A stretch of 64,000 nucleotides of DNA from assembly GCA_021850325.1 (NCBI GenBank), contig JAJZMF010000008.1:1-64000 (forward strand), in the 5' to 3' direction. Shown here in pieces: positions 1-64,000 of this stretch. This DNA comes from Actinomycetes bacterium. GTDB taxonomy: Bacteria; Actinomycetota; Acidimicrobiia; Acidimicrobiales; Palsa-688. The translations under genes were made by a program, and so were the position numbers. The notes below the pieces were generated by a model. It saw nothing but the letters and a program-made list of their open reading frames with translations. It ran no database searches and was not told the DNA's origin. Numbering within the stretch: the first letter of the stretch is position 1; every line of letters starts with the position of its first letter.

Positions 1-45
1 GCATGGCATGCAAGAGGTTCGTGGGTTCGATTCCCATCGCCTCCA
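1..45 (+). tRNA. tRNA-Ala (GGC), 3' part, cut by window start
   Basis: The window opens inside the anticodon loop. The anticodon GGC is at 5-7, the 3' anticodon stem GCAAG at 10-14, the T arm at 21-37 (GTGGG, loop TTCGATT, CCCAT), the acceptor strand CGCCTCC at 38-44 and discriminator A at 45. Base 42 is T, which corresponds to U70; with G3 it would form the G3:U70 pair that marks alanine tRNA, in agreement with the GGC anticodon. CCA is not encoded (A45 is followed by CT). The variable loop appears to be 6 nt. The 5' half lies outside the window. Confidence 0.85.
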
Positions 46-225
46 CTCTCGGGCCCTCTGGTCCCGCCCTGGCCCAGAGGGGTGGTACGGGTGCCCCGTG
101 ACCCCGGTGGTGCGGCGCCTCCGCCCCGGTCACCCACAGCCGATGTCCGCCAAGCGTTGGCTGAGCCAGCTGTTCCCGCGGACGCTCACCTCTGCGCTGG
201 CACCGGTTGACCCCACCCCTCGGGA

Positions 226-2229
226 TCAGGACGGGCCACCCGCTCCTTGCGGTCCTGGCACATTGCGTGGCGAGCGTGGGACGGGCCACAGAGGGGGATG
301 GGCAGGTCCATGTCGCTCGGTCAGGTCCAGCGCGTCCTGGGGGGCGACGGTGCTCCTTCCCGGGCGCACCGGCTGACCGGCGAGGGCGTAGACCTCGTTA
401 CCGTCGACCGTCTCGCGTTCGAGCAGGAGGGCGACGAGCCGTTCGTAGACGTCCCGGTGGCGCTCCAGCGTATCGGTGGCACGCCGTTCGGCCTCCTTGA
501 CCAGGCGGGCGACCTCGTCGTCCATCGCCGCCTGTGTCTGCTCGGCGAAGGGACGGCTCGACAGGGCGGCCCCCCCTCCGCCCAGGAAGACCGACCCGCC
601 AGCGGGGTAGCCAACAGGCCCGAGCCGGGGCGACAGGCCGAACTCGCGCACCATCTTGGTGGCCAGCTCTGTGGCTCGCGCCAGGTCGTTGGCGGCACCG
701 GTCGAGGCTTGGCCGAGGAGGACCACCTCGCCGGCGCGTCCGCCGAGCATGACGGTCAGCATGTCGTAGAGGTGGTCCTCGCCGTACATGTGCCGTTCCA
801 CGGCAGGCAGTTGCTCGGTGGCGCCGAGCGCCTGTCCCGCCGGCAGGATCGTCACCTTGGCGACGGGGTCAGCAGTGGTGGAGTAGACGGCGGCGAGGGC
901 ATGGCCGGCTTCATGGACGGCAACGGCCCGTTTCTCCTCGGGTAGCAGGACGTTGGAGCCCTCACGCCGCCCGAGGATGATGCGGTCGCGGGCGTCGGTG
1001 AAGTCGTCCTGGCCGAGGACGTCCCGCCCGGCCCGGACGGCGTTGATGGCGGCTTCGTTCGCGAGGTTGGCGAGATCCGCACCGGAGAAGCCGGGGGTAC
1101 CGCGCGCCACGATGTCGAGGTCCACTTCGTGATCGAGCGTCTTGCCGCGGCAGTGCACGTCGAGGATGGCCCGCCGCTCCCCTAGGTTCGGGAGGGGTAT
1201 CGTCACCTGGCGGTCGAAGCGCCCGGGCCGGAGGAGGGCGGGGTCGAGGACCTCGGGCCGGTTGGTGGCGGCGAGGACGACGATCCCGGTTGCCGGTTCG
1301 AAACCGTCCATCTCCGACAGGAGCTGGTTGAGGGTCTGTTCCCGTTCGTCGTTGGCCACCATCGCGCCCGTCCCTGAGCGGCGCTGGCCTATGGCGTCGA
1401 TCTCGTCCACGAACACGATCGTCGGTGCCCGTTTCCTGGCCTCGGCGAAGAGGTCGCGCACGCGGGCGGCACCGACACCGACGAACATCTCGACGAAGCT
1501 GGAACCGGTCACGGAGAAGAACGGGACTCCCGCTTCCCCGGCCACCGCACGGGCCAGCAGGGTCTTGCCCGTCCCCGGCGGGCCCACCATGAGCACGCCC
1601 CGCGGCGCCTTTGCCCCGGCGCGCGCGTACCGCTCGGCTTGCCCCAGGAAGTCCACGACCTCGCGGATCTCGAGCTTCACACCGTCGTAGCCTGCGACGT
1701 CGGCGAAGGTGGTCGCGGGTCTCTCGGCGTCGAACACCTTGGCCCGGGAGCGCCCGACACCGAGCACGCCCTGCAGCCTCCCGGTGCTCCCTCTCGACAT
1801 CCGTGACCACAGGAACCCGATGAAGACCACCGGGAGGAGCAGGAGCAGCCACGAGAGCACCTGGGCCCCGAAGGGGACGCCGGGAACGGTCGCAGTGATC
1901 TCGACGTGGGCCGCCTCCAGCTTGGTGAGGAGCTCCTGGCCTGCCTGCTCGGGCACAACAGCCGAATAGGTCCGCCCGTCCGACAGTACGCCGTTCACCT
2001 GTCCGTTGCTGCCGATGGTCACCGTCCGTATGTCCTTGGCAGCGACGCGGGCGAGGAACTGGGAGTAGTTCAGCGTTTCGTGCGGGCCCGGGGAGGTGGC
2101 GGGCAACAGCAGGTAGAGGACGGCGAAGACAGCGGCAGCCAGTAGCCACAGGTAATGGCGCCAGCGCGGCCCGGGGCCGGCCCGGGCGCTCTCGTCCCTC
2201 GCGGGCGGTCCACCGGTAGGCCGGGTCAT
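226..2229 (-). CDS. ftsH: ATP-dependent zinc metalloprotease FtsH
   Basis: This is a membrane-anchored AAA+ protease that degrades damaged membrane proteins and some regulators. Two membrane segments lie near the N-terminus ([15 protein letters not shown] and [17 protein letters not shown]) around a short extracytoplasmic domain. Then come Walker A GPPGTGKT (about residue 215), Walker B IVFVDEID, the second region of homology ending in LRPGRFDR, and the zinc site HEAGH (about residue 439). The length of 667 aa is normal for the family. I place the start at the ATG at 2229 because it overlaps the stop of a short upstream ORF as ATGA. A GTG at 2301 would extend the protein by 24 residues, but it sits directly on the Shine-Dalgarno sequence and is less likely. 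The Pro-rich tail is ordinary. Function is certain; the start is moderately certain. Confidence 0.95.
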
Positions 2230-2294
2230 GGCAGCACCCGGACGCGCAGAGCACCAGGGTCGTACAGCGGCCCAACAGGCTCTCGTGCAGCCAT
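2226..2294 (-). CDS. Putative 22-aa leader ORF upstream of ftsH
   Basis: An ATG at 2294 lies 5-6 nt after a strong Shine-Dalgarno sequence (AGGAGGT in the minus-strand reading) and opens a 22-codon frame beginning MAAREPVG. The frame ends with TGA at 2228-2226. That stop overlaps the ftsH ATG as ATGA. This is the best ribosome binding site in the region, and ftsH has no good one of its own, so translation of ftsH may depend on ribosomes finishing this ORF. The peptide shows no recognisable motif or run of regulatory codons. The alternative is that ftsH starts at the GTG at 2301, which would make this frame meaningless. Confidence 0.45.
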   Translation of the reverse strand: MAAREPVGPLYDPGALRVRVLP

Positions 2295-2380
2295 CGCGCA
2301 CCTCCTGCCCGGCTCAGGCTGGGCTGCGTGCCCCGCTTCCGATAGGGCCGGAGTGCTCTATCCCCGTCGTGGACGGGTGC

Positions 2381-2703
2381 CTACTGTGCCGGGCCCCGGG
2401 CCTTGCCGTACCGCCGCAGCACCTGGTTGCCAGCCTCACCACTGCAGCGTCGCCCGGTCGTCCCTTGGAGCCGACGTCTCCGATGACCACCCGGGTCGTC
2501 CTCTCGATCATCACCCAGACGCCGAATGCCTCCGCCTCAGGGGACACGGGCGGCCGCAGGCGGAGCAGCCCGACGAGGTTCGGCTCCGGCCACGCCACGG
2601 CCAGTGCCGCGCCCAGGACGGCAGCTGCCCCGTCCCTGTCCTCAGCCAGCAGGGCAGCTGCCTTTGCAGGCAGGGGCTTGAGCTCGAGACGGTCGGTGGT
2701 CAC
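2381..2703 (-). pseudogene. GNAT acetyltransferase remnant with internal deletion
   Basis: Starting at a GTG at 2703, about 80 residues read like the N-terminal half of a RimJ/RimL-type acetyltransferase: TTDRLELKPLP, then a Pro/Leu-rich stretch, then FGVWVMIERTTRVVIGDVG. After GDVGSKGRPGD the similarity stops. In another frame just downstream, EAGNQVLRRYGKARG and a TAG at 2383-2381 resemble the C-terminal end of the same family (usual form N-x-x-S-x-x-VL-x-x-x-GF). The acetyl-CoA-binding centre (R/Q-x-x-G-x-G/A) is absent. I infer deletion of the middle plus a frameshift. The match is to family pattern, made by eye. Confidence 0.5.
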
Positions 2704-2883
2704 TCTCGGCACATGACGACGGTACCGTCGTCCGCCGGACGTCGGGGTCGGCGAAGCCGGTTCCGGGCCTGTCGAGCTTGCCCATCGGGTCGGTTCGGCC
2801 GGCCCCCTTCGCGCCCGGGCACCGTCCCGCCGCGCTTGCAACGCTGCTGCCCGAGCCGCCGGTGGACCAGGAGGGCACCCACC

Positions 2884-3018
2884 TTGACCGACATCCAAGA
2901 CACCTTCGACCTCGCCACATCCGCCTTCGTCGACGCGGTGGCCGGCATCGGTGAGGGGGACTGGCACGAGCCGGCCCTGGGGGAGTGGGACGTCCGTTCG
3001 CTTCGGGTTGGTCGCCCC
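2884..3018 (+). pseudogene. N-terminal fragment of a maleylpyruvate-isomerase/DinB-like protein
   Basis: A TTG at 2884 has AGGAGGG about 10 nt upstream and opens LTDIQDTFDLATSAFVDAV, followed by W-x-x-PALGEWDVRSL. This is the typical start of mycothiol-dependent maleylpyruvate isomerase-like (DinB-superfamily) proteins, in which WDVRSL is normally followed by VGHT/VAHL. Here it becomes RVGRPVFHPG and the match ends after about 45 residues. The gene is therefore truncated, joined to unrelated sequence at about 3018. Confidence 0.55.
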
Positions 3019-3182
3019 GTATTCCATCCCGGACAGGGCCACCGCCCGGTCCATGGGCAAAAAGGAGGCCTTGCGGACGTCCAGGCGGCGCTCCTCGGGT
3101 TGTTGCAGTTGCCAGGGGCGGGGAGCTCCAATGTACTGGCGCAGAGCTTCGGTCACGTTGGGGGGGTGTCCCCATGTTCTTG
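3019..3182. other. Unassigned sequence in decayed region
   Basis: The minus-strand frame over this stretch reads ALRQYIGAPRPWQLQQ and then DRAVALSGMEYGATNP, which looks more protein-like than the other frames. It runs straight into the unrelated relic at about 3018. I cannot assign a family, and it may be another gene fragment. Confidence 0.25.
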
Positions 3183-3941
3183 TCAAGTCGGACCGAGGTC
3201 GGTTCCCTTATGGAAGGCGTTCGCGATGAGGACCGGGACTTCGTCCTGGACGGCGTAGTCGGCCGCCAGTGTCACGTCGTCGGGGTAGCCGGCGTCGGTG
3301 AGCTCCCGGCCGGACGAGCACGAGCGGATGGCTTCCAGGACTTGGTGACTGTGAGCCGTCCAAGCGGCGCGGGCCGTGGACGCCTCGGGAGAGCAGACAG
3401 TGTCAGTGCCCATGGCGGCGATGACCGCTCCGGCTCCGAGAAGGTCCTCGAGCGCCGGCCGTAGTCCACCGTCCGGCCAGCGTTCCCCGGCTGCAATGAC
3501 GGCGACTGGCCGCTCGGGTTGGCCGAAGCCGTGCGAGGTCAGCCACCGGCCAACAGCGACGGCGTTGCGCAGGGAGCCGGCGATGACGGTGCCGGTGACG
3601 GCGGCTGCGGCTATGGCCGACCCGTTCGGAGATGGCAGTACGAGACGGTCCGTGAAAGGGGCCGCGAGTAGGTGCGCGGGTGACAGCGACCAGGGGTGAG
3701 AGATGTCAACTTCCCGTCGCCTGACCGCGCAGGCTGCTTGGTTAGCCGCCGCGAAGGCTTCAACGTCCGGTGAGGGCCAAGGGTGCGGGTAGACCGTCAT
3801 GCCGCGTCCCACTGCGATCGTGACGGCCGTGGAGAACGACAGCACGTCCACTACCACCGTCACCCCTGAGGGCTCGGTTAGCGCCGCTGCACCCTGGCGC
3901 CCCCACTCGAAACGGGCCCCGAACCCACGTTGGGCGAACAC
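3183..3941 (-). CDS. ComB-like 2-phosphosulfolactate phosphatase family protein
   Basis: From a GTG at 3941 the 252-aa protein opens VFAQRGFGARFEWG and continues VVVDVLSFSTAV, LPSPNGSAIAAAA, GSLRNAVAVG and AGERWPDGGLRPALEDLLGAGA. This is the conserved order of the ComB family (Pfam 2-ph_phosp). Characterised ComB removes phosphate from 2-phosphosulfolactate in coenzyme M biosynthesis. In actinobacteria, which lack coenzyme M, the true substrate is unknown, so only family membership is claimed. The frame is open and of normal length, so this appears to be the one intact gene among relics. The IS110 fragment ends only about 20 bp upstream, so its original promoter has probably been replaced. 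Confidence 0.7.
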   Translation of the reverse strand: MFAQRGFGARFEWGRQGAAALTEPSGVTVVVDVLSFSTAVTIAVGRGMTVYPHPWPSPDVEAFAAANQAACAVRRREVDISHPWSLSPAHLLAAPFTDRLVLPSPNGSAIAAAAVTGTVIAGSLRNAVAVGRWLTSHGFGQPERPVAVIAAGERWPDGGLRPALEDLLGAGAVIAAMGTDTVCSPEASTARAAWTAHSHQVLEAIRSCSSGRELTDAGYPDDVTLAADYAVQDEVPVLIANAFHKGTDLGPT

Positions 3942-3960
3942 ATCAGCGCGTCCCGTCAAA

Positions 3961-4305
3961 TCAGGTGTCGGCGATGATGAGCGCGTCGCGCTTGTCTGTC
4001 TTGGCCTCTCCCGGGTACAAGTCGGCGGCCCGGCGCATGACCAGGCCTGGGACGTACGCCACCGGCACTTGTTGGCTGCGGGCGACCGCAAGTGCGGGCT
4101 GTGCGATCGAGCCCGGCTGGTCGACCACCAGGCCCGGGGTGCCGTGCTTGGAGGCCCGGCCCAAGAGGGCTTCCAGGGCAGCCTGGTCGTTCACTACCGA
4201 GCGGGCGAAGAGCCGCTCACCGGCGTCGTCGAGCACCTCGGCAAAAGGCTCTTCCCTGCCGACGTCCAAGCCCAACCATACGTCCACTTGCTCCGGCGTA
4301 GCCAA
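3961..4305 (-). pseudogene. IS110-family transposase, N-terminal remnant
   Basis: A TTG at 4305 with GGAGG 8 nt upstream starts LATPEQVDVWLGLDVG. It continues GLVVDQPGS, VAYVPGLVMRRAADLYPGEAKTD and KRDALIIADT, the DEDD (RuvC-like) N-terminal domain of IS110 transposases, with the first acidic residues in GLDVG and VVDQP and the KTDKRDA motif. After IADT the frame meets a TGA at 3963-3961, although the family continues for some 250-300 residues with a C-terminal transposase_20 domain. The remaining 114 aa are about a quarter of a full protein. The element cannot transpose by itself. The truncation point marks a rearrangement junction next to the ComB-like gene. Confidence 0.85.
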
Positions 4306-4727
4306 CCCTCGAGCCTCCTTGTCGTCATCTTTGACCAGTTCGGGATGGCCGTCCATGGTGCGCTCGCCGTCATCCACCTTACGGACCAGCGATCAAGCCG
4401 CATGTCCCCATCAGAGGTCCACGCACCGACCGTGCCGGCGGCAACACCCCCCAGGCCATGAACAACTGCAGGGGGTAGTGAGCCATACCGGCACTGCCGG
4501 ATCTCCCGGGCCCAAGTACTGCTGGCTCAGGCCCGGTGAAGATGGCAAGGGGGGCGAGGTGGCCGAGTGCGGCTCGCCCTACCTCTACACGGTCCGGCTC
4601 ACGATGTGAGGGGTGGGTGAACGGGCGAATGGCGGATGAGGCCGTAGCAGCCGGCCCTTGGAGCCGGTGCCCCCGACCGGGCGCTCGGGCCACGGCCACA
4701 GGACGGGCGCCCGAGGTGGCGGGTCGC
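4306..4727. other. Gene-free stretch beside the IS110 remnant
   Basis: About 420 bp lie between the transposase remnant and the end of the sugar ABC operon. No frame in either direction resembles a protein family. The first part may be the outer end of the IS110 element, but IS110 elements lack clear inverted repeats, so the boundary cannot be placed by eye. I see no clear terminator for the ABC operon. Confidence 0.4.
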
Positions 4728-5564
4728 TCACCCGGCCTGCCCGTGGTGCTCCGACTCCAGGGCCACGTGGCCGGCTTCGAGGCGCTTGCGGAACGCGCTG
4801 ACCATGTGCTCGGTCAGTTCCTCCACCGAGGTGTCGGCCACCTTGACGTCCATGCTCACCCGTCCCTGCTGGATGACGTTCAGCCGGTCGCACAGGGAGA
4901 AGAGATGGGCGTAGTTGTGGTCGATAACGATCATCGAGACCCCACGTCGGGCCAGGTCCTTGACCAGGTCCATGATGAGGGCCGATTCCTTGGCGCCCAT
5001 GGCGGCCAGGGGCTCGTCCAGGAGGAGGATCTTGGCGTTGCCCCGTGTGGCCCGAGCCACCGCGATGGCCTGGCGCTGGCCACCGGAGAGCAGCTCCACT
5101 TCGGCGTCGATGTTGGGGATGTTGACGTTGATGTTCTCCAGGTACTGTCGGGCGCGGGCACGCATCTGGCGCCTCGAGAGCACGCCCAGGCGCCCCATGG
5201 TGGTGATCTCGCGGTTGAGGAAGAGGTTCTCGTAGACCGTCAGCTGGGGGACCAGGGCGAGGTCCTGGTAGACGGTGTCTATCCCGTGCGCCCGGGCGTC
5301 CTCCACCGAGTGGAAGTTGACCTCCCTGCCCTCGAGCAGGATGCGCCCCGTGTCCGGGCGTTGGAAGCCGCAGATGATCTTGACCAGGGTGCTCTTGCCG
5401 GCTCCGTTGTCGCCGACCAGGCCGAGCACCTCGCCCCTCCCCAGCTCCAGGTCGACCCTCTCGAGGGCGGTCACGGCGCCGAAGTGCTTGGAGACGGCTT
5501 CCACCTTGAGGATCACGTCCCGCTGGGCTTGGGCGACGGGTTCGTTGACGGGCAGTGCGCTCAT
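4728..5564 (-). CDS. Sugar ABC transporter ATP-binding protein (FrcA-like)
   Basis: This 278-aa protein contains one ABC domain: Walker A GDNGAGKST, Q-loop YQDLALVPQ, signature LLSGGQRQAIAVAR, Walker B ILLLDEP and H-loop VIDHN. Carbohydrate importers of the RbsA/XylG type usually have two fused ABC domains; a single domain of this size is the FrcA arrangement, working as a homodimer. It would energise uptake through the adjacent permease. The ATG at 5564 overlaps the permease stop as ATGA, so the two are translationally coupled. The substrate cannot be read from the ATPase. Confidence 0.9.
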   Translation of the reverse strand: MSALPVNEPVAQAQRDVILKVEAVSKHFGAVTALERVDLELGRGEVLGLVGDNGAGKSTLVKIICGFQRPDTGRILLEGREVNFHSVEDARAHGIDTVYQDLALVPQLTVYENLFLNREITTMGRLGVLSRRQMRARARQYLENINVNIPNIDAEVELLSGGQRQAIAVARATRGNAKILLLDEPLAAMGAKESALIMDLVKDLARRGVSMIVIDHNYAHLFSLCDRLNVIQQGRVSMDVKVADTSVEELTEHMVSAFRKRLEAGHVALESEHHGQAG

Positions 5565-6622
5565 TTGCGGAACCTCGCGGCCAGCTGGCCGAGCTGGACG
5601 TTGGCGGCCATGGCGATCAGGATGATGACGCCCTCGAAGAAGTAGAACCACTGGGCGTTGACGCCGATGATGTTCAACCCGTCCTCCAGGATGCCGAGGA
5701 AGACGGCGCCGATGATGGTGCCGAGCACGGTCGCCCGGCCACCCGTGAGAGCGGTGCCACCGATGACGGCGGCCACGATGGGTGTGAGCACTATGTCCAG
5801 GCCTGTGTTGCCGGGGTTCATGCTGCCGATGCGTACCGCGTCCAGGATGCCCGCCCAGGCCGAGACGAAGGCGATGATCACGAAGCACCAGACCTTGACC
5901 CTGTTCACCGGTATGCCGGCCTCGGCTGCGGCCAGGTAGTTGCCACCGGTGGCCGTCGTGTGCACGCCGAAGCGCGTCCGCTTGAGCAGGAACCAGATGG
6001 CCAGTGTCAGCAGCAGGCCCCAGAGGATGGTCGACCAGCTGCCGATACCAAAGATCGTCCCGAAGGTGCCGGTCGTCCCCGGCATGTTGACCTGCTGGTA
6101 GTTGGACTGGACCAGCACGTAGCCGAAGAAGACGTACAGGGTGCCCAGGGTGACGATGAGCGAGGGCACGCCCAGGCGCACGGTGAAGAGCCCGTTCAGC
6201 AGGCCGATGAGCGCCGAGAGGACCATGGCGATAATTATCGCCACGCCCACCGGCAGGCCCGCCGTCCAGAACCAGTACACGAACCAGGGGGCTGTCAGGT
6301 ACACCTGCCCTGCCGATAGGTCGATCTCGGCCAGGACGAGCATGAGCACCTCACCGGTGCCGATCACCATGATGGGGGCGACGTACTGCACCAGGACGAT
6401 GATGTTCGCCGTGGAGTAGAAGGACGACGCCCGGAGCGAGAAGTAGATGATCGCCCCGATGGTGACCACGATGACGGTGATCTCCCGGCGGGCGATCGCC
6501 GTTTGGAGCAAGGAGACGGGCGTGAGCCCCCGCCCCGTCTTTGCAGACGGGGCGGGGGCCGTAGGAGCGCCGTGCCTGGCGCCGGCCGAGGCCGAAGCCA
6601 GTGTTCCGCCGCTATCGACCAT
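5561..6622 (-). CDS. Sugar ABC transporter permease (FrcC/RbsC-like)
   Basis: A 353-aa inner-membrane protein of the ribose/fructose permease family. It has a cytoplasmic, Ala/Pro-rich N-terminus of about 40 residues, then eight to ten hydrophobic segments, and family signatures such as GEVLMLVLAEIDLSAGQV and GGTALTGGRATVLGTIIGA. It forms the channel with the FrcA-like ATPase and receives substrate from the binding protein encoded 18 bp upstream. The ATG at 6622 has AGAGGAG about 10 nt before it. Confidence 0.9.
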   Translation of the reverse strand: MVDSGGTLASASAGARHGAPTAPAPSAKTGRGLTPVSLLQTAIARREITVIVVTIGAIIYFSLRASSFYSTANIIVLVQYVAPIMVIGTGEVLMLVLAEIDLSAGQVYLTAPWFVYWFWTAGLPVGVAIIIAMVLSALIGLLNGLFTVRLGVPSLIVTLGTLYVFFGYVLVQSNYQQVNMPGTTGTFGTIFGIGSWSTILWGLLLTLAIWFLLKRTRFGVHTTATGGNYLAAAEAGIPVNRVKVWCFVIIAFVSAWAGILDAVRIGSMNPGNTGLDIVLTPIVAAVIGGTALTGGRATVLGTIIGAVFLGILEDGLNIIGVNAQWFYFFEGVIILIAMAANVQLGQLAARFRK

Positions 6623-6640
6623 TTACCGGGGCTCCTCTGC

Positions 6641-7747
6641 CTAACCGATCTTCTTGGGCGGGGCGAAGGCCGTCTCGGCCGAGCCTGAGCCCTCGAAGCG
6701 GGTCTTGTGCTGCAGGTAGGCGCCGACCGTGGCCTTGGTCACGTAGCCGAGGCCGGTGTCGGTGTCGCAGGGCTTCATGAGGCCGGCAGAGATGTTGTAC
6801 AGGAACAGCTGCACCGTGGGGATGAAGCCCTGCAGGTAGGCCTGCTGGTCTATGGAGAAGAGCAGCCCTCCCGACTGGACCTGCTGGAGCACCGGTATAC
6901 CCACGTCCCAGCCCGAGCCACCCACCTTGCCCTGCAGGTGGTGCTTCTGGATGGTCGTGGCGACCGCGATCGAGTCGCCCGAGTCCACGGTGTACATGAA
7001 CTTGACGTTCTTGTGCCCGAGGTACCAGGCCTCCACGGCCGCCAGTTCGGCCGTCTGGGCGGCGCCACCGGCCACCTCCACGGTCTGGTAACCGGCTTTC
7101 TGGAAGATGGGTTTTGCGCCGTCGATACGGGGCTGGATGTTGCCGCTGCCCGGCGTGGCGATGATCATGCCAACAAGGTCGCCCTTGTGGACCAGGCCGC
7201 TGTTGACGATCCGCTCTGCCGCTGCCGCACCGGCTGTGACGTTGTTCTGGCCGATGTAGGCCATCCGGTTGTTGGGCTCGTCGGCGTTGTAGGAGACGAC
7301 GGGTATGCCCTTGGACAGCGCGTTGTTGGTCGGCGTGTTGAAGGCCACCGGGTCGATCAGTGCCACGGCGATGCCCTGGACACTGGCCGCGATCGCGGTG
7401 TCCATGGCCGTGACCATCTCGGACACGATCGAGTTCTGTGAGCCTGTCCACTGCGGCGTCGGTATGCCCAGCAACCGGGCGGCGTCCTGGATGCCGTAGA
7501 TGGTGGCGGTGAAGAACGTGTTCGTGGTCACGTGGTTGACGAAGGTGAAACGGTACTTCGGGTGGCTGGCGAACAGCGGGTTGTTGCTGTCGTGGAAAGT
7601 CTGCGCTGCCGCGCCACGTTCGGTCAGCACGTCGGTGAACGTGCCGAGGAAGGGCACCGAAGCGGCCGCCATCCCGACGTTGCGCAGGAAGCGGCGTCTC
7701 GAGGCGTCGTACTTCTTGGGGTCGACCTCGAACTGCCCTTTAGGCAT
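6641..7747 (-). CDS. Sugar ABC transporter substrate-binding protein, Tat-exported
   Basis: This 368-aa periplasmic-binding-protein-like sugar receptor (Peripla_BP_4 type) begins with a twin-arginine signal: SRRRFL at residues 16-21, a hydrophobic stretch, and a likely cleavage after GAAAQ around residue 47. Export of a folded binding protein by Tat is common in actinobacteria. No lipobox cysteine is seen. The body contains the VQGIAVALIDP and GMIIATPGSGN segments typical of the family. It is first in the operon. I choose the ATG at 7747 rather than the TTG directly before it, with AAGGGG upstream. The substrate is inferred to be a hexose or polyol from the divergent dehydrogenase. Confidence 0.88.
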   Translation of the reverse strand: MPKGQFEVDPKKYDASRRRFLRNVGMAAASVPFLGTFTDVLTERGAAAQTFHDSNNPLFASHPKYRFTFVNHVTTNTFFTATIYGIQDAARLLGIPTPQWTGSQNSIVSEMVTAMDTAIAASVQGIAVALIDPVAFNTPTNNALSKGIPVVSYNADEPNNRMAYIGQNNVTAGAAAAERIVNSGLVHKGDLVGMIIATPGSGNIQPRIDGAKPIFQKAGYQTVEVAGGAAQTAELAAVEAWYLGHKNVKFMYTVDSGDSIAVATTIQKHHLQGKVGGSGWDVGIPVLQQVQSGGLLFSIDQQAYLQGFIPTVQLFLYNISAGLMKPCDTDTGLGYVTKATVGAYLQHKTRFEGSGSAETAFAPPKKIG

Positions 7748-7856
7748 CAATTACCCCTTTCCCCCAGGACCGTCGTGGATATCACCACGGTCTGTGAAAG
7801 GCCGGGGCTCCGACCGGGCAAGCCCGTGGACGGAGCGCGGCTATGTCGGGTCAGAC

Positions 7857-7868
7857 GTTAGCGCTAAC
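7857..7868. promoter_or_regulatory. LacI-family operator palindrome
   Basis: GTTAGCGCTAAC is a perfect 12-bp palindrome with the central CG and TTAGCGCTAA core typical of LacI/GalR-family operators in actinobacteria. It lies between the divergent ABC operon (start 7747) and the mannitol-dehydrogenase gene (start 8067). On the minus strand a TANNNT box (TAACGT) overlaps its edge, so binding there could block the ABC promoter. No LacI regulator gene is in this window. Confidence 0.75.
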
Positions 7869-8066
7869 ATCGGGGTGGGACAAGAGCCCCATGGGCCATT
7901 TCTGCCGGTGGGAGCACCGTGAAGGCGCTGGTGGTGGCGCCCGTTCGAGCGGGGACAACGCGGTGGCTGCCATGAGGAGCAGGTAAGGTTGCCCGTGAGG
8001 TAGGCACACGGCTCCTCCTGGGCGACCGGGCGCGCCGGCGCCGCGGCCCTTGGAGGTGACCCTGAC

Positions 8067-9557
8067 GTGACAGCCAGACTGTGCCTGGGGCAGCTTGCCC
8101 AGCTACCCGCAGGCCTGCGACCGGTGCCCTCCCCCGGGGACGTCTCGGTCGGGGTCGTCCACCTGGGCATAGGCGCCTTCCACCGGGCGCACCAGGCCGT
8201 CTACACACAGAAGGCGATGGGGGCGGACGGCACGAGCGGCTGGGGTGTGTGCGGGGTGACCCAGAGGAGCCGGTCGGTGGTCGAACTGCTGGCACCTCAG
8301 GACTGCCTCTATTCGGTGCTGGTGCCGGGCGACGACGCCAGCCCGGTGACCGTGGTGGGGTCGGTCCGGGAGGTGCTGTTCGCGCAGGACGGCCCCGAGG
8401 AGGTCGTCGACAGGCTGGCTCGCCCGGCCACGAAGGTGATCAGCCTGACCGTGAGCGAGAAGGGCTACCGGTTCAACCCGGCCACGCGGCGGTTGTCGAC
8501 CGACGACCCCGACCTGGTGGCCGACGCCCAGGGCAGGCCGCCGGTCACTGTCATCGGGCAGCTGGTCGCCGGGCTGCAGGCGCGCCGCAGGCAAGGGGGG
8601 CCGCCGGTGACGGTGCTCTGCTGCGACAACATGACCTCCAACGGGACCACCCTGGACCAGTTGGTGCACGACTACTGCAACCTGGTCGCTCCGGCGGAGG
8701 CGGACGCGCTGGTCTCGTGGATGGAGACGCACGTGACCTTCCCCAACACGATGGTCGACCGGATCGTGCCCGCCACCACCGACCAGGACCTGGCCACGGC
8801 GGCAGCCCTCCTCGGGATGGAGGACCGTGCCGTGGTGGTGACCGAGCCGTTCTCGCAGTGGGTGGTCGAGGACCGCTTTGCCGGGCCCCGGCCGGCCTGG
8901 GACAAGGTGGGCGTGGAACTGGTCCGCGACGTCGCCCCGTACGAGGAGGTCAAGCTCCGCCTGCTCAACGGGAGCCATTCGGCGCTGGCGTACCTGGGTG
9001 CTCTGGCGGGCTACGACCTCGTTTCGCAGGCCGTGGGGGACCAGGCCCTGGCCGCGTACGTGCGTGCCCTGATGGACACCGACGTCACACCCACTTTGGC
9101 GCCCCCGTCCGGTTTCGACCTGGAGGGTTACAAGGACGCGCTCATGGCCCGCTTCGCCAACCCGGCGCTGCGGCACCGCACCCAGCAGATCGCCATGGAC
9201 GGTAGCCAGAAGCTGCCCTACCGCCTGCTCAACCCGGTGCGCGAGCGCCTCGCCGTCGGCGCTGAGCCGCACCATGCGAGCCTGGCGGTGGCCGCCTGGA
9301 TGCGCTACGTGTCGGTGGCCCGGGCCGATGACGGCAGGCAGCTCGAGGTCAAGGACCCGCTGCTCGGGCAGCTGCGGGCCGCCCTGGCCGGCAGGTCGGC
9401 GCCGAGCGAGGTGGCCGACGCTCTCCTGGGGGTGCGTGCCGTGTTCCCGGCCGACGTGGCCGAGCACCCGGTCTTCCGGCGGCTGGTCGTCGAGGCGCTG
9501 GGGGTGCTGTCCGAGCACGGTGCGGTGGGGGCCCTCGCCGCCTACGGGCCGGCCTGA
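8067..9557 (+). CDS. Mannitol dehydrogenase family protein (mannitol 2-dehydrogenase or fructuronate reductase)
   Basis: A 496-aa polyol-specific long-chain dehydrogenase. Family signatures appear in order: GIGAFHRAHQAVYT (NAD-binding loop), CDNMTSNG, FPNTMVDRIVP, EPFSQWVVED and the catalytic KLRLLNGSHSALAYLG with its lysine. The reaction is NAD(P)-linked oxidation of a hexitol (or reduction of fructuronate); members cannot be told apart by eye. The GTG at 8067 follows GGAGGT by about 9 nt. Its position opposite the sugar importer, with a shared LacI-type site, suggests that the imported polyol is oxidised by this enzyme. Confidence 0.9.
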   Translation: MTARLCLGQLAQLPAGLRPVPSPGDVSVGVVHLGIGAFHRAHQAVYTQKAMGADGTSGWGVCGVTQRSRSVVELLAPQDCLYSVLVPGDDASPVTVVGSVREVLFAQDGPEEVVDRLARPATKVISLTVSEKGYRFNPATRRLSTDDPDLVADAQGRPPVTVIGQLVAGLQARRRQGGPPVTVLCCDNMTSNGTTLDQLVHDYCNLVAPAEADALVSWMETHVTFPNTMVDRIVPATTDQDLATAAALLGMEDRAVVVTEPFSQWVVEDRFAGPRPAWDKVGVELVRDVAPYEEVKLRLLNGSHSALAYLGALAGYDLVSQAVGDQALAAYVRALMDTDVTPTLAPPSGFDLEGYKDALMARFANPALRHRTQQIAMDGSQKLPYRLLNPVRERLAVGAEPHHASLAVAAWMRYVSVARADDGRQLEVKDPLLGQLRAALAGRSAPSEVADALLGVRAVFPADVAEHPVFRRLVVEALGVLSEHGAVGALAAYGPA

Positions 9558-9579
9558 GCAGGGTGCCGGGGCCCGGTCC

Positions 9580-10302
9580 TCAGCCGACCTTGAGCGCTCT
9601 CACCCGGAACACGGCCCCGGCACGCGACCTCTCCACCGCCTCGAGCTGGAAGCCGGCCGCCGAAAGGTAGGGACGCGGGTCGCGGCAGAGGCTCTCCCCC
9701 TGAGCCCGCACGGACCAGGGCTCGAGGACGCGCTGCAGTGCCCGGAGCACGGGGTTGCTCGACGGCCCGTGCTCGACCATCAACAGTGCGCCGCCCGGGC
9801 GCAGGAGGCGGTGGGCCTCGCGACAGGCGGCGACCGGGTCCTCGGCGCAGCACAGGGTGTACGTGGACACGATGGTGTCGAAGGAACCGTCGGCATGGTC
9901 CAGGGCCTGGAAGTCGGCCCGGCGGACCTCCGCCCGGTCCTCCAGGCCGAGCGCCTCGATGCGTGACCGTGCCTGTTCGAGCATCCGTTCCGAGAGGTCG
10001 ACGCCGAGCACCGTGGCTGACTCGGGATAGAAGGGCAGGTTGAGGCCGGTGCCCACACCGAGCTCCAGGACCGCGCCCCGGGCCCGGCCGGCGGCCCAGG
10101 GCCTGTGGTGCCCGAGCAGCAGGGCTTCGACCCGGGCTATCGCCCGGTCGTAGACGGCAGCAAGCCTGTCGTAGTGCCTCTGGACCAGCTCGGTCCTGGT
10201 CCCCACGTTCACCGGCACGGCTGCCTGCCCCGGCACCCGGTCAAAGCCCGGGCGAGGAGGCGGCGTCGGCGGCGTTCGGCGAGCTGCGGCATGCCTGCGC
10301 AT
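9580..10302 (-). CDS. Class I SAM-dependent methyltransferase
   Basis: A 240-aa protein with motif I VLELGVGTGLN, an acidic residue ending the next strand (VLGVDLSERML) and post-motif LRPGGALLMVEHGPSSN. The layout resembles UbiE/phospholipid N-methyltransferases. The substrate is unknown. I choose the ATG at 10302 because longer readings run into the upstream SDR gene; no strong ribosome binding site is visible. It lies 65 nt downstream of the SDR gene on the same strand and may be co-transcribed with it. The last segment (about 9580-9640) is variable. Confidence 0.8.
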   Translation of the reverse strand: MRRHAAARRTPPTPPPRPGFDRVPGQAAVPVNVGTRTELVQRHYDRLAAVYDRAIARVEALLLGHHRPWAAGRARGAVLELGVGTGLNLPFYPESATVLGVDLSERMLEQARSRIEALGLEDRAEVRRADFQALDHADGSFDTIVSTYTLCCAEDPVAACREAHRLLRPGGALLMVEHGPSSNPVLRALQRVLEPWSVRAQGESLCRDPRPYLSAAGFQLEAVERSRAGAVFRVRALKVG

Positions 10303-10367
10303 CGTAACGCCGGTCACGGCACCGGGGCCGGGCGGGCCGGTGGCACCGGCCGGTGCCCACCCCCTGT

Positions 10368-11159
10368 TCACAGAGCCGACCAGCCCCCGTCCGAGGCAAT
10401 GGTCTGCCCGGTCACCCAAGCCGCCCCGTCCCCGGCCAGCCAGGCGACGAGCTCGGCCGTGTCGGCCGGTGTCGACCATCGCCCGCCGGGGGAACGCCGG
10501 CGTACCTCGGCCAGCATGCCTGGGCTCGCATAGCCGGTGTCATTGGGGCCCGGGTCCACGCAGTTGACGGTGATGCCCCGGGGTACCAGGTGCACCGCCA
10601 GGGACCGCGTGAGCTCGTGCAGGGCGGCCTTGGTGGCGATGTAGGGGAGCTCGTCGGGCATGGCGCCGTGGTACTGGCCCGAGGTGAACAGCAGCACCCG
10701 CCCTCCGGGCCGGGAGGCCCGGTGAGCGGAGGCGAAGGCCCGGACGAGCAGGAGGGTGGCCCTGACGTTGACGGCGTGGCAGCGGTCGAGCTCCTCGGCA
10801 GTCAGCTCTTCGAGACCCTGTGAGCTGCTCCGGGCGTGGTTGGCCACCACGATGTCCAGTTGGCCGAAGGTCTCTCTGGTGGCAGCCACCAGCTCCTCGG
10901 GGGCGCCGGGCACGGCCAGGTCGGCGGAGATGTGCGCGGCGGCAGCCCCGGTCGAGCGCACCTCATCCAGGATGGCCTCGGGCCCCCCCGGGTCGGCGCC
11001 CCAGGGCTGCTCGGCATCGTGGGGCGCCCAGGAGTGGACCATGACTGCTGCGCCGTCGGCGGCCAGGCGCCGGGCGATGGCAGCGCCAATGGCGGCCCGC
11101 CGGCTGGCGCCGGTCACGAGAGCGACCCGCCCGGCCAGGGGGCGTGTGGGATCTGTCAT
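10368..11159 (-). CDS. SDR family oxidoreductase
   Basis: A 263-aa short-chain dehydrogenase: dinucleotide loop VALVTGASRRAAIG, the NH-x-x-S segment VANHARSS, catalytic serine in LFTSGQYHG and the Y-x-x-x-K motif in LPYIATKAAL, with the PG motif CVDPGPNDTGY. Such enzymes reduce or oxidise alcohols and ketones with NAD(P)H; the substrate is not predictable. The start ATG at 11159 has no Shine-Dalgarno sequence; a near-consensus -10 (TAACCC) lies 6 nt upstream, so it may be leaderless. Confidence 0.88.
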   Translation of the reverse strand: MTDPTRPLAGRVALVTGASRRAAIGAAIARRLAADGAAVMVHSWAPHDAEQPWGADPGGPEAILDEVRSTGAAAAHISADLAVPGAPEELVAATRETFGQLDIVVANHARSSSQGLEELTAEELDRCHAVNVRATLLLVRAFASAHRASRPGGRVLLFTSGQYHGAMPDELPYIATKAALHELTRSLAVHLVPRGITVNCVDPGPNDTGYASPGMLAEVRRRSPGGRWSTPADTAELVAWLAGDGAAWVTGQTIASDGGWSAL

Positions 11160-11272
11160 GGCGACGGGTTAGCACAGCCGGTACCGCCGTCGCCGTACAG
11201 GCCCGCCGACCCGGCTTGCCTGCCGGCGCCGGACGGGCTGCAATGGCACGGTCGAGATCGGGGAGGAGGGGC

Positions 11273-12067
11273 GTGGTGGGGGACATGTGGTCTCCGGCTG
11301 AGTACCTGAGCTACGCCGACGAACGGGAGCGGCCCTTCTGGGATCTCGTCGCCCGGGTGCATGCGCCCCATGCCCGTCACGTGGTGGACCTCGGGTGCGG
11401 CCCGGGGACAGCGACCGCCCGGCTGCTCGGCCACTGGCCGCAGGCCACAGTGCTCGGCATCGACAGCTCCCCGGCCATGCTCCAACAGGCAGGGGCCCGG
11501 GCTGTGCCGGGCAGGCTGCGCTTCGAACTGGCCGACATGGCCCTGTGGCGGCCGGTCCCGGGCAGTTTGGACGTGGTCCTGTCCAACGCCGCCCTGCACT
11601 GGGTGCCCGGGCACGCCGAGCTGCTCGGCCAGTGGCTGGCCGGGCTGCGGCCCGGCGGTGTCCTGGCGTTCCAGGTGCCGGGGAACTTCTCGGCACCGAG
11701 CCACGTCCTGCTCCGGGAGCTCGTGGCCTCCCCCCGGTGGCGGAGCAGCCTGAGCGGGGCCGGCGACGCGCCGGGGGCGTACAGCCCAGCCGAGTACCAC
11801 CGTTGGCTGACCGGGCTCGGTGCCGTGGCCGAGGTCTGGGAGACCACCTATTACCACGCGCTCACCGGCCCCGACCCGGTGGCTCACTGGCTCCAAGGCA
11901 GCGCGCTCCGCCCGTACCTGTCCCTGCTCCAGCCCGACGACGCTGCCGAGCTCCTGGACAGCTATGCCGCCGCGGTACGGGAGGCCTACCCTCCCGGCCC
12001 GGACGGCACCACCCTCTTCCCCTTCCGGCGCGTCTTCGTGGTGGCCAACGTCGGCCGGGCGGGCTGA
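11273..12067 (+). CDS. Methyltransferase, trans-aconitate 2-methyltransferase-like
   Basis: A 264-aa class I methyltransferase: W-P-x-EYL opening, motif I VVDLGCGPGTAT, VLGIDSSPAML, ADMALW, SNAALHWVPGH and LRPGGVLAFQVPGN. This order matches the Tam family, which methylates trans-aconitate to detoxify it, though distant members have other substrates. A GGGAGGAGGGG stretch at 11261-11270 favours the GTG at 11273 (or 11276) over the ATG at 11285. It is divergent from the SDR gene. Confidence 0.8.
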   Translation: MVGDMWSPAEYLSYADERERPFWDLVARVHAPHARHVVDLGCGPGTATARLLGHWPQATVLGIDSSPAMLQQAGARAVPGRLRFELADMALWRPVPGSLDVVLSNAALHWVPGHAELLGQWLAGLRPGGVLAFQVPGNFSAPSHVLLRELVASPRWRSSLSGAGDAPGAYSPAEYHRWLTGLGAVAEVWETTYYHALTGPDPVAHWLQGSALRPYLSLLQPDDAAELLDSYAAAVREAYPPGPDGTTLFPFRRVFVVANVGRAG

Positions 12068-12085
12068 ACGCTGCCTACGGCCCGC

Positions 12086-12307
12086 TCAGTGGGTGACGTA
12101 GGCCCGGTGCTTGGCCGAGGCCGCGACCACCGCCCAGACCATCGAGGCAGGCCACACGAAGACCAGGACGAAGCCCAGCGTGGGCACGACGCCGGCTGCA
12201 GCGACCAGCACCAGGAAAACCCCGCCGGCCAGGCTGGCGTACATGAGGCCGAGGGGGCCGAACAGGAACGCCAACAACAGGGCCAGGGGAACTGACTTGT
12301 CGTTCAT
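12086..12307 (-). CDS. Small hydrophobic membrane protein
   Basis: This 73-aa protein is mostly two hydrophobic segments (VPLALLLAFLFGPLGLMYASL and VFLVLVAAAGVVPTLGFVLVFVWP) with a short polar tail. The FGPLGLMYAS pattern is typical of small two-helix inner-membrane proteins of unknown role. AAGGAGG stands 5 nt before the ATG at 12307, a strong translation signal. Convergent with the upstream methyltransferase gene. Confidence 0.75.
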   Translation of the reverse strand: MNDKSVPLALLLAFLFGPLGLMYASLAGGVFLVLVAAAGVVPTLGFVLVFVWPASMVWAVVAASAKHRAYVTH

Positions 12308-12479
12308 GGCTCCTCCTTCCAGGCTCCGAGGTTGCCTCCGCCCGGTGCTCTCCACCAGGGCCGGACGTCCCCCGGAGGCGGTCCTTGGCCCTTTGTGGAG
12401 GGTTGCGCCGCCAGCAGGGACGAGCCGGCGGGCGGGGTGGTACGGTCGCGTCAGCTGCCGGTGACGACGAGGAGGCGCT

Positions 12480-13259
12480 GTGGGGTCAGGGGCGGGACTG
12501 GTCAGCGACCTGGACCACGCGCAGGCGGCCCGCCTGGCCCAGGAGGCAGGCCGGCTGCTGATGGAGCTGCGTGGGCACATCGGCACCGACATGTCGCCCG
12601 AGGACGCCAAGGCCCAGGGGGACCGCCGCTCGCACGAGATGCTGGCCCGGGCCATCGCCGAGCTGTACCCCGCCGACGGCTTCCTCTCCGAGGAAGGCGC
12701 CGACAGCGCCCGGCGCCTCGGGTGCCGGCGGGTGTGGGTGGTCGACCCTCTCGACGGCACCCGTGAGTTCGGCGAACCTGGCCGCGAGGACTGGGCCGTC
12801 CACGTGGCCCTGTGCATCGACGGACGCGCCGTGGTCGGGGCGGTGGCGCTCCCCGCCCGGGACATGGTCCTTTCGACGCAGGCCCCGCCGGCCCCACCGG
12901 CTGCGGCCGGCCAGGCCCTGCGTGTCCTGGTGAGCCGGACGCGTCCCCCGGCTCTTGCCGGGCGCCTGGCCGAGCTGCTCGGTGGCGTCACGGTGCCCAT
13001 GGGGTCTGCGGGTGCCAAGGCCATGGCCGTGGTGCTCGGGGAGGCGGACGTTTACGTCCATGCGGGTGGCCAGTACGAATGGGACTCGGCGGCGCCGGTG
13101 GCTGTGGCCGCCAGCGCCGGCCTGCACGTGTCGAGGGTGGACGGCTCGGACCTCGTCTACAACCGGCCGGACCCGTGGCTCCCCGATGTCCTGGTCTGCC
13201 GGGCGGAGATCGCGCGCGAGGTGCTTGGCGCCCTCGCCAGGGCCGCCGAGGGCGGCTAG
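12480..13259 (+). CDS. cysQ: Inositol monophosphatase-family phosphatase, CysQ-like
   Basis: A 259-aa Mg-dependent phosphatase of the IMPase/BPNase superfamily. Metal-site motifs are FLSEEGAD, DPLDGTREF and the C-terminal YEWDSAAPVA. The spacing and short length resemble CysQ, which removes phosphate from 3'-phosphoadenosine 5'-phosphate during sulfate assimilation; an inositol-1-phosphatase role is the alternative. The GTG at 12480 follows AGGAGG by 5-6 nt. Confidence 0.85.
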   Translation: MGSGAGLVSDLDHAQAARLAQEAGRLLMELRGHIGTDMSPEDAKAQGDRRSHEMLARAIAELYPADGFLSEEGADSARRLGCRRVWVVDPLDGTREFGEPGREDWAVHVALCIDGRAVVGAVALPARDMVLSTQAPPAPPAAAGQALRVLVSRTRPPALAGRLAELLGGVTVPMGSAGAKAMAVVLGEADVYVHAGGQYEWDSAAPVAVAASAGLHVSRVDGSDLVYNRPDPWLPDVLVCRAEIAREVLGALARAAEGG

Positions 13260-13263
13260 CGGA

Positions 13264-13287
13264 GCAGGTGCAGGTGCAGGTGCAGGT
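13264..13287. repeat. Four tandem GCAGGT hexamers
   Basis: Four exact copies of GCAGGT follow directly after the CysQ-like stop and are followed by an imperfect fifth (GCGGGC). The run lies in the 5' leader of the DUF1810 gene and could vary by slippage. Confidence 0.9.
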
Positions 13288-13338
13288 GCGGGCCCGGTCG
13301 GTGAAGTCGCCCGCCACCGCTCGGCCGCTCGGCCGGCC

Positions 13339-13842
13339 ATGACCTCCCTGAGCGCCGTGCCCGGTGGTGGGCCGGGCGCCGACCTGGAGCGCTTCGTGCA
13401 GGCTCAGGACGCCGGGGGCGCCTTCGACCGCGCTCTGAGGGAGCTGGCATCGGGGCGCAAGGTATCGCACTGGATGTGGTTCGTCTTCCCCCAGGTGCAA
13501 GGGTTGGGAGCGAGCGAGATGTCGCGCCGCTACGCCATATCGGGCCTGGCAGAAGCCCGGGCCTACCTCGCCCATCCCGTCCTCGGGCCCCGCCTCGAGC
13601 GCTGCGCCCGGGTGCTCCTCGGCCTGGGGGCCGTGGACGCGGAGCTGGTGCTCGGGGCCACAGACGCCCTGAAGCTCCGGTCGAGCATGACGCTGTTCGC
13701 ACTGGCCGCCGGTGGCCCGTCGCCCTATGGCGACGTGCTTGGCCGATATTTCGACGGCCACCCTGACGAGCTCACGGCGCGTCTCTTGACGGCGTCGGGC
13801 CCGGGCCCCGGCCCCCTGTCCGTCGGCCGCAGCGGGGATTGA
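13339..13842 (+). CDS. DUF1810 family protein
   Basis: A 167-aa protein with the family core LERFVQAQD, ELASGRKVSHWMWFVFPQ, GLGASEMSRRYAISG and EARAYLAHPVLGPRL. DUF1810 proteins are small, soluble, widespread and of unknown biochemical function. The start is the ATG at 13339, about 80 nt after the CysQ-like stop; no clear Shine-Dalgarno sequence precedes it. The C-terminus ends in a Pro/Gly-rich tail. Confidence 0.88.
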   Translation: MTSLSAVPGGGPGADLERFVQAQDAGGAFDRALRELASGRKVSHWMWFVFPQVQGLGASEMSRRYAISGLAEARAYLAHPVLGPRLERCARVLLGLGAVDAELVLGATDALKLRSSMTLFALAAGGPSPYGDVLGRYFDGHPDELTARLLTASGPGPGPLSVGRSGD

Positions 13843-13986
13843 GGGAGGCCGAAAAAAAAAGCGCACGCGTGCTTGCCAAAGCACTGTAGGGGGTAGGAAG
13901 ATGTCAACCACTATGGCGGTCCTATGCAACCGGTCGGGCGGCAATGCCGGAGGCCTTGCGTCACTGCGCAGGCAAGGTTCAGCACA

Positions 13987-14874
13987 ATGTGCAGCATGGC
14001 GGTGACGGAGGAGCACCAGGTCGGGCGTCTGCCCGGCCCGCTCATGCCGATCGGGCAGCTTGCGCGCCGGACGGGCGTGCCGGTGACAGTGCTGCGCACC
14101 TGGGAGGAGCGTTACGGCCTGCCCAGGCCCAAGCGGACACCCAGCGGCCAGCGCCGTTACGACGATGCCGATGTCGAGCTGCTCGGCCAGGTGTCCAGGC
14201 TCCGCGCACGTGGCATGTCGCTGGTGGCTGCCATGGCCTACGTCAAGGGCCAGCCGGCGGCCCTCGAGCAGTCGGTCTTCGCGTCCCTGAGGCGCAGGCA
14301 CCCCGACCTCGACGCCCATGTGCTCGCCAAGCCCACCCTGCTCGCGCTGTGCCGTGCCATGGAGGACGAGTGCTGCGCCCGGGCTGAGCAGCCGTTGCTG
14401 CTGGCCGGGTTCCAAAGGGCCCGCTTCTACCGGGCGTCCCAGTCGCGCTGGGCCGAGATGGCCCGGACGGCCCAGCTGGCCGTGGTGTTCGCTGACTTTG
14501 CCATCAGCTCATGGGGCCCACCCGGCCCCGCCGAGGTGGCACTGCCCGGGGACTCACCCATGCTGCGGGAATGGTTCCTCGTGTGCGACGGCCTCGAGTA
14601 CCAGGCCTGCCTGGCCGGCTGGGAGCTCGCACCCGTGCCCGGGCCGGGCCCGGGACGGCGCTTCGAGGTCGTGTGGTCCGTGGACCCCCAGGTGGTGAGG
14701 GACGCCGCCCGGGTGGCGGTCGCCATTGCCCTGCGCCAGTTGCCCGAGCTGCAGGGCCCGGTGGACACTGCCCTCGCTCAGCCGGCGCCGCCCGCCTCGC
14801 CCGACCTGCAGCGGGCCAGCGGCGTGATGCAGCGCTCGTTGCGTTACCTGGGCCCGGGCAGCGGGGGCACCTGA
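13987..14874 (+). CDS. MerR-type regulator with DICT sensory domain
   Basis: A 295-aa protein. Residues from about 16 to 80 are a MerR winged helix (IGQLARRTGVPVTVLRTWEERYGLP, then QRRYDDADVELL). The rest resembles the DICT domain found in actinobacterial MerR-like and light- or c-di-GMP-linked regulators (SRWAEMARTA, VVFADFA, REWFLVCDG). The start could be the ATG at 13987, 13996 or even 13924; the last has a near -10 (TATGGC) 6 nt upstream. The upstream 145 bp contain a run of nine A at 13852-13860, unusual in this GC-rich genome. The target is unknown. Confidence 0.75.
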   Translation: MCSMAVTEEHQVGRLPGPLMPIGQLARRTGVPVTVLRTWEERYGLPRPKRTPSGQRRYDDADVELLGQVSRLRARGMSLVAAMAYVKGQPAALEQSVFASLRRRHPDLDAHVLAKPTLLALCRAMEDECCARAEQPLLLAGFQRARFYRASQSRWAEMARTAQLAVVFADFAISSWGPPGPAEVALPGDSPMLREWFLVCDGLEYQACLAGWELAPVPGPGPGRRFEVVWSVDPQVVRDAARVAVAIALRQLPELQGPVDTALAQPAPPASPDLQRASGVMQRSLRYLGPGSGGT

Positions 14875-14966
14875 CACAGGGGCCTGCCGGTGGCCCCCCG
14901 GCCCGGGCGCTTCCCCGGCGACAGCCATGGGCATTGCGCCACCGGGCTGTGGGCGGGCACTACCCT

Positions 14967-16031
14967 ATGGGCATCGGAGCTCGTCGAGCCACGCCCGCCC
15001 GGGCCTTGGGTGCCCTCTCGATGGTCCTGCTCGGGACGGTGCTCGCCTCGTGTGGAGGTGGGGGCGGGGCTCCAGCCGGCACCAGCAGCACCGGGCCCAC
15101 CACGAGCACCGGGGCCACCACGAGCACCGGGGCGCACCGCAGCTCCACCTCCAGGACGACCGCTGCCCCGGTGGCCACGTCCGTTGGGGGCAGGACGACC
15201 ACGACTGCCACCAGGGCTACGACGAGCGCCCCGGGCCCGGGGAGCACAGCCTCGGTGCCGGCCGGCACCAGGACCGTGCTCTCACCGATCGGGCTGAACG
15301 TGCGCTCGGGGCCGTCCAGGTCGGCGGCCCCCATTGGGATCGCCGCCCAGGGCACCGTGCTGTCGGTGCTCGGGCACACCGCAGCGGGCGGGGGCTGGTA
15401 CAAGGTGAGGGGGGCGACGTCCACCGGCTGGATAAGCGACAGTTCGGTCTTCAGCGCTCCCGGCCGCTTCGCGGCCTACGCGTCGGCGTCCTTCGACGTG
15501 CTGTACCCGGCCGGGTGGTCGGAGGCGGGCACACCGGGCCGGGGGGTCACCTTCCAGGCACCTTCCACCCCCGACAAGGTGGTGGTGACCGTCTCGCCCA
15601 GCGTCTCGTCCCTCCCGCTCACGGCCCAGGGGGCCGGTACCGCCCTGACCGGTGTGTCGGAGGTGCTCGCCTGCGGCGTCACCACCCGGCTCTCCACCTT
15701 CAGCGCTCCCGGTCCCCTGAAGGTGCTCGCGGAGATGGCCATCGCGGTGGGGCCCCACCGGGCCTTGGGCCTGGAGGCCCACCTTGTCAGCTCGGCCGGG
15801 CTGAGCACGGTGCTGGAGATGGTGCACTCGCTCTCGTTCCCCGCACCTGCCTGTGTGGGTGGCCCGAAGGCCACCAAGCCGACGGCGGCCCCAACCTCGC
15901 CGTCCGGGCACCGGGCCACGACCACCGCAGCGCCGGTGCCGTCGACGGCACCCCGGAGCGGTGCGAGCACCGCCTCGACGACCACGCCGACCTCGAAGAC
16001 CGTCAAGGGCAGGGCCACCTCGACCACCTGA
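14967..16031 (+). CDS. SH3b-domain lipoprotein
   Basis: A 354-aa exported lipoprotein. The signal peptide ends in a lipobox LASC at about residues 29-32. Then comes a long Thr/Ser/Ala-rich linker, including an 18-bp tandem duplication at 15099-15134. An SH3b module follows (LNVRSGPSRSAAPIG, GGWYKVRG, GWISDSSVF), then a C-terminal domain with two cysteines. The tail is again Thr/Ser/Pro-rich, as in proteins that thread through cell-wall layers. SH3b modules bind peptidoglycan or other surface polymers. No enzyme domain is recognised. Confidence 0.8.
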   Translation: MGIGARRATPARALGALSMVLLGTVLASCGGGGGAPAGTSSTGPTTSTGATTSTGAHRSSTSRTTAAPVATSVGGRTTTTATRATTSAPGPGSTASVPAGTRTVLSPIGLNVRSGPSRSAAPIGIAAQGTVLSVLGHTAAGGGWYKVRGATSTGWISDSSVFSAPGRFAAYASASFDVLYPAGWSEAGTPGRGVTFQAPSTPDKVVVTVSPSVSSLPLTAQGAGTALTGVSEVLACGVTTRLSTFSAPGPLKVLAEMAIAVGPHRALGLEAHLVSSAGLSTVLEMVHSLSFPAPACVGGPKATKPTAAPTSPSGHRATTTAAPVPSTAPRSGASTASTTTPTSKTVKGRATSTT

Positions 16032-16063
16032 AGCAGGCCCGGCTTGTTCCGGCCTGTGCTTGA
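16032..16063. terminator. Imperfect hairpin between convergent genes
   Basis: AAGCAGGCCCGG and CCGGCCTGTGCTT form an imperfect, bulged GC-rich stem around a TTGTT loop, right after the lipoprotein stop and ahead of the convergent secreted-protein gene. No T-tract follows. It could serve both directions. Confidence 0.4.
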
Positions 16064-16086
16064 ACTGCTGTCGGAGCAGGCGCTCC

Positions 16087-16650
16087 TCAGAGGGAGAAGT
16101 ACCAGACCTGTGTGCTGGCGATGGCGCTGCGGAAGCCCCCGGAGGCCGAGGTGAGGGCCTGCAGGCTCACGACCAGGTCGTTCAGGAAAGAGCCCGAGGG
16201 GCACGTGAACGAGACGGTGTAAGTGCCGGGCGGTTGCCGGCCCGGCTGTGCCGTGAGGACGACCTGCGCGATCGTCGCGCCGTTGTCCTGCACCCGCAGG
16301 TCGTAGGCGCCCACCAGGGGAGCGCCCCCGTAAGCGGCCAGGGGGTCTGCTTGCCAACTGACGGGCAGGCTGGCACCCTGGCCCACTTGGCAGAGCCCGT
16401 AGGCGGGGGTGGTCATCCCGGCAGGCGTCGGCAGTTGGGCGGAGGCCAGGTCGCCGAGGGCGCCCGCCCCGGTACCGGTGAACTGCCCCCAGGCGGGAGC
16501 AGCCAGGCCGAGCACCAGGGCGCTGGCCAGGGCGAGAGCCGGTAGGGCGCGCAGCGAGCACAGGCGGCCGCCCCGGCCCGGCGCCTGCCGCCCCGCTGAG
16601 CCGCGGCGGGCGGGCGCGCTCGGGAGCACTGTCGTCGGCGTGCTGGTCAT
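16087..16650 (-). CDS. Secreted protein of unknown function
   Basis: A 187-aa protein with a long N-terminus and a clear signal sequence (LPALALASALVLGLAAPAWG, cleavage near AWG/QF around residue 55). The mature part has two cysteines (GLCQVG and FTCPSG) and beta-rich text (YDLRVQDNG, AQVVLTAQPG, YTVSFTCPSG, STQVWYF). The mature N-terminus, starting FTGTGAGALGDLA, resembles secreted shell-like domains but I cannot name a family. It is divergent from the DUF4282 gene, with about 196 bp between. Confidence 0.65.
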   Translation of the reverse strand: MTSTPTTVLPSAPARRGSAGRQAPGRGGRLCSLRALPALALASALVLGLAAPAWGQFTGTGAGALGDLASAQLPTPAGMTTPAYGLCQVGQGASLPVSWQADPLAAYGGAPLVGAYDLRVQDNGATIAQVVLTAQPGRQPPGTYTVSFTCPSGSFLNDLVVSLQALTSASGGFRSAIASTQVWYFSL

Positions 16651-16846
16651 CGTGCTCTCTGGTCGCGTCGCGTTCTTCCGGTATTTCTCTTCTGGTAAGG
16701 GATCGGCCTCCCGGGGCCCGGAGTTGAGCCTCGCGTGCGCCCGGGTGCCGGAGGTGGTCGTGGCCGCCTTCCCCGACCGGCGCGGTAGTCCGCGCCCGGT
16801 CACTTTTGGACAGCTATGATCCTGGCCAAAAGGGGAGGTGGCCTGA

Positions 16847-17299
16847 ATGGCAGCAACGCCGACGACAGCCAAAGGCTTTATCGGCTCTCTGTTCGACTTC
16901 AGCTTTTCCAGTCTCATCACGACACGGGTCATCAAGGTCGTCTACGTCATAGCCACGGTCCTCATCAGCCTCGTCGCCGTGGCCTACTTCATCGGAGGGC
17001 TGGCTGCCCTGGGGTCGGGTAGCGCAGCCGTCGGACTGGGCCTCGTCGTGGGGGCGCCACTCGGGTGGCTCCTGTACATGATCGTCGCCCGCTTGTCGCT
17101 GGAGCTGGCGATAGTGATCTTCCGGATAGGTGACGACGTCCGCCGGATGGCCGACGCGGCGGCCGGGCCGGCGGGCCATGCGGCCGGTTACCCGCCCAGC
17201 GTCCCCGGTTACGGCCCACCTGTCGGCGGTTATGGGCCACCTCCGGGTGGTTACCAGCCCCCTCCGACCGGAGGCTACCCTCCGCCGCCGGTTGGCTGA
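16847..17299 (+). CDS. DUF4282 domain membrane protein
   Basis: A 150-aa protein. The opening KGFIGSLFDFSFSSLITTRVIKVVY and two membrane segments (YVIATVLISLVAVAYFIGGL, LGLVVGAPLGWLLYMIVARL) match DUF4282. The C-terminal 45 residues are a Gly/Tyr/Pro repeat (GYGPPVGGYGPP, GGYQPPPTGGYPPPP). The function is unknown. GGGAGG stands about 9 nt before the ATG. A TATGAT box at 16815-16820 is a plausible -10. Confidence 0.85.
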   Translation: MAATPTTAKGFIGSLFDFSFSSLITTRVIKVVYVIATVLISLVAVAYFIGGLAALGSGSAAVGLGLVVGAPLGWLLYMIVARLSLELAIVIFRIGDDVRRMADAAAGPAGHAAGYPPSVPGYGPPVGGYGPPPGGYQPPPTGGYPPPPVG

Positions 17300-18237
17300 A
17301 CGGGAGCGCCAAGCTCTCGCCCTCCGCGGGTCGCAAGGGCCCGGTGAAGTGGTGCGTGGTCTCCCGGGGCGCTCTCCACGCCGCGACAGCGTTGTCGGGC
17401 GAGCCCCGGCCCTGGTACTTGCGGCCTGTCCGGTGGTGCTGCCCATCGGGAGGGCCACCAGCTCGGCGTGCCTGTGCGCTGGCGCCGTTGGCGTCAACCG
17501 GGTGGGCGCGCCGCCGGCGCTGGCGCGTTGACGCCTTGTCCGGGGGTGTTGCGCGTGAAGCCGCCGGTCCGATGTCATCGTTGTCAGTGCATGGCGGGTC
17601 GGAGAGGACCGCCCGGCCTTTTGGGTGACGGGCCAGTGGGCTGGTGACGGTAGCTCCTCTGGCACCGCTCTGGCCGGGGACCGAGCAGGCCTGTCCGGTG
17701 CCCCTTGGTGGCCGCCGGGGCCTGCCTGTCCGACCATGGGGCAGCTCGCTCCGCGCCGGTGCAACTCTGGCGCAACGCCATCGCCCTTCCGCCCCTCTCG
17801 CAGGCGTCGCGCCCGGCCAGCCGGAGGCGAGCCCGACCGTCGGGCCGGCTGGCGAGCCCGCAGCATGGTCCGGTCCCTGGGGCAGGGGCCCGTCCGCTCC
17901 GGGCCGCCTATGCACCTGGCTGTCGGCGGCGCCCGGCCGTCGGGACTTCCTGGCCTCGGGGCGGCCCGGGCTGCCCCGGGCGGAGAGGGCGGCCAAGCCC
18001 GGCCGCGCTCGCTCGGGGGACCGGCACGGGGCGCAGGGGAGGCCTTGGCACGGGCTCTGGTGCCGGGTGGGGGCCCGAGGTTGGCCACCCGGCCTAGCAA
18101 CGGTCCGGCGCGCGTGTTACATTGTTCTCCGAGAGGGCAGCTGGACAAGTGTTTCGGACGATGACCCTCCGGCTCGTTGGAGCCAGGCCGTGGCCCTCCA
18201 AAGGGGCTAATAAGGCCAAGAAAGGAGGGAGATCGTT
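17300..18237. other. 938-bp stretch without a recognisable gene
   Basis: Open frames here are Pro/Arg/Gly-rich, read like composition artefacts and match no family. It contains one strong inverted repeat (17490-17498 GGCGTCAAC with 17527-17535 GTTGACGCC) enclosing a GC-rich inner section. The last 110 bp are probably the 5' leader of cspA: they include a small hairpin (GGCTC-GTTG-GAGCC) and a TACATT box at 18118-18123 that could be its -10. Cold-shock genes often have long structured leaders. Confidence 0.5.
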
Positions 18238-18441
18238 ATGGCAACCGGCACCGTGAAATGGTTTAACGGCGAGAAGGGTTTTGGTTTCATCACCCAGGAC
18301 GCCGGCGGCCCCGATGTGTTCGTGCACTTTAGTGCGATAGTCGGGGAGGGCTACCGTAACCTTGACGAAGGCCAGAAGGTCGACTACGAGACCAGCCAGG
18401 GCCCGAAGGGCCTGCAGGCCGTAAATGTCCGCGCCATCTGA
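18238..18441 (+). CDS. cspA: Cold-shock protein CspA family
   Basis: A 67-aa single cold-shock domain with RNP1 KGFGFI and RNP2 VFVHF, preceded by [11 protein letters not shown]. It is a small nucleic-acid chaperone that melts RNA structure. AAAGGAGG lies 9 nt before the ATG, a very strong signal. It is monocistronic, followed by a hairpin terminator. Many cells carry several copies, so it need not be cold-induced. Confidence 0.97.
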
Positions 18442-18511
18442 TCACCAGTAGTTACCTTGGCCGGAAAAAGAGCTACGTGCCTGGAGACTAGGCAGCAGTG
18501 GCCTTCAAGGC

Positions 18512-18541
18512 ACGGGCACCGGGGCTAGCTCCGGTGCCCGT
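18512..18541 (+). terminator. Hairpin terminator of cspA
   Basis: A perfect 11-bp stem (ACGGGCACCGG with CCGGTGCCCGT) with an 8-nt loop GGCTAGCT lies 70 nt after the cspA stop. No T-tract follows, as is common in high-GC actinobacteria. It could also serve the convergent ilvA gene. Confidence 0.75.
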
Positions 18542-18693
18542 AGGTACGCAGTGCACCAAAGCGGCAAGCCGGTGGGTCGAGCCTGTTGCGGACCGAGGTC
18601 CGAGGGCCGGGCGGTGACCCCAGGGCAGGCCCGGGCGCCCGACGGGCACCCCCTCCGAGCTTCAGCTGGCGCTCCTTCCCCGCGTGGAGCGCT

Positions 18694-19908
18694 TCAGCCA
18701 CGGTAGGGCTCTACCCGAAAGCCCTGTGCCTGGAGTGCAGGTACTGCGGCATCGCGGTGCTCGGGGCCGCGCGTTTCGAGTGTCAGCAGGACCTCCGCCT
18801 CATTGACCCCGACGTTCGCCCCCGAGCGCCTGTGCTCGACCGTCAGCAGGTTGAGGCCCAATTGGCTCACCGAGGTGGTCAGGGAGGCCAACGCCCCCGG
18901 CTTGTCGGCCAGGACCACCCTGAGCGTGACGTAGCGCCCGGCAGCCGTGAGCCCGTGCTCGACGAGGCGGGTGAGCAGCAAAGGGTCGACGTTGCCCCCC
19001 GAGAGGACGAGCACGACAGGCCCGGTCCCGGGCACCAGGCCGGCCAGCAGGGCGGCCAGGGAGGCGGCGCCGGCCGGCTCGACCACCCACTTGCAGCGTT
19101 CGAGCAGGAGCAGCACAGCCTGGCTGATGCGCTCCTCGTCCACGGCCACGACATCGTCCGCCAACTGGCGGGCGTGGGCCAGGGTGAGCTCGGAGACGCG
19201 GCGTACGGCGATCCCGTCCGCCATGGTGTCCGCAGACGGTAGTTCCACCACCCGGCCAGCGGCCAGGGCGGCGATGAGAGGGGCGGCTCCGGCCGCCTCG
19301 ACCCCCAGCACCCGGGCAGGGCTGGACCATCCCCGGAGCCCGGCAGCCACGCCGGCCAGCAGGCCACCGCCTCCGACCGGGACGACCACCACCTCGGCTC
19401 CCGGGACCTCCCGGGCCAGCTCGGCGCCCACGGTGCCCTGGCCGGCGATCACCAGCGGGTCGTCGAAAGGGGGCACGTAGCACGCCCCGGTGCTCGACGC
19501 GTGCTCGCGTGCGGCGGTGATGGCGTCGTCCACGCTCCCCGGGCTGAAGCGCACCTCTGCGCCGTAGCCCCGGGTCGCCTCCACCTTGGGGAGGGAGGCG
19601 CCAACCGGCATGAACACGGTGGAACGCAGCCCGCACAGGGTGGCGGCGAGAGCGACCCCTTGGGCGTGGTTGCCGGCGGAGGCCGCCACGACCTCGGTCG
19701 CCCCGCCGTTCAATGCCACGTCGGCGACCTTGTTGTAGGCACCCCGCAGCTTGAAAGACCCGGTCCTTTGGAAGTGCTCGGGCTTGACGTGCACCTCGCG
19801 CCCCGCCAGCTTGGACAGGGCACCCGAGAGCAGGGCCGGCGTGGGGCGCAGCACCGGGCCGAGCCGTTCAGCGGCACGGCTGATGGCCTCGGCGCCTACC
19901 AGGTCCAC
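18694..19908 (-). CDS. ilvA: Threonine ammonia-lyase with ACT domain
   Basis: A 404-aa PLP enzyme converting L-threonine to 2-oxobutanoate and ammonia. The PLP lysine is K53 in GSFKLRGA, the phosphate loop is GGGGL (179-183) and an SGGN segment follows near residue 311. A single C-terminal ACT domain (from about residue 325, VTLRVVLADKPGALASL) suggests allosteric control by an amino acid. This shorter, one-ACT form is seen in both catabolic-type and isoleucine-pathway enzymes, so the physiological role is open. The start is a GTG at 19908. Confidence 0.9.
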   Translation of the reverse strand: MDLVGAEAISRAAERLGPVLRPTPALLSGALSKLAGREVHVKPEHFQRTGSFKLRGAYNKVADVALNGGATEVVAASAGNHAQGVALAATLCGLRSTVFMPVGASLPKVEATRGYGAEVRFSPGSVDDAITAAREHASSTGACYVPPFDDPLVIAGQGTVGAELAREVPGAEVVVVPVGGGGLLAGVAAGLRGWSSPARVLGVEAAGAAPLIAALAAGRVVELPSADTMADGIAVRRVSELTLAHARQLADDVVAVDEERISQAVLLLLERCKWVVEPAGAASLAALLAGLVPGTGPVVLVLSGGNVDPLLLTRLVEHGLTAAGRYVTLRVVLADKPGALASLTTSVSQLGLNLLTVEHRRSGANVGVNEAEVLLTLETRGPEHRDAAVPALQAQGFRVEPYRG

Positions 19909-19973
19909 GTCTTGCCAACTGAGCTCACGCCCCCAGCTTGTGGGACGCCCCGCCCGGCGTCAAGGCTGGCAGC

Positions 19974-20636
19974 GTGGAGACCGCTGTGCTCGGGAGCGAA
20001 GACGGGTTGTACCGGTGCCCCTGGGGCGTGTCCCCGCCCGAGTACCGCCACTACCACGACGCCGAGTGGGGCCGCCCCGTGGCCGACGAGCGGGCGGTCT
20101 TCGAGAAGCTCTGCCTGGAGGGCTTCCAGGCCGGCCTTTCCTGGCTCACGGTCCTGCGCAAACGGGAAGCCTTCAGGAGCGCCTTTGCCGGCTTCGAGCC
20201 GGCAGTTGTGGCGCTCTTCGGTGCCGGGGACGTGGCGCGGTTGCTCCAGGACGCCTCCATCATCCGCCACAGGGGCAAGGTGGAGGCCGTGATAGCCAAC
20301 GCCAGGGCGTTCCTGCGGCTGCAGGCCGATGGCACGAGCCTGGCGGGCGTCCTCTGGTCCTACGAGGACGAAGCGGTCGCCCAAGGGGCCCGGGGGCGGG
20401 CGGGACAGGTCCCGCAGGGGCTGGACGAGGTGCCTGCACACGTACCGGCAGCAGTTGCCCTGTCCAGGTGGCTGCGCAGGGCCGGCTTCCGCTACGTGGG
20501 GCCGACGACGGTGTACTCGGCCATGCAGGCGCTGGGAGTGGTCGACGACCACCTGGCGGGGTGTTCTGCCCGGTCGAGGGCGGAGGCCGAGCGTGCCTGC
20601 TTCGCACGCCCCGGGCTGCAGCTTCAGGACCGGTGA
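19974..20636 (+). CDS. tag: DNA-3-methyladenine glycosylase I
   Basis: A base-excision repair enzyme that removes 3-methyladenine. It contains the family pattern RCPWG, YHDAEWGRP, FEKLCLEGFQAGLSW, the zinc histidine and cysteine in VDDHLAGC, and GFRYVGPTTVYSAMQA. The length of 220 aa is somewhat above the usual 190 because of a GARGRAG insert near residue 138. I choose the GTG at 19974; a TTG at 19938 would add 12 unconserved residues. It is divergent from ilvA, and its last 13 bp overlap the convergent hypothetical gene. Confidence 0.92.
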   Translation: METAVLGSEDGLYRCPWGVSPPEYRHYHDAEWGRPVADERAVFEKLCLEGFQAGLSWLTVLRKREAFRSAFAGFEPAVVALFGAGDVARLLQDASIIRHRGKVEAVIANARAFLRLQADGTSLAGVLWSYEDEAVAQGARGRAGQVPQGLDEVPAHVPAAVALSRWLRRAGFRYVGPTTVYSAMQALGVVDDHLAGCSARSRAEAERACFARPGLQLQDR

Positions 20637-21127
20637 CCGGCCGGGTGCGCCGGGCCCTGCTCCAGTGGCGTGTGGGCCGCCGGGGCGGGGGCCTCGAGCG
20701 GCAGCAGGGCGGTTTGCACCTCATGCACCCACCGGGCGGGCCGCCAGTGCGCCGTGGCGGGGTCTGACGACAGCCGGAGCTCCAAGGGGATGAGCACCTC
20801 GTCCTGCAGGTGCCCCAGGTCACCGTCCGGACCGAGCGCGCCCAGGACCTCGGCGGACAGGTAGGACCGGGCCTGGCGCCACACGTCGGCCTGGGCGGGC
20901 CGGGCGTGGCTGTCGGCTTCGATCGCTGCCCGCTCGCCGTGCGCCAGCAGGTTCGTCCACGCCCAGGTGGGCACGCGCCGACCACGTCTCTCGATGACCT
21001 CGGCCAAGCGGCCCCGTATGAAGGCGTCGATGTCGGGGACCACCTCGGCCGCTGCGGTGCGGGCGAGCCTCCTGACGGCGACGGACCTGCTCAGCGCCTT
21101 GGCCTTGGGCCAGCCCAACTTCCACAT
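20624..21127 (-). CDS. Conserved-looking hypothetical protein
   Basis: A 167-aa soluble protein (MWKLGWPKAK..., RRGRRVPTWAWTNLLAHGERAAIEAD, LGHLQDEVLIPLELRLS). No family is recognised. The central part has the look of a helical actinobacterial protein. GGAAGGACGG lies about 10 nt before the ATG at 21127. Its 3' end overlaps tag by 13 bp in the opposite orientation. Confidence 0.6.
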   Translation of the reverse strand: MWKLGWPKAKALSRSVAVRRLARTAAAEVVPDIDAFIRGRLAEVIERRGRRVPTWAWTNLLAHGERAAIEADSHARPAQADVWRQARSYLSAEVLGALGPDGDLGHLQDEVLIPLELRLSSDPATAHWRPARWVHEVQTALLPLEAPAPAAHTPLEQGPAHPAGHRS

Positions 21128-21522
21128 GCGTAGTCACCGTCCTTCCGGTTCACCTGCTCACCACCCGAGGCTACGGTAGGCCTAACAACTCGGCCCCGGG
21201 CCCAAGGTCCTGACGGGCATGGCCGGGGGTCACCGCCGGGCGGGCAGGTAGGCGGCGCCCGGGTACGGCCGGGAGGCTGGACCTCCGGCACCTATCGGCA
21301 AGTCATGGAGACGGCATACCCACCTCCTTCGTCACCCGGCACAGCAACCCGCCTTGCGGAGGGAAAGCCGGCTCGCCGAGCGGCCTGCGGTACCCGGGCT
21401 CCTGCCCCCAGATCCTACTCCGGCTGGGCCGGGACGTCCCGCAAATCGGCCAAACCTGGGCCGGTCGGTACCGCCCGGGAGCCTTTCGCGGTACCGCGGG
21501 GCCGGCAGCGTGGGCCGGACCG
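21128..21522. other. Gene-free stretch between the hypothetical gene and lhr
   Basis: About 395 bp. The part near 21128-21180 is presumably the promoter of the 167-aa protein gene. I see no coding frame, RNA gene or convincing terminator in the rest. Confidence 0.4.
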
Positions 21523-24500
21523 CTACGCCGGCGCCTCATTGGGCAAGGGCCCCTCCAGGGGAAGGCCGTCGCGCAGCACGATGCTGTTGGTCCGGAGGGC
21601 GGGGACGCGCCGGCCAGGCAGCAGGACGCCCGTCAGGTTGAGGGGGTCGGTGGCCGAGAGGCGGACGATCTCGCCTCCGGCCTTGGCCTGTCTCACCCGG
21701 CTCAGCTCCTCGACCGCCTCGGGTAGGGCGTACTGCTCGCCTGCGAAGCCGTTCACGAAGCGGCCACCGTGCACCGTCCCCCGGGCCTCGAAGCGGCGCA
21801 GGGCCCATAGCACCTCCCTCCAGGGCACGCTCAGGTCCTCCTGGTGGACCAGGTCCCAGAACACGACGCCCCAGCGGGCAAGGAGCTGGTTGGCGACAAG
21901 CTCAGCGAGCTCGTCCACAGGCAGGAGGGCACCCGTGCCGGAGGGTGGTGCGAGGAGCGACCAGCGGCCCTCGCCGGCCGGGCGCAGGGTGCGCCGGCTT
22001 CCCAGAGGCCGGCCGGGAGCGCGGCCTCGCTCGGCGCCGCGGTGCCTGGCCCACCCGGTGCGGCCCGAGAAGAGCGACCGGACGGCGCCGAAGCCGTCGG
22101 AGGTGACCAGCCCCCGGGCCACCAGGTCCCAGAGGCCCTCATCGACCTCGGAGGGGAGCCGGCCGGTAGCCGAGGCGAGGTCGGAGGCGAACATGGCACC
22201 CCGGGCGCCCAGGACCTCGAAGACCTCCCGGCCAGGTCCGTGCTCAGGGGGCTCCGGTGCAGTGCCCGACCGTTTGGCGCTCATCAGCCAGTCGAGGTCC
22301 TGGCGGAGGAAGAAGGTCACCGGCGTGGCCCGCGAAGGCGTGGCGGTGCCCCGGCGGCCGGCCGGGCCGGTCTCGGCCGGCCTCGGGGACAGGCGTCCCC
22401 AGCCCACCTGGCCGGCCAGGCAGAGGTCCTCCAACCAGCGCCGCTGGTAGGACTCCACCCTTTGGGACAGCACGGGGTCGTCCCAGGCCCCGGCGGCCAG
22501 CTCCCAACCCTGGAGCTGTCCCACGACGGCCAGTGTGCCTGCCCGGCCCTGGAGCTGCGAGCCGGGAGCCACGTGCTGCCACCGGAGGAGGAACCGCATG
22601 AGCTCTCGTGCGCTCACCGGTTGGGCCTGCCGGCGCAGGTGCTCCCGGCTGTAACGGTGGGCGCGGGCGAGGAGATGGCGGGCGCACCACTGAGGGCCCG
22701 CCCCCACGCCGGGGTCGAACTGCCCCTGGAATGCGAACCCCTCAGCCTCGAGCCTGGCCAACCCGATGGCGACGGTGGAGGCGCGGACGCACAGTTCGTC
22801 GGCCAGATGGTCAACGGTCACGGCGCCCGAGAGCCCCAGGTGGCCCCTCAGGGCAGCCGTCACGACCTCGTCCAGCACGGGTGCCGGCACGCCGGCCGGT
22901 CCTCTCGGGACGAGCCGGTGGCCGGGCTCGAAGACCACGCCGGGCAGGAGCACCTCGGCCTGCTCCCGACGTTCGGTGGCGCAAGCGGCTGGGCCGTCCC
23001 CTCCTCCGGGGGCCACGGCCTGGACGGCACGCCCGTGGGCGACGAGGTCGGCCAGCCAGGGGGCCCATTGGGGGCGTACCTTCAGCACCACGCAGGAGAG
23101 CAGGAGCTCGTGCAGCTCGTCCGGGCTGCGGGGGGCCGGCGCGACCTCGTCCCGGGCCCTGTGCAGCGCCTCGGGGCTGAGGGCCAGGTCCTGGGCCTGC
23201 ACCGGGAGCCCGCGGCGGACCTGGACCTGGCGGGAGCGCCTCTCCTCCAGGGGGGCATCGTCGAGGTAGGTGTAGGGCTTGGAGCCGAGTATCTCGTGAG
23301 CCAGCACCGAGGGCTCCACGGAGTCGACGAAATGCGCCCGCACCCGGCCCGAGCGCAGTCCCTCGACCAGCTCCACCAGCCCGTCGAGGTCCATCGCCTC
23401 GTGCAGGCAGTCCTCCACCACCTGGCGCACCAGGACGTGGTCGGGCAGGGTGACGGGACCGGGAGGGGTGTTCTCCTGACAGGCGGCCAGGGCCGGGAAG
23501 ATGGCGGCCATCAGGTCGTCGGCTTCCATGCGCTGCACTGGGAGAGGGTTCTTCCGTCCCCCCCTGAAGCGCAGGATGGCCAGTGCCCGGCTCAGGTCCC
23601 AGCGCCAGCGGGAGGCGAACATGGGCGACGTGAGCACAGCCTGCTCCAGCACGGAACGCACTGTGCCCGGGTGGAGCAGCTGCGGTGCGGACGACAGGGG
23701 GAAGCTGTGCTGTGGCCCGAGGGAGAGCAGCACAGCATCGTCGCTCGCTGCGGCCTGCAGCTCGAAGTCGAAGGTCACGCAGAAGCGCTTGCGCAGGGCC
23801 AGGCCGAGGGCGCGGTTGACCCTGCCCCCGAAGGGGGAGTGCACGACGAGCTGCATCCCTCCCGCCTCGTCGAAGAAACGCTCGAACACGAGCTGCTCCC
23901 CGGTGGGCAGCCGGCCGAGCTGGGCCAGCCCGGTCGCCAGGTAGCGCACCACCTGGTCGGCTGCTGCGGGGGACAGGCCGCAGTCCGCGGCCAGTCGCCC
24001 TGCCGCCTGGCCCAGCCCGTCCGAGCCCAGCCAGGCGGCAACGTCCGAGCGAAGCCGTGACACCTCCTCGGAGAGCTCGACGGTGCGGCTCGGCGCCTCG
24101 CCCACCCAGAACGGCACGGTCGGAGGCGCGCCCTGGGCGTCGAGCACCCGCACCTCCCCGGCGCCGACCCGTTTGACCCGCCAGGAGTGGGTACCCAACA
24201 AGAAGACGTCCCCCACCGACGACTCGATGGCGAAGTCCTCGTTGACCGTGCCGACGAACAGCTCGTCCGGCTCGGCCACGACGCGGTAGTCGCCCAGTTC
24301 GGGGATGGCGCCCCCGCTCGTGAGCGCGGCAAGGCGGGCACCCCGGCGGGGGCGCAGCACGCCGTTCACCCGGTCGCGGTGCAGGAACGCCATCCGGTGG
24401 CCGTGCCCGGTCGCTATCCCCTCCGAGGCGAGGGCCACCACGGCGTCGAAGTCGTCCCGGCTCAGGCCGGCATAGGGCCCGGCCTGGCTGTACAGCTCGA

Positions 24501-25893
24501 ACAGCTCGTCCTCGGCCTGCTCCTCGACCGCTGCCACCTCGGCCACGACCTGCTGGGCCAGCACGTCCAGGGGGGCGACGGGGGCTACCACCCTGTCCAG
24601 GCGGCCTCTGTGAACGGCCCGCAGGAGGGCGGCGCACTCTACGAGCTCGTCCCTTGTCGTCGGGTAGAGGGCCCCCTCGGGCACCCCGTGCCGGGAGTGG
24701 TTGGAACGGCCCACCCTCTGGAGGAAGGTCGAGATCGACCTGGGCGAGCCCACCTGGCAGGCCAGGTCGACAGGCCCCACATCGATACCGAGCTCGAGGG
24801 ACGCCGTGGCGACAAGCGCCCGCAGCTCGCCGGCCCGCAGACGGGCCTCTGTCCGCTTGCGGCGCTCCGCCGAGAGGCTCCCGTGGTGAGCTGCCACCTG
24901 GTCCGGCCCGAGCACCTCGCCCAACAGGTGGGCAAGCCGCTCGGAGAGACGCCTGGTGTTGACGAACACGAGAGTGGTCCGGTGCCCGCGGACGCGGGCC
25001 GCGATCATCTGGACCAGCTCGTCCAGCTGTTCCTGGGAGAGCACAGCCGCCAGTTCCTGCTCGGGGACCTCGATGCTGAGCCGCATGTCGCGCCGGTGGC
25101 CGCAGTCGACCACCTCGACCCGGCGTCGGGGCCCCCGTCCGGTCCCGGAGCGGGGGGGTGGGCTGGGCCGGCAGGCCTGCTCCCCCGTGACGTGGACCTC
25201 CGCTCCCGACCCGGCCAGTAGCGAGGCGGTCAGCTCGATGGGCCTCTGGGTCGCAGACAGGCCCACCCTCTGGGGCCGTGGCCCCAACTGGGCGTGGTCG
25301 AGCCGCTCCAGGCTCAGGGCAAGGTGCGATCCGCGCTTGTCGCGGGCCAGGGCGTGGATCTCGTCCACGATGACCGTCCGGGCCCGGCTGAGCGTGCGCC
25401 TGCTGCGGTCTGCGGTCAGGTAGAGGTAGAGGCTCTCGGGAGTGGTGACCAGGATGGTGGGAGGGCCCTTGACCATGGCGGCGCGGGCCGCGGACGGCGT
25501 GTCGCCCGTCCGGACCGCCACCGTCACCGGGGCGACCGGCAGGCCGAGACGCTCCGCTACCTGGGCGATCTCCGCCAGCGGGCGCTCGAGGTTGTGGTGG
25601 ACGTCCACGGCCAGCGCCTTCAGCGGTGAGACGTACACCACCCTGGTGCCACCGCCCACGTCCTCCCCGGCCTGGTGGGCCAGGTACGCCTCGTTGATGG
25701 CCATGAGGAACCCGGCCAGGGTCTTGCCCGAACCGGTTGGAGCCGCTACCAGGACGTCCGTACCCGCCCTCACCAGGGGCCAGCCGAGGGCCTGGGGCTC
25801 GGTCGGGCCCTGTGGGAACCGCTCGGCGAACCAGGTGGCGATGGCCGGGTGCAGGTCCACGGAGGCAGGCAGGGTAGGGGCGCCGACTTCCAT
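21523..25893 (-). CDS. lhr: Lhr-type large DEAD/DEAH-box helicase
   Basis: A 1456-aa superfamily 2 helicase for DNA repair. Motif I is APTGSGKT, motif II VDEIHAL, motif III GLSATQRP, then the motif IV-VI region LVFVNTRRLSERLAHLLGE, TASLELGID and FLQRVGRSNH. The large remainder corresponds to the Lhr winged-helix and beta-barrel core and C-terminal domain. The length agrees with actinobacterial Lhr (about 1500 aa). I use the ATG at 25893; a GTG at 25926 in the same frame is possible. A near -10 (TTAGAT) lies 6 nt before the ATG. Antisense open frames of up to 738 codons across this gene are GC artefacts. Confidence 0.95.
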   Translation of the reverse strand: MEVGAPTLPASVDLHPAIATWFAERFPQGPTEPQALGWPLVRAGTDVLVAAPTGSGKTLAGFLMAINEAYLAHQAGEDVGGGTRVVYVSPLKALAVDVHHNLERPLAEIAQVAERLGLPVAPVTVAVRTGDTPSAARAAMVKGPPTILVTTPESLYLYLTADRSRRTLSRARTVIVDEIHALARDKRGSHLALSLERLDHAQLGPRPQRVGLSATQRPIELTASLLAGSGAEVHVTGEQACRPSPPPRSGTGRGPRRRVEVVDCGHRRDMRLSIEVPEQELAAVLSQEQLDELVQMIAARVRGHRTTLVFVNTRRLSERLAHLLGEVLGPDQVAAHHGSLSAERRKRTEARLRAGELRALVATASLELGIDVGPVDLACQVGSPRSISTFLQRVGRSNHSRHGVPEGALYPTTRDELVECAALLRAVHRGRLDRVVAPVAPLDVLAQQVVAEVAAVEEQAEDELFELYSQAGPYAGLSRDDFDAVVALASEGIATGHGHRMAFLHRDRVNGVLRPRRGARLAALTSGGAIPELGDYRVVAEPDELFVGTVNEDFAIESSVGDVFLLGTHSWRVKRVGAGEVRVLDAQGAPPTVPFWVGEAPSRTVELSEEVSRLRSDVAAWLGSDGLGQAAGRLAADCGLSPAAADQVVRYLATGLAQLGRLPTGEQLVFERFFDEAGGMQLVVHSPFGGRVNRALGLALRKRFCVTFDFELQAAASDDAVLLSLGPQHSFPLSSAPQLLHPGTVRSVLEQAVLTSPMFASRWRWDLSRALAILRFRGGRKNPLPVQRMEADDLMAAIFPALAACQENTPPGPVTLPDHVLVRQVVEDCLHEAMDLDGLVELVEGLRSGRVRAHFVDSVEPSVLAHEILGSKPYTYLDDAPLEERRSRQVQVRRGLPVQAQDLALSPEALHRARDEVAPAPRSPDELHELLLSCVVLKVRPQWAPWLADLVAHGRAVQAVAPGGGDGPAACATERREQAEVLLPGVVFEPGHRLVPRGPAGVPAPVLDEVVTAALRGHLGLSGAVTVDHLADELCVRASTVAIGLARLEAEGFAFQGQFDPGVGAGPQWCARHLLARAHRYSREHLRRQAQPVSARELMRFLLRWQHVAPGSQLQGRAGTLAVVGQLQGWELAAGAWDDPVLSQRVESYQRRWLEDLCLAGQVGWGRLSPRPAETGPAGRRGTATPSRATPVTFFLRQDLDWLMSAKRSGTAPEPPEHGPGREVFEVLGARGAMFASDLASATGRLPSEVDEGLWDLVARGLVTSDGFGAVRSLFSGRTGWARHRGAERGRAPGRPLGSRRTLRPAGEGRWSLLAPPSGTGALLPVDELAELVANQLLARWGVVFWDLVHQEDLSVPWREVLWALRRFEARGTVHGGRFVNGFAGEQYALPEAVEELSRVRQAKAGGEIVRLSATDPLNLTGVLLPGRRVPALRTNSIVLRDGLPLEGPLPNEAPA

Positions 25894-25955
25894 AGGCACA
25901 TCTAACACCGCCCCGCCGTCCAACACGCCGGCACATCGCGCTCGTCCGTCCGAGC

Positions 25956-25970
25956 GGGCGGGCGGGCGGG
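25956..25970 (+). repeat. G-quadruplex-type run (GGGC)4
   Basis: Four GGG runs at 25956-25958, 25960-25962, 25964-25966 and 25968-25970 are separated by single C residues. This fits the short-loop parallel G-quadruplex pattern. It lies between the lhr start and the rnpB promoter. Confidence 0.8.
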
Positions 25971-25996
25971 CGTGCGGGCCGGGCCGGCACGCCGGG

Positions 25997-26032
25997 GGCC
26001 CCGGGGGAGGCGGCGGCCCCGGGGGAGGCGGC
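25997..26032. repeat. Two tandem copies of an 18-bp GC-rich unit
   Basis: GGCCCCGGGGGAGGCGGC occurs twice in direct succession (25997-26014, 26015-26032), with a partial third copy after it. It lies just upstream of the rnpB -10 box. Confidence 0.85.
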
Positions 26033-26059
26033 GGCCCGCAGCCCGGGGCCCCGCAGCGC

Positions 26060-26065
26060 TACGAT
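26060..26065 (+). promoter_or_regulatory. -10 box of rnpB
   Basis: TACGAT lies 6 nt before the first paired base of RNase P RNA, the expected spacing for a transcription start near 26072. No -35 match is evident in the GC-rich repeat upstream. Confidence 0.6.
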
Positions 26066-26071
26066 GGGGGT

Positions 26072-26439
<368 letters not shown>

Positions 26440-26502
26440 GCTCGCAACTACCGCTCGCGGCCCACCTGGGCCTACCCGGTCGCCGGCCTGTAGTTTGACG
26501 GC

Positions 26503-27009
26503 GTGGCAGTGGTCCACTTCCCAGTGACCGAGGCACCCTCCCTGCCTGCGGTGTGCGCAAAGACAGGAGAGCCGGCGGCCGAGCTGGTCGAGGTCCAGGC
26601 CTACCGCCGCCCGGCGATGCCGCTCCTGCTCGGCTGGCTCTGGGCCGCCGGCCTGTACCCGCTCGGGCGCCGGACGGGCCGTACCAGCCTGAAGCTCCCG
26701 TTCCGCCCCGAGGTGGCAGACGGCTACCGACGGTGGCGCTGGGTGGTGACCGTGGTGATGGCGGTGGGGGCGGGACTGGTGGTCGGCGGCAGCTGGGCCT
26801 TCGCGCCGCTCGTGCCCGTGGGCAGCGGGCTGGCCTGTCTGGCGGCACTGGGCTGGTACCTCGACCTCCTGGCCCACACCTGTGGTGTGTACCTCTCGGG
26901 GGACGGCTCAGAGGTCACGGTCACCCGGTGCCATCCCGGCTTCCGCCAGGCGGTGGAGCGTTCGCTCGAGGCGACGGGCCAGGGACGGGCCTCGACGCCC
27001 CGCCCGTGA
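26503..27009 (+). CDS. Membrane protein of unknown function
   Basis: A 168-aa protein with an N-terminal CAKTGEPAAE motif, then hydrophobic segments (PLLLGWLWAAGLYPLG; WVVTVVMAVGAGLVVGGSWAF; VGSGLACLAALGWYLDLLAH) and a C-terminal cytoplasmic segment GSEVTVTRCHPGFRQAVE. The Cys-x-x-TG start and closing CHPGF suggest a conserved actinobacterial family that I cannot name. A -10 box TAGTTT (26491-26496) is 6 nt before the GTG, so translation is probably leaderless. The stop overlaps the next start as GTGA. Confidence 0.7.
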   Translation: MAVVHFPVTEAPSLPAVCAKTGEPAAELVEVQAYRRPAMPLLLGWLWAAGLYPLGRRTGRTSLKLPFRPEVADGYRRWRWVVTVVMAVGAGLVVGGSWAFAPLVPVGSGLACLAALGWYLDLLAHTCGVYLSGDGSEVTVTRCHPGFRQAVERSLEATGQGRASTPRP

Positions 27010-27980
27010 GCAACCGGGCGCGCTCAGCTCCAGCCAACCCGGTCCTGCTGGCCCTGGTCGGCTCGGCGTGCATCTCCTCGTCCGCCGTGCTGGTGAGCCT
27101 GGCCGACCAGCCTCCGGGCACCACGGGCTTCTACCGCTGTGCCCTGGCCCTGCCCGGGCTGGCCCTGCTGAGCGGCGCCGAAGGCCGCCGCCTGGGCCGG
27201 CGGAGCCCCAACAGGCGGGTGGCAGCGGCACTGGCAGGGGCCTTCCTCGGTTTCGACCTCGTCCTGTGGGCGCACGCCATCTACGACGTCGGAGCGGGAG
27301 TGGCAACGGTCCTCGGGAACCTGCAGGTGGTCTTCGTGGCTGCGCTGGCCTGGCTGGTGATGCGGGAGCGGCCGGGGCGCAACTTCGTGCTCGCCCTGCC
27401 CGTGGTGGTGGGGGGCGTGGTCCTGGTCTCGGGCCTGGGCGCGCCCAGCCCGGCCGGCACGCACCCACTGGCCGGCGCTCTGTACGGGGTGGCTACCTCG
27501 ATCAGCTACTCCGTCTTCCTGCTGCTGCTGCGCCGGGCGGCGAGCGGCCTGGCCCATGTGGCCGGGCCCATGCTGGACGCCACCGCCGGTGCCGCTGCGG
27601 CCGCACTGGTGCTCGGCCTCGCCCTCGGTGAGATGCGGTTCGGGGCCCCGCTGGCCGCTCTGGGCTGGCTGGCCACGCTGAGCCTGGTGAGCCAGACGGT
27701 GGGCTGGCTCTTCATCACGTCCGCCCTGCCCAGGTTGCCTGCCGCCGTGTCGGCCCTGCTCCTGCTCATCCAGCCTGCCGGATCGCTCGTGCTGGCTGCT
27801 GCCGTGCTCGGCCAGCGTCCCAGCGGCCTGCAGGTGCTCGGTGCCGTCCTGGTCTGTTCCGGGGTGGCGGTGGCCGCGCTCCGCACCTCGGGAAGGCAGC
27901 GCCCGGTGCCCGCGGCAGCCCGCCCGGGGGGCGACCTGGGCACGGTCCCCTCCCTGCTCGGCGAGGAGGCGGCAGGTTGA
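27006..27980 (+). CDS. EamA/DMT-family transporter
   Basis: A 324-aa membrane protein with about ten hydrophobic segments in two repeated EamA halves. The first half contains FYRCALALPGLALL and AIYDVGAGVATVLGNLQVVFVAALAWLVMRERPG. The second half ends LLLIQPAGSLVLAAAVLGQRPSGLQVLGAVLV. Members export amino acids or other small metabolites. The GTG at 27006 overlaps the preceding stop (GTGA), so it is coupled to the 168-aa membrane protein. Its substrate is not predictable. Confidence 0.88.
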   Translation: MSNRARSAPANPVLLALVGSACISSSAVLVSLADQPPGTTGFYRCALALPGLALLSGAEGRRLGRRSPNRRVAAALAGAFLGFDLVLWAHAIYDVGAGVATVLGNLQVVFVAALAWLVMRERPGRNFVLALPVVVGGVVLVSGLGAPSPAGTHPLAGALYGVATSISYSVFLLLLRRAASGLAHVAGPMLDATAGAAAAALVLGLALGEMRFGAPLAALGWLATLSLVSQTVGWLFITSALPRLPAAVSALLLLIQPAGSLVLAAAVLGQRPSGLQVLGAVLVCSGVAVAALRTSGRQRPVPAAARPGGDLGTVPSLLGEEAAG

Positions 27981-27990
27981 GACGCCGGCG

Positions 27991-28021
27991 GGGGCCGGCC
28001 GGCCAGGGAGCTACCGGCCCC
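27991..28021. terminator. GC-rich hairpin between convergent genes
   Basis: GGGGCCGG (27991-27998) and CCGGCCCC (28014-28021) form an 8-bp stem with a 15-nt loop, between the EamA gene stop and the aldo/keto reductase stop. There is no T-tract. Confidence 0.45.
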
Positions 28022-28041
28022 GCGCTTGGCGCTGCCCGGTC

Positions 28042-28830
28042 TCAGTCCCCGGCCATGGCGTCCAGTTGCGCCAGCTCCTCGGCGGTCAGCTCGAAGTCGC
28101 CGATGTCGAAGTTCTGCTCGATGCGGTCGTTGTGGGCGGACTTGGGGATGACGACGAAACCCTTGTCCACGTGCCAGCGGAGCACCACCTGGGCGGGAGC
28201 CTTGGAGCGGGCACGGGCCACCTCGGCCAACGCCGGGTGGTCCAGGTTGCAACGCCGCAGCGGGCTGTAGCCCTCCAGGAGGACTCGGCGCTCGGCCAGC
28301 GCAGCGGCGGTAGCCGGGTCGTAGAGGCTCGGGCTCCAGCGGATCTGGTTGACCGACGGAGCCTCGCCGGTCGCTGCCACCAGCTCGTCGACCTGGGCGA
28401 TGGAGTAGTTGCTCACCCCGATGGAGCGGGTCTTGCCTGCGTCGCGTGCTGCAATGAACTGCGCCCAGGTCTCCGGGCGCGCCTCACCGTTGGGCGGCCA
28501 GTGGACCAGCCACAGGTCGACGTGGTCCAGCCCGAGCAGGCGAAGGCTCTGGTCGATCGTCTCGGTCTCCCGTCCCGCGTTCTCGGGCGGGCACTTGGTG
28601 GTTATGAAGACATCGGCCCGGTCCACCCCGCTGTCGCGCAGAGCTGCTCCCACCTGGGCCTCGTTGCCGTAGCCGGTGGCGGTGTCGATGTGGCGGTAGC
28701 CAGTCTCCAGGGCGTGCAGGGTGGCCCGGTAGGCCTCGTCGCCCTCCAGTTGCCACGTGCCAAAACCGATGACCGGTATGGAGCTGCCGTCCCTCAGGGG
28801 GAGCGCATGTCTCCCCAGATCGTTCCCCAC
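28042..28830 (-). CDS. Aldo/keto reductase
   Basis: A 262-aa NADPH-dependent carbonyl reductase of the AKR5 type. The active-site tetrad is visible: D in YRHIDTATGYGNE with the tyrosine of GYGNE, K in FITTKCPPE and H in WLVHWPP. The cofactor end reads VVIPKSAHNDRIEQNFDI. Such enzymes reduce 2,5-diketogluconate, methylglyoxal or other aldehydes. The GTG at 28830 has AGGAAGGG about 9 nt upstream. Downstream it converges with the EamA gene. Confidence 0.92.
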   Translation of the reverse strand: MGNDLGRHALPLRDGSSIPVIGFGTWQLEGDEAYRATLHALETGYRHIDTATGYGNEAQVGAALRDSGVDRADVFITTKCPPENAGRETETIDQSLRLLGLDHVDLWLVHWPPNGEARPETWAQFIAARDAGKTRSIGVSNYSIAQVDELVAATGEAPSVNQIRWSPSLYDPATAAALAERRVLLEGYSPLRRCNLDHPALAEVARARSKAPAQVVLRWHVDKGFVVIPKSAHNDRIEQNFDIGDFELTAEELAQLDAMAGD

Positions 28831-29016
28831 TTGTCAGCCCTTCCTGTCAGGGCCTGCCGGTCGCCGGTGACCCAGCGCTGCGAGGGCGCGTGGCCGGCAC
28901 CGCTGGCCTATGGTCCGTCGGGCCAAGTTAGCCCGGGCCGGCCCGGTCTGCGCCGCCGGTGCGCCCGGAGCGGCCCCGGGGGCGGTCGCCGGCGAGCGCC
29001 GCGCAGGCAGGTTCAG

Positions 29017-31119
29017 TCAGCACCACAGGTGGTCGAGGTCGACCGCCACCCGGTGCCCGGGCTCCGTCGTGACAGCCCCGGGCCCCAGCGGCCCCCGGCC
29101 TGTTTCGTGCACCTCGAACAGGCGGCGCACGTCGTCGGTGAGGAAGCGGCTCTCCGGGGCGAACCCGTGCCTGTCGTCCAGCGCCCTGCGGTGGTAGTGC
29201 ATGCGCAGCGGGGTGTAGAGGTAGAGGCGGTCCCGGGCACGGGTCACGGCCACGTAGAGCAGGCGCTGCTCCTCCTCGACGCCCTCGGCGCTGCCGAGGG
29301 CCATGTCGATGGGCATGAAGCCGTCCACCATGTGGGGGACGTGGACGGTGCCCCACTCGAGGCCCTTGGCCGAATGGATGGTGGAGATGACGACGTAGTC
29401 CTCGTCCAGCACGGGGGGCCCGGCGAGGTCGCCCGTGCTCTCGGGCGGGTCGAGGGCCAGCTCTGCCAGCCAGGACCGCAGGTCGGTCGCGGTGCGGGCG
29501 GAGCCGGCGAGGCGCTGCAGGTCCTTGGTACGCGTGGGCTGGCCCGGGTAGCGCAGGGCTATGAGGGGGGCGAGGGTGGCCACGAGGGCTTCGGCGGCAG
29601 GTCCGGGGGCAGCGCAGGTGCGGGCCTGTGCGAGCAGGGCCAGGGTGCTGGAGAGGGGGCCACGCACCGGCGGGTCTGCCGAAGCCACCATGGACGGCCA
29701 ATCCTCCAGGGCGTCGGTGGCGGCCATGGCGTGGGCTACCAGGCGGCGTGCCCTTGTCGGACCGACGCCGTCGTGAAGACGGAGGAGCCGGTACCACGAG
29801 AGCTCGTCATGGGGGTTGGAGAGCAGGCGACCGGCAGCGATGAAGTCCTTGACGTGGGCGGTCTCCAGGAAGCGCAGGCCACCGTACTTGCGGTACGGGA
29901 CCCCTCGGGCGGACAGCTCGAGCTCGATGAGGTCGCTGTGGTGGGAGGCACGCACCAGTACGGCCTGGTCGTTCAGGCGCTCGCCGGCCTCGTGGGCGGC
30001 CAGCACGTTGTCGACGAGGGCACGGGCCTCGGCGACGGCGTCGGCACAGCGCACCAGCAACGGGCGTTGCCCGGGCCCCCGGTCCGCGTACAGGGTGACG
30101 CTCGCGGCCGCCTCGCCCGGTCGCAGTGCATTGGCCACGTCGAGGACCTGCTGGCGGGAACGGAAGTTGCGCTCGAGACGCAGGGCCAGCGCCCCGGGGA
30201 AGCCGAGGACCGCCTCCCGCAGGTGCCTGGCGCTCGCCCCTCGGAAGCCGTAGACGGCCTGGGCCTCGTCGCCCACCACGGTCAGCCCCCGGCCCCGGGG
30301 TGCCAGCCGGCAGACGATCTCCGCCTGGAGCGGGTTGAGGTCCTGGTACTCGTCGACGAGCACGTGCTCGTAGGCCTCACTGAGGTGACGGCCCACCGCC
30401 GGGTCGCCCAGGAGGGCGTCCCAGTACAACAGCAGGTCGTCGTAGTCGAGCAGCCCCTGAGCGCGTTTGCGGGCTGTGTAGGCCCGGAAGAGCTCGCCGA
30501 CCGCCTCCTGGTGGGGCCGGCACCAGGGGTAGTCGCCGGCCAGCACATCGCTCAGGGGGCGCCTGGTGTTGACGCAGCGCGAGTAGACCTCGACCAGGGT
30601 CGCCGACCGGGGCGCTCTGGTCCGGGTACCGGACAGCTCGAAGTCGGCCCGCATGATCTCCATGAGGTCCGCCCCCTCGCCCGGGGTGAGCACCCCGAAG
30701 CCCTTGGGGAGCCCGAGCACCTCGGAATGGGCGGACACAATACGGTGGGCCACGGCGTGGAAGGTGCCTCCGAAGGGCCGTCGGCGACCGTCGAGGCCTG
30801 CCAGTTGGCTGGCCCGCCACAGCATCTCCTCCGCGGCGCGGCGGGTGAAGGTGAGCAGGAGGACACGTTCGGGCGGGACGCCCCGGCTGAGCAGATGGGC
30901 GACCCTGGCCACCAGGGCGCGGGTCTTGCCCGTCCCCGCTCCCGCCAGCACGACCAAGGGCCCGTCGCCGTGCGCCGCCACTGCGGCCTGGGCGTCGTCC
31001 AGCCCGTCTGCCCACACGCCCCCGGTCCGGGCGCCGTCGCTCGGGGCGCCGTCGCTCGGGGCGCCGCAAGTCGGGCCGGAAGGGCCCGGCAGTGAGGCGG
31101 GTGCCAGGGAGGCGAACAT
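29017..31119 (-). CDS. UvrD/PcrA-like ATP-dependent DNA helicase
   Basis: A 700-aa superfamily 1A helicase. Motif I is AGAGTGKT (59-66), Ia LLTFTRRAAEEM, II VDEYQDLNPLQ, III VVGDEAQAVYGFRGA, IV RLERNFRS, V TIHSAKGLEW and VI EEQRLLYVAVTRARDRLYL. It is shorter than UvrD1 and has no nuclease or HRDC domain at the C-terminus. A repeat GAPSDGAPSDGA sits in the variable N-terminus. A -10 box TAGTGT (31127-31132) lies 7 nt before the ATG, so it is probably leaderless. It works in repair or unwinding of blocked DNA; the exact pathway is not set by the context. Confidence 0.93.
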   Translation of the reverse strand: MFASLAPASLPGPSGPTCGAPSDGAPSDGARTGGVWADGLDDAQAAVAAHGDGPLVVLAGAGTGKTRALVARVAHLLSRGVPPERVLLLTFTRRAAEEMLWRASQLAGLDGRRRPFGGTFHAVAHRIVSAHSEVLGLPKGFGVLTPGEGADLMEIMRADFELSGTRTRAPRSATLVEVYSRCVNTRRPLSDVLAGDYPWCRPHQEAVGELFRAYTARKRAQGLLDYDDLLLYWDALLGDPAVGRHLSEAYEHVLVDEYQDLNPLQAEIVCRLAPRGRGLTVVGDEAQAVYGFRGASARHLREAVLGFPGALALRLERNFRSRQQVLDVANALRPGEAAASVTLYADRGPGQRPLLVRCADAVAEARALVDNVLAAHEAGERLNDQAVLVRASHHSDLIELELSARGVPYRKYGGLRFLETAHVKDFIAAGRLLSNPHDELSWYRLLRLHDGVGPTRARRLVAHAMAATDALEDWPSMVASADPPVRGPLSSTLALLAQARTCAAPGPAAEALVATLAPLIALRYPGQPTRTKDLQRLAGSARTATDLRSWLAELALDPPESTGDLAGPPVLDEDYVVISTIHSAKGLEWGTVHVPHMVDGFMPIDMALGSAEGVEEEQRLLYVAVTRARDRLYLYTPLRMHYHRRALDDRHGFAPESRFLTDDVRRLFEVHETGRGPLGPGAVTTEPGHRVAVDLDHLWC

Positions 31120-31160
31120 ACGTACGACACTATGCCACGTAGCCGCCGGGGCCGCGCCGG

Positions 31161-31946
31161 CTACTCCCGGGGCGCCAACCCGTACATGAGGAGGTCCACC
31201 AGGCCGGCGACGTAACGCTCGCGTTGCTCGGGGTCAGCCAGGTCTATGCCGTGCAACCGACGCAGCCCCTCGGCCGAGCTCGCCAGTGACCCCAGGCCCA
31301 GGCTGACCAGGGCGACGAAGACCTCCACGTCCACCTCTCTGGCCGCTCCGAGCTGCACAGCGGCCCGCACCAGCGCCCGGCCCCGCTCGATCAGGGGCTC
31401 GGCCTGCTCAACCAGGTACTGCAGGCGCTCGGGTGCGTCCGGCCCCGACCCGTTGGACATGGCGGCAGTGAGGTGGGGGAAGCGTGCTGCGTCCTCGATC
31501 TGGCGGCGCAGGTGCCCGGCCAGCAGCCCGCCCTGGCCGGGAGGCTCACCCTGGCCGGGCGGCTCACCCCCACCGGCCCCGGCTCCCGGTGCGGGGTCGA
31601 GCCGGCTGCCCACCGTGCCCACGGCGGTGTCGACGCACGCCCGCCACAGGGCGTCCTTGGTGGCGAAGTGGCGTTGCAGGGTGGGGAGCGAGATCTGGAG
31701 CTCGCGCGCCACCTTGCGCAGCGACAGCCCGGTGGCCCCATTGGCCTGTACCGCCCGCAGGGCCACCTCGACGATGGCTTCCCGGGTGACAACGGGGCCC
31801 TCGCCGTGGCGGGGCCTACCTCTGCGGCGCGTTGGTGCAGGCGGGGGCGCCGGGGCGCGCCCACCTGGGGGGGCCGGCTGCCCGTCGCCCTCGGGTGCTG
31901 CCATGCAGCGTTCGGGGCCACCCCCGTCCTGGCCCTTTTGCGCCAT
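31161..31946 (-). CDS. TetR-family transcriptional regulator
   Basis: A 261-aa repressor-type protein. After a Pro-rich N-terminal arm of about 50 residues comes the TetR helix-turn-helix (IVEVALRAVQANGATGLSLRKVARELQISLPTL with RHFATKDALW). The ligand domain contains a tandem GEPPGQGEPPGQGG insert. I choose the ATG at 31946, 9 nt after a TAGGCT -10 box (31956-31961); the TTG at 31955 is in frame but would lie ahead of the expected transcript start. It is divergent from the MMPL transporter and probably represses it. Confidence 0.88.
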   Translation of the reverse strand: MAQKGQDGGGPERCMAAPEGDGQPAPPGGRAPAPPPAPTRRRGRPRHGEGPVVTREAIVEVALRAVQANGATGLSLRKVARELQISLPTLQRHFATKDALWRACVDTAVGTVGSRLDPAPGAGAGGGEPPGQGEPPGQGGLLAGHLRRQIEDAARFPHLTAAMSNGSGPDAPERLQYLVEQAEPLIERGRALVRAAVQLGAAREVDVEVFVALVSLGLGSLASSAEGLRRLHGIDLADPEQRERYVAGLVDLLMYGLAPRE

Positions 31947-31955
31947 GAGGAACAA

Positions 31956-32002
31956 AGCCTAGCACCAGGTATTAGGTCAACTGACTCTTTGTGTGTTAGC
32001 CT
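31956..32002. promoter_or_regulatory. Divergent promoters of the TetR and MMPL genes
   Basis: TAGGCT at 31956-31961 (minus) and TAGCCT at 31997-32002 (plus) are -10 boxes lying 9 and 6 nt before the two start codons. Between them GTCA-AC-TGAC (31976-31985 approximately) is a small inverted repeat that could be the TetR operator, though it is too short to be sure. Confidence 0.5.
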
Positions 32003-32008
32003 TTCCCC

Positions 32009-34261
32009 ATGGGAACCTACGGGGCAGGGCGGGACAGTGGCCCGGGCCGGGCGGGAGGCAGGGCTACGGTGCCCGGGCGGGGCCGCCTGGCAGCGGTCGG
32101 GACGGCGAGCGCCGGTCACCCCTGGCGCGTCTTCGCGGCTTGGGCAGTGGTCCTCGTGGCGGTGCTGGGGCTCAGCCGCGCCGCAGGTGGCGCCTACAGC
32201 GACAACGTCAACCTCGGGAACACGGGGCCCAACACGGGCCTGCAACTGCTCAAAGCGAACGACAGGGCGGCCTCGGGCTACACGGGCACGGTGGTGCTCC
32301 GGTCCTCGTCGGCACCGCTCACGTCGGCCCGTACGGCCATCGACCAGGCTCTGGCCAACCTCGGGCACCTGTCCCACGTGATCGCGGTCACCAACCCGCT
32401 GAGCCCGCAGCACCCCACAGTCTCGGCCGACGGCAGGACGGGCTACATCAACGTCCACACCGACGTGCTCCCAAAGACGTTGGGCAGTGGCTTCGAGGCC
32501 CAGTTGCGGGTGGCTGACCGCCCGCTGGTCTCGGCGGGCCTCGAAGTCCAGTACGGGGGCCAGTTCGACCAGTTGTTCCGGCCCAAGGCAACCGATGCCC
32601 GCTCCGAACTGATCGGCTTCATCGTCGCCGCAGTCGTCCTGCTGGTCGGTTTCGGCAGCGTGGCCGGCGCGCTGTTGCCCCTGGTCACAGCGCTGTTCGC
32701 CGTCCTGGTCGGGCTGAACCTGCTCGGGATCTTCTCGTCTCTGGCGACGTTCGGCACGGCTTCACCCACGCTGGCGCTGATGATCGGCCTCGGGGTGGGG
32801 ATCGACTACGCCGTCTTCCTCACGACCCGGTTCCGCCAGCAGGTCGCGGACGGGGTGCCCCCGCTCGAGGCCGCCGCCGTGTGCGCCTCCACGAGCGGGC
32901 GGGCGGTCCTGGTCGCCGGCGGCACCGTCTCGGTCGCCATGCTGGGCTTGTTCGTCTCGGGTATCAGCTTCATCGGCATGCTCGGGCTGGCCGCCGTCTT
33001 CGGGGTGGTCACGGCGGTTGCCGGGGCGCTGACCCTGGTGCCGGCGGCGCTGGGCCTGCTCGGCCGCCAGGTGGACAGGCTGCACATCGGCCGCACCGTG
33101 GCCGAATCGGGTGAGGACGGCGACGGCTGGCACCGCTATGCGGCCGTGGTGGGCCGGCACCCCTGGGCCTTCCTGGCGGCGGGCCTCGTCCTGCTCGGCA
33201 CGCTCGCAGTGCCCCTCCTCTCGATCCGGCTGGGACACGTCGACGACGGGGCGGATCCCGCCAGCTACACCGACAAGCAGGCCTACGACCTCATGGCCCG
33301 GGGGTTCGGGGCCGGGGCGAACGGGCCCTTCACGGTCGTGGTGGAGCTGCCGCCCGGCACGCCACCCGCCACCGCCGGCCAGCTCGGCGCCCGCACGGAA
33401 GAGGCGCTGGCCTCGGTCCCCGACGTGGCCCGGGTCAGCCCCTTCAGCCCGACCGCCAACGGCAAGCTGCTCGTAGGGACGGTGGTGCCGGCCAGTTCTC
33501 CCCAGCAGGCGGCGACCACGACCCTGTACAACCGCCTGGTCGGCACCTCGGTGCCCGCAGCGCTGAGAGGCAGCGGGGCCAAGGGGTACGTCAGTGGGGC
33601 AACGGCCAGCCAGATCGAGTTCACGTCCATGCTGACCGGCAAGCTGCCCGTGATCATCCTCGTGGTGGTGGCGACGGCGTTCGCCCTCATCCTCGTCGCC
33701 TTCCGCAGCCTCCTGCTCGCAGTCAAGGCGGCCCTGCTCAACCTGGTGAGCATCTCAGCCGCCTACGGGGTGATCGTGGCCGTGTTCCAGTGGGGCTGGG
33801 GGAGGAGCCTGCTCGGGGTGAGCGAGAACGTCCCCATCGAGTCCTATGTGCCCGTGCTCATGTTCGCCATCGTGTTCGGCCTGTCCATGGACTACGAGAT
33901 CTTCCTACTGACCCGGGTCAAGGAGAACTGGGACGCCACCAGGGACCACCGCCTGTCGGTGGCCCGGGGGCTCTCGTCCACCGGGCGGGTGATCACCTGC
34001 GCCGCTCTCATCATGGCCAGCGTCTTCATCGCCTTCGTGGGTTCCACCCAGGTTGTGATCAAGATGCTGGCGGTCGGGCTGGCCAGCAGCGTCGTGCTCG
34101 ACGCCACGGTCGTCCGGCTGCTCCTCGTCCCTGCGGTCATGTACCTGCTCGGGCCGTCCAGCTGGTGGCTGCCCAGGTGGTTGGACCGCCTGCTGCCCAG
34201 GCTGGAGATCGAGGCCGAGGTGCCGAGCAGTGAGGCCGAGAGCCCTCAACTGGTGGGCTGA
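32009..34261 (+). CDS. MMPL/RND-family transporter
   Basis: A 750-aa membrane protein of the mycobacterial MmpL-like type, with two repeats of one helix, a large extracytoplasmic domain and five helices. Conserved segments include TLALMIGLGVGIDYAVFLTTRFRQQ and the second-half counterpart MFAIVFGLSMDYEIFLLTRVKE. The GxGxDY and GLSMDY motifs carry the proton-relay residues of the family. It probably exports lipids or a toxic amphiphile, under control of the divergent TetR gene. The start ATG has a -10 box 6 nt upstream. Confidence 0.92.
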   Translation: MGTYGAGRDSGPGRAGGRATVPGRGRLAAVGTASAGHPWRVFAAWAVVLVAVLGLSRAAGGAYSDNVNLGNTGPNTGLQLLKANDRAASGYTGTVVLRSSSAPLTSARTAIDQALANLGHLSHVIAVTNPLSPQHPTVSADGRTGYINVHTDVLPKTLGSGFEAQLRVADRPLVSAGLEVQYGGQFDQLFRPKATDARSELIGFIVAAVVLLVGFGSVAGALLPLVTALFAVLVGLNLLGIFSSLATFGTASPTLALMIGLGVGIDYAVFLTTRFRQQVADGVPPLEAAAVCASTSGRAVLVAGGTVSVAMLGLFVSGISFIGMLGLAAVFGVVTAVAGALTLVPAALGLLGRQVDRLHIGRTVAESGEDGDGWHRYAAVVGRHPWAFLAAGLVLLGTLAVPLLSIRLGHVDDGADPASYTDKQAYDLMARGFGAGANGPFTVVVELPPGTPPATAGQLGARTEEALASVPDVARVSPFSPTANGKLLVGTVVPASSPQQAATTTLYNRLVGTSVPAALRGSGAKGYVSGATASQIEFTSMLTGKLPVIILVVVATAFALILVAFRSLLLAVKAALLNLVSISAAYGVIVAVFQWGWGRSLLGVSENVPIESYVPVLMFAIVFGLSMDYEIFLLTRVKENWDATRDHRLSVARGLSSTGRVITCAALIMASVFIAFVGSTQVVIKMLAVGLASSVVLDATVVRLLLVPAVMYLLGPSSWWLPRWLDRLLPRLEIEAEVPSSEAESPQLVG

Positions 34262-34290
34262 CCGCCGGCTCGGCCCTGGGAGCGGCCGGC

Positions 34291-36963
34291 TCAGTCCTGG
34301 TTGGGCAGGGCCTGGCCGTCGGGGCCGGAGCGGGGCCCGGGCTGGGGGTCAGCCGCTTCCCGGGAAGGTAGGGGGGACCTGGCTGCCCGGTCGCTCAGGC
34401 GCGGCAGCCTGAGCTGGCCGACCGTCGAGGCGGAAGCCGTCAGCCAGGCCTCGCACTCGTGCGCCGGGAGGGGGCGGGCCAGGAAGAAGCCTTGGGCGGC
34501 ATCGCAGCCGAGGGCGGCCAGCTGCTGCAGGGTCCTCTGGTCCTCGACACCCTCGGCCGTGACCGTTCGGCCAAGGTTGCGGGCCAGCTCGATGGTGGAG
34601 CGGACGATGGCCTCGTCCCCCTTGTTGTGGGTCATCTCCTTCACGAAGGACTTGTCGATCTTCAGCTCGTGGAAGGGTAGGTCCTTCAGCCGCTTGAGCT
34701 GGGAGAAGCCGGTGCCGTAGTCGTCGATGGAGAGGTTGACGCCCAGGGCCCGCAGCTCGTTCAACAGGCGCTCGGAGCCCTGGGGGTCCGAGGTGGCCCA
34801 GGACTCGGTCAGCTCCAGGGTGAGGGCGCTCGAGTCCACCCCGGACCGCTGGAGGACGACGTGGAGCCTTCGGGCCACGTCGGTGCTCATGAGGCTGCGG
34901 GCGGAGAGGTTCACCCGCACCCTCAACCCGGGGACGATCGAGCGCCACGACCTGGCCTGGTCCAGCGCTGTCGACATCACCCACCAGGTGAGCTCGTCGA
35001 TCATGCCCCCGCTCTCGGCGACAGGGACGAACTCGTTGGGGGATATGGGCCCGAACTGGTCGTGGTTCCAGCGCAGTAGCGCTTCACAGCTCACCACGGA
35101 CCCGGTTGCCAGCTCGACCACGGGTTGGTACCAGACGTCCAGGTCGTCGTTCTTCATGGCCCGTCTGAGCTCGGTGGCCAGGCGTAGCCGGCGGAGCGTG
35201 GAGCGGTCCTCCGAGCGGTCGTAGAAGCGGGCTCCGCCACCCGCCCGCTTTGCCGCGTACATGGCGATGTCGGCGTGGCGCAGCAGGCCGGCCGAGTCGG
35301 AGCCGTGCACGGGGTACACGGCCACCCCCAGGCTGGCCCGGACGTCCAGCAGGAGGCCGTCGACGGCCAACGGCTGGCCGATCTGGTTGACGACTTCCTC
35401 GGCGATGGCGTTTATGGCGTCATCGGTCGTGGCGTCGGGCACGAGCACGGCGAACTCGTCACCTCCGAGCCGGCACACCACGCAGTCCCGGTCGACCAGA
35501 GGGGCCAACCTTCCTGCCACCTCGGCCAGGATGGCGTCGCCGGTGTGGTGGCCCAGGGTGTCGTTGACCTCCTTGAAGCCGTCCAGGTCCACCAGCATGA
35601 CGGCTACCCGACGGCCGTCGGAGGCGTTGGCCAGGGCCCGGTCCAGGCGCTCGGAGAACACAGCCCGGTTGGGCAGGCCGGTCAGCGCATCGTGCTCCGC
35701 CTGGTACTGGCGGACCTCCGCCTCGTGGCGGAGCTGCTCCAAGAGGTTGCTGCTGCGCAGGGCAACCCCTGCATTGGCGGTCAGGGCCTCGAAGAAGCGC
35801 AGGTCCGAGACCTTGAAGCCCTCGTGCACGAACGCCCTGTCGGCCACCAGGAGGTAGCCGGCAGTTGGAGCGTCACGCTGGAGCGGGGCCACCAGCGCAT
35901 CGCTGAAGCCCCGGGCCGCCAGGGCCTCGAAGAGGGGGAGCGGGGCGCCGTCGCGCTTGGCCGCAGTGAACAGGTAGGAGCCGGCGGCGATCACCAGCCG
36001 GTCGAAGTCGCTGAGGGGCCTGGAGTTGTCCACCTCGGGTGGCTCTTCGCCGCTCAGGCTGCAGTGGAAGACCGGCCCGTCGGCACTCCCCGGCGGCACC
36101 ACCACCAGTTCGGCCTGCTTGGCCATGAGCAGGGTGCGTGCCTCGAACAGGACCGTGCCGACCACGTCGCGGCCCTCGACCAGCGAGCCCAGGTGCCGCG
36201 TGAACTCGTAGAGCTTCTCCAGGTTGGCGTACCGCTGGCCGGAGACCATCGTCCCCCGGAACGCCAGGTTGACCCCACCGGCCAAGAGGACGAACAGCAG
36301 TACGTTCCATGGGTCGAGCCGGACCAGTTCGACAGCCACGAGGCCCCCGACACTGCACACCAGGGCGCCGGTGCCCCCCTGGAGCAACAGGGCCCGCATG
36401 GGTGGCCTCTGCCAACGCCTGTCCAGCGCCTTGCGCCCTGCTATGGCGAGCACGAGGTCGATGGCGTTCAGGAGGGCGACGGCACCGATGCTGACTGCCC
36501 AGGCCGTGGGCGAGGCCAGAGAGGAGTGGTGGAGCAGCGAGGTGTACAGGACTAGGGCCGCCGTGTAGCCGCCCATGTACGAGACCCAGTTGACGATGCT
36601 CTTGGCGACCGCCAGGCGTCTCCAGGCACTGGCCAGGCCGTAACCGACCGCCACCGCCAGGAGGCCCAGCCAGGGGGTGAGGAAGGCCATGCCCAACAGG
36701 GCCGGTATCTCGGTCAGGGCCACGGAGATGCTCGAGCGGCGGTTGCGCACAGGAACGGGCTGGAGGAAGGCCGCCCATACGCCGAGCGCCACCACGACCG
36801 CCAGGGCGGGGTAGTTGCCGCCTACGGGGCGCCGCCCAGACAGGGCCAGGAGGTAGCCCAGCGCAACTCCGCCCGTCACGGCGAGGGTGAACAGGGCCAG
36901 GCGCGCATACGAGATGATGCGCTCGACGTGCGCCTTCAGTGGGTGCTCTGTTCGTAGAGACAT
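34291..36963 (-). CDS. Membrane GGDEF-EAL protein (c-di-GMP turnover)
   Basis: An 890-aa protein. The first 230 residues hold seven or so membrane segments of a MASE-like sensor. A GAF-like region follows (about 250-430), then a GGDEF domain (RLGGDEF near residue 498, substrate loop DALTGLPNR) and an EAL domain (CEALLRW near 624, NLSARSL, SIDDYGTGFSQL, LKIDKSFV). Both active-site signatures are intact, so it may make or break c-di-GMP, or one domain may regulate the other. The inhibitory RxxD I-site is absent: positions -9 and -6 before GGDEF are D and C. The ATG at 36963 follows GGAG; the longer GTG start at 37008 lacks a binding site. Confidence 0.92.
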   Translation of the reverse strand: MSLRTEHPLKAHVERIISYARLALFTLAVTGGVALGYLLALSGRRPVGGNYPALAVVVALGVWAAFLQPVPVRNRRSSISVALTEIPALLGMAFLTPWLGLLAVAVGYGLASAWRRLAVAKSIVNWVSYMGGYTAALVLYTSLLHHSSLASPTAWAVSIGAVALLNAIDLVLAIAGRKALDRRWQRPPMRALLLQGGTGALVCSVGGLVAVELVRLDPWNVLLFVLLAGGVNLAFRGTMVSGQRYANLEKLYEFTRHLGSLVEGRDVVGTVLFEARTLLMAKQAELVVVPPGSADGPVFHCSLSGEEPPEVDNSRPLSDFDRLVIAAGSYLFTAAKRDGAPLPLFEALAARGFSDALVAPLQRDAPTAGYLLVADRAFVHEGFKVSDLRFFEALTANAGVALRSSNLLEQLRHEAEVRQYQAEHDALTGLPNRAVFSERLDRALANASDGRRVAVMLVDLDGFKEVNDTLGHHTGDAILAEVAGRLAPLVDRDCVVCRLGGDEFAVLVPDATTDDAINAIAEEVVNQIGQPLAVDGLLLDVRASLGVAVYPVHGSDSAGLLRHADIAMYAAKRAGGGARFYDRSEDRSTLRRLRLATELRRAMKNDDLDVWYQPVVELATGSVVSCEALLRWNHDQFGPISPNEFVPVAESGGMIDELTWWVMSTALDQARSWRSIVPGLRVRVNLSARSLMSTDVARRLHVVLQRSGVDSSALTLELTESWATSDPQGSERLLNELRALGVNLSIDDYGTGFSQLKRLKDLPFHELKIDKSFVKEMTHNKGDEAIVRSTIELARNLGRTVTAEGVEDQRTLQQLAALGCDAAQGFFLARPLPAHECEAWLTASASTVGQLRLPRLSDRAARSPLPSREAADPQPGPRSGPDGQALPNQD

Positions 36964-37499
36964 TGCCCGGCTCCAGGTCGGGTGGCCGTTCGGTGGCGGG
37001 GTGGCCACCTACGACTGTACGCCGTCCAGGGGCTCCGCGCCCGGATCCCGGTGCCATGACCAGCGCCGCCACGGCCCGCAATTTGTCAGCCGCTACGCCA
37101 ACGGTGCGCCCGCCCGGGCAATTTGTGCGCGCGCGGCGCGACTGCCGGCGACGCGCACGGGCGCGAACCGACGCCGGTACCAGTGGTGCGCGGCGCCAAT
37201 TTGGTGTAACTTGTCACCAGGTTGCCACTGGCACCGGTCCTCCAGGGCCCGGTCCTCCAAGGGCGCCTCTGACCTGCCAACATGTAGCTCCCCGAGCGTG
37301 AGGGGGCCACCAATATCGAGGAGGCACCGGCGTGCGCGGTTTCATGGTTGATTGAGCGTCCCGTTACCAAGCTCTTTTTGTCACTGGTTTGTGGCCAATT
37401 AATACTTGCGCGCGCCTGATCTCCCTCGAGGAGGCCCTCGGGTAATTGCAGCCTTGTAATTAGCTGCGTTGCCGGGGCCTTCTGGGCAGCGGTCACGGT
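36964..37499. other. 536-bp gene-free stretch
   Basis: Between the GGDEF-EAL start and the bioA stop. It is AT-richer than the surroundings (CTCTTTTTGTCAC, GGCCAATTAATACTTG near 37380-37410) and contains CAATTTG three times (GCAATTTGT twice at about 37079 and 37119, CCAATTTGG near 37197). No coding frame or RNA gene is recognised. It presumably holds the GGDEF-EAL promoter. Confidence 0.4.
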
Positions 37500-38789
37500 T
37501 CAGGCCACCGCGGCGGCGGCTACAACGGCGCCCGCTACCCGGGCCACGTCGTCTTCGCTGCATATGTACGGCGGCATCGTGTAGACGAGGTCCCGGAAGG
37601 GCCGCAGCCATGTGCCGTGGCGCAGTGCGGCACCCGTGGCTGCAGCCATGTCGACATCGTGGTCGAGCTGGACCACCCCGATGGCGCCGAGGGCCCTTAC
37701 GTCCCGCACGCCGGGCAGGTCCGATGCCGGTGCCAGGCCCTGGGCGAGGCCCTCTTCTATCGACCGCACCCGGTCCTGCCAGGTGCCGTCGAGGAGCAGG
37801 CCCGTGGAGGCCAGGGCGGCGGCACAGGCCAGAGGGTTGGCCATGAAGGTCGGGCCGTGCATCAGGCAGCCGGCCTCACCATGGGAGACCGCCCCTGACA
37901 CCTCTTGCGTGCAGAGCATGGCGGCCATCGTCATATAGCCCCCGGTCAGTGCTTTGCCGACGCACATGATGTCCGGCCGCGCCCGGGGTGCCCGCTCGCA
38001 GGCGAACATGGTGCCGGTGCGGCCGAAGCCGGTGGCGATCTCGTCGAAGACGAGGAGCAACCCGTGCTCGTCCGCCACGTCGCGCATGACCTGCAGGCAC
38101 TCCGGTTCGTAGAACCACATCCCACCCGCTCCCTGCACGACGGGTTCGGCCACCAGCGCAGCGAGCTCGTCGCTGTGCCTGTTGACCAGTGCCCGGAGGG
38201 CCTCGGCCCAGCCGGGGTCGAGCAGTCCGGGGCGAGGGGGCCGGGGGGCGAAGACCTGAGCGGGCAGGGCGCCCCTGAAGAGGTGGTGCATACCCCCCAC
38301 GGGGTCGCACACCGACATGGCCCCCAGGGTGTCGCCGTGGTAGCCCCCTTCGAGCGCCAGGAAGCGGGTGCGACCAGGCCGCCCCGCGCTGTGCTGGTAC
38401 TGCACGGCCGTCTTGAGCGCCACCTCCACCGCGACCGAGCCGGAGTCGGCGAAGAAGACCTGGGTCAGGCCCGCAGGGGCGAGCTCCGCGAGGCGCCGAG
38501 CCAACTGGACGGCCGGCGCATGGGTGAGCCCCCCGAACATGACATGGGACACCTGTCCGATCTGTTCCGCCAGAGCGGCGTCGATGACGGGCTGCCGGTA
38601 GCCCCAGATCGCCGACCACCACGAGCTCATGCCGTCCACCACTTCCCGCCCGTCGGCCAGGCGGAGCCTGGCCCCCGAGGCCGAGACAACGGGCAGGGGA
38701 GGGTTGGCCGGGGGCAGGGCGGCATAGGGGTGCCAGACGTGGGCACGGTCGTAGGCCAGCAGAGCGGGCCAGTCCAGGTCTTCGGCCAT
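37500..38789 (-). CDS. bioA: Adenosylmethionine-8-amino-7-oxononanoate aminotransferase
   Basis: A 429-aa class III PLP aminotransferase of biotin synthesis, which transfers the amino group of S-adenosylmethionine to KAPA. BioA-specific text includes [50 protein letters not shown], the [14 protein letters not shown] aspartate and the PLP lysine in [11 protein letters not shown]. The ATG at 38789 gives the normal family length; there is no good ribosome binding site. No other biotin gene lies nearby. Confidence 0.95.
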
Positions 38790-39108
38790 CGGGACGACAA
38801 TGCCAGAACCTTGCTGCCCGGGACCGGCGCCGGGACAGGGCACCGGCGCCGGGCGGGAGCCCGCGGGCCCCCCAGGGGGGACAAGGGGACCCTGGTGGCG
38901 GGGGGCTAGTCCAGCCAGGGGGGGGACCGGAGAGCCACCTCCCACCACCGGTCCCGAGACTACCAAGGGCCATTTGACACGGCGTTGACCACGGGTTACG
39001 AACCCGTGAACGCTTGGCGACAGTTCGGGGGCGCCCGTCAACGGTGCTGGTGAGGGCGCTGCTCCGACCGGGGCGTTGTGGTGGACGTCACGGGGCTACC
39101 CTGCTTGG
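38790..39108. other. Gene-free stretch upstream of bioA
   Basis: About 320 bp, very GC-rich, between the divergent bioA and acetyltransferase genes. The CGGCGCCGG motif repeats around 38823-38848. I see no protein-like frame or clear bioA promoter. Confidence 0.35.
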
Positions 39109-39588
39109 GTGCTCACGGTTTCGGTGGTGCAGGACGTGACCGACGACGTGGTCCATGCCGTCCAGAGGCTGGTCCGCCAGCTGTCGACCTCGGCAGCGGT
39201 GCCCACGGACGCCCAGGTGGCGGAGATCATCAGGTCCCCTGCCACCACCCTGGTGGTGGCTCGCGACGACGAGGTGGGGACCGGGCCGGCAGATGGGCTG
39301 TCGGCAAGGGGGCCGGAAGGCCCGGTGGTGGGCATGGTCACGCTTGTGGCCTTCCGCATCCCGACCGGGGTCAGAGCCTGGGTGGAGGATGTAGTGGTAG
39401 ACGATGCCGCCCGGCGCAGAGGAGTGGGCGAGGCACTGGTCCGGGCCGCCGTCGAGGTGGCGACGACCCGGGGGGCGCGCACGGTCGACCTCACCTCCAG
39501 GCCGAGCCGCCGGGAGGCCAACCGGCTCTACGAGCGGGCCGGCTTCGAGGCGCGGGAGACCAACGTCTACAGGTACACCGGCCACTGA
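39109..39588 (+). CDS. GNAT-family N-acetyltransferase
   Basis: A 159-aa acetyl-CoA-dependent acetyltransferase: the WVEDVVVDDAARRRGVGEALVRAAVE segment carries the R-R-x-G-V-G acetyl-CoA loop, and the end NRLYERAGFEARETNVYRY is typical of the fold. The acceptor is unknown. The GTG at 39109 lies 6 nt after a TACCCT -10 box, which supports a leaderless start; the in-frame TTG at 39076 lies upstream of the promoter. Confidence 0.85.
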   Translation: MLTVSVVQDVTDDVVHAVQRLVRQLSTSAAVPTDAQVAEIIRSPATTLVVARDDEVGTGPADGLSARGPEGPVVGMVTLVAFRIPTGVRAWVEDVVVDDAARRRGVGEALVRAAVEVATTRGARTVDLTSRPSRREANRLYERAGFEARETNVYRYTGH

Positions 39589-39590
39589 CT

Positions 39591-39613
39591 CCCTGCAGGG
39601 TGCGCCTGCAGGG
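39591..39613. terminator. Bidirectional hairpin terminator
   Basis: A perfect 9-bp stem CCCTGCAGG / CCTGCAGGG with a GTGCG loop, placed between the convergent acetyltransferase and proS stops. No T-tract. Confidence 0.65.
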
Positions 39614-39630
39614 GGGGTGGTGCGGCTCGC

Positions 39631-41061
39631 TCAGTAGGCCCGGGCCACCACCGCAACGAGCTCGTTCAGGTCCTGGTCGGCGGCGGGCAGGGAGCCGTCG
39701 GGCCTCTGCAGCAGGCGGACCGTGACCCCCATTGCGTTGAGGCGGGCCTCGCCGTCCATGCCGTCGGCCCGGGTTGCCAGCACGCTCCCGGGGATGCGGG
39801 CGAAGCCCGACAGGGTGGCCTCCTGGCACTCCTCGACCGAGGAGCATTCGACGGTGCCTGCGCCCAGGCGCCGGCGGGCCTCTTCGAGGAGGCTCCCCTG
39901 AGCCTCGTCGAGGGCCTTGCGGACCTCGGCCACCGCACGGTCCAGGCCGACGGGGACCTTGGTGCCGCTGTCCCTCCGGCACAGGACCACGCTGCCTTCG
40001 GCCAGGTCACGTGGCCCCACCTCGAGGCGCACCGGGGCCCCTTTGAGCTCCCAGCCCACCACGCGGCGGCCGAACGAGCTGTCCGTGCGTACGTCCAGTT
40101 CGGCCCTCACCCCGGCCTCACGCAGCGCCGCCACCACTGCAGCGGCAGCTTCGGCCGTGCCGCCTTCGGCCTTGACCACCAGGACCACGACCTGCACGGG
40201 GGCCAGCCGGGGTGGTACCCGCAACCCGTGGTCGTCGCCGTGGGCCATTATCAGTGCCCCCATCAGGCGGGTCGATGCCCCCCAGGAGGTGAGCCAGGCG
40301 TGGCGCTGCTGGCCCTCCTCGTCCAGGAACCCGATCCCGAAGGCCCGCGAAAAGCCCTGGCCGAGCTCGTGGCTGGTGCCCATCTGCAGCGCTTTGCCGT
40401 CCCGCATCATGCCTTCGGTGGCCCAGGTCGTCGTGGCCCCGGCGAAGCGCTCCTTGTCCGTCTTGCGGCCCACCAGCACGGGCACGGCGAGCACGTTCAC
40501 CATGAAGTCCTCGTAGACATCCCGCAGGATGCGGAGGGAGTACAGGTGAGCGTCCTGTTCGCTGGCGTGGGCCGTATGGCCCTCCTGCCAGAGGAACTCC
40601 GTCGTGCGCAGGAAGAGGCGGGGGCGCAGTTCCCAGCGCACGACGTTGGCCCACTGGTTGAGGGCCAGGGGCAGGTCGCGGTAGCTCTGCACCCACTTGG
40701 CCAGGTAGGAACCGATGATCGTCTCGCTGGTGGGCCGGACCACGACCGGCTCCTCCAGCTTCTTGCCGCCCCCGTGGGTCACTACGGCCAGCTCAGGGCT
40801 GAAGCCCTCGACGTGCTCGGCTTCGCGACGGAAGTAGCTCTCGGGGATGAAGAGAGGGAAGTAGGCGTTCTGGGCGCCGGCCGCCTTGATCCGGGTATCG
40901 AGCTCGGCCTGCACCCGTTCCCAGATGGCGTAGCCGTAGGGACGGATGACCATGCTGCCCCGCACCGGGCCGCCTTCGGCCAGTTCGGCCTTGGCCACCA
41001 CGTCCTGGTACCACTGGGGGAAGTCTTGTGCCTGAGGGGTCAGAACGTCGGGCTTGGCCAT
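39631..41061 (-). CDS. proS: Prolyl-tRNA synthetase, archaeal/eukaryotic type
   Basis: A 476-aa class II synthetase. The opening DFPQWYQDVVAKAELAE, motif 1 GSMVIRPYGYAIWE, motif 2 RPRLFLRTTEFLWQEGHTAHA and motif 3 GALIMAHGDDHGLRVPP identify the short archaeal/eukaryotic (ProS type 3) form. It ends ARAY, like this type, whose C-terminal tyrosine reaches the active site. There is no bacterial-type editing insertion. A TAGCAT -10 box (41071-41076) lies 9 nt before the ATG. Confidence 0.96.
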   Translation of the reverse strand: MAKPDVLTPQAQDFPQWYQDVVAKAELAEGGPVRGSMVIRPYGYAIWERVQAELDTRIKAAGAQNAYFPLFIPESYFRREAEHVEGFSPELAVVTHGGGKKLEEPVVVRPTSETIIGSYLAKWVQSYRDLPLALNQWANVVRWELRPRLFLRTTEFLWQEGHTAHASEQDAHLYSLRILRDVYEDFMVNVLAVPVLVGRKTDKERFAGATTTWATEGMMRDGKALQMGTSHELGQGFSRAFGIGFLDEEGQQRHAWLTSWGASTRLMGALIMAHGDDHGLRVPPRLAPVQVVVLVVKAEGGTAEAAAAVVAALREAGVRAELDVRTDSSFGRRVVGWELKGAPVRLEVGPRDLAEGSVVLCRRDSGTKVPVGLDRAVAEVRKALDEAQGSLLEEARRRLGAGTVECSSVEECQEATLSGFARIPGSVLATRADGMDGEARLNAMGVTVRLLQRPDGSLPAADQDLNELVAVVARAY

Positions 41062-41128
41062 GGAACGCCGATGCTAGCCCCGGCTCCTCGTGACCTCTGG
41101 TGGGCGCCGCGGGTCATGGCGGCACGGG

Positions 41129-41710
41129 TCATGGTGGTACGGGCCCCGCTTCGAGGACAGCGCTCCGCAGCTGGGCGTAGCACTCGGCGATCACCGTCGG
41201 GAGCGGCACATCGTCCGGGCCCGACAGCCACTGCTCCAGCGCCACGTGCCAGAGGGCGACGGCGGTCTCGGCGAGCACGGCTGCCTCCGATGGGGGGATG
41301 CCGCGCCGGTTGAAGCCGTCGCGCACTGCCGCAGTGAGGTCGGCCCGCTTCCGGGCGTCGCGCTCGCGAAGCTGCTCGTCCGCCAGGACGAGGCGGCGGA
41401 CAGGTGCCACCTCTTGTCGGCGACCGGCGAAGCGTTCGGCGGCCACCCGTGAGAGCCCGTCGACGATCAGCCGCATGGGTGCTACGCCGGCCGGAGCGGA
41501 CGCGAGGTAGTCCCGGGCGAGCTGGGGGATCTCGTCGCCGGCGAAGATCACCTCCCGCTTGTCGGCAAAGTAACGGAAGAAGGTACGGGTCGTCAGCCCC
41601 GCCCGGGCAGCGATCTCGGGCACGGTGGTGGCAGCGAACCCCTGGGTGGCGAACAGCTCCAACGCCGCCCGTTCCAGTCGTCCTCTTGCATCGGGCGCCC
41701 AGCGAGCCAT
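41129..41710 (-). CDS. TetR-family transcriptional regulator
   Basis: A 193-aa regulator with a clear DNA-binding N-terminus (ALELFATQGFAATTVPEIAARAGLTTRTFFRYFADKREVIF) and a helical ligand domain. A -10 box TAGGCT (41717-41722) lies 6 nt before the ATG. A 19-bp palindrome overlaps the divergent promoter region, so it probably represses itself and the neighbouring MDR gene. The 3' end crosses an imperfect 15-bp tandem repeat (41110-41139). Confidence 0.92.
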   Translation of the reverse strand: MARWAPDARGRLERAALELFATQGFAATTVPEIAARAGLTTRTFFRYFADKREVIFAGDEIPQLARDYLASAPAGVAPMRLIVDGLSRVAAERFAGRRQEVAPVRRLVLADEQLRERDARKRADLTAAVRDGFNRRGIPPSEAAVLAETAVALWHVALEQWLSGPDDVPLPTVIAECYAQLRSAVLEAGPVPP

Positions 41711-41732
41711 CCCTGGAGCCTAGTCATGATGA

Positions 41733-41751
41733 CACTCCATGTCATGGAGTG
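41733..41751. promoter_or_regulatory. TetR operator, perfect 19-bp palindrome
   Basis: CACTCCATGTCATGGAGTG is a perfect inverted repeat with 9-bp arms. The right half-site, TGTCATGGAGTG, is repeated downstream at 41761-41772, and a candidate -10 (TACAGT, 41753-41758) for the MDR gene lies between the two. The TetR -10 box is 11 bp on the other side. One dimer could therefore block both promoters. Confidence 0.8.
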
Positions 41752-41873
41752 CTACAGTCATGTCATGGAGTGTCGTCAGCGGAGGAGGGCCCGGGGCACC
41801 CGCTCGTGCCGGTGGGCCGGGACGCCGGGCGGTTGCCCCCCGCGGGCGCACCCCGAGAGCGAGGAGATCGGTG

Positions 41874-42932
41874 ATGCAGCACGGCAATGAAGCGTTGTGG
41901 CTACCGCGGCCCGGCGGAAGGCCCCGCCCGGGGCCGGCGCCCTACACGGCCCCCGCTGCCGGTGAGCTCGTCGTCCGGGCCCGCGCCGTGGCCGTCAACC
42001 CGGTAGACGCCATCCCCGGCATCGCCCGCCGGGTGGTGACGCCGTGGCTGACCTACCCGGCGGTGCTCGGCTCGGACGTCGCCGGGGAGGTGGTCGAGGT
42101 CGGGGACGGGGTGACGCGTTTCCGGCCCGGGGACCGGGCCCTCGGCCATGCCATCGGCCAGGAACGGTCCCGGGACCGCGCCGCCGAAGGCGCCTTCCAG
42201 CGGTACGTGGTCCTAGTCGAGCACATGGCGAGCCGGGTGCCCGACGGCCTCGGCTACGAGCACGGCGCCGTCCTGCCCCTCGGGCTCTCGACGGCGGCGG
42301 CCGGGTTGTTCGAGGCCGACCAGCTGGCGCTGGCCCTGCCCAGCCTCGACGCGCCCGACCGGGCCGCCTCGGTCGTCGTGTGGGGGGCTTCGACCAGCGT
42401 GGGCAGCAATGCCGTGCAGCTGGCCCGCTGCGCCGGCTACGACGTGATCGGGACGGCGTCGCCGAGGAACTTCGAATACGTGCGCCGTCTCGGGGCACGC
42501 GAGGTCTTCGACTACCACGAGCGGGACGTCGGGGGCCGGGTCGTCGACGCCCTGCGAGGCCGAGAGCTCGCCGGCATCCTGGCCATCGGCAGGGGCTCGC
42601 TCCCGCGGGCGGTGTCGGTCGCCCGGCGGTGCGAGGGCAGCCGCCGGGTGGCCTCGGCCTACCCGACACCGGTGACCACCGCCCGCGCCGCTCTGGCCCG
42701 TCGCCGCGGTGTGCAGGTGTCGGCGATCTGGGGTGGTACGCCGAGCGAGAGCCCGGTCGGGCCGGCGCTCTACGGCGCGTTCCTCGGCGAGGCGCTCGAC
42801 GCCGGTCGCTACCTGGCGGCTCCGCATCCCGAGGTGGTGGGCTCTGACCTCTCCGCCATCCCCGAGGCGTTGAGCCGGCTGCGCCGGGGTGTGTCGGCGA
42901 CCAAGCTCGTGGTCACCCTCCCTGCAGGGTGA
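41874..42932 (+). CDS. MDR-superfamily zinc-binding-type dehydrogenase/enoyl reductase
   Basis: A 352-aa medium-chain reductase. The N-terminal GroES-like part reads AVNPVDAIPGIARR, YPAVLGSDVAGEVVEVGDGV and FRPGDRALGH; the nucleotide loop is VVVWGASTSVGSNAVQLARCAGYDVIGTAS. The structural zinc cysteines are absent. It resembles quinone reductases and stand-alone enoyl reductases. GAGGAG lies 7 nt before the ATG. It is probably induced by a small electrophile through the divergent TetR regulator. Confidence 0.85.
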   Translation: MQHGNEALWLPRPGGRPRPGPAPYTAPAAGELVVRARAVAVNPVDAIPGIARRVVTPWLTYPAVLGSDVAGEVVEVGDGVTRFRPGDRALGHAIGQERSRDRAAEGAFQRYVVLVEHMASRVPDGLGYEHGAVLPLGLSTAAAGLFEADQLALALPSLDAPDRAASVVVWGASTSVGSNAVQLARCAGYDVIGTASPRNFEYVRRLGAREVFDYHERDVGGRVVDALRGRELAGILAIGRGSLPRAVSVARRCEGSRRVASAYPTPVTTARAALARRRGVQVSAIWGGTPSESPVGPALYGAFLGEALDAGRYLAAPHPEVVGSDLSAIPEALSRLRRGVSATKLVVTLPAG

Positions 42933-43013
42933 CGCCACACCTGGAAGCTGAGAAACCCCTGAGCACCTCGGCGTGCCTGGCCAGGCCCGGCCCCGCCGTT
43001 ACAATGTGATGGA

Positions 43014-43718
43014 ATGCCCACGACCCCTGAGCTCGGCGCGTCGCCGGGAGGACGGCTCTCGGCGCTGGAGCGGTTGCGCCGGGCCCCGGCTGTTGACCGC
43101 TTCCTGCGGCGGCCCCTCATGGCCCGCCTGCTCTCACCGGCACGGGGCACGGGCTCGGTGCACAAGTTCATCCGTTACTCCATGGTCTCGGCTGTGGCCA
43201 TTGTCATCAGCCAGGTGGTCATCCTGGTGTGCGCCTGGGTGTTCGGCTTCTCGGGGGTGGTGGCCAATGCGGTCGGCGCCGCTGCCTCCACACCCGCTTC
43301 CTACGAGCTCAACCGCAAGTGGGCCTGGGGCAAGCACGGCAAGAGCCACATGTGGCGCGAGGTGGTGCCCTTCTGGGCGCTGACCGTCGCCGGCTTCCTC
43401 GCCTCCACCGTCACCGTGGGCCTGGCCGACAGCTTCGCCAAGCACCATTCGGTGACCGGCCTGGCCCGGGCACTGGTCATCATGGGCGCGTCGCTCTTCG
43501 CCTACGGCGTGATCTGGATCGCCAAGTTCGTCATCTTCAACCGGTTGGTGTTCGTGAACCGAGCCGGCAGCGACGAGCAGGACCTGGAGGGCGCGGGCGC
43601 ACTGGGCGACCTGGCCCGCACGGGTGCCGAGGAGCATGCCCCCGCCTCGGCGTTCGCCCCGCCGCCCCGGTCGCCGCTGACTGCCGGCGCCGTGGACGGG
43701 CGCCCGTCGGGGATCTGA
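43014..43718 (+). CDS. GtrA-family membrane protein
   Basis: A 234-aa protein with four membrane helices of the GtrA type: KFIRYSMVSAVAIVISQVVIL, GVVANAVGAAASTPASYELNRKWAWG (the conserved NR-x-W pattern) and two more. It has a cytoplasmic N-terminus and a long Ala/Pro-rich C-terminal tail. GtrA proteins are thought to move polyprenyl-phosphate-linked sugars across the membrane. A -10 box TACAAT (43000-43005) lies 8 nt before the ATG; this seems to be the promoter for the five-gene cluster that follows. Confidence 0.88.
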   Translation: MPTTPELGASPGGRLSALERLRRAPAVDRFLRRPLMARLLSPARGTGSVHKFIRYSMVSAVAIVISQVVILVCAWVFGFSGVVANAVGAAASTPASYELNRKWAWGKHGKSHMWREVVPFWALTVAGFLASTVTVGLADSFAKHHSVTGLARALVIMGASLFAYGVIWIAKFVIFNRLVFVNRAGSDEQDLEGAGALGDLARTGAEEHAPASAFAPPPRSPLTAGAVDGRPSGI

Positions 43719-43723
43719 CAGGC

Positions 43724-44440
43724 TTGGGGCCCGCCCCGCCCAGCCCCGCCCGGCGGGGGAGCGCCGGGACGGCCCGGGACGCCCAGCCCCCTGCGTGGGT
43801 GGCTGCCGCCGCTGAGGCCAAGGGCTTCATGCCCCCGGCGGAGGGCATGGCCTTGCACCTCGCCGCCCTCGAGGTCCTGGGCAGGCTCGGGGGGCCCGTG
43901 CTGGAGGTGGGCACCTACTGCGGCAAGTCGGCCATCTACCTCGGCGCCGCCGCTGCCCTCGGTGGCAGCGTGCTCTACAGCGTGGACCACCACCGGGGTT
44001 CGGAGGAGCTCCAGGCGGGGTGGCCGGACCACGACCCGGAGGTGGTCGACCCTCTCACCGGCCTCGTCGACACCCTCCCCTTCGCCCGTCGTGCCATCGC
44101 CGGGGCGGGCCTGGAGGAACATGTCGTCCTGGTGGTGGGGAGCTCGGCGACGGTGGCCGGCCACTGGGCCGGGGCGTTGTCCATGCTGTTCATCGACGGG
44201 GGCCATGGTGCCCGGGTGGCCGAGGCCGACTTCGCCGGTTGGGTGCCCAAGGTGGCCCTGGGCGGTGCCCTCGCCGTCCACGACGTGTTCGCCGACCCGA
44301 GCGAGGGAGGCCAGGTGCCCTACGAGCTCTACACGGCGGTACTGCGCAGCGGTGAGTTCGAGGAGGTTGGGCGCGAGGGGTCCCTGCGCCTGGCCCGCCG
44401 GGTGGTGCCCGGGGACGGGGCCGCGAAGGTCTGGGTTTGA
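43724..44440 (+). CDS. Class I SAM-dependent methyltransferase (methyltransf_24 type)
   Basis: A protein of about 238 aa. The segment KGFMPPAEGMALHLAAL is followed by motif I VLEVGTYCGKSAIYLGAAAA, VLYSVDHHRGSEE and SMLFIDGGHGARVAEADF, as in methyltransf_24 enzymes that act on sugars or surface polymers. The start is uncertain: TTG at 43724, 5 nt after the GtrA stop, or GTG at 43799. It ends 34 nt before the glycosyltransferase. The acceptor is unknown. Confidence 0.8.
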   Translation: MGPAPPSPARRGSAGTARDAQPPAWVAAAAEAKGFMPPAEGMALHLAALEVLGRLGGPVLEVGTYCGKSAIYLGAAAALGGSVLYSVDHHRGSEELQAGWPDHDPEVVDPLTGLVDTLPFARRAIAGAGLEEHVVLVVGSSATVAGHWAGALSMLFIDGGHGARVAEADFAGWVPKVALGGALAVHDVFADPSEGGQVPYELYTAVLRSGEFEEVGREGSLRLARRVVPGDGAAKVWV

Positions 44441-44474
44441 CCGGGGGCAGCGGGGCGGCAACGCTGTTCGCACC

Positions 44475-45839
44475 ATGCCTGACCTGTCGCCGCCCGAGGT
44501 CGTCCCGGGCACAGGGGCGCCGCTGAGCCCGTCCGGGCCGCCGGCCGACCGGGAAAGGCTGAGGGTGGCCCTGATGGTCTACCGGGGCAACCCGCGCAGC
44601 GGCGGCCAGGGCGTCTACACCAGGTTCCTCTCCCGGGAGCTGGCACGCCTGGGCCACGACGTCACGGTCCTGGCCGGCCAGCCCTGGCCGGTGCTGGACC
44701 AAGACGCCGGCGTGCGGCTGGTCAAGCTGCCCAGCCTCGACCTGTACCGCCAACCGGACCCCTTCCGGGTGCCCCGGCCTGCCGAGCTCCGCGACGGTTA
44801 CGACCTGGTCGAGCTCATGACCATGATGACGGGCGGGTTCCCCGAGCCGCGCACGTTCAGCCTCCGTGCCCGTCGCTGGCTGCAGGCCCACCGGGCCGAC
44901 TTCGACCTGGTCCACGACAACCAGTCGTTCGGCACCGGCCTGCTGGGGATGATGGCCGACGGCTGGCCGGTGGTGGGCACCTGTCACCACCCGGTGACCG
45001 TCGACCGGCTCGTCGACATGGCCCACGCCGAGAGCGTCTACCGGCGTCTCTCGCTGCGGCGCTGGTACGGCTTCGTGCGCATGCAGAACGCGGTGGCCCG
45101 ACGGTTGCCCCGCATCCTCACCGTGTCGGGCTCCTCACGCCGGGACATCGTCGAGCAGATGGGGGTGGACGGGTCGCGGGTGGCCGTGGTGCCCATCGGG
45201 GCGGACACGGACCTGTTCCGGCCCCTGGCGGCCGGCGGGCGGGGGCGCGTGCCGGGCCGGGTGATGACGACGGCCAGCGCCGACGTGCCCCTCAAGGGGC
45301 TCTCCTACCTCCTGGAGGCGGTGGCCAAGCTGCGTACCGAGCAGCCCGAGGCCCACCTGGTCGTGGTGGGGGAGATGCGCGCCGGCAGCGCGGCGGCGCA
45401 GACGATCGAGAGGCTGGGCCTGGAGGGTGCCGTCACCTTCCGCCCCGGGGTCAGCGACGCCGAACTGGTCGAGCTGTACTCGCAGGCCCGTGTGGCCGTC
45501 GTGCCCTCCCTCTATGAGGGCTTCTCCCTGCCCGCGGTGGAGGCCATGGCCTGTGAGGTGCCTGTGGTGGCGTCCCTGGGCGGTGCCCTGCCCGAGGTGC
45601 TCGGGCGGGACGGCGAGAGCGGGAGGCTGGTGCCCCCGGCCGACCCCGGTGCCCTGGCCCACGCCATCGGTGAGATCCTGGCCGGGTGGGGCACAGGTGG
45701 GCCGGAGCGGATGGGCCGGGCCGGCCGTGCCCGGGTGCTCAGCCGGTTCACCTGGCAACGGTGCGCCCAGGGTGCGGTCGAACAGTACCGCCAGGTGCTC
45801 GGCGAGCACGCGGCTCAGCGGAGGCCGGCCGGTTGCTGA
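44475..45839 (+). CDS. Glycosyltransferase family 4
   Basis: A 454-aa GT-B enzyme. The N-terminal domain has RVALMVYRGNPRSGGQGVYTRFLSRELARLGHDV, and the C-terminal domain has the E-x7-E nucleotide-sugar motif YEGFSLPAVEAMA with GGALPEVLG. It is retaining and uses an NDP- or prenyl-phosphate sugar. It lacks a signal or membrane segment. The ATG at 44475 has no strong binding site. The 3' end overlaps the next gene by 7 bp, indicating coupling. Confidence 0.9.
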   Translation: MPDLSPPEVVPGTGAPLSPSGPPADRERLRVALMVYRGNPRSGGQGVYTRFLSRELARLGHDVTVLAGQPWPVLDQDAGVRLVKLPSLDLYRQPDPFRVPRPAELRDGYDLVELMTMMTGGFPEPRTFSLRARRWLQAHRADFDLVHDNQSFGTGLLGMMADGWPVVGTCHHPVTVDRLVDMAHAESVYRRLSLRRWYGFVRMQNAVARRLPRILTVSGSSRRDIVEQMGVDGSRVAVVPIGADTDLFRPLAAGGRGRVPGRVMTTASADVPLKGLSYLLEAVAKLRTEQPEAHLVVVGEMRAGSAAAQTIERLGLEGAVTFRPGVSDAELVELYSQARVAVVPSLYEGFSLPAVEAMACEVPVVASLGGALPEVLGRDGESGRLVPPADPGALAHAIGEILAGWGTGGPERMGRAGRARVLSRFTWQRCAQGAVEQYRQVLGEHAAQRRPAGC

Positions 45840-46549
45840 CCCTGCGCTACGAGGTGCTGGACGTGCGGCCCGGCCAGAGGCTCCTCGACTTCGGCTGTGG
45901 CCGGGGCCGTCACGCCCTGGAGGCGCTGCGGCGGGGCGCCGCAGTGACGGCGCTGGACGCCGACCGGGCCGAACTGGTGGAGGCGGCGGGCTGGCTGGTG
46001 GCGATGATGGCCGAGGACAAGCAGACGGCTGACCACGGTGGCCAGGGCCACGCGGTCCAGGCCGACGGGAGCGCGCTCCCCTTCGCCGACGGCATGTTCG
46101 AGAGGGTCGTTGCGGCCGAGGTGCTGGAGCACGTCGGAGACGACGCAGCTGTGATGTCAGAGCTGGCCCGGGTGCTGGCTCCCGGCGGACGGGTGGCGGT
46201 CACCGTGCCCAGGTGGTTCCCCGAGAGGGTCAACTGGGCGCTGTCGGAGGAGTACCACAACACCCCCGGAGGCCACGTCCGTATCTACCGGCGGCACCAG
46301 TTGCACCGGCTGTTGCGCCGGGCGGGCCTGACGCCCTACGCCTCCCACCACGCCCATGCGCTGCACAGCCCGTACTGGTGGCTCAAGTGCGCGGTGGGGG
46401 TCAAACGGGACGACCACCCCTTGGTGCGGGCCTACCACCGCCTGCTGGTATGGGACATGACGGCCGCGAACCCGCTCACCCGCTGGACCGAGGGGGCGCT
46501 CAACCCCCTGGTGGGCAAGAGCCTCGTCGTCTACGCCCGCAAGCCGTGA
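45833..46549 (+). CDS. Class I SAM-dependent methyltransferase (methyltransf_11 type)
   Basis: A 238-aa enzyme with motif I LLDFGCGRGRHALEALRRGA, ALPFADGMFERVVAAEVLEHV and LAPGGRVAVTVPRWFPERVNW. A TTG at 45833 follows GGAGG by 8 nt and overlaps the glycosyltransferase stop by 7 bp. The segment EYHNTPGGHVRIYRRHQL recurs in methyltransferases located next to terpene-cyclase-like genes in other actinobacteria, from memory. The substrate is unknown. Confidence 0.82.
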   Translation: MLTLRYEVLDVRPGQRLLDFGCGRGRHALEALRRGAAVTALDADRAELVEAAGWLVAMMAEDKQTADHGGQGHAVQADGSALPFADGMFERVVAAEVLEHVGDDAAVMSELARVLAPGGRVAVTVPRWFPERVNWALSEEYHNTPGGHVRIYRRHQLHRLLRRAGLTPYASHHAHALHSPYWWLKCAVGVKRDDHPLVRAYHRLLVWDMTAANPLTRWTEGALNPLVGKSLVVYARKP

Positions 46550-47598
46550 GCCCGCTCAGCCCCACCCAGGTGGGCGCCACCGCCTCGTGGCTGGCGTCGC
46601 AGCAACTGGCCAACGGCATGGTCCCCTGGTACGCGGGCGGCCATGCCGATCCCTGGAACCACACCGAAGCGGCCATGGCGATGGCGGCAGGAGGGGAATG
46701 GCAGGCTGCGGTCAAGGCCTTCGAGTGGCTTGCCGTGAACCAGCTACCGGACGGGAGCTGGTGCACGTTCTACCTCCCCGACGGGGTGGTGGAGCCCCGC
46801 CGGGACCCCAATGTGTGCGCCTACGTGGCGACCGGTGCCTGGTGGTGCTCCCGGCTACCCGACGGCCCGGGCGACGCCCTCCTCGAGGACATGTGGCCGG
46901 CGGTGGACAGGGCCCTCAACTGGTGCGTGCGCCAGCAGCGGCCAGGGGGTGAGCTGCCCTGGTCGGTTGCCCCGGACGGCACGCCGGGCCTGTTCTCGCT
47001 CCTCGCCGCGTGCTCCTCGGCCCAGCAGTCCCTGTACAACGGAGCGCGTATGGCTGCCCGCCTGGGGCGGGAGAGGCCGGGTTGGGTACGGGCCGCCGAC
47101 GCCTTGGCCGCAGTGGTAGGCGACAGCCTCACGCCAGCGGGCAGGGCTGGCCGCACGGAAGGGACGGGCACCTTCGCGCCCAAGGACCGCTGGGCAATGG
47201 ACTGGTACTACCCGGTGCTCACCGGGGCGGCCACTGGTCGGGCCGCCACGGAGCGGATGGTGTCGCGCTGGGAGGAGTTCGTCGAGCCCGAGCTCGGCAC
47301 CCGCTGTGTGGCCGACCGGGCGTGGGTGACCGCGGCGGAAACGGCCGAGTGCGCCATGGCCGCAGGTCGGGCCGGCATGGCGGAGGAAGCGGCCCGGCTG
47401 CTGGAGTGGACCGGCCACCTCCGCAACGACGACGGGGCCTACTGGACGGGCTGTGCCCACCCCCAGTGCGTCCGCTACCCCGGAGGCCAGCTGAGCACGT
47501 ACTCGGCGGCAGCCGTGGTGATCGCGGACCACGTACTGGCCAGGCGGAGCCCGGCGGCCGAGGTGTTCGCCCCCTCCGGGGACGAGCAGGCCCCGTAG
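46546..47598 (+). CDS. Terpene-cyclase/prenyltransferase-like alpha-toroid protein
   Basis: A 350-aa protein built of repeated helical hairpins of the squalene-cyclase/prenyltransferase toroid. It has a QW-like motif QLPDGSW (Q-x-x-x-G-x-W), with ADPWNHTEAAMAMA, GELPWSVAPDG, WAMDWYYPVLTG and NDDGAYWTGCAHP. The catalytic DxDD of squalene-hopene cyclases and the DDxxD of synthases are not seen. It may bind a polyprenyl chain or be a glycan hydrolase-like toroid. GTG at 46546 overlaps the previous stop as GTGA. This is the last gene of the cluster. Confidence 0.7.
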   Translation: MSPLSPTQVGATASWLASQQLANGMVPWYAGGHADPWNHTEAAMAMAAGGEWQAAVKAFEWLAVNQLPDGSWCTFYLPDGVVEPRRDPNVCAYVATGAWWCSRLPDGPGDALLEDMWPAVDRALNWCVRQQRPGGELPWSVAPDGTPGLFSLLAACSSAQQSLYNGARMAARLGRERPGWVRAADALAAVVGDSLTPAGRAGRTEGTGTFAPKDRWAMDWYYPVLTGAATGRAATERMVSRWEEFVEPELGTRCVADRAWVTAAETAECAMAAGRAGMAEEAARLLEWTGHLRNDDGAYWTGCAHPQCVRYPGGQLSTYSAAAVVIADHVLARRSPAAEVFAPSGDEQAP

Positions 47599-47641
47599 GG
47601 CCCCGGGGCAGCAGGGGCGGACCGGGACCGCCGGGAGGGGC

Positions 47642-49105
47642 TCAGGCTCGGGTGGCGTGGGCGTGGACCGTGCGGGCGGCTTCGCGCCCGGCGGCGATGT
47701 TGGCCGGTACGCCGACCCGGCCGAAGCTGGCCCCGGCCACGGCCACCATGGGAGCCGTACGGGCCAGGGCTTCCCGCAGGCCGGACATGGCGGAGAGGTG
47801 GCCCACTGCGTACTGGGGGAGGGCGGAGGGCCAGCGGCTCACCCTGGTGCCACCGGGGAGCGGGACGGGTGCCAGGTGCCGGTCGATGCCCGAGCGCAGT
47901 GGCCCCGGGGGGAGGACGGCGCCCAGCTCGGCACAGCACCTGCCGGCGAGCACCTCGTCGTCCATGTCGGCCCAGCGCTCGTCACCGAGCTTGCCCACGG
48001 ACACCCTCACCACCGTCGTACCTGGAGCGGACCAGTGCGGCCACTTGTTGGTGCCGAAGGAGCAGGCGGTCATGAGCATGTCGCTCCCGGGTGCGACCAG
48101 CAGGCCGCTCAGGTCGGCAGGCAGGTCCCAGGTCCCCTGGGCGAAGGCCAGGGTCACGATGGCGACCGACGAGAACCGGGTGGCGGCCAGGTGGCGCAGC
48201 CCCTGCTCGCCAGGCACGACAGATCCCAGGAGCTGTGCCGCCCCGGGGGCCGGGACGGCGGCCACGGCGACGTCGAACCAGGTCCGCCCGGCCCCGGTCA
48301 CGACGTCGACGCCGGTGCCGCTGACCTCCAGCGCGTTGACGGCCTCCCCGACCAGCCGGGCACCCTTGTCCCCGACCAGGCGGTCCACCAGCGTCGAGGG
48401 CAGGGAGCCCAGGCCGGTGAGCAGGCCCTGGAAGGCCGCCTCCCCGGTGCCGGGCGTGCGCGCTGCCGGTGTACGCGGTCCCGGCCGGGCCGGTCCCGGC
48501 GCTGCCCTGCCGGAGGAGCGCAGGGCCAGCAGCAGGCTGCGGCCCTGCCCGGCGGCGCGGAGCAGCTGGGGGGCGACCGTGGCCGCGCTCAGGCCCCGAG
48601 TGGTGCCGGCGTAGATGCTCCCCACCAGGGGCTCGATCAGCTTGTCGGCCACTTCGGGGCCGAAGCGCCCTGCTACCAGGTCGAACACACTGGCGTCATC
48701 CTGGACCGGCCGGTGCGGGAGCACCAGGTCCCCCAGGGCCCGCAGCAGGCCCGGTACCGACACGATCCCCGAGCGGGCCAGCGGCAGCAGTCGCGCCGGA
48801 GCACCCAGGACGAGCCCTTCGGGCAGCGGGCGCAGGCGGCCCCCGCTCCAGAGCAGGGCCCGGGAGGCGGCGGGGGCGACCAACCGGTCGCCGAGCCCGA
48901 GCTCACGGCACAGGCCCACTCCCTCGGGCACCCGGGCCAGCAGCGCGTCGGGCCCCTCGTCCACCGGCCGGCCGAGGAAGTCGGTGGTGAGCAGCTTGCC
49001 GCCCGGCCGGCCGGGCTCGAAGACGGTGACCTCGGCCCCCAGGCAGGCCAGTTCCCAGGCGGCGGAGAGGCCGGCGATACCCCCGCCGACGACGGCCGCC
49101 CTCAA
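47642..49105 (-). CDS. hemY: HemY/CgoX porphyrinogen oxidase
   Basis: A 487-aa FAD enzyme. The dinucleotide motif [20 protein letters not shown] opens the protein; [24 protein letters not shown] and the C-terminal FAD loop [20 protein letters not shown] follow. It oxidises a porphyrinogen; in actinobacteria the established substrate is coproporphyrinogen III (coproporphyrin-dependent route). The TTG at 49105 overlaps the hemE stop as TTGA, with GAGG 9 nt upstream. A Pro/Ala insert (about residues 204-224) is low-complexity. Confidence 0.92.
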
Positions 49106-50112
49106 CGGGCCGTGGCCTCGTGGACCAGCTCCACCAGGCGTTCGAGCTGGACCGGGTCGGTCTCGGGCAGGACACCATGGCCGAGGTTGAACACATGGCC
49201 GGTGGCCGGGGCGCTCGCCAGTACGGCCCGGGCCGAGCGCTCGAGCACGGGCCAGGGCGCCAGGCAGCTGGCGGGGTCCAGGTTGCCCTGGAGCGCCTTG
49301 CCCGGGCCCACCCGTGCCCCGGCAACGTCGAGGGGGACACGCCAGTCCACGCCCACCACGTCGGCACCGGCCCGGGCGAACGTGCCGAGGAGCTCCCCGG
49401 TGTTGACGCCGAACACGATGCGTGGCACGCCGAGGTCGCCCAGGCCCTCCAGGACCCGGGCCAGCGCCGGCAGGACCGAGGACCTGTAGTCCCCGGGCGA
49501 GAGGGCACCCCCCCAGCTCTCGAAGACCTGTACCGCCGCGGCGCCCGCGCCGACCTGGGCGCGCAGGCTGGCCAGGGTGATGGTCGCCAGCCGGTCCATG
49601 AGGGCGGCCCAGAGATCGGGCTCGGACCACATAAGGGCCTTGGTCCTGGTGTGGGCCTGGGACGGCCTGCCCTCCACCAGGTAGCTGGCCAGGGTGAACG
49701 GCCCTCCGGCGAAGCCGATCAGAGGGACCGCCAGTTCCCGGGCCAGGATGCGCACCGTCTCCTCGACGTAGGGCGTCGGTTCGGGCCGGAGCCGGTCCAG
49801 GTCCCTGGCCGCCCGGAAGGGCTGCTCCACGACAGGGCCGGTCCCGGGGGCGACGTCGACACCGAAGCCCGTGACCGGTACGACGATGTCCGAGAAGAGC
49901 ACCGCCGCATCGACCCCGTACCGGCGTACCGGCTGCAGGGTGAGCTCGGCCGCCAGCTCGGGTTGGCGGATGGCCTCCAGGATGCTCCCGCTGCCCCGCT
50001 TGGCCCGGTACTCGGGCAGGGACCTGCCCGCCTGGCGCATGAACCAGACGGGCGTGTAGGGCACCGGCTGGCCCGTGCAGGCGGCCAGGAACGGGGGGGG
50101 CGTCTGGGTCAC
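49102..50112 (-). CDS. hemE: Uroporphyrinogen decarboxylase
   Basis: A 336-aa haem-pathway enzyme that converts uroporphyrinogen III to coproporphyrinogen III. Signatures: [17 protein letters not shown], the catalytic aspartate in [21 protein letters not shown], and the C-terminal [13 protein letters not shown]. The GTG at 50112 is 6 nt from a TAGCTT -10 box (50119-50124), so it is probably leaderless. It is coupled to hemY. The usual third gene of this actinobacterial set, hemQ, does not follow here. Confidence 0.97.
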
Positions 50113-50184
50113 CGGGCCAAGCTAGCCCCTGCCGCCTTGCGAGCCGGCCGGCCGCCGAGCAAAGTGGTCAGCTCGGGCACTTGC

Positions 50185-52443
50185 ATGGCTCACCCAGACC
50201 TCCCTGCTGAGCAGTCGTTCCTGGACGAGGCGTACCAGCGCCTGGAGGTGCTGCGCGCCGACGCCCAGGCTCAGCTGAAGGAGGCCTTCATCGAGCGGGG
50301 CGGGACGTTCCAGTCCTACACCGAGCGGGACATCAGGGTCCGCAACAGCCTGAGCCGTCTGGAGAAGCTGGAGCTGGGCCGGGAGGCGCTGGTGTTCGGC
50401 CGCCTGGACCGTCTGGTGGGTGGCGGCGACGGGGAGCCAGGGCCGGGCCCGGTGGGCGAGGAGAGCTACCACATAGGGCGCCTCGCCATCTCGGACGCCC
50501 AGCACGAGCCCCTGGTGGTGGACTGGCGGGCCCCGGTGGCCGAACCCTTCTACCGGGCTACGGGGGCCCACCCCATGGGCCTGCGCCTGCGCCGGCACTT
50601 CCTCTCGGAGGGCCGGCACCTGGTCGACCTCGAGGACGAGCTCTTCACCCCTGAGGGCTCGGACGGTTCGGTACGCGCCACCGGCCTGAGCGGGCCCGGA
50701 GTGCTCATGGCGGCTCTGGCCCGCGCCCACACGGGCCGTATGCGCGACATCGTGGCCACCGTCCAGGCCGAACAGGACGAGATCATCAGGGCGCCCCTGC
50801 CCGGCGCCCTCGTGGTCCAGGGCGGCCCGGGCACGGGCAAGACGGCCGTGGCGCTGCACCGGGCGGCCTACCTGCTCTACACCCACCGCTTCCCCCTGGA
50901 GGGGCAGGGGGTGCTGGTGGTGGGCCCGAACCCGACCTTCCTGCGCTACATCGACCAGGTCCTGCCCTCGCTCGGTGAGACGGGCGTCGAGATGTCCACG
51001 GCCAACGGCCTCTACCGGCGTGCCCGGGCCAGCGGGGCCGAGCCCGAGGCCGTTGCCCGCCTCAAGGGGGACCCCCGGATGGCCCAACTGCTCCGCCGGG
51101 CGGTCCGCCAACGCCAGCGGCCCTTGCGCCGGAGGGTGGACGTCCCCTACGGGAGGCTGACGCTGAGCGTTACACCGGAAGCGAGCGAGGAGCTGGTCGC
51201 ATCGGCCAGGCGGCGCGCTGGCACCCACAACGCCCGGCGCAGGGCCCTGGAGGCCCAGCTCTGGCGCCACCTGGCGGCCGAGGTGGACCGCCTGGAGCAG
51301 CGGGCCGCCGGCTCCTCTCTCCCCGGTGCGCCCGGGCGCCCCGGTGACGGGCGGACGGGGGGGCCGGGCGGAGCCGGGCCGGGCGGAGCCGGGCCGGTCG
51401 AGCTGGCGGCCAGCCTGCGCCGCCGCCCCGAGGTGTCCGAGATGCTGGAGCGGATGTGGCCCCGGCTGAGCGCCGAGGAGCTGTTGCACGACTTCCTCGG
51501 TGCACCGGCCCTGGTCGAAGCGGCGGCCCGGGGCCTGTTGAGCCCGGCCGAGGCGTCACTGCTGCACCGGCCCCGGAGCGCGACGGCGGAAGACGTGGCC
51601 TGGACGTCGGCGGACATCGCGCTCCTGGACGAGGCGAGCGCGCTGCTCGGGCCGACGCGGCGCTCGGACCGGGAGGTGGACGGCGTGCGCACCTACGGTC
51701 ACATCGTGGTGGACGAGGCCCAGGACCTGACGCCCATGCAGCTGCGCATGGTGGGGAGGCGGTCCCTCTCCGGCTCCATGACCCTGGTCGGCGACATCGC
51801 CCAGGCCACGGGGGCCTGGGCCCCTGCGTCGTGGCGGGATGTGGTCGGCCACCTCCCGGTGAGGGGCAACTGGCGCCAGGTCGGCCTGTCGGTGAGCTAC
51901 CGGGCCCCGGCCGAGGTGATGAGGGTGGCCGCACGGGTGCTCTCGGTTGCGCTCCCCGGGACCCTGCCACCCGAGCCGGTGCGCGACACGGGTGAAGCAC
52001 CCGTCGTGGTGGAGGCAGGCCCGGGTGGGCTGGAGGAGGCTGTCGTGGCGGCCGTGGCCACTGAGGTGGCGGCGGTGGCCGCCGTAGGGAGGGGCGAGGA
52101 CGGCAGCGTCGGGGTCCTCGTCCCCGAGCCCGCGCTGGAGGGGGTCTCCGCGGCGCTGAGGGCCAGTGGCACGGCGGTGGGCATGGTGGGCGCCGGTGCG
52201 CTCGACACGCAGGTCAGCGTGCTCGCCCTCCAGGACGCCAAGGGCCTGGAGTTCGACTCGGTGGTGGTGGTCGAGCCGGCGGCCGTCCTGGCCACGGCCC
52301 AGGGCGCCCGTGCCCTCTATGTGGCCCTGACCCGCTGCACGCGCCGGCTGAGCATCGTGCACCAGCAGCGGCTCCCCCAAGTGCTCGCTTCGGCCCTGGA
52401 GACGGGCGGCGGCGAGGCGCCCCTGGAGGCGGAGCGGCCCTAG
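50185..52443 (+). CDS. helD: HelD-type helicase (RNA polymerase-associated)
   Basis: A 752-aa superfamily 1 protein of the HelD/HelR group. An N-terminal coiled region (RLEVLRADAQAQLKEAFIERG) is followed by YHIGRLAISDAQHEPLVVDWRAPVAEPFY, typical of HelD. Walker A is GGPGTGKT (213-220), Walker B VVDEAQDLTPMQ, then NWRQVGLSVSYRAP and DAKGLEFDSVVVVE. HelD proteins recycle stalled RNA polymerase; actinobacterial forms can give rifamycin tolerance. A Gly-rich insert (near 51340-51400) is not conserved. The 4-bp overlap with the convergent gene is tail-to-tail. Confidence 0.9.
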   Translation: MAHPDLPAEQSFLDEAYQRLEVLRADAQAQLKEAFIERGGTFQSYTERDIRVRNSLSRLEKLELGREALVFGRLDRLVGGGDGEPGPGPVGEESYHIGRLAISDAQHEPLVVDWRAPVAEPFYRATGAHPMGLRLRRHFLSEGRHLVDLEDELFTPEGSDGSVRATGLSGPGVLMAALARAHTGRMRDIVATVQAEQDEIIRAPLPGALVVQGGPGTGKTAVALHRAAYLLYTHRFPLEGQGVLVVGPNPTFLRYIDQVLPSLGETGVEMSTANGLYRRARASGAEPEAVARLKGDPRMAQLLRRAVRQRQRPLRRRVDVPYGRLTLSVTPEASEELVASARRRAGTHNARRRALEAQLWRHLAAEVDRLEQRAAGSSLPGAPGRPGDGRTGGPGGAGPGGAGPVELAASLRRRPEVSEMLERMWPRLSAEELLHDFLGAPALVEAAARGLLSPAEASLLHRPRSATAEDVAWTSADIALLDEASALLGPTRRSDREVDGVRTYGHIVVDEAQDLTPMQLRMVGRRSLSGSMTLVGDIAQATGAWAPASWRDVVGHLPVRGNWRQVGLSVSYRAPAEVMRVAARVLSVALPGTLPPEPVRDTGEAPVVVEAGPGGLEEAVVAAVATEVAAVAAVGRGEDGSVGVLVPEPALEGVSAALRASGTAVGMVGAGALDTQVSVLALQDAKGLEFDSVVVVEPAAVLATAQGARALYVALTRCTRRLSIVHQQRLPQVLASALETGGGEAPLEAERP

Positions 52444-53645
52444 AAGAAGTCGGGCATCCAGGGCAGCGGCCCGGAGAAGACCCGGCTCAGGGCATCTGCG
52501 AGACCGCCCGAGGGCGCCAGTGCACCCAGTGCCACAAGGTCCTGGACCGTCGCCATCCCGGAGAAGGCAGCGGAGAGCAGGCCGACGGGCAGGGCCGGCT
52601 CACCCGTGCCCGGCCCAGCCGGCTGCTGGGCAGCCGGTACGACCTGCGCCCTGCCCTCGGCCACCGTGACGTGCCACGGCCCGGCGTTCTCGGGGAACAC
52701 GGGGTCGGCCACCTCCAGTACGAGCTCGGTGGGACGCCCGTCGGGGGGGCGGGGGTAACCCCGCTGGGCCAGGGCGCCCGGCACGTCGAGCATGCGGCCC
52801 ATCCAGCGGCGCAGGTCGGCACCGAGCGACATGCCGTTGGTCGACATGGCGAAGGCCGCCGGCCCTCCCGAGGGAGGGCCGAACCAGGAGAGCTGGCGGG
52901 CTGCAGTGGTAAAGCGCCCGAAGTAGGCCAGCAGCGAGCCCAGGGCGGCGGGCGTGAGAGCCACCAGGTGCTTGCACTGCAGGGTGTAGTCGCCGAACCC
53001 CTGGGCCTCGGTGGTGAAGTAGCTGGCGTAGCCCTCCACGCCCCTCTCTCCTGGTACGACCACGGTGCGCTGGTGCACGCCCTCGCCCCGGTGGGCCAGG
53101 ACGTGCTGGGCCCAGCGGGCGGGATCCGCAGGTCGCAGGGGACCGTTGTGTCCGGCGGCCCACTCGGCGTGGCAGGCGACCACCGCCGGCAGGTCCGACG
53201 GCGTCATCTCGCGTGGCCACTCAACCCCGGCCGGCTTGGGCGGCAGGTCGGCCAGCGGGGCCCACAGGCGCGGCCTGAGCCCGCAGTACTCGTAACCGAG
53301 GCTGCGGTACAGGCCGGAGTTGGCCGGGTACAGGGCGCTCAGGAGGCGTCCCCGGGCCCGCTCACGTGCCAGCAGGGCACGCATCAGGGAGCCGGCTACG
53401 CCCCGGCCCCGGTGCTCGGGGAGGACGGCCACCGAGGCCACGCCGGCACAGGGCATCGCGCTCCCGCCGAACCACTGGTCGAAGTCGATCACGGTGGCGG
53501 TGGCCACCACCTCGTCGCCCTCGTAGGCGCACATCTTGCCCAGCAGGCCGACTTCGGCCTCGGGCACCTCGGTGTTGAACGCCAGGCTCTCCACCCGGGC
53601 GATCCCGGCGCTCTCCCCCGCCCGGGGGGACCTGATCTCGGCCAC
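52440..53645 (-). CDS. Eis-like N-acetyltransferase
   Basis: A 401-aa protein. The N-terminal GNAT domain has the acetyl-CoA loop VLPEHRGRGVAGSLMRALL; a second GNAT-like domain and a sterol-carrier-type C-terminal domain follow. It ends PWMPDFF, as Eis proteins do, where the C-terminal carboxylate acts in catalysis. Eis acetylates amines such as aminoglycosides and proteins at many positions. A TAGTTT -10 box (53654-53659) lies 8 nt before the GTG, so it is probably leaderless. Confidence 0.85.
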   Translation of the reverse strand: MAEIRSPRAGESAGIARVESLAFNTEVPEAEVGLLGKMCAYEGDEVVATATVIDFDQWFGGSAMPCAGVASVAVLPEHRGRGVAGSLMRALLARERARGRLLSALYPANSGLYRSLGYEYCGLRPRLWAPLADLPPKPAGVEWPREMTPSDLPAVVACHAEWAAGHNGPLRPADPARWAQHVLAHRGEGVHQRTVVVPGERGVEGYASYFTTEAQGFGDYTLQCKHLVALTPAALGSLLAYFGRFTTAARQLSWFGPPSGGPAAFAMSTNGMSLGADLRRWMGRMLDVPGALAQRGYPRPPDGRPTELVLEVADPVFPENAGPWHVTVAEGRAQVVPAAQQPAGPGTGEPALPVGLLSAAFSGMATVQDLVALGALAPSGGLADALSRVFSGPLPWMPDFF

Positions 53646-53714
53646 GGTCCGGCAAACTAGCCGTTGGGCGGTGCCCGCCGCAGCCCGTGCGCGCCGGTCA
53701 CCGCCGGCGGCGCC

Positions 53715-53963
53715 TCAGCGCGGGGTGCTGCTCCCCGAGGTCCGCTCACCCCGGCGCTCCCGGTTGGCCAAGGACGCCTGGTAACCGTCCACCAACCGGC
53801 CCACCGTGCTCACGGCGAGCCAGGCCAGCACGACGGCGCCGGCAAGTTGCTCCCCGGCCGTGGTGGCCTGTGCCGTACCCGCAGCGACGCCGGCCAGGGT
53901 GGGCGCGGAGAGCACCAGGGCCAGCAGGATGAACAGGGCCGGTCGCATGCTCTTGCGTTTCAC
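53715..53963 (-). CDS. Small two-helix membrane protein in the flagellar operon
   Basis: An 82-aa protein with two hydrophobic segments (PALFILLALVLSAPTLAGVAAG and LAGAVVLAWLAVSTVGRL) and a basic C-terminal tail. It starts at a GTG, 7 nt after the flhF-like stop, so it appears co-transcribed with the flagellar operon. No family is recognised. This is the last gene of the operon as seen here. Confidence 0.6.
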   Translation of the reverse strand: MKRKSMRPALFILLALVLSAPTLAGVAAGTAQATTAGEQLAGAVVLAWLAVSTVGRLVDGYQASLANRERRGERTSGSSTPR

Positions 53964-53970
53964 GCGGGCC

Positions 53971-55450
53971 TCACGGTTGCAGCCGGGAGCACAGGGCGCT
54001 GGCCCACAGAGCGGGGGTGGCGGCCTGGCCGTCGACCAGCCCCACGGGGAAGGGCAGGCCCAGTGCCGCCCCGGGAGTCGTCGTGCCCTCCAGGTCGACC
54101 AGCGCCAGGCTGTCCAGGCCGCCGAGCGATGAGGACCAAGCCGTCACGTCCTCCACCTTGGTGCAGGCATCGGCCACCCCCCAGCACACGACGGGCTGCA
54201 GTGCCCGGAGCACGGCGGCTGCCCACTGGTTGCCGGACGGCCGGACCGGGGACTCGATAGCCACCACCGCGGGATGGGAGCGCCAGCGCCAGGCGAGCCT
54301 CAGCTCGTCGGCTGCCGCCGGGCTGGTGATCACCGCTTCCCTCTGCTGCCTGACATCGCGTTGGGTCGCCAGGGCGACCCTCCCGGCCGGGACGCCCATC
54401 TGCTCGGCCAGCAACCGGGCCACAGCCGCCACCTTGCGTTTGGGGCCGACCACTGCCACCACGCTCGTCGGCTGGGTGGGCAGTGGGAGCGGGGGAGGCA
54501 ACAGGTGCTCGAGCGCCCTTCGCAGTGCAAGCTCGGCCTGTCCGGCGCTGACCGTGGTGCCCACCAGTGAGCACAGGACCTCAGGCAGCCCGGTCGCCCG
54601 GAGGCCTTCCCCGGGGGGGACGGCCAGGGTGTGGACCGGCTCGGGGGCGTCCGCAGGGGGGGCGAGCGCCGGCACCTGCACCTGCGCCGGCACCTGCACC
54701 GGGCCTTCCAGCGGCGCCGGGGCGGCCCCGGACGGCGCGCCGGCAGTCCCACCCAGTTCGGCCAGCAACCGTGGGGTGTGGTTGACCTCGGTCCCGGGCC
54801 CGTAGGTGGGCGCCGCCAGCGGTAGGACGCCCTCGGTAGGGGGCAGGAGCCCGGACCGTCGCGCGATCTCCTCGAGCACCTCGGCGAAGTCCGCGCCCGG
54901 GTTGGCAGCCGGGCCCGTGGCCCTCACCGGTGCCGGGGCCGCAGCGGGCGGCACTGCCACCGGGGCCTCCGGCCCGGAGCTGAGCCGGAAGTGGGACTGC
55001 TCGGAGTTCAGTTCCTCCGCCAGGTCGAGGACCGAGGAGGGCCCGTTGTCGGCCATCTCGGTGAGCAGCCGAGTGAGAGCATCGTCATGACCTTCAGGCA
55101 GGCCACCGGTACCGCCTCCCGACCTGGCCAACCCGTCCAGGGGACCGCCGCTGCCGGGCCGTGTGGTGCCGACGTCCCGGCCACCGCGCCACAGCGCGCC
55201 CAGGGCAGCCGCGGGACGGAGCGCCGCTACGGCCGGGACGGCCGTGATGCCACCCTCGCCCCGTAGTCCGTCCGGCCCGGTCGGCGTCCCTGGACCGGGC
55301 CCCGGGCCTGGGTCCACCTCTATCTCGACGTGCTCACGTGAGAAGAAGCCGGCGACACCGCCCCGCCTCACCTTCGTGGCGCCGACCAGACGAGGGTTGG
55401 GCCCCAGGGCCTCACGCGCCGCCTGGACCGCTTCCTCGATGGTGCTGCCT

Positions 55451-55470
<20 letters not shown>
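53971..55470 (-). CDS. FlhF-like protein with lost GTPase motifs
   Basis: A 499-aa protein. The N-terminal 55 residues are a typical FlhF start (FEGSTIEEAVQAAREALGPN, LVGATKVRRGG, FFSREHVEIEV). A Pro/Ala/Gly-rich linker of about 200 residues follows, then the N and G domains of an SRP-type GTPase. In the G domain the P-loop GxxxxGKT is replaced by GPKRKVAA, the DTAG position reads ESPV, and the TKLD position reads VDLEG. It should therefore not bind or hydrolyse GTP. Position after flhA supports the FlhF identity. The TTG start lies inside the flhA 3' end (20-bp overlap). Confidence 0.75.
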
Positions 55471-57493
<2,023 letters not shown>

Positions 57494-57508
57494 CTAGGAG
57501 CTCTCCCT

Positions 57509-57526
57509 GGCCCCGCTGGCGGGGCC
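57509..57526 (-). promoter_or_regulatory. Hairpin in the flhA leader
   Basis: GGCCCCGC and GCGGGGCC form an 8-bp stem about 16 nt before the flhA start, next to the ribosome binding site. It could slow translation or end read-through from flhB. A direct repeat CTGATCGGC (57580-57588 and 57595-57603) lies further upstream in the 209-bp flhB-flhA gap. Confidence 0.4.
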
Positions 57527-57702
57527 GTTCGTTTACGGCGGTTTGGCCCTGCTCCCTGGGCCGGCGCGTTGCGTCCGTGCTGATCGGCTCCCCTCTGATC
57601 GGCAGGCTGTCACCGGGGCTTAGCTCAGGGCCGCGGGTTGCGGGCCGGGGCGCGGCACGGGACGCTGACGGGGCGGGCACCTCCCGGGACGGCCCGGGCG
57701 TG

Positions 57703-58872
57703 TCAGCGGCCGGTCGCCGGGCCCACGAGCAGGCCCCTTTCGGCCACGATCCGTTCGGCCGTACTGGCGGGGATGAGGGAGGAGGAGGGACGGTGGGGTG
57801 CCCCGTCGATCCGCACCGTGCGCCCGGAGGCTCGGAGCCCGTAGATGAAGGTGAGCAGACGGGCCACCGCCTCGTACAGCTCCGTCGGCACCTCGTGCTC
57901 GAGCTCGCAGGCGGCGTAGAGGGCACGGGCCAGGGGTGGGTCCTCCACGACCGGGACGCCCTTGGCCTCCGCCTCCTCTCTTATGCGCATTGCGAGCAGG
58001 TCCGCCCCCTTGGCCACCACCCGGGGTGCGCCCCGGCCCCTCACGTAGCTCACGGCCACGGCGAAGTGGGTGGGGTTGACCACTACGGCGTCGGCGGCGG
58101 AGACGGCGGCCATCATGCGGTTCCGTGAGACCTGGCGCTGGCGGCGGCGGACGGCGCCCTTGGTGAAGGGGTTGCCCTCGCTCGACTTGTGCTCCTCCTT
58201 GAGCTCCTCGCGTGACATCTTCAGCTGGGAGGAGACCTTACGGAACTGGACTATGTAGTCCAGGGCGGCCAGGACCAGGCCGATCTCGGCCACCTCCCTG
58301 GTCAGGCCCAGGGCCCGGCCGCCCACTGCCGACGCCACGGTCTCGGTCGAGGCCGGCCCGCTGCCGGCGAGCACGGGCAGCAGGGCGTGGACCGTCTGCC
58401 ACACGACGAGCGAGAGGAGCGCCACCCGGATGAGCTGTTTGCTCACCTCCCACAGCGAACGGGGCGAGAGGATCCGCTGCAGGCCGGCCTTGGGGCTCAG
58501 CCGCCCGAAGGAGGGCTTCAGGGGATGGAAGGTGATGAGGCCCCGGGTCTGGGCCAGGTTGACCACGATGGCGACGCCGGTGATGGCCAGCAGCACCGGG
58601 GCGAGGGCGTAGAGGCCCCCCAGTAGCGCCTGGGAGGTGAAGGCCATGTCGCCGTTGACGTTCGGCGTGGCCATGATGTCGGGGAGGCGCGCCCAGAGCT
58701 TCTCCATGAGGACGTAGGTGGCCGAGATGGCGTCGGGTACGAGGTAGCTGCCGACCAGCACCACCAGCCAGGTGACCACTTCGGGGGTCCGGGCCACGTT
58801 GCCCTGCTTGCGCGCCTCTTTCTTGCGCCTGGCGGTCGGCTTCTCGGTGCGTGAGTGCTTGTCCCCGGGCAC
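57703..58872 (-). CDS. flhB: Flagellar export switch protein FlhB
   Basis: A 389-aa export-gate protein. Four membrane segments follow a basic N-terminus (DKHSRTEKPTARRKKEARKQGNVART). The autocleavage site NPTH is intact in VVVNPTHFAVAVSY, so the substrate-specificity switch should function. The C-terminal tail after about residue 355 is variable. The GTG at 58872 has GGAG upstream. It lies 15 nt after the fliR stop. Confidence 0.97.
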   Translation of the reverse strand: MPGDKHSRTEKPTARRKKEARKQGNVARTPEVVTWLVVLVGSYLVPDAISATYVLMEKLWARLPDIMATPNVNGDMAFTSQALLGGLYALAPVLLAITGVAIVVNLAQTRGLITFHPLKPSFGRLSPKAGLQRILSPRSLWEVSKQLIRVALLSLVVWQTVHALLPVLAGSGPASTETVASAVGGRALGLTREVAEIGLVLAALDYIVQFRKVSSQLKMSREELKEEHKSSEGNPFTKGAVRRRQRQVSRNRMMAAVSAADAVVVNPTHFAVAVSYVRGRGAPRVVAKGADLLAMRIREEAEAKGVPVVEDPPLARALYAACELEHEVPTELYEAVARLLTFIYGLRASGRTVRIDGAPHRPSSSLIPASTAERIVAERGLLVGPATGR

Positions 58873-58887
58873 AGGTGCTCCTGGTCC

Positions 58888-59688
58888 TCAGGGGTGGACG
58901 CCGAGGATGCCGAGGCTGTCGGTGACCGCCCGGTCGACCAGGGTGTTGACTGCCCCCGGCAGGAGGGGCAGGCCGATCGCCACAACGGTGAGGGCGAGCG
59001 CGATGTTGACGCCGAAGCCGAGCGACATGGCGTTGAGCTGGGGCGCGCTCCGGGTGAGCAGGCCCAGGGCCACATAGGCCAGGAACATGCAGCCGAGGAC
59101 GGGAGCCGCGATCTCCAGGGAAGCGGCGAAGAAGTAGCCGACCTCGCTCACCAGTGCCGCCGGGACGAGGTCCACGCTGTGGGCGGACAGGCCCACGGCC
59201 TGGAAGGAGGTGAGGAAGCCCTTGACCACGACCAGGTCGCCTCCGGTGGCGAACAGGAGCGTTGTGAGCACCAGGTTGTAGACGTTGGCAGTCACCGGGT
59301 TCGGGGTACCGCTGATGGGGTCGAACACCTCGGCCGCCGAGAGGCCGCTGGTCATGTCGGTGAGGCTCCCGGCTGCGCTGAGCACGCCGAACAGCAGGTA
59401 GGCCATGAAGCCCATGAGGGTGCCGATCGCCGCCTGGACCACCAGGCCGGTGATGAAAGCGGCAGTGCTGAGCGAGCTGACGGTGGTGGCGAAGCTGCCC
59501 TGCTGACCGGGGTGGGCGGAGGTGACCTGGGAGGTGACGGCAAGGGACAGGGCGGCAGCCAGCCCGGTGCGCACCAGGAGCGGTACGGCTCCGGAGGAGA
59601 ACGGCGGGCAGAAGGCCAACCAGGCGCTCGCCCGGACCATGGCGAACATGAAGACGAAGAAGCTGCCAGCGGCCAGTTGGAGCGTCAC
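58888..59688 (-). CDS. fliR: Flagellar export protein FliR
   Basis: A 266-aa membrane protein of the export gate, with six hydrophobic segments. Family text includes FVFMFAMVRASAWLAFCPPF near the start and APVLGCMFLAYVALGLLTRSAPQLNAMSLGFGVN near the end. It starts with GTG at 59688, 10 nt after the fliQ stop. Confidence 0.95.
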   Translation of the reverse strand: MTLQLAAGSFFVFMFAMVRASAWLAFCPPFSSGAVPLLVRTGLAAALSLAVTSQVTSAHPGQQGSFATTVSSLSTAAFITGLVVQAAIGTLMGFMAYLLFGVLSAAGSLTDMTSGLSAAEVFDPISGTPNPVTANVYNLVLTTLLFATGGDLVVVKGFLTSFQAVGLSAHSVDLVPAALVSEVGYFFAASLEIAAPVLGCMFLAYVALGLLTRSAPQLNAMSLGFGVNIALALTVVAIGLPLLPGAVNTLVDRAVTDSLGILGVHP

Positions 59689-59698
59689 GGCCCGCCCT

Positions 59699-59968
59699 TC
59701 AGCTCACCAACTGGGGGACGAGCTGGAACAGCTGGTTTGTGAAGCCGACCAGCGTGCTGAGCATCCAGTGCCCGGCCAGGACGATGGCCAGGGCGACCCC
59801 GGCCATCTTCGGTACGAAGGTGAGCGTCGCCTCCTGGATGGAGGTGATCGACTGGATGAGCGACACGGCCAGGCCTATGGCGAGAGCGGTCAGCAGCATG
59901 GGCGCGACGAGCTCGCCGGTGATCAGGAACATCCTGACGACTATCTCGATGACGGTGGTGTCGTTCAC
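59699..59968 (-). CDS. fliQ: Flagellar export protein FliQ
   Basis: An 89-aa protein with two membrane helices (VAPMLLTALAIGLAVSLIQSIT; VPKMAGVALAIVLAGHWML) and the conserved loop SIQEATLTFVPK. The length is exactly that of the family. The GTG at 59968 has GGAG about 6 nt upstream; longer readings of the frame lie within the fliP-fliQ spacer. Confidence 0.96.
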   Translation of the reverse strand: MNDTTVIEIVVRMFLITGELVAPMLLTALAIGLAVSLIQSITSIQEATLTFVPKMAGVALAIVLAGHWMLSTLVGFTNQLFQLVPQLVS

Positions 59969-59996
59969 GGGGGTCTCCTGTGTGCCGGGGGGGGTG

Positions 59997-61250
59997 TCAG
60001 TGGAAGCTGGCCAGCAACGACTGGACGACCAGGGCCCAACCATCGACCAGGACGAAGAGCAGGAGCTTGAACGGCAGGGACACGAGGGTGGGCGGGAGCA
60101 TCATCATGCCGAGCGACATGAGCGTCGAGCTCACCACCAGGTCGATCACGAGGAAGGGTATGAACACGACGAAGCCGATGATGAACGCCGTGCGCATCTC
60201 GGAGAGGGCGAAGGCCGGCACCACGGCGGCCATGGGCAGTTGCGCGGGGCTCTTGGGCTTGGGCCCCGTTTCGAACAGGGCCAGGTCGTCGGCCTTGGTC
60301 TGGCGCAGCATCCAGTCCTTTATCGGCGCCTGGGCGTCGGTGTAGGCCTGCTGGGCCGTGATCTTGCCCGCCATGTAGGGCTGGACGGCGTCCTTGTTCA
60401 CCTGGCTGATGACGGGGGACATGATGAACAGCGACAGGAAGAGGGCCAGGCCCGCCAGTAGCTGGTTGGGAGGCACATTGGACAGCCCCAGGGCCTGCCT
60501 GGTGAGCGAGAGCACGATGATGATGCGGGTGAAGCTGGTCAGCAGGATGAGGAGAGAGGGGGCGACCGCCAGCAGGGTGAGGGCGATCATGATGGTGATG
60601 CTCTGACTGGGCTTGTTGAGCGCACCGCCCAGGCTCACCGAGATGGTCCCGCCCGAGGCTGACGGGGAGCCGGGCGCGGTGGGAGAGGCGGGCTGTACCG
60701 GCGGGGCGGCGGTCACCGGGACGCCCGGAGTGCTGTTGGGTGTGCCGGTGGGCACGAACGTCCCGCCGGGGACGGTCGTCGTGGCCGCCGGTACCGTGGT
60801 GGCCGCCGACGGGCCGGGCTGGGCCCTACGGGTGGGCCTTGGGGCGGCCTTCGGAGCGGTGGTCTTCGGTGCGTTCGGGGCAGCCACCACCGCCAAGGCC
60901 GTAGTGGTGGTGGCCGCGGTCGTGGTCGTGCTCGTGGCGACTGTCGTTGCCACCGTCGTCGTTGCCACCGTCGTGGCTGCCGTCGTCGTGGCTGCCGGGG
61001 CTGTTGCTGCCGGGGCTGTTGCTGCCGTCGTCGTGGCTGCCGGGGCTGTTGCTGCCGGGGCTGTTGAAGTGGCAGCTGTGGTCACGCTGGCAGCCGCTGG
61101 CGCCAAGCTCGTGGTGGCCGGCGGCCCTGGGGCGGCGTAGGCACTGCGGGCCCCTGCCAGGCTGAGCAGCGCCGCCAGGGCGAGCACGCCGACCAGCAGG
61201 CCAGCGATCGGCCCAGCTGTCCTGGGCGGTCGTTCGGTGATGTTGTGCAC
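59997..61250 (-). CDS. fliP: Flagellar export protein FliP with long Ala/Thr-rich insert
   Basis: A 417-aa protein, against the usual 240-260. A signal peptide (GLLVGVLALAALLSLAGARSAYA) is followed by about 165 residues of Ala/Thr/Pro/Val, then a normal FliP core: SLLILLTSFTRIIIVLSLTRQALG, PPNQLLAGLALFLSLFIMSP, DWMLRQTKADDLALF, AFIIGFVVFIPFLVIDLVVSS and LPFKLLLFVLVDGWALV. The core is complete, so the gate should assemble. The insert would lie outside the membrane after the signal is cleaved. It starts with GTG at 61250. Confidence 0.93.
   Translation of the reverse strand: MHNITERPPRTAGPIAGLLVGVLALAALLSLAGARSAYAAPGPPATTSLAPAAASVTTAATSTAPAATAPAATTTAATAPAATAPAATTTAATTVATTTVATTVATSTTTTAATTTTALAVVAAPNAPKTTAPKAAPRPTRRAQPGPSAATTVPAATTTVPGGTFVPTGTPNSTPGVPVTAAPPVQPASPTAPGSPSASGGTISVSLGGALNKPSQSITIMIALTLLAVAPSLLILLTSFTRIIIVLSLTRQALGLSNVPPNQLLAGLALFLSLFIMSPVISQVNKDAVQPYMAGKITAQQAYTDAQAPIKDWMLRQTKADDLALFETGPKPKSPAQLPMAAVVPAFALSEMRTAFIIGFVVFIPFLVIDLVVSSTLMSLGMMMLPPTLVSLPFKLLLFVLVDGWALVVQSLLASFH
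60976..61065. repeat. Exact 45-bp tandem duplication inside fliP
   Basis: Two identical 45-bp units (60976-61020 and 61021-61065) encode two copies of a 15-residue Ala/Thr/Pro block. Each unit also contains an internal 15-bp repeat (GCTGCCGGGGCTGTT). Flanking sequence (about 60895-60975) is a degenerate continuation of the same text. Exact identity suggests recent slippage. Confidence 0.95.
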
Positions 61251-61277
61251 GGCGCTCCGGTCGGGGCGAGCGCGGGT

Positions 61278-61910
61278 TCAGCGCCTTACGGTGCGCTCCC
61301 GCAGCGAATCAAGGACCAGCTTCCATGCGTTATCGGGGTGCTCGCCCACGATGGGCGGCCTCCCGGCAGAGGCCGGCGTCCGGCCGGCCAGATCTTGCTC
61401 TCCGGCCCCGACGAGCGACAGGTCGCCCAGGGCCAGGCCTTCGAACCGAGCCAGGTCGGCCGTCCCACTGGTGCCGTGGCCGGCGACGGCGAGCCGGGGC
61501 CCGTCCGCAGCCAGGTCGACGGCCGCCGGGCCGAGGCCCGCCAGGTCGGCTACAGGGCCCTCGGCTGGCAGTTCGGTGAGCAGGTTGACCGAATGCTCGG
61601 TGACGCCGAGCAGGTAGCGGCCGGTGGCCGACTCGACCACGGCCAGCCATGCCCCCTTGGCCAGCTGACGGCGGTAGACAATGCCCACCGGGGGGACGGG
61701 TCGTGACCGGCGGGCCTTGCCGGTCCCGAGCGGCCCGAGGAGGCCGCCCGGAGCGGCACCCTGGCGCCCCCGGCCACGAGGGCTGCGAGACGCCTGGTAG
61801 GCGAGCGGCCCGACGGATCCCTGGCGGTGGCGGACGAACCTGGCCGCCAGCCACATCACGGCCATCACCACGGCCATGGAGAGGACGAGGCGGACGAAGA
61901 GGTTGAGCAT
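61278..61910 (-). CDS. fliO: Flagellar biosynthesis protein FliO
   Basis: A 210-aa protein with one N-terminal membrane segment (LFVRLVLSMAVVMAVMWLAARFV) followed by a basic linker and the cytoplasmic FliO-type beta domain (GIVYRRQLAKGAWLAVVESATGRYLLGVTEHSVNLL). FliO helps FliP assemble. Its place between fliN and fliP is the standard gene order. It is longer than usual because of a low-complexity C-terminus. Confidence 0.85.
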   Translation of the reverse strand: MLNLFVRLVLSMAVVMAVMWLAARFVRHRQGSVGPLAYQASRSPRGRGRQGAAPGGLLGPLGTGKARRSRPVPPVGIVYRRQLAKGAWLAVVESATGRYLLGVTEHSVNLLTELPAEGPVADLAGLGPAAVDLAADGPRLAVAGHGTSGTADLARFEGLALGDLSLVGAGEQDLAGRTPASAGRPPIVGEHPDNAWKLVLDSLRERTVRR

Positions 61911-61915
61911 GGCCC

Positions 61916-62653
61916 TCAGTCGCCCGTGAGCAGTTCGGTGACGCGCACGGCGAAGGAGTCGTCTACGACCACCACTTCGCCCCGGGCGATGAGGGTGCCC
62001 TGGACCAGGATGTCGACCGGCTGGGTCACGACCCTGTCCAGTTGCACGACGGCCCCGTTGTGGATGTCGAGGAGGTCCTTGATGGCGATCTTGGTCCGGC
62101 CCAGCTCCACGGTCACCGTCATCTCGACCTCGCCCAGGGCGGCGATCGACCGCCGGGCGCTCAGGGTGCCCGGAGAGGGGTCGAGGTGTGGGAGCTCGGC
62201 CGCGGCGTCGCTGGCCGGCAGGACGAGGACCACCAGGGCGACCTCGGCGCCGTCCGAGACCAAGGGGACGGCGATGGCCTGTTCCCCGGGGCGTGCCTGG
62301 GTGAGGGCGGACGGCGAGATGGCGGCGGCGTTGCCCGCCCGGTCGGCCCCACACGCGGCAGCCAGGGCGTTCACGGCACCGGCCAGCGCCTCTGCCAGGT
62401 CTGCGGCGCTGGGCTCGGCCGTGCCGGGGGCAACGACCAGGCTGAGGTCGCCGCAGGGGCCGGCCGGCCCGAGCAGCGGGGCGGTCCAGGCTCGGGCGTC
62501 CCGCTCCAGTACCGGCGAGCCGGCTGGCGCTCCGTCGGCCCAGATGTCGTAGCCGGGACCGGGCTCAGCGCTCAGGCCCAGGGCTGTGGCCAGCAACGCG
62601 GCCGATTCGGCAGCGGCCGGCCCGATGATGGCCAGGTCGGTGTCGACGCTCAA
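61916..62653 (-). CDS. fliN: Flagellar motor switch protein FliN/FliY
   Basis: A 245-aa C-ring protein. The C-terminal 75 residues are a SpoA domain (EMTVTVELGRTKIAIKDLLDIHNGAVVQLDRVVTQPVDILVQG). The first 150 residues are an extra domain absent from short FliN, similar in position and size to the CheC-like domain of FliY, but I see no phosphatase motif. The TTG at 62653 overlaps the fliM stop as TTGA. fliO follows after 5 nt. Confidence 0.9.
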   Translation of the reverse strand: MSVDTDLAIIGPAAAESAALLATALGLSAEPGPGYDIWADGAPAGSPVLERDARAWTAPLLGPAGPCGDLSLVVAPGTAEPSAADLAEALAGAVNALAAACGADRAGNAAAISPSALTQARPGEQAIAVPLVSDGAEVALVVLVLPASDAAAELPHLDPSPGTLSARRSIAALGEVEMTVTVELGRTKIAIKDLLDIHNGAVVQLDRVVTQPVDILVQGTLIARGEVVVVDDSFAVRVTELLTGD

Positions 62654-63573
62654 GGTTCAGCTCCTTTGGTGCCAGGGGGGCCCACGACGGCGAAGGCCTT
62701 CTGTGCCCCCCGGCGCCCGGCCAGCACGGCCAGGAAGGGCAGGTCTCCGACGTACAGGGTGAGAGGCAGGTCCACGGGGTGGTCGAGGCGGAGGACCTGG
62801 CCCGGGGCCAGGTCGACCACGCGGTGCGAAGGTACGGCGGTGTCGTTGAAGCGGACGGTGGCTTCGACGGCGCAATCGCCCAGACGGCCCGTGCTGGCCA
62901 GGGAGGTCGCCGCAGCGGAGGTGCCCGAAAAGGCCTCCAGGCTTGCGAGCAGGGGCTCAGCCGGCACTGCCACCCGCAGGTGGCCAACGGCGCTGTTCAT
63001 GGTGACGTCGAACTCGAAGGCGATCAGGAGGCTGCGGGCGGCCGAGGCCCGGATCAGCTCGAGCCGGCTCTCCTGGCGGGCCGTGGTGGGCTCGGTGCGC
63101 ACCACGAGGGCGAGGGACTCGGCCAGGTCGGTCGAAGCCCTCTGGTGGACCTCGCCGACAAGTGTCAGCTCGACCTCGGTCAAGGGATCGGTGCGCTCCT
63201 GGGCGATGCCGGCCCCTCCCATCAGCTTCTCCACGATGGCCGTGGCGAGCGGGACGTCCATAACGACCAGGCCCGTGCCCTCCATCGGGGGTACGTGCAG
63301 GCGGGCAGCGCAGTAGGGCTCCGGCAGGGCGGCCAGGAGGTCGTCCCAGGACCATTGCTGGACCGGGGAGGTGGTTATCTCGACCTCGGCGCCCACGTAC
63401 CCGGACAGGTCGGCGGCGAAGAGGCGACAGAAGTTCTGGCCCACCAGGGCCAGGACCTGCTCGTGCTCGTCCTTCAGCGTGGTGGCAGGCCTGACCCGGA
63501 ACGGGCGCAGCGGCTTGGGGCGGCCACCGCGCCCGAGAGGGACGACCGTCTCCCTGGCCTCGTGCGCGCTCAT
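62650..63573 (-). CDS. fliM: Flagellar motor switch protein FliM, N-terminal motif missing
   Basis: A 307-aa C-ring protein with the middle CheC-like domain (VVMDVPLATAIVEKLMGGAG) and a C-terminal SpoA domain (VEATVRFNDTAVPSHRVVDLAPGQVLRLDHPVDLPLTLYVGD). The N-terminus begins MSAHEARETVVPLGRGGRP and goes directly to the FR-x-RPATTLKDEHEQVLALV part. The usual LSQ-x-EIDALL CheY-binding segment is absent, and no upstream start codon restores it. The SpoA domain should still bind FliN. Confidence 0.92.
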   Translation of the reverse strand: MSAHEARETVVPLGRGGRPKPLRPFRVRPATTLKDEHEQVLALVGQNFCRLFAADLSGYVGAEVEITTSPVQQWSWDDLLAALPEPYCAARLHVPPMEGTGLVVMDVPLATAIVEKLMGGAGIAQERTDPLTEVELTLVGEVHQRASTDLAESLALVVRTEPTTARQESRLELIRASAARSLLIAFEFDVTMNSAVGHLRVAVPAEPLLASLEAFSGTSAAATSLASTGRLGDCAVEATVRFNDTAVPSHRVVDLAPGQVLRLDHPVDLPLTLYVGDLPFLAVLAGRRGAQKAFAVVGPPGTKGAEP

Positions 63574-63675
63574 CTGGTTCTCAGATCGGCGCGCCGCGAC
63601 GCGACCTGAGCATCACTGTGAGTGGGGTTACAGGCAGGACCGCCCACCAGGAGCGTCCTGGCGGGGGAGAGCGCC

Positions 63676-64000
63676 CTACTGCATGACGAACTGCTCGAAG
63701 TAGACGGCCTGCACCAGGCCCGGCCACCTGGCGTCCATGGCCCGGATGATGTCGGCCTTGAGGCGGGCGGGGCCACCGGGCAGGAGGAGCTCGGCCTCGG
63801 TCATGCCCTGCGCCTGGGTGTTGAGGATGTCGAGCACGATGGCCTGGTCCTTGGTGAGGATGGTCTGGCTCTGGCCCGGGTTGACCTGGACGCCCACCGT
63901 GTACTGCAGGTAGTGGCCGTCGCGCAGGTTGACAGTGAGCGAGCTCTCGTCGACGATCGGCCCGCCCACGGTCGTGGTCGGGGTGCCCGGCGCGGCGGCG
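63676..64000 (-). CDS. fliL: Flagellar basal body protein FliL, 3' part
   Basis: The gene runs off the window end. The visible 107 residues contain the periplasmic FliL domain (GPIVDESSLTVNLRDGHYLQYTVGVQV, DILNTQAQGMTEAELLLPGGPARLKADII) and end VYFEQFVMQ, which is typical. The preceding Pro/Thr-rich residues are the usual linker after the membrane helix, which must lie outside. FliL supports the stator around the motor. It precedes fliM by 102 bp. Confidence 0.88.
   Translation of the reverse strand, partial: AAAPGTPTTTVGGPIVDESSLTVNLRDGHYLQYTVGVQVNPGQSQTILTKDQAIVLDILNTQAQGMTEAELLLPGGPARLKADIIRAMDARWPGLVQAVYFEQFVMQ

Follow-up and report, generated by a model that had tools for sequence, protein, structure and literature searches.

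The window analysed here, a stretch of 64,000 nucleotides from a genome of the class Acidimicrobiia, contains a run of flagellar genes on the reverse strand (Table 1). Directly after flhA lies a gene for an FlhF homologue that lacks the GTPase motifs; its 5' part shares 20 nt with the 3' end of flhA, which bears out the position given in the original prediction. The flagellar cluster continues beyond the window on the same contig with motB, motA, a hook-type gene, fliK, fliI, fliG and fliF, and the middle and C domains of this FliG are intact. Beyond the window (contig C24) the cluster also encodes a protein that combines NlpC/P60 and SLT domains (L070, 10492-11709, reverse strand) and is a putative wall hydrolase for passage of the rod.

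Table 1. Genes, domains and former GTPase motifs at the flagellar locus, in window coordinates.
Feature	Coordinates	Strand	Evidence and remarks
Pseudo-GTPase FlhF, 499 aa	53971..55470	-	ORF, profile-profile comparison and joint alignment; TTG start 55468-55470, stop 53971-53973
FliG-interaction domain (FID), residues 1-56, conserved FlhF N-terminus (RRGGVAGFFSREHVEIEV)	55303..55470	-	TIGR03499; 9en1_A
Linker, residues 57-286, long, Gly/Pro/Ala-rich, poorly conserved	54613..55302	-	Class protein alignment
Pseudo-NG domain, residues 287-499	53974..54612	-	AlphaFold2, Foldseek, VIA-align
Former P-loop (G1), reads GPKRKVAA, no GK[ST]	54424..54447	-	Profile-profile comparison and joint alignment
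Former G3 (DTAG), reads ESPV	54244..54255	-	Profile-profile comparison and joint alignment
Former G4 (TKLD), reads VDLEG	54085..54099	-	Profile-profile comparison and joint alignment
Small two-TM protein, 82 aa, no Pfam family	53715..53963	-	Starts 7 nt after the pseudo-flhF stop
flhA	55451..57493	-	PF00771, E 8.7e-247; TIGR01398 over cut-off
flhB	57703..58872	-	PF01312
fliR	58888..59688	-	PF01311
fliP	59997..61250	-	PF00813
fliO-like	61278..62354	-	PF04347
fliM	62653..63573	-	Flagellar cluster member

FlhF is generally regarded as a GTP switch, and in many bacteria it sets the site at which the flagellum is built. The window protein retains the N-terminal signature of the family, as originally claimed: the FlhF model TIGR03499 (NCBIfam) matches residues 1-51 only (E 1.6e-5), and the full-length protein scores 25.1 bits, below the curated cut-off of 174.15. 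A profile of the FID built from degenerate FlhF proteins alone finds the FlhF N-terminal chain 9en1_A as its top PDB match (E 0.0019), and inclusion of intact relatives brings this match to E 5e-6; matches of the FID profile to retroviral integrases (E 0.16 and worse) are attributed to chance. Pfam detects no SRP54 domain in the window protein, and searching PDB sequences with a profile of the degenerate NG domain gave nothing beyond chance matches (E 0.3) of the R-x-W-R stretch and its surroundings with ribosomal L39e. Comparison of a profile of 12 class proteins, the window's included, with one of eight intact FlhF from the phylum nevertheless aligns the degenerate and intact proteins over 172 columns (hhalign, E 6.2e-9, 96%). 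Fold prediction, one of the checks proposed with the original prediction, returned an SRP-GTPase NG fold: the AlphaFold2 model of the 213 C-terminal residues (287-499) has a mean pLDDT of 90.7 and a pTM of 0.86, all 50 of its top Foldseek matches are SRP GTPases (S. putrefaciens FlhF 8r9r, E 1.4e-7), and VIA-align superposes it on 8r9r with Z 16.2 (rmsd 3.6, 203 residues aligned) and on B. subtilis FlhF 2px3 with Z 15.6. By these Foldseek matches and Z scores, the pseudo-NG domain has the FlhF fold.

The loss of the GTPase motifs is seen both in the profile-profile comparison and in a joint alignment of 55 rows, which agree with each other and with the motif readings first reported. Intact FlhF and the window protein pair as GPTGxGKTTT/GPKRKVAAVA, DTAG/IES(PV) and TKLDETTTPG/VDLEGTTTPG. 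The P-loop lysine is present in 0 of 34 degenerate relatives versus 11 of 11 intact FlhF, and the degenerate proteins also lack the second P-loop glycine, G2, DTAG and TKLD, while the first P-loop glycine is retained. No intact P-loop was found elsewhere in the window protein. The claim that an FlhF homologue without GTPase motifs is encoded here therefore stands, and the window protein almost certainly descends from FlhF, as a conserved protein that has no GTP site and, judging by its sequence, would not bind GTP. Where the insertion box has been lost, an R-x-x-W-R stretch (residues 391-395, window 54286-54300, reverse strand) is kept in relatives; it is a candidate binding surface of the pseudo-NG domain.

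NG86 dN/dS was estimated in ten pairs of relatives: values are about 0.02-0.2 for the FID and 0.05-0.36 for the last 190 residues. Some of the dS values are above 1 and rough, and one pair (L171/L173) has no NG domain. Gly22, Gly36, Gly37, Gly40 and Phe41 of the FID are invariant in the window protein and 24 other degenerate proteins. The pseudo-GTPase FlhF is under purifying selection.

Across the class, FlhA is found in 30 of 198 genomes and FlhF above its family cut-off in none of the 198. A gene with an FID nevertheless lies directly after flhA in 28 of the 30 flhA-bearing genomes, a count obtained from coordinates and, for four genomes missed in the protein search, by reading the sequence; of the other two, G121 is a small flhA fragment and G197 has only the C-terminal end, at a contig edge. 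Scanning the contigs with the window protein alone matched nothing, and an alignment of close relatives was effective. Besides proteins of the window's kind (type A), some relatives encode a shorter protein (type B), whose C-terminal domain is modelled with a pLDDT of 91.6 and resembles SRP GTPases (Foldseek 3.3e-5, Z 10.9). Type B does not match intact FlhF by hhalign (E 0.52) and matches type A at only E 3.4e-4 (38%); it is the fold match that points to its putative NG origin. In Ilumatobacteraceae and relatives the FID is detected (1e-18 to 1e-26), and an NG profile finds no NG domain; in nine loci of this kind (L169, L171-L173, L179, L180, L183-L185) the FID is followed by an unrelated-looking conserved C-terminal stretch of about 55 residues. 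Reading by eye, we also noted a fliW-like gene after pseudo-flhF in G190 and a Microthrixaceae MAG (L054, L170), with a csrA-like gene next after fliW in L054.

Intact FlhF is restricted to 15 of 396 genomes of the phylum (families f50, f52 and f64), and the four loci that were read completely have flhG directly after it. Between these proteins and the window's lie lineages that are without FlhG and have partly eroded motifs. Two complete f61 sequences keep the P-loop, DTAG and TKLD and have already lost the G2 residues, with FlhG absent; f62, f68, f81, f84 and f95 keep the P-loop, with G3 and G4 eroded to differing degrees. Loss of the P-loop itself is seen in Acidimicrobiia, Nitriliruptorales, Pilimelia, Actinophytocola and Actinokineospora, and maps to one change with branch support 100 on an FlhA tree of 91 rows, built with FastTree, which readily joins long branches, and including an f61 row (L086) labelled intact although truncated. 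On this tree P-loop loss is a single old event, basal to Acidimicrobiia, Nitriliruptoria and Actinomycetes. The pseudo-GTPase state is therefore not peculiar to the window's lineage, to which the original prediction referred, but common to the class and its neighbouring classes, and most flagellated Actinomycetota retain such an FlhF. No FID gene was found directly after flhA in the flagellated families f51, f77 and f98 (L096, L107, L114, L118, L119, L127), and flagella in the phylum thus do not everywhere depend on the protein. In a 2023 survey, FlhF is said to be missing from the classes that have no FlgFG, namely Acidimicrobiia, Nitriliruptoria and Actinomycetia (PMC10746217); flhF is present in diverged form in many of them, which corrects that statement. 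A literature search joining FlhF with pseudo-GTPase found no paper.

The window's own genome (95% complete) offers no replacement for the missing switch. An SRP54-domain search gave exactly two full SRP-GTPase matches, which we take to be Ffh and FtsY, two being the number expected for the pair, so that the assembly has no second FlhF. The absence of FlhG from the window, also part of the original prediction, holds and extends to the genome as assembled: with a profile built from four actinobacterial FlhG, the best match there reaches 46 bits versus 511-561 bits in three control genomes. In 27 flagellated genomes of the class, matches are at most 78 bits, a range also seen in four genomes of the class that have no flhA. 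FlhG is present only alongside intact FlhF, in five genomes belonging to three families (386-561 bits), and none was found in 19 other genomes at E 1e-25. In G020 and G056 the flagellar contigs carry ParA-like genes, which were considered as FlhG and rejected, being by eye of the ordinary ParA type (250-260 aa) beside a purM-like gene.

The place that flhG holds in basal relatives is occupied here by the gene for the small two-TM protein, a member of a conserved family. Two-TM genes were scored by one rule throughout, which required a length of 60-160 aa, two hydrophobic segments and a start close to the stop codon. By this rule one comes next in 55 of 74 loci that have lost the P-loop, in 3 of 4 partial loci and in 0 of 9 intact ones; the background of the rule is 3.7% for random anchors and 3.9% for other ORF ends. 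Loci of f61, f81 and f95 also carry a two-TM gene, in some farther downstream, and in some lineages it is displaced or missing (e.g. L120-L122, L054 and L170). Relatedness extends across classes, with a profile from Acidimicrobiia matching the Pilimelia and Actinokineospora proteins at E 1e-8 to 1e-11, and Pfam assigns none of six members to a family above its cut-off.

We propose that a vertically inherited FlhF became a pseudo-GTPase and has been kept as a nucleotide-independent adaptor at flagellar initiation; for this mechanism as a whole, that of a FliG tether, we estimate a probability of roughly 0.6. The FID, which remains wherever the gene remains, most likely binds FliG, as its sequence suggests, and would thereby hold the nascent FliF-FliG base. 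The pseudo-NG domain most likely docks a membrane or positional partner, for which the two-TM protein is the best candidate. Lack of FlhG would mean that no GTPase-activating protein drives a cycle, and on the most economical reading FlhG was lost first, the GTP cycle then became useless and the GTPase decayed, while FlhF was retained as a FliG tether. The available intermediates suggest an order of erosion from catalysis-related residues to nucleotide-binding motifs and, in some lineages, to the NG fold, with the FID staying. Of the role originally put forward, retention of a pseudo-GTPase that works without GTP switching survives as the best reading, given the purifying selection and the lack of FlhG; its description as a landmark only is not supported, since the FID is the best-conserved part of the protein, which fits a tether or adaptor and does not require a landmark. 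That such a tether would be constitutive cannot be taken for granted, because in P. aeruginosa a stable FlhF-FliG complex needed a GTP analogue (PMC12713375). It is possible, if tentative, that in several Actinomycetota classes the FlhF/FlhG GTPase-ATPase cycle as such has been replaced by a switchless system, consisting of the pseudo-GTPase FliG tether and the two-TM family in the place of flhG, in which membrane anchoring would set flagellar placement or number.

Several other accounts have to be weighed against the nucleotide-independent tether. That the C-terminal domain is not NG at all, and only the N-terminus descends from FlhF, might be thought from the failure of this region alone to find Pfam or PDB sequence matches, but it is hardly credible in view of the 172-column profile-profile alignment and the intermediates with an intact P-loop in f61, f62 and f95, and the independent match of the modelled fold to SRP GTPases refutes it. 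If the domain is NG, it might still switch, in response to another nucleotide, a second messenger or a protein partner, with only the classical GTP site gone; its compact fold would fit such a switch, as would its own conserved positions that are absent from GTPases, among them the R-x-x-W-R stretch and a D-G near the C-terminus. However, the 34 relatives show no conserved polar residues opposite the phosphate-binding loop, and a conserved ligand site is hard to reconcile with the further shortening of the type B domain and the absence of any trace in Ilumatobacteraceae, which makes the account unlikely.

The stepwise erosion across the phylum, the low-complexity sequence in which the linker is rich and the absence of the gene from some flagellated families could instead mark a decaying, functionless relic, kept by its operon position or by translational coupling. 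We regard this as very unlikely, as dN/dS is well below 1 at both ends of the protein in the ten pairs, the FID glycines and GF motif are invariant across classes, and the open frame and gene order are older than the split of several classes. The gene lies directly after flhA wherever it was found, often overlapping it, and this adjacency could reflect a shared function, in the export gate (FlhA/FlhB) or in the timing of C-ring assembly, rather than one in placement; we know of no FlhF contact with FlhA. A timing role has a parallel in S. putrefaciens, where FlhF-bound FliG is unable to bind FliM/FliN (PMC11236974), but the adjacency itself says little, because ordinary FlhF usually shows the same arrangement, for example flhA-flhF-fleN-fliA in P. 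putida (PMC6424431), and an export or timing role does not appear probable.

Set beside known FlhF (B. subtilis 2px3, S. putrefaciens 8r9r and the FID chain 9en1), the window protein has the same N-terminal FID, linker and NG fold and the same gene position directly after flhA; unlike 2px3 and 8r9r it lacks the G1, G2, G3, G4 and closing-loop motifs, FlhG is absent and the linker is longer. The basal actinobacterial FlhF of f50, f52 and f64 share with it the place after flhA, the domain order and the phylum, but retain the full set of GTPase motifs, with flhG as the next gene. The two-TM neighbour is, like the gammaproteobacterial transmembrane FlhF-interacting protein FipA (PMC11620751), a small membrane protein, linked to FlhF here by gene order only; by Pfam, six members of its family are not recognisable as any known small membrane protein family. 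Caulobacter (TipN/TipF) and Escherichia likewise build flagella without an FlhF GTPase cycle, but these lack FlhF altogether, whereas here a pseudo-GTPase is retained.

The need for a GTP cycle in flagellar placement is disputed between species. The GTP site was given up a single time, long ago, in much of a phylum, while the protein was kept and intermediates survive. Nature has in this way separated the tether function from that of the switch, and the analysis has brought to light an unnamed family of small membrane proteins in flagellar operons. Because cultured bacteria such as Actinokineospora, Pilimelia and Actinophytocola carry the pseudo-GTPase, the question is open to experiment.
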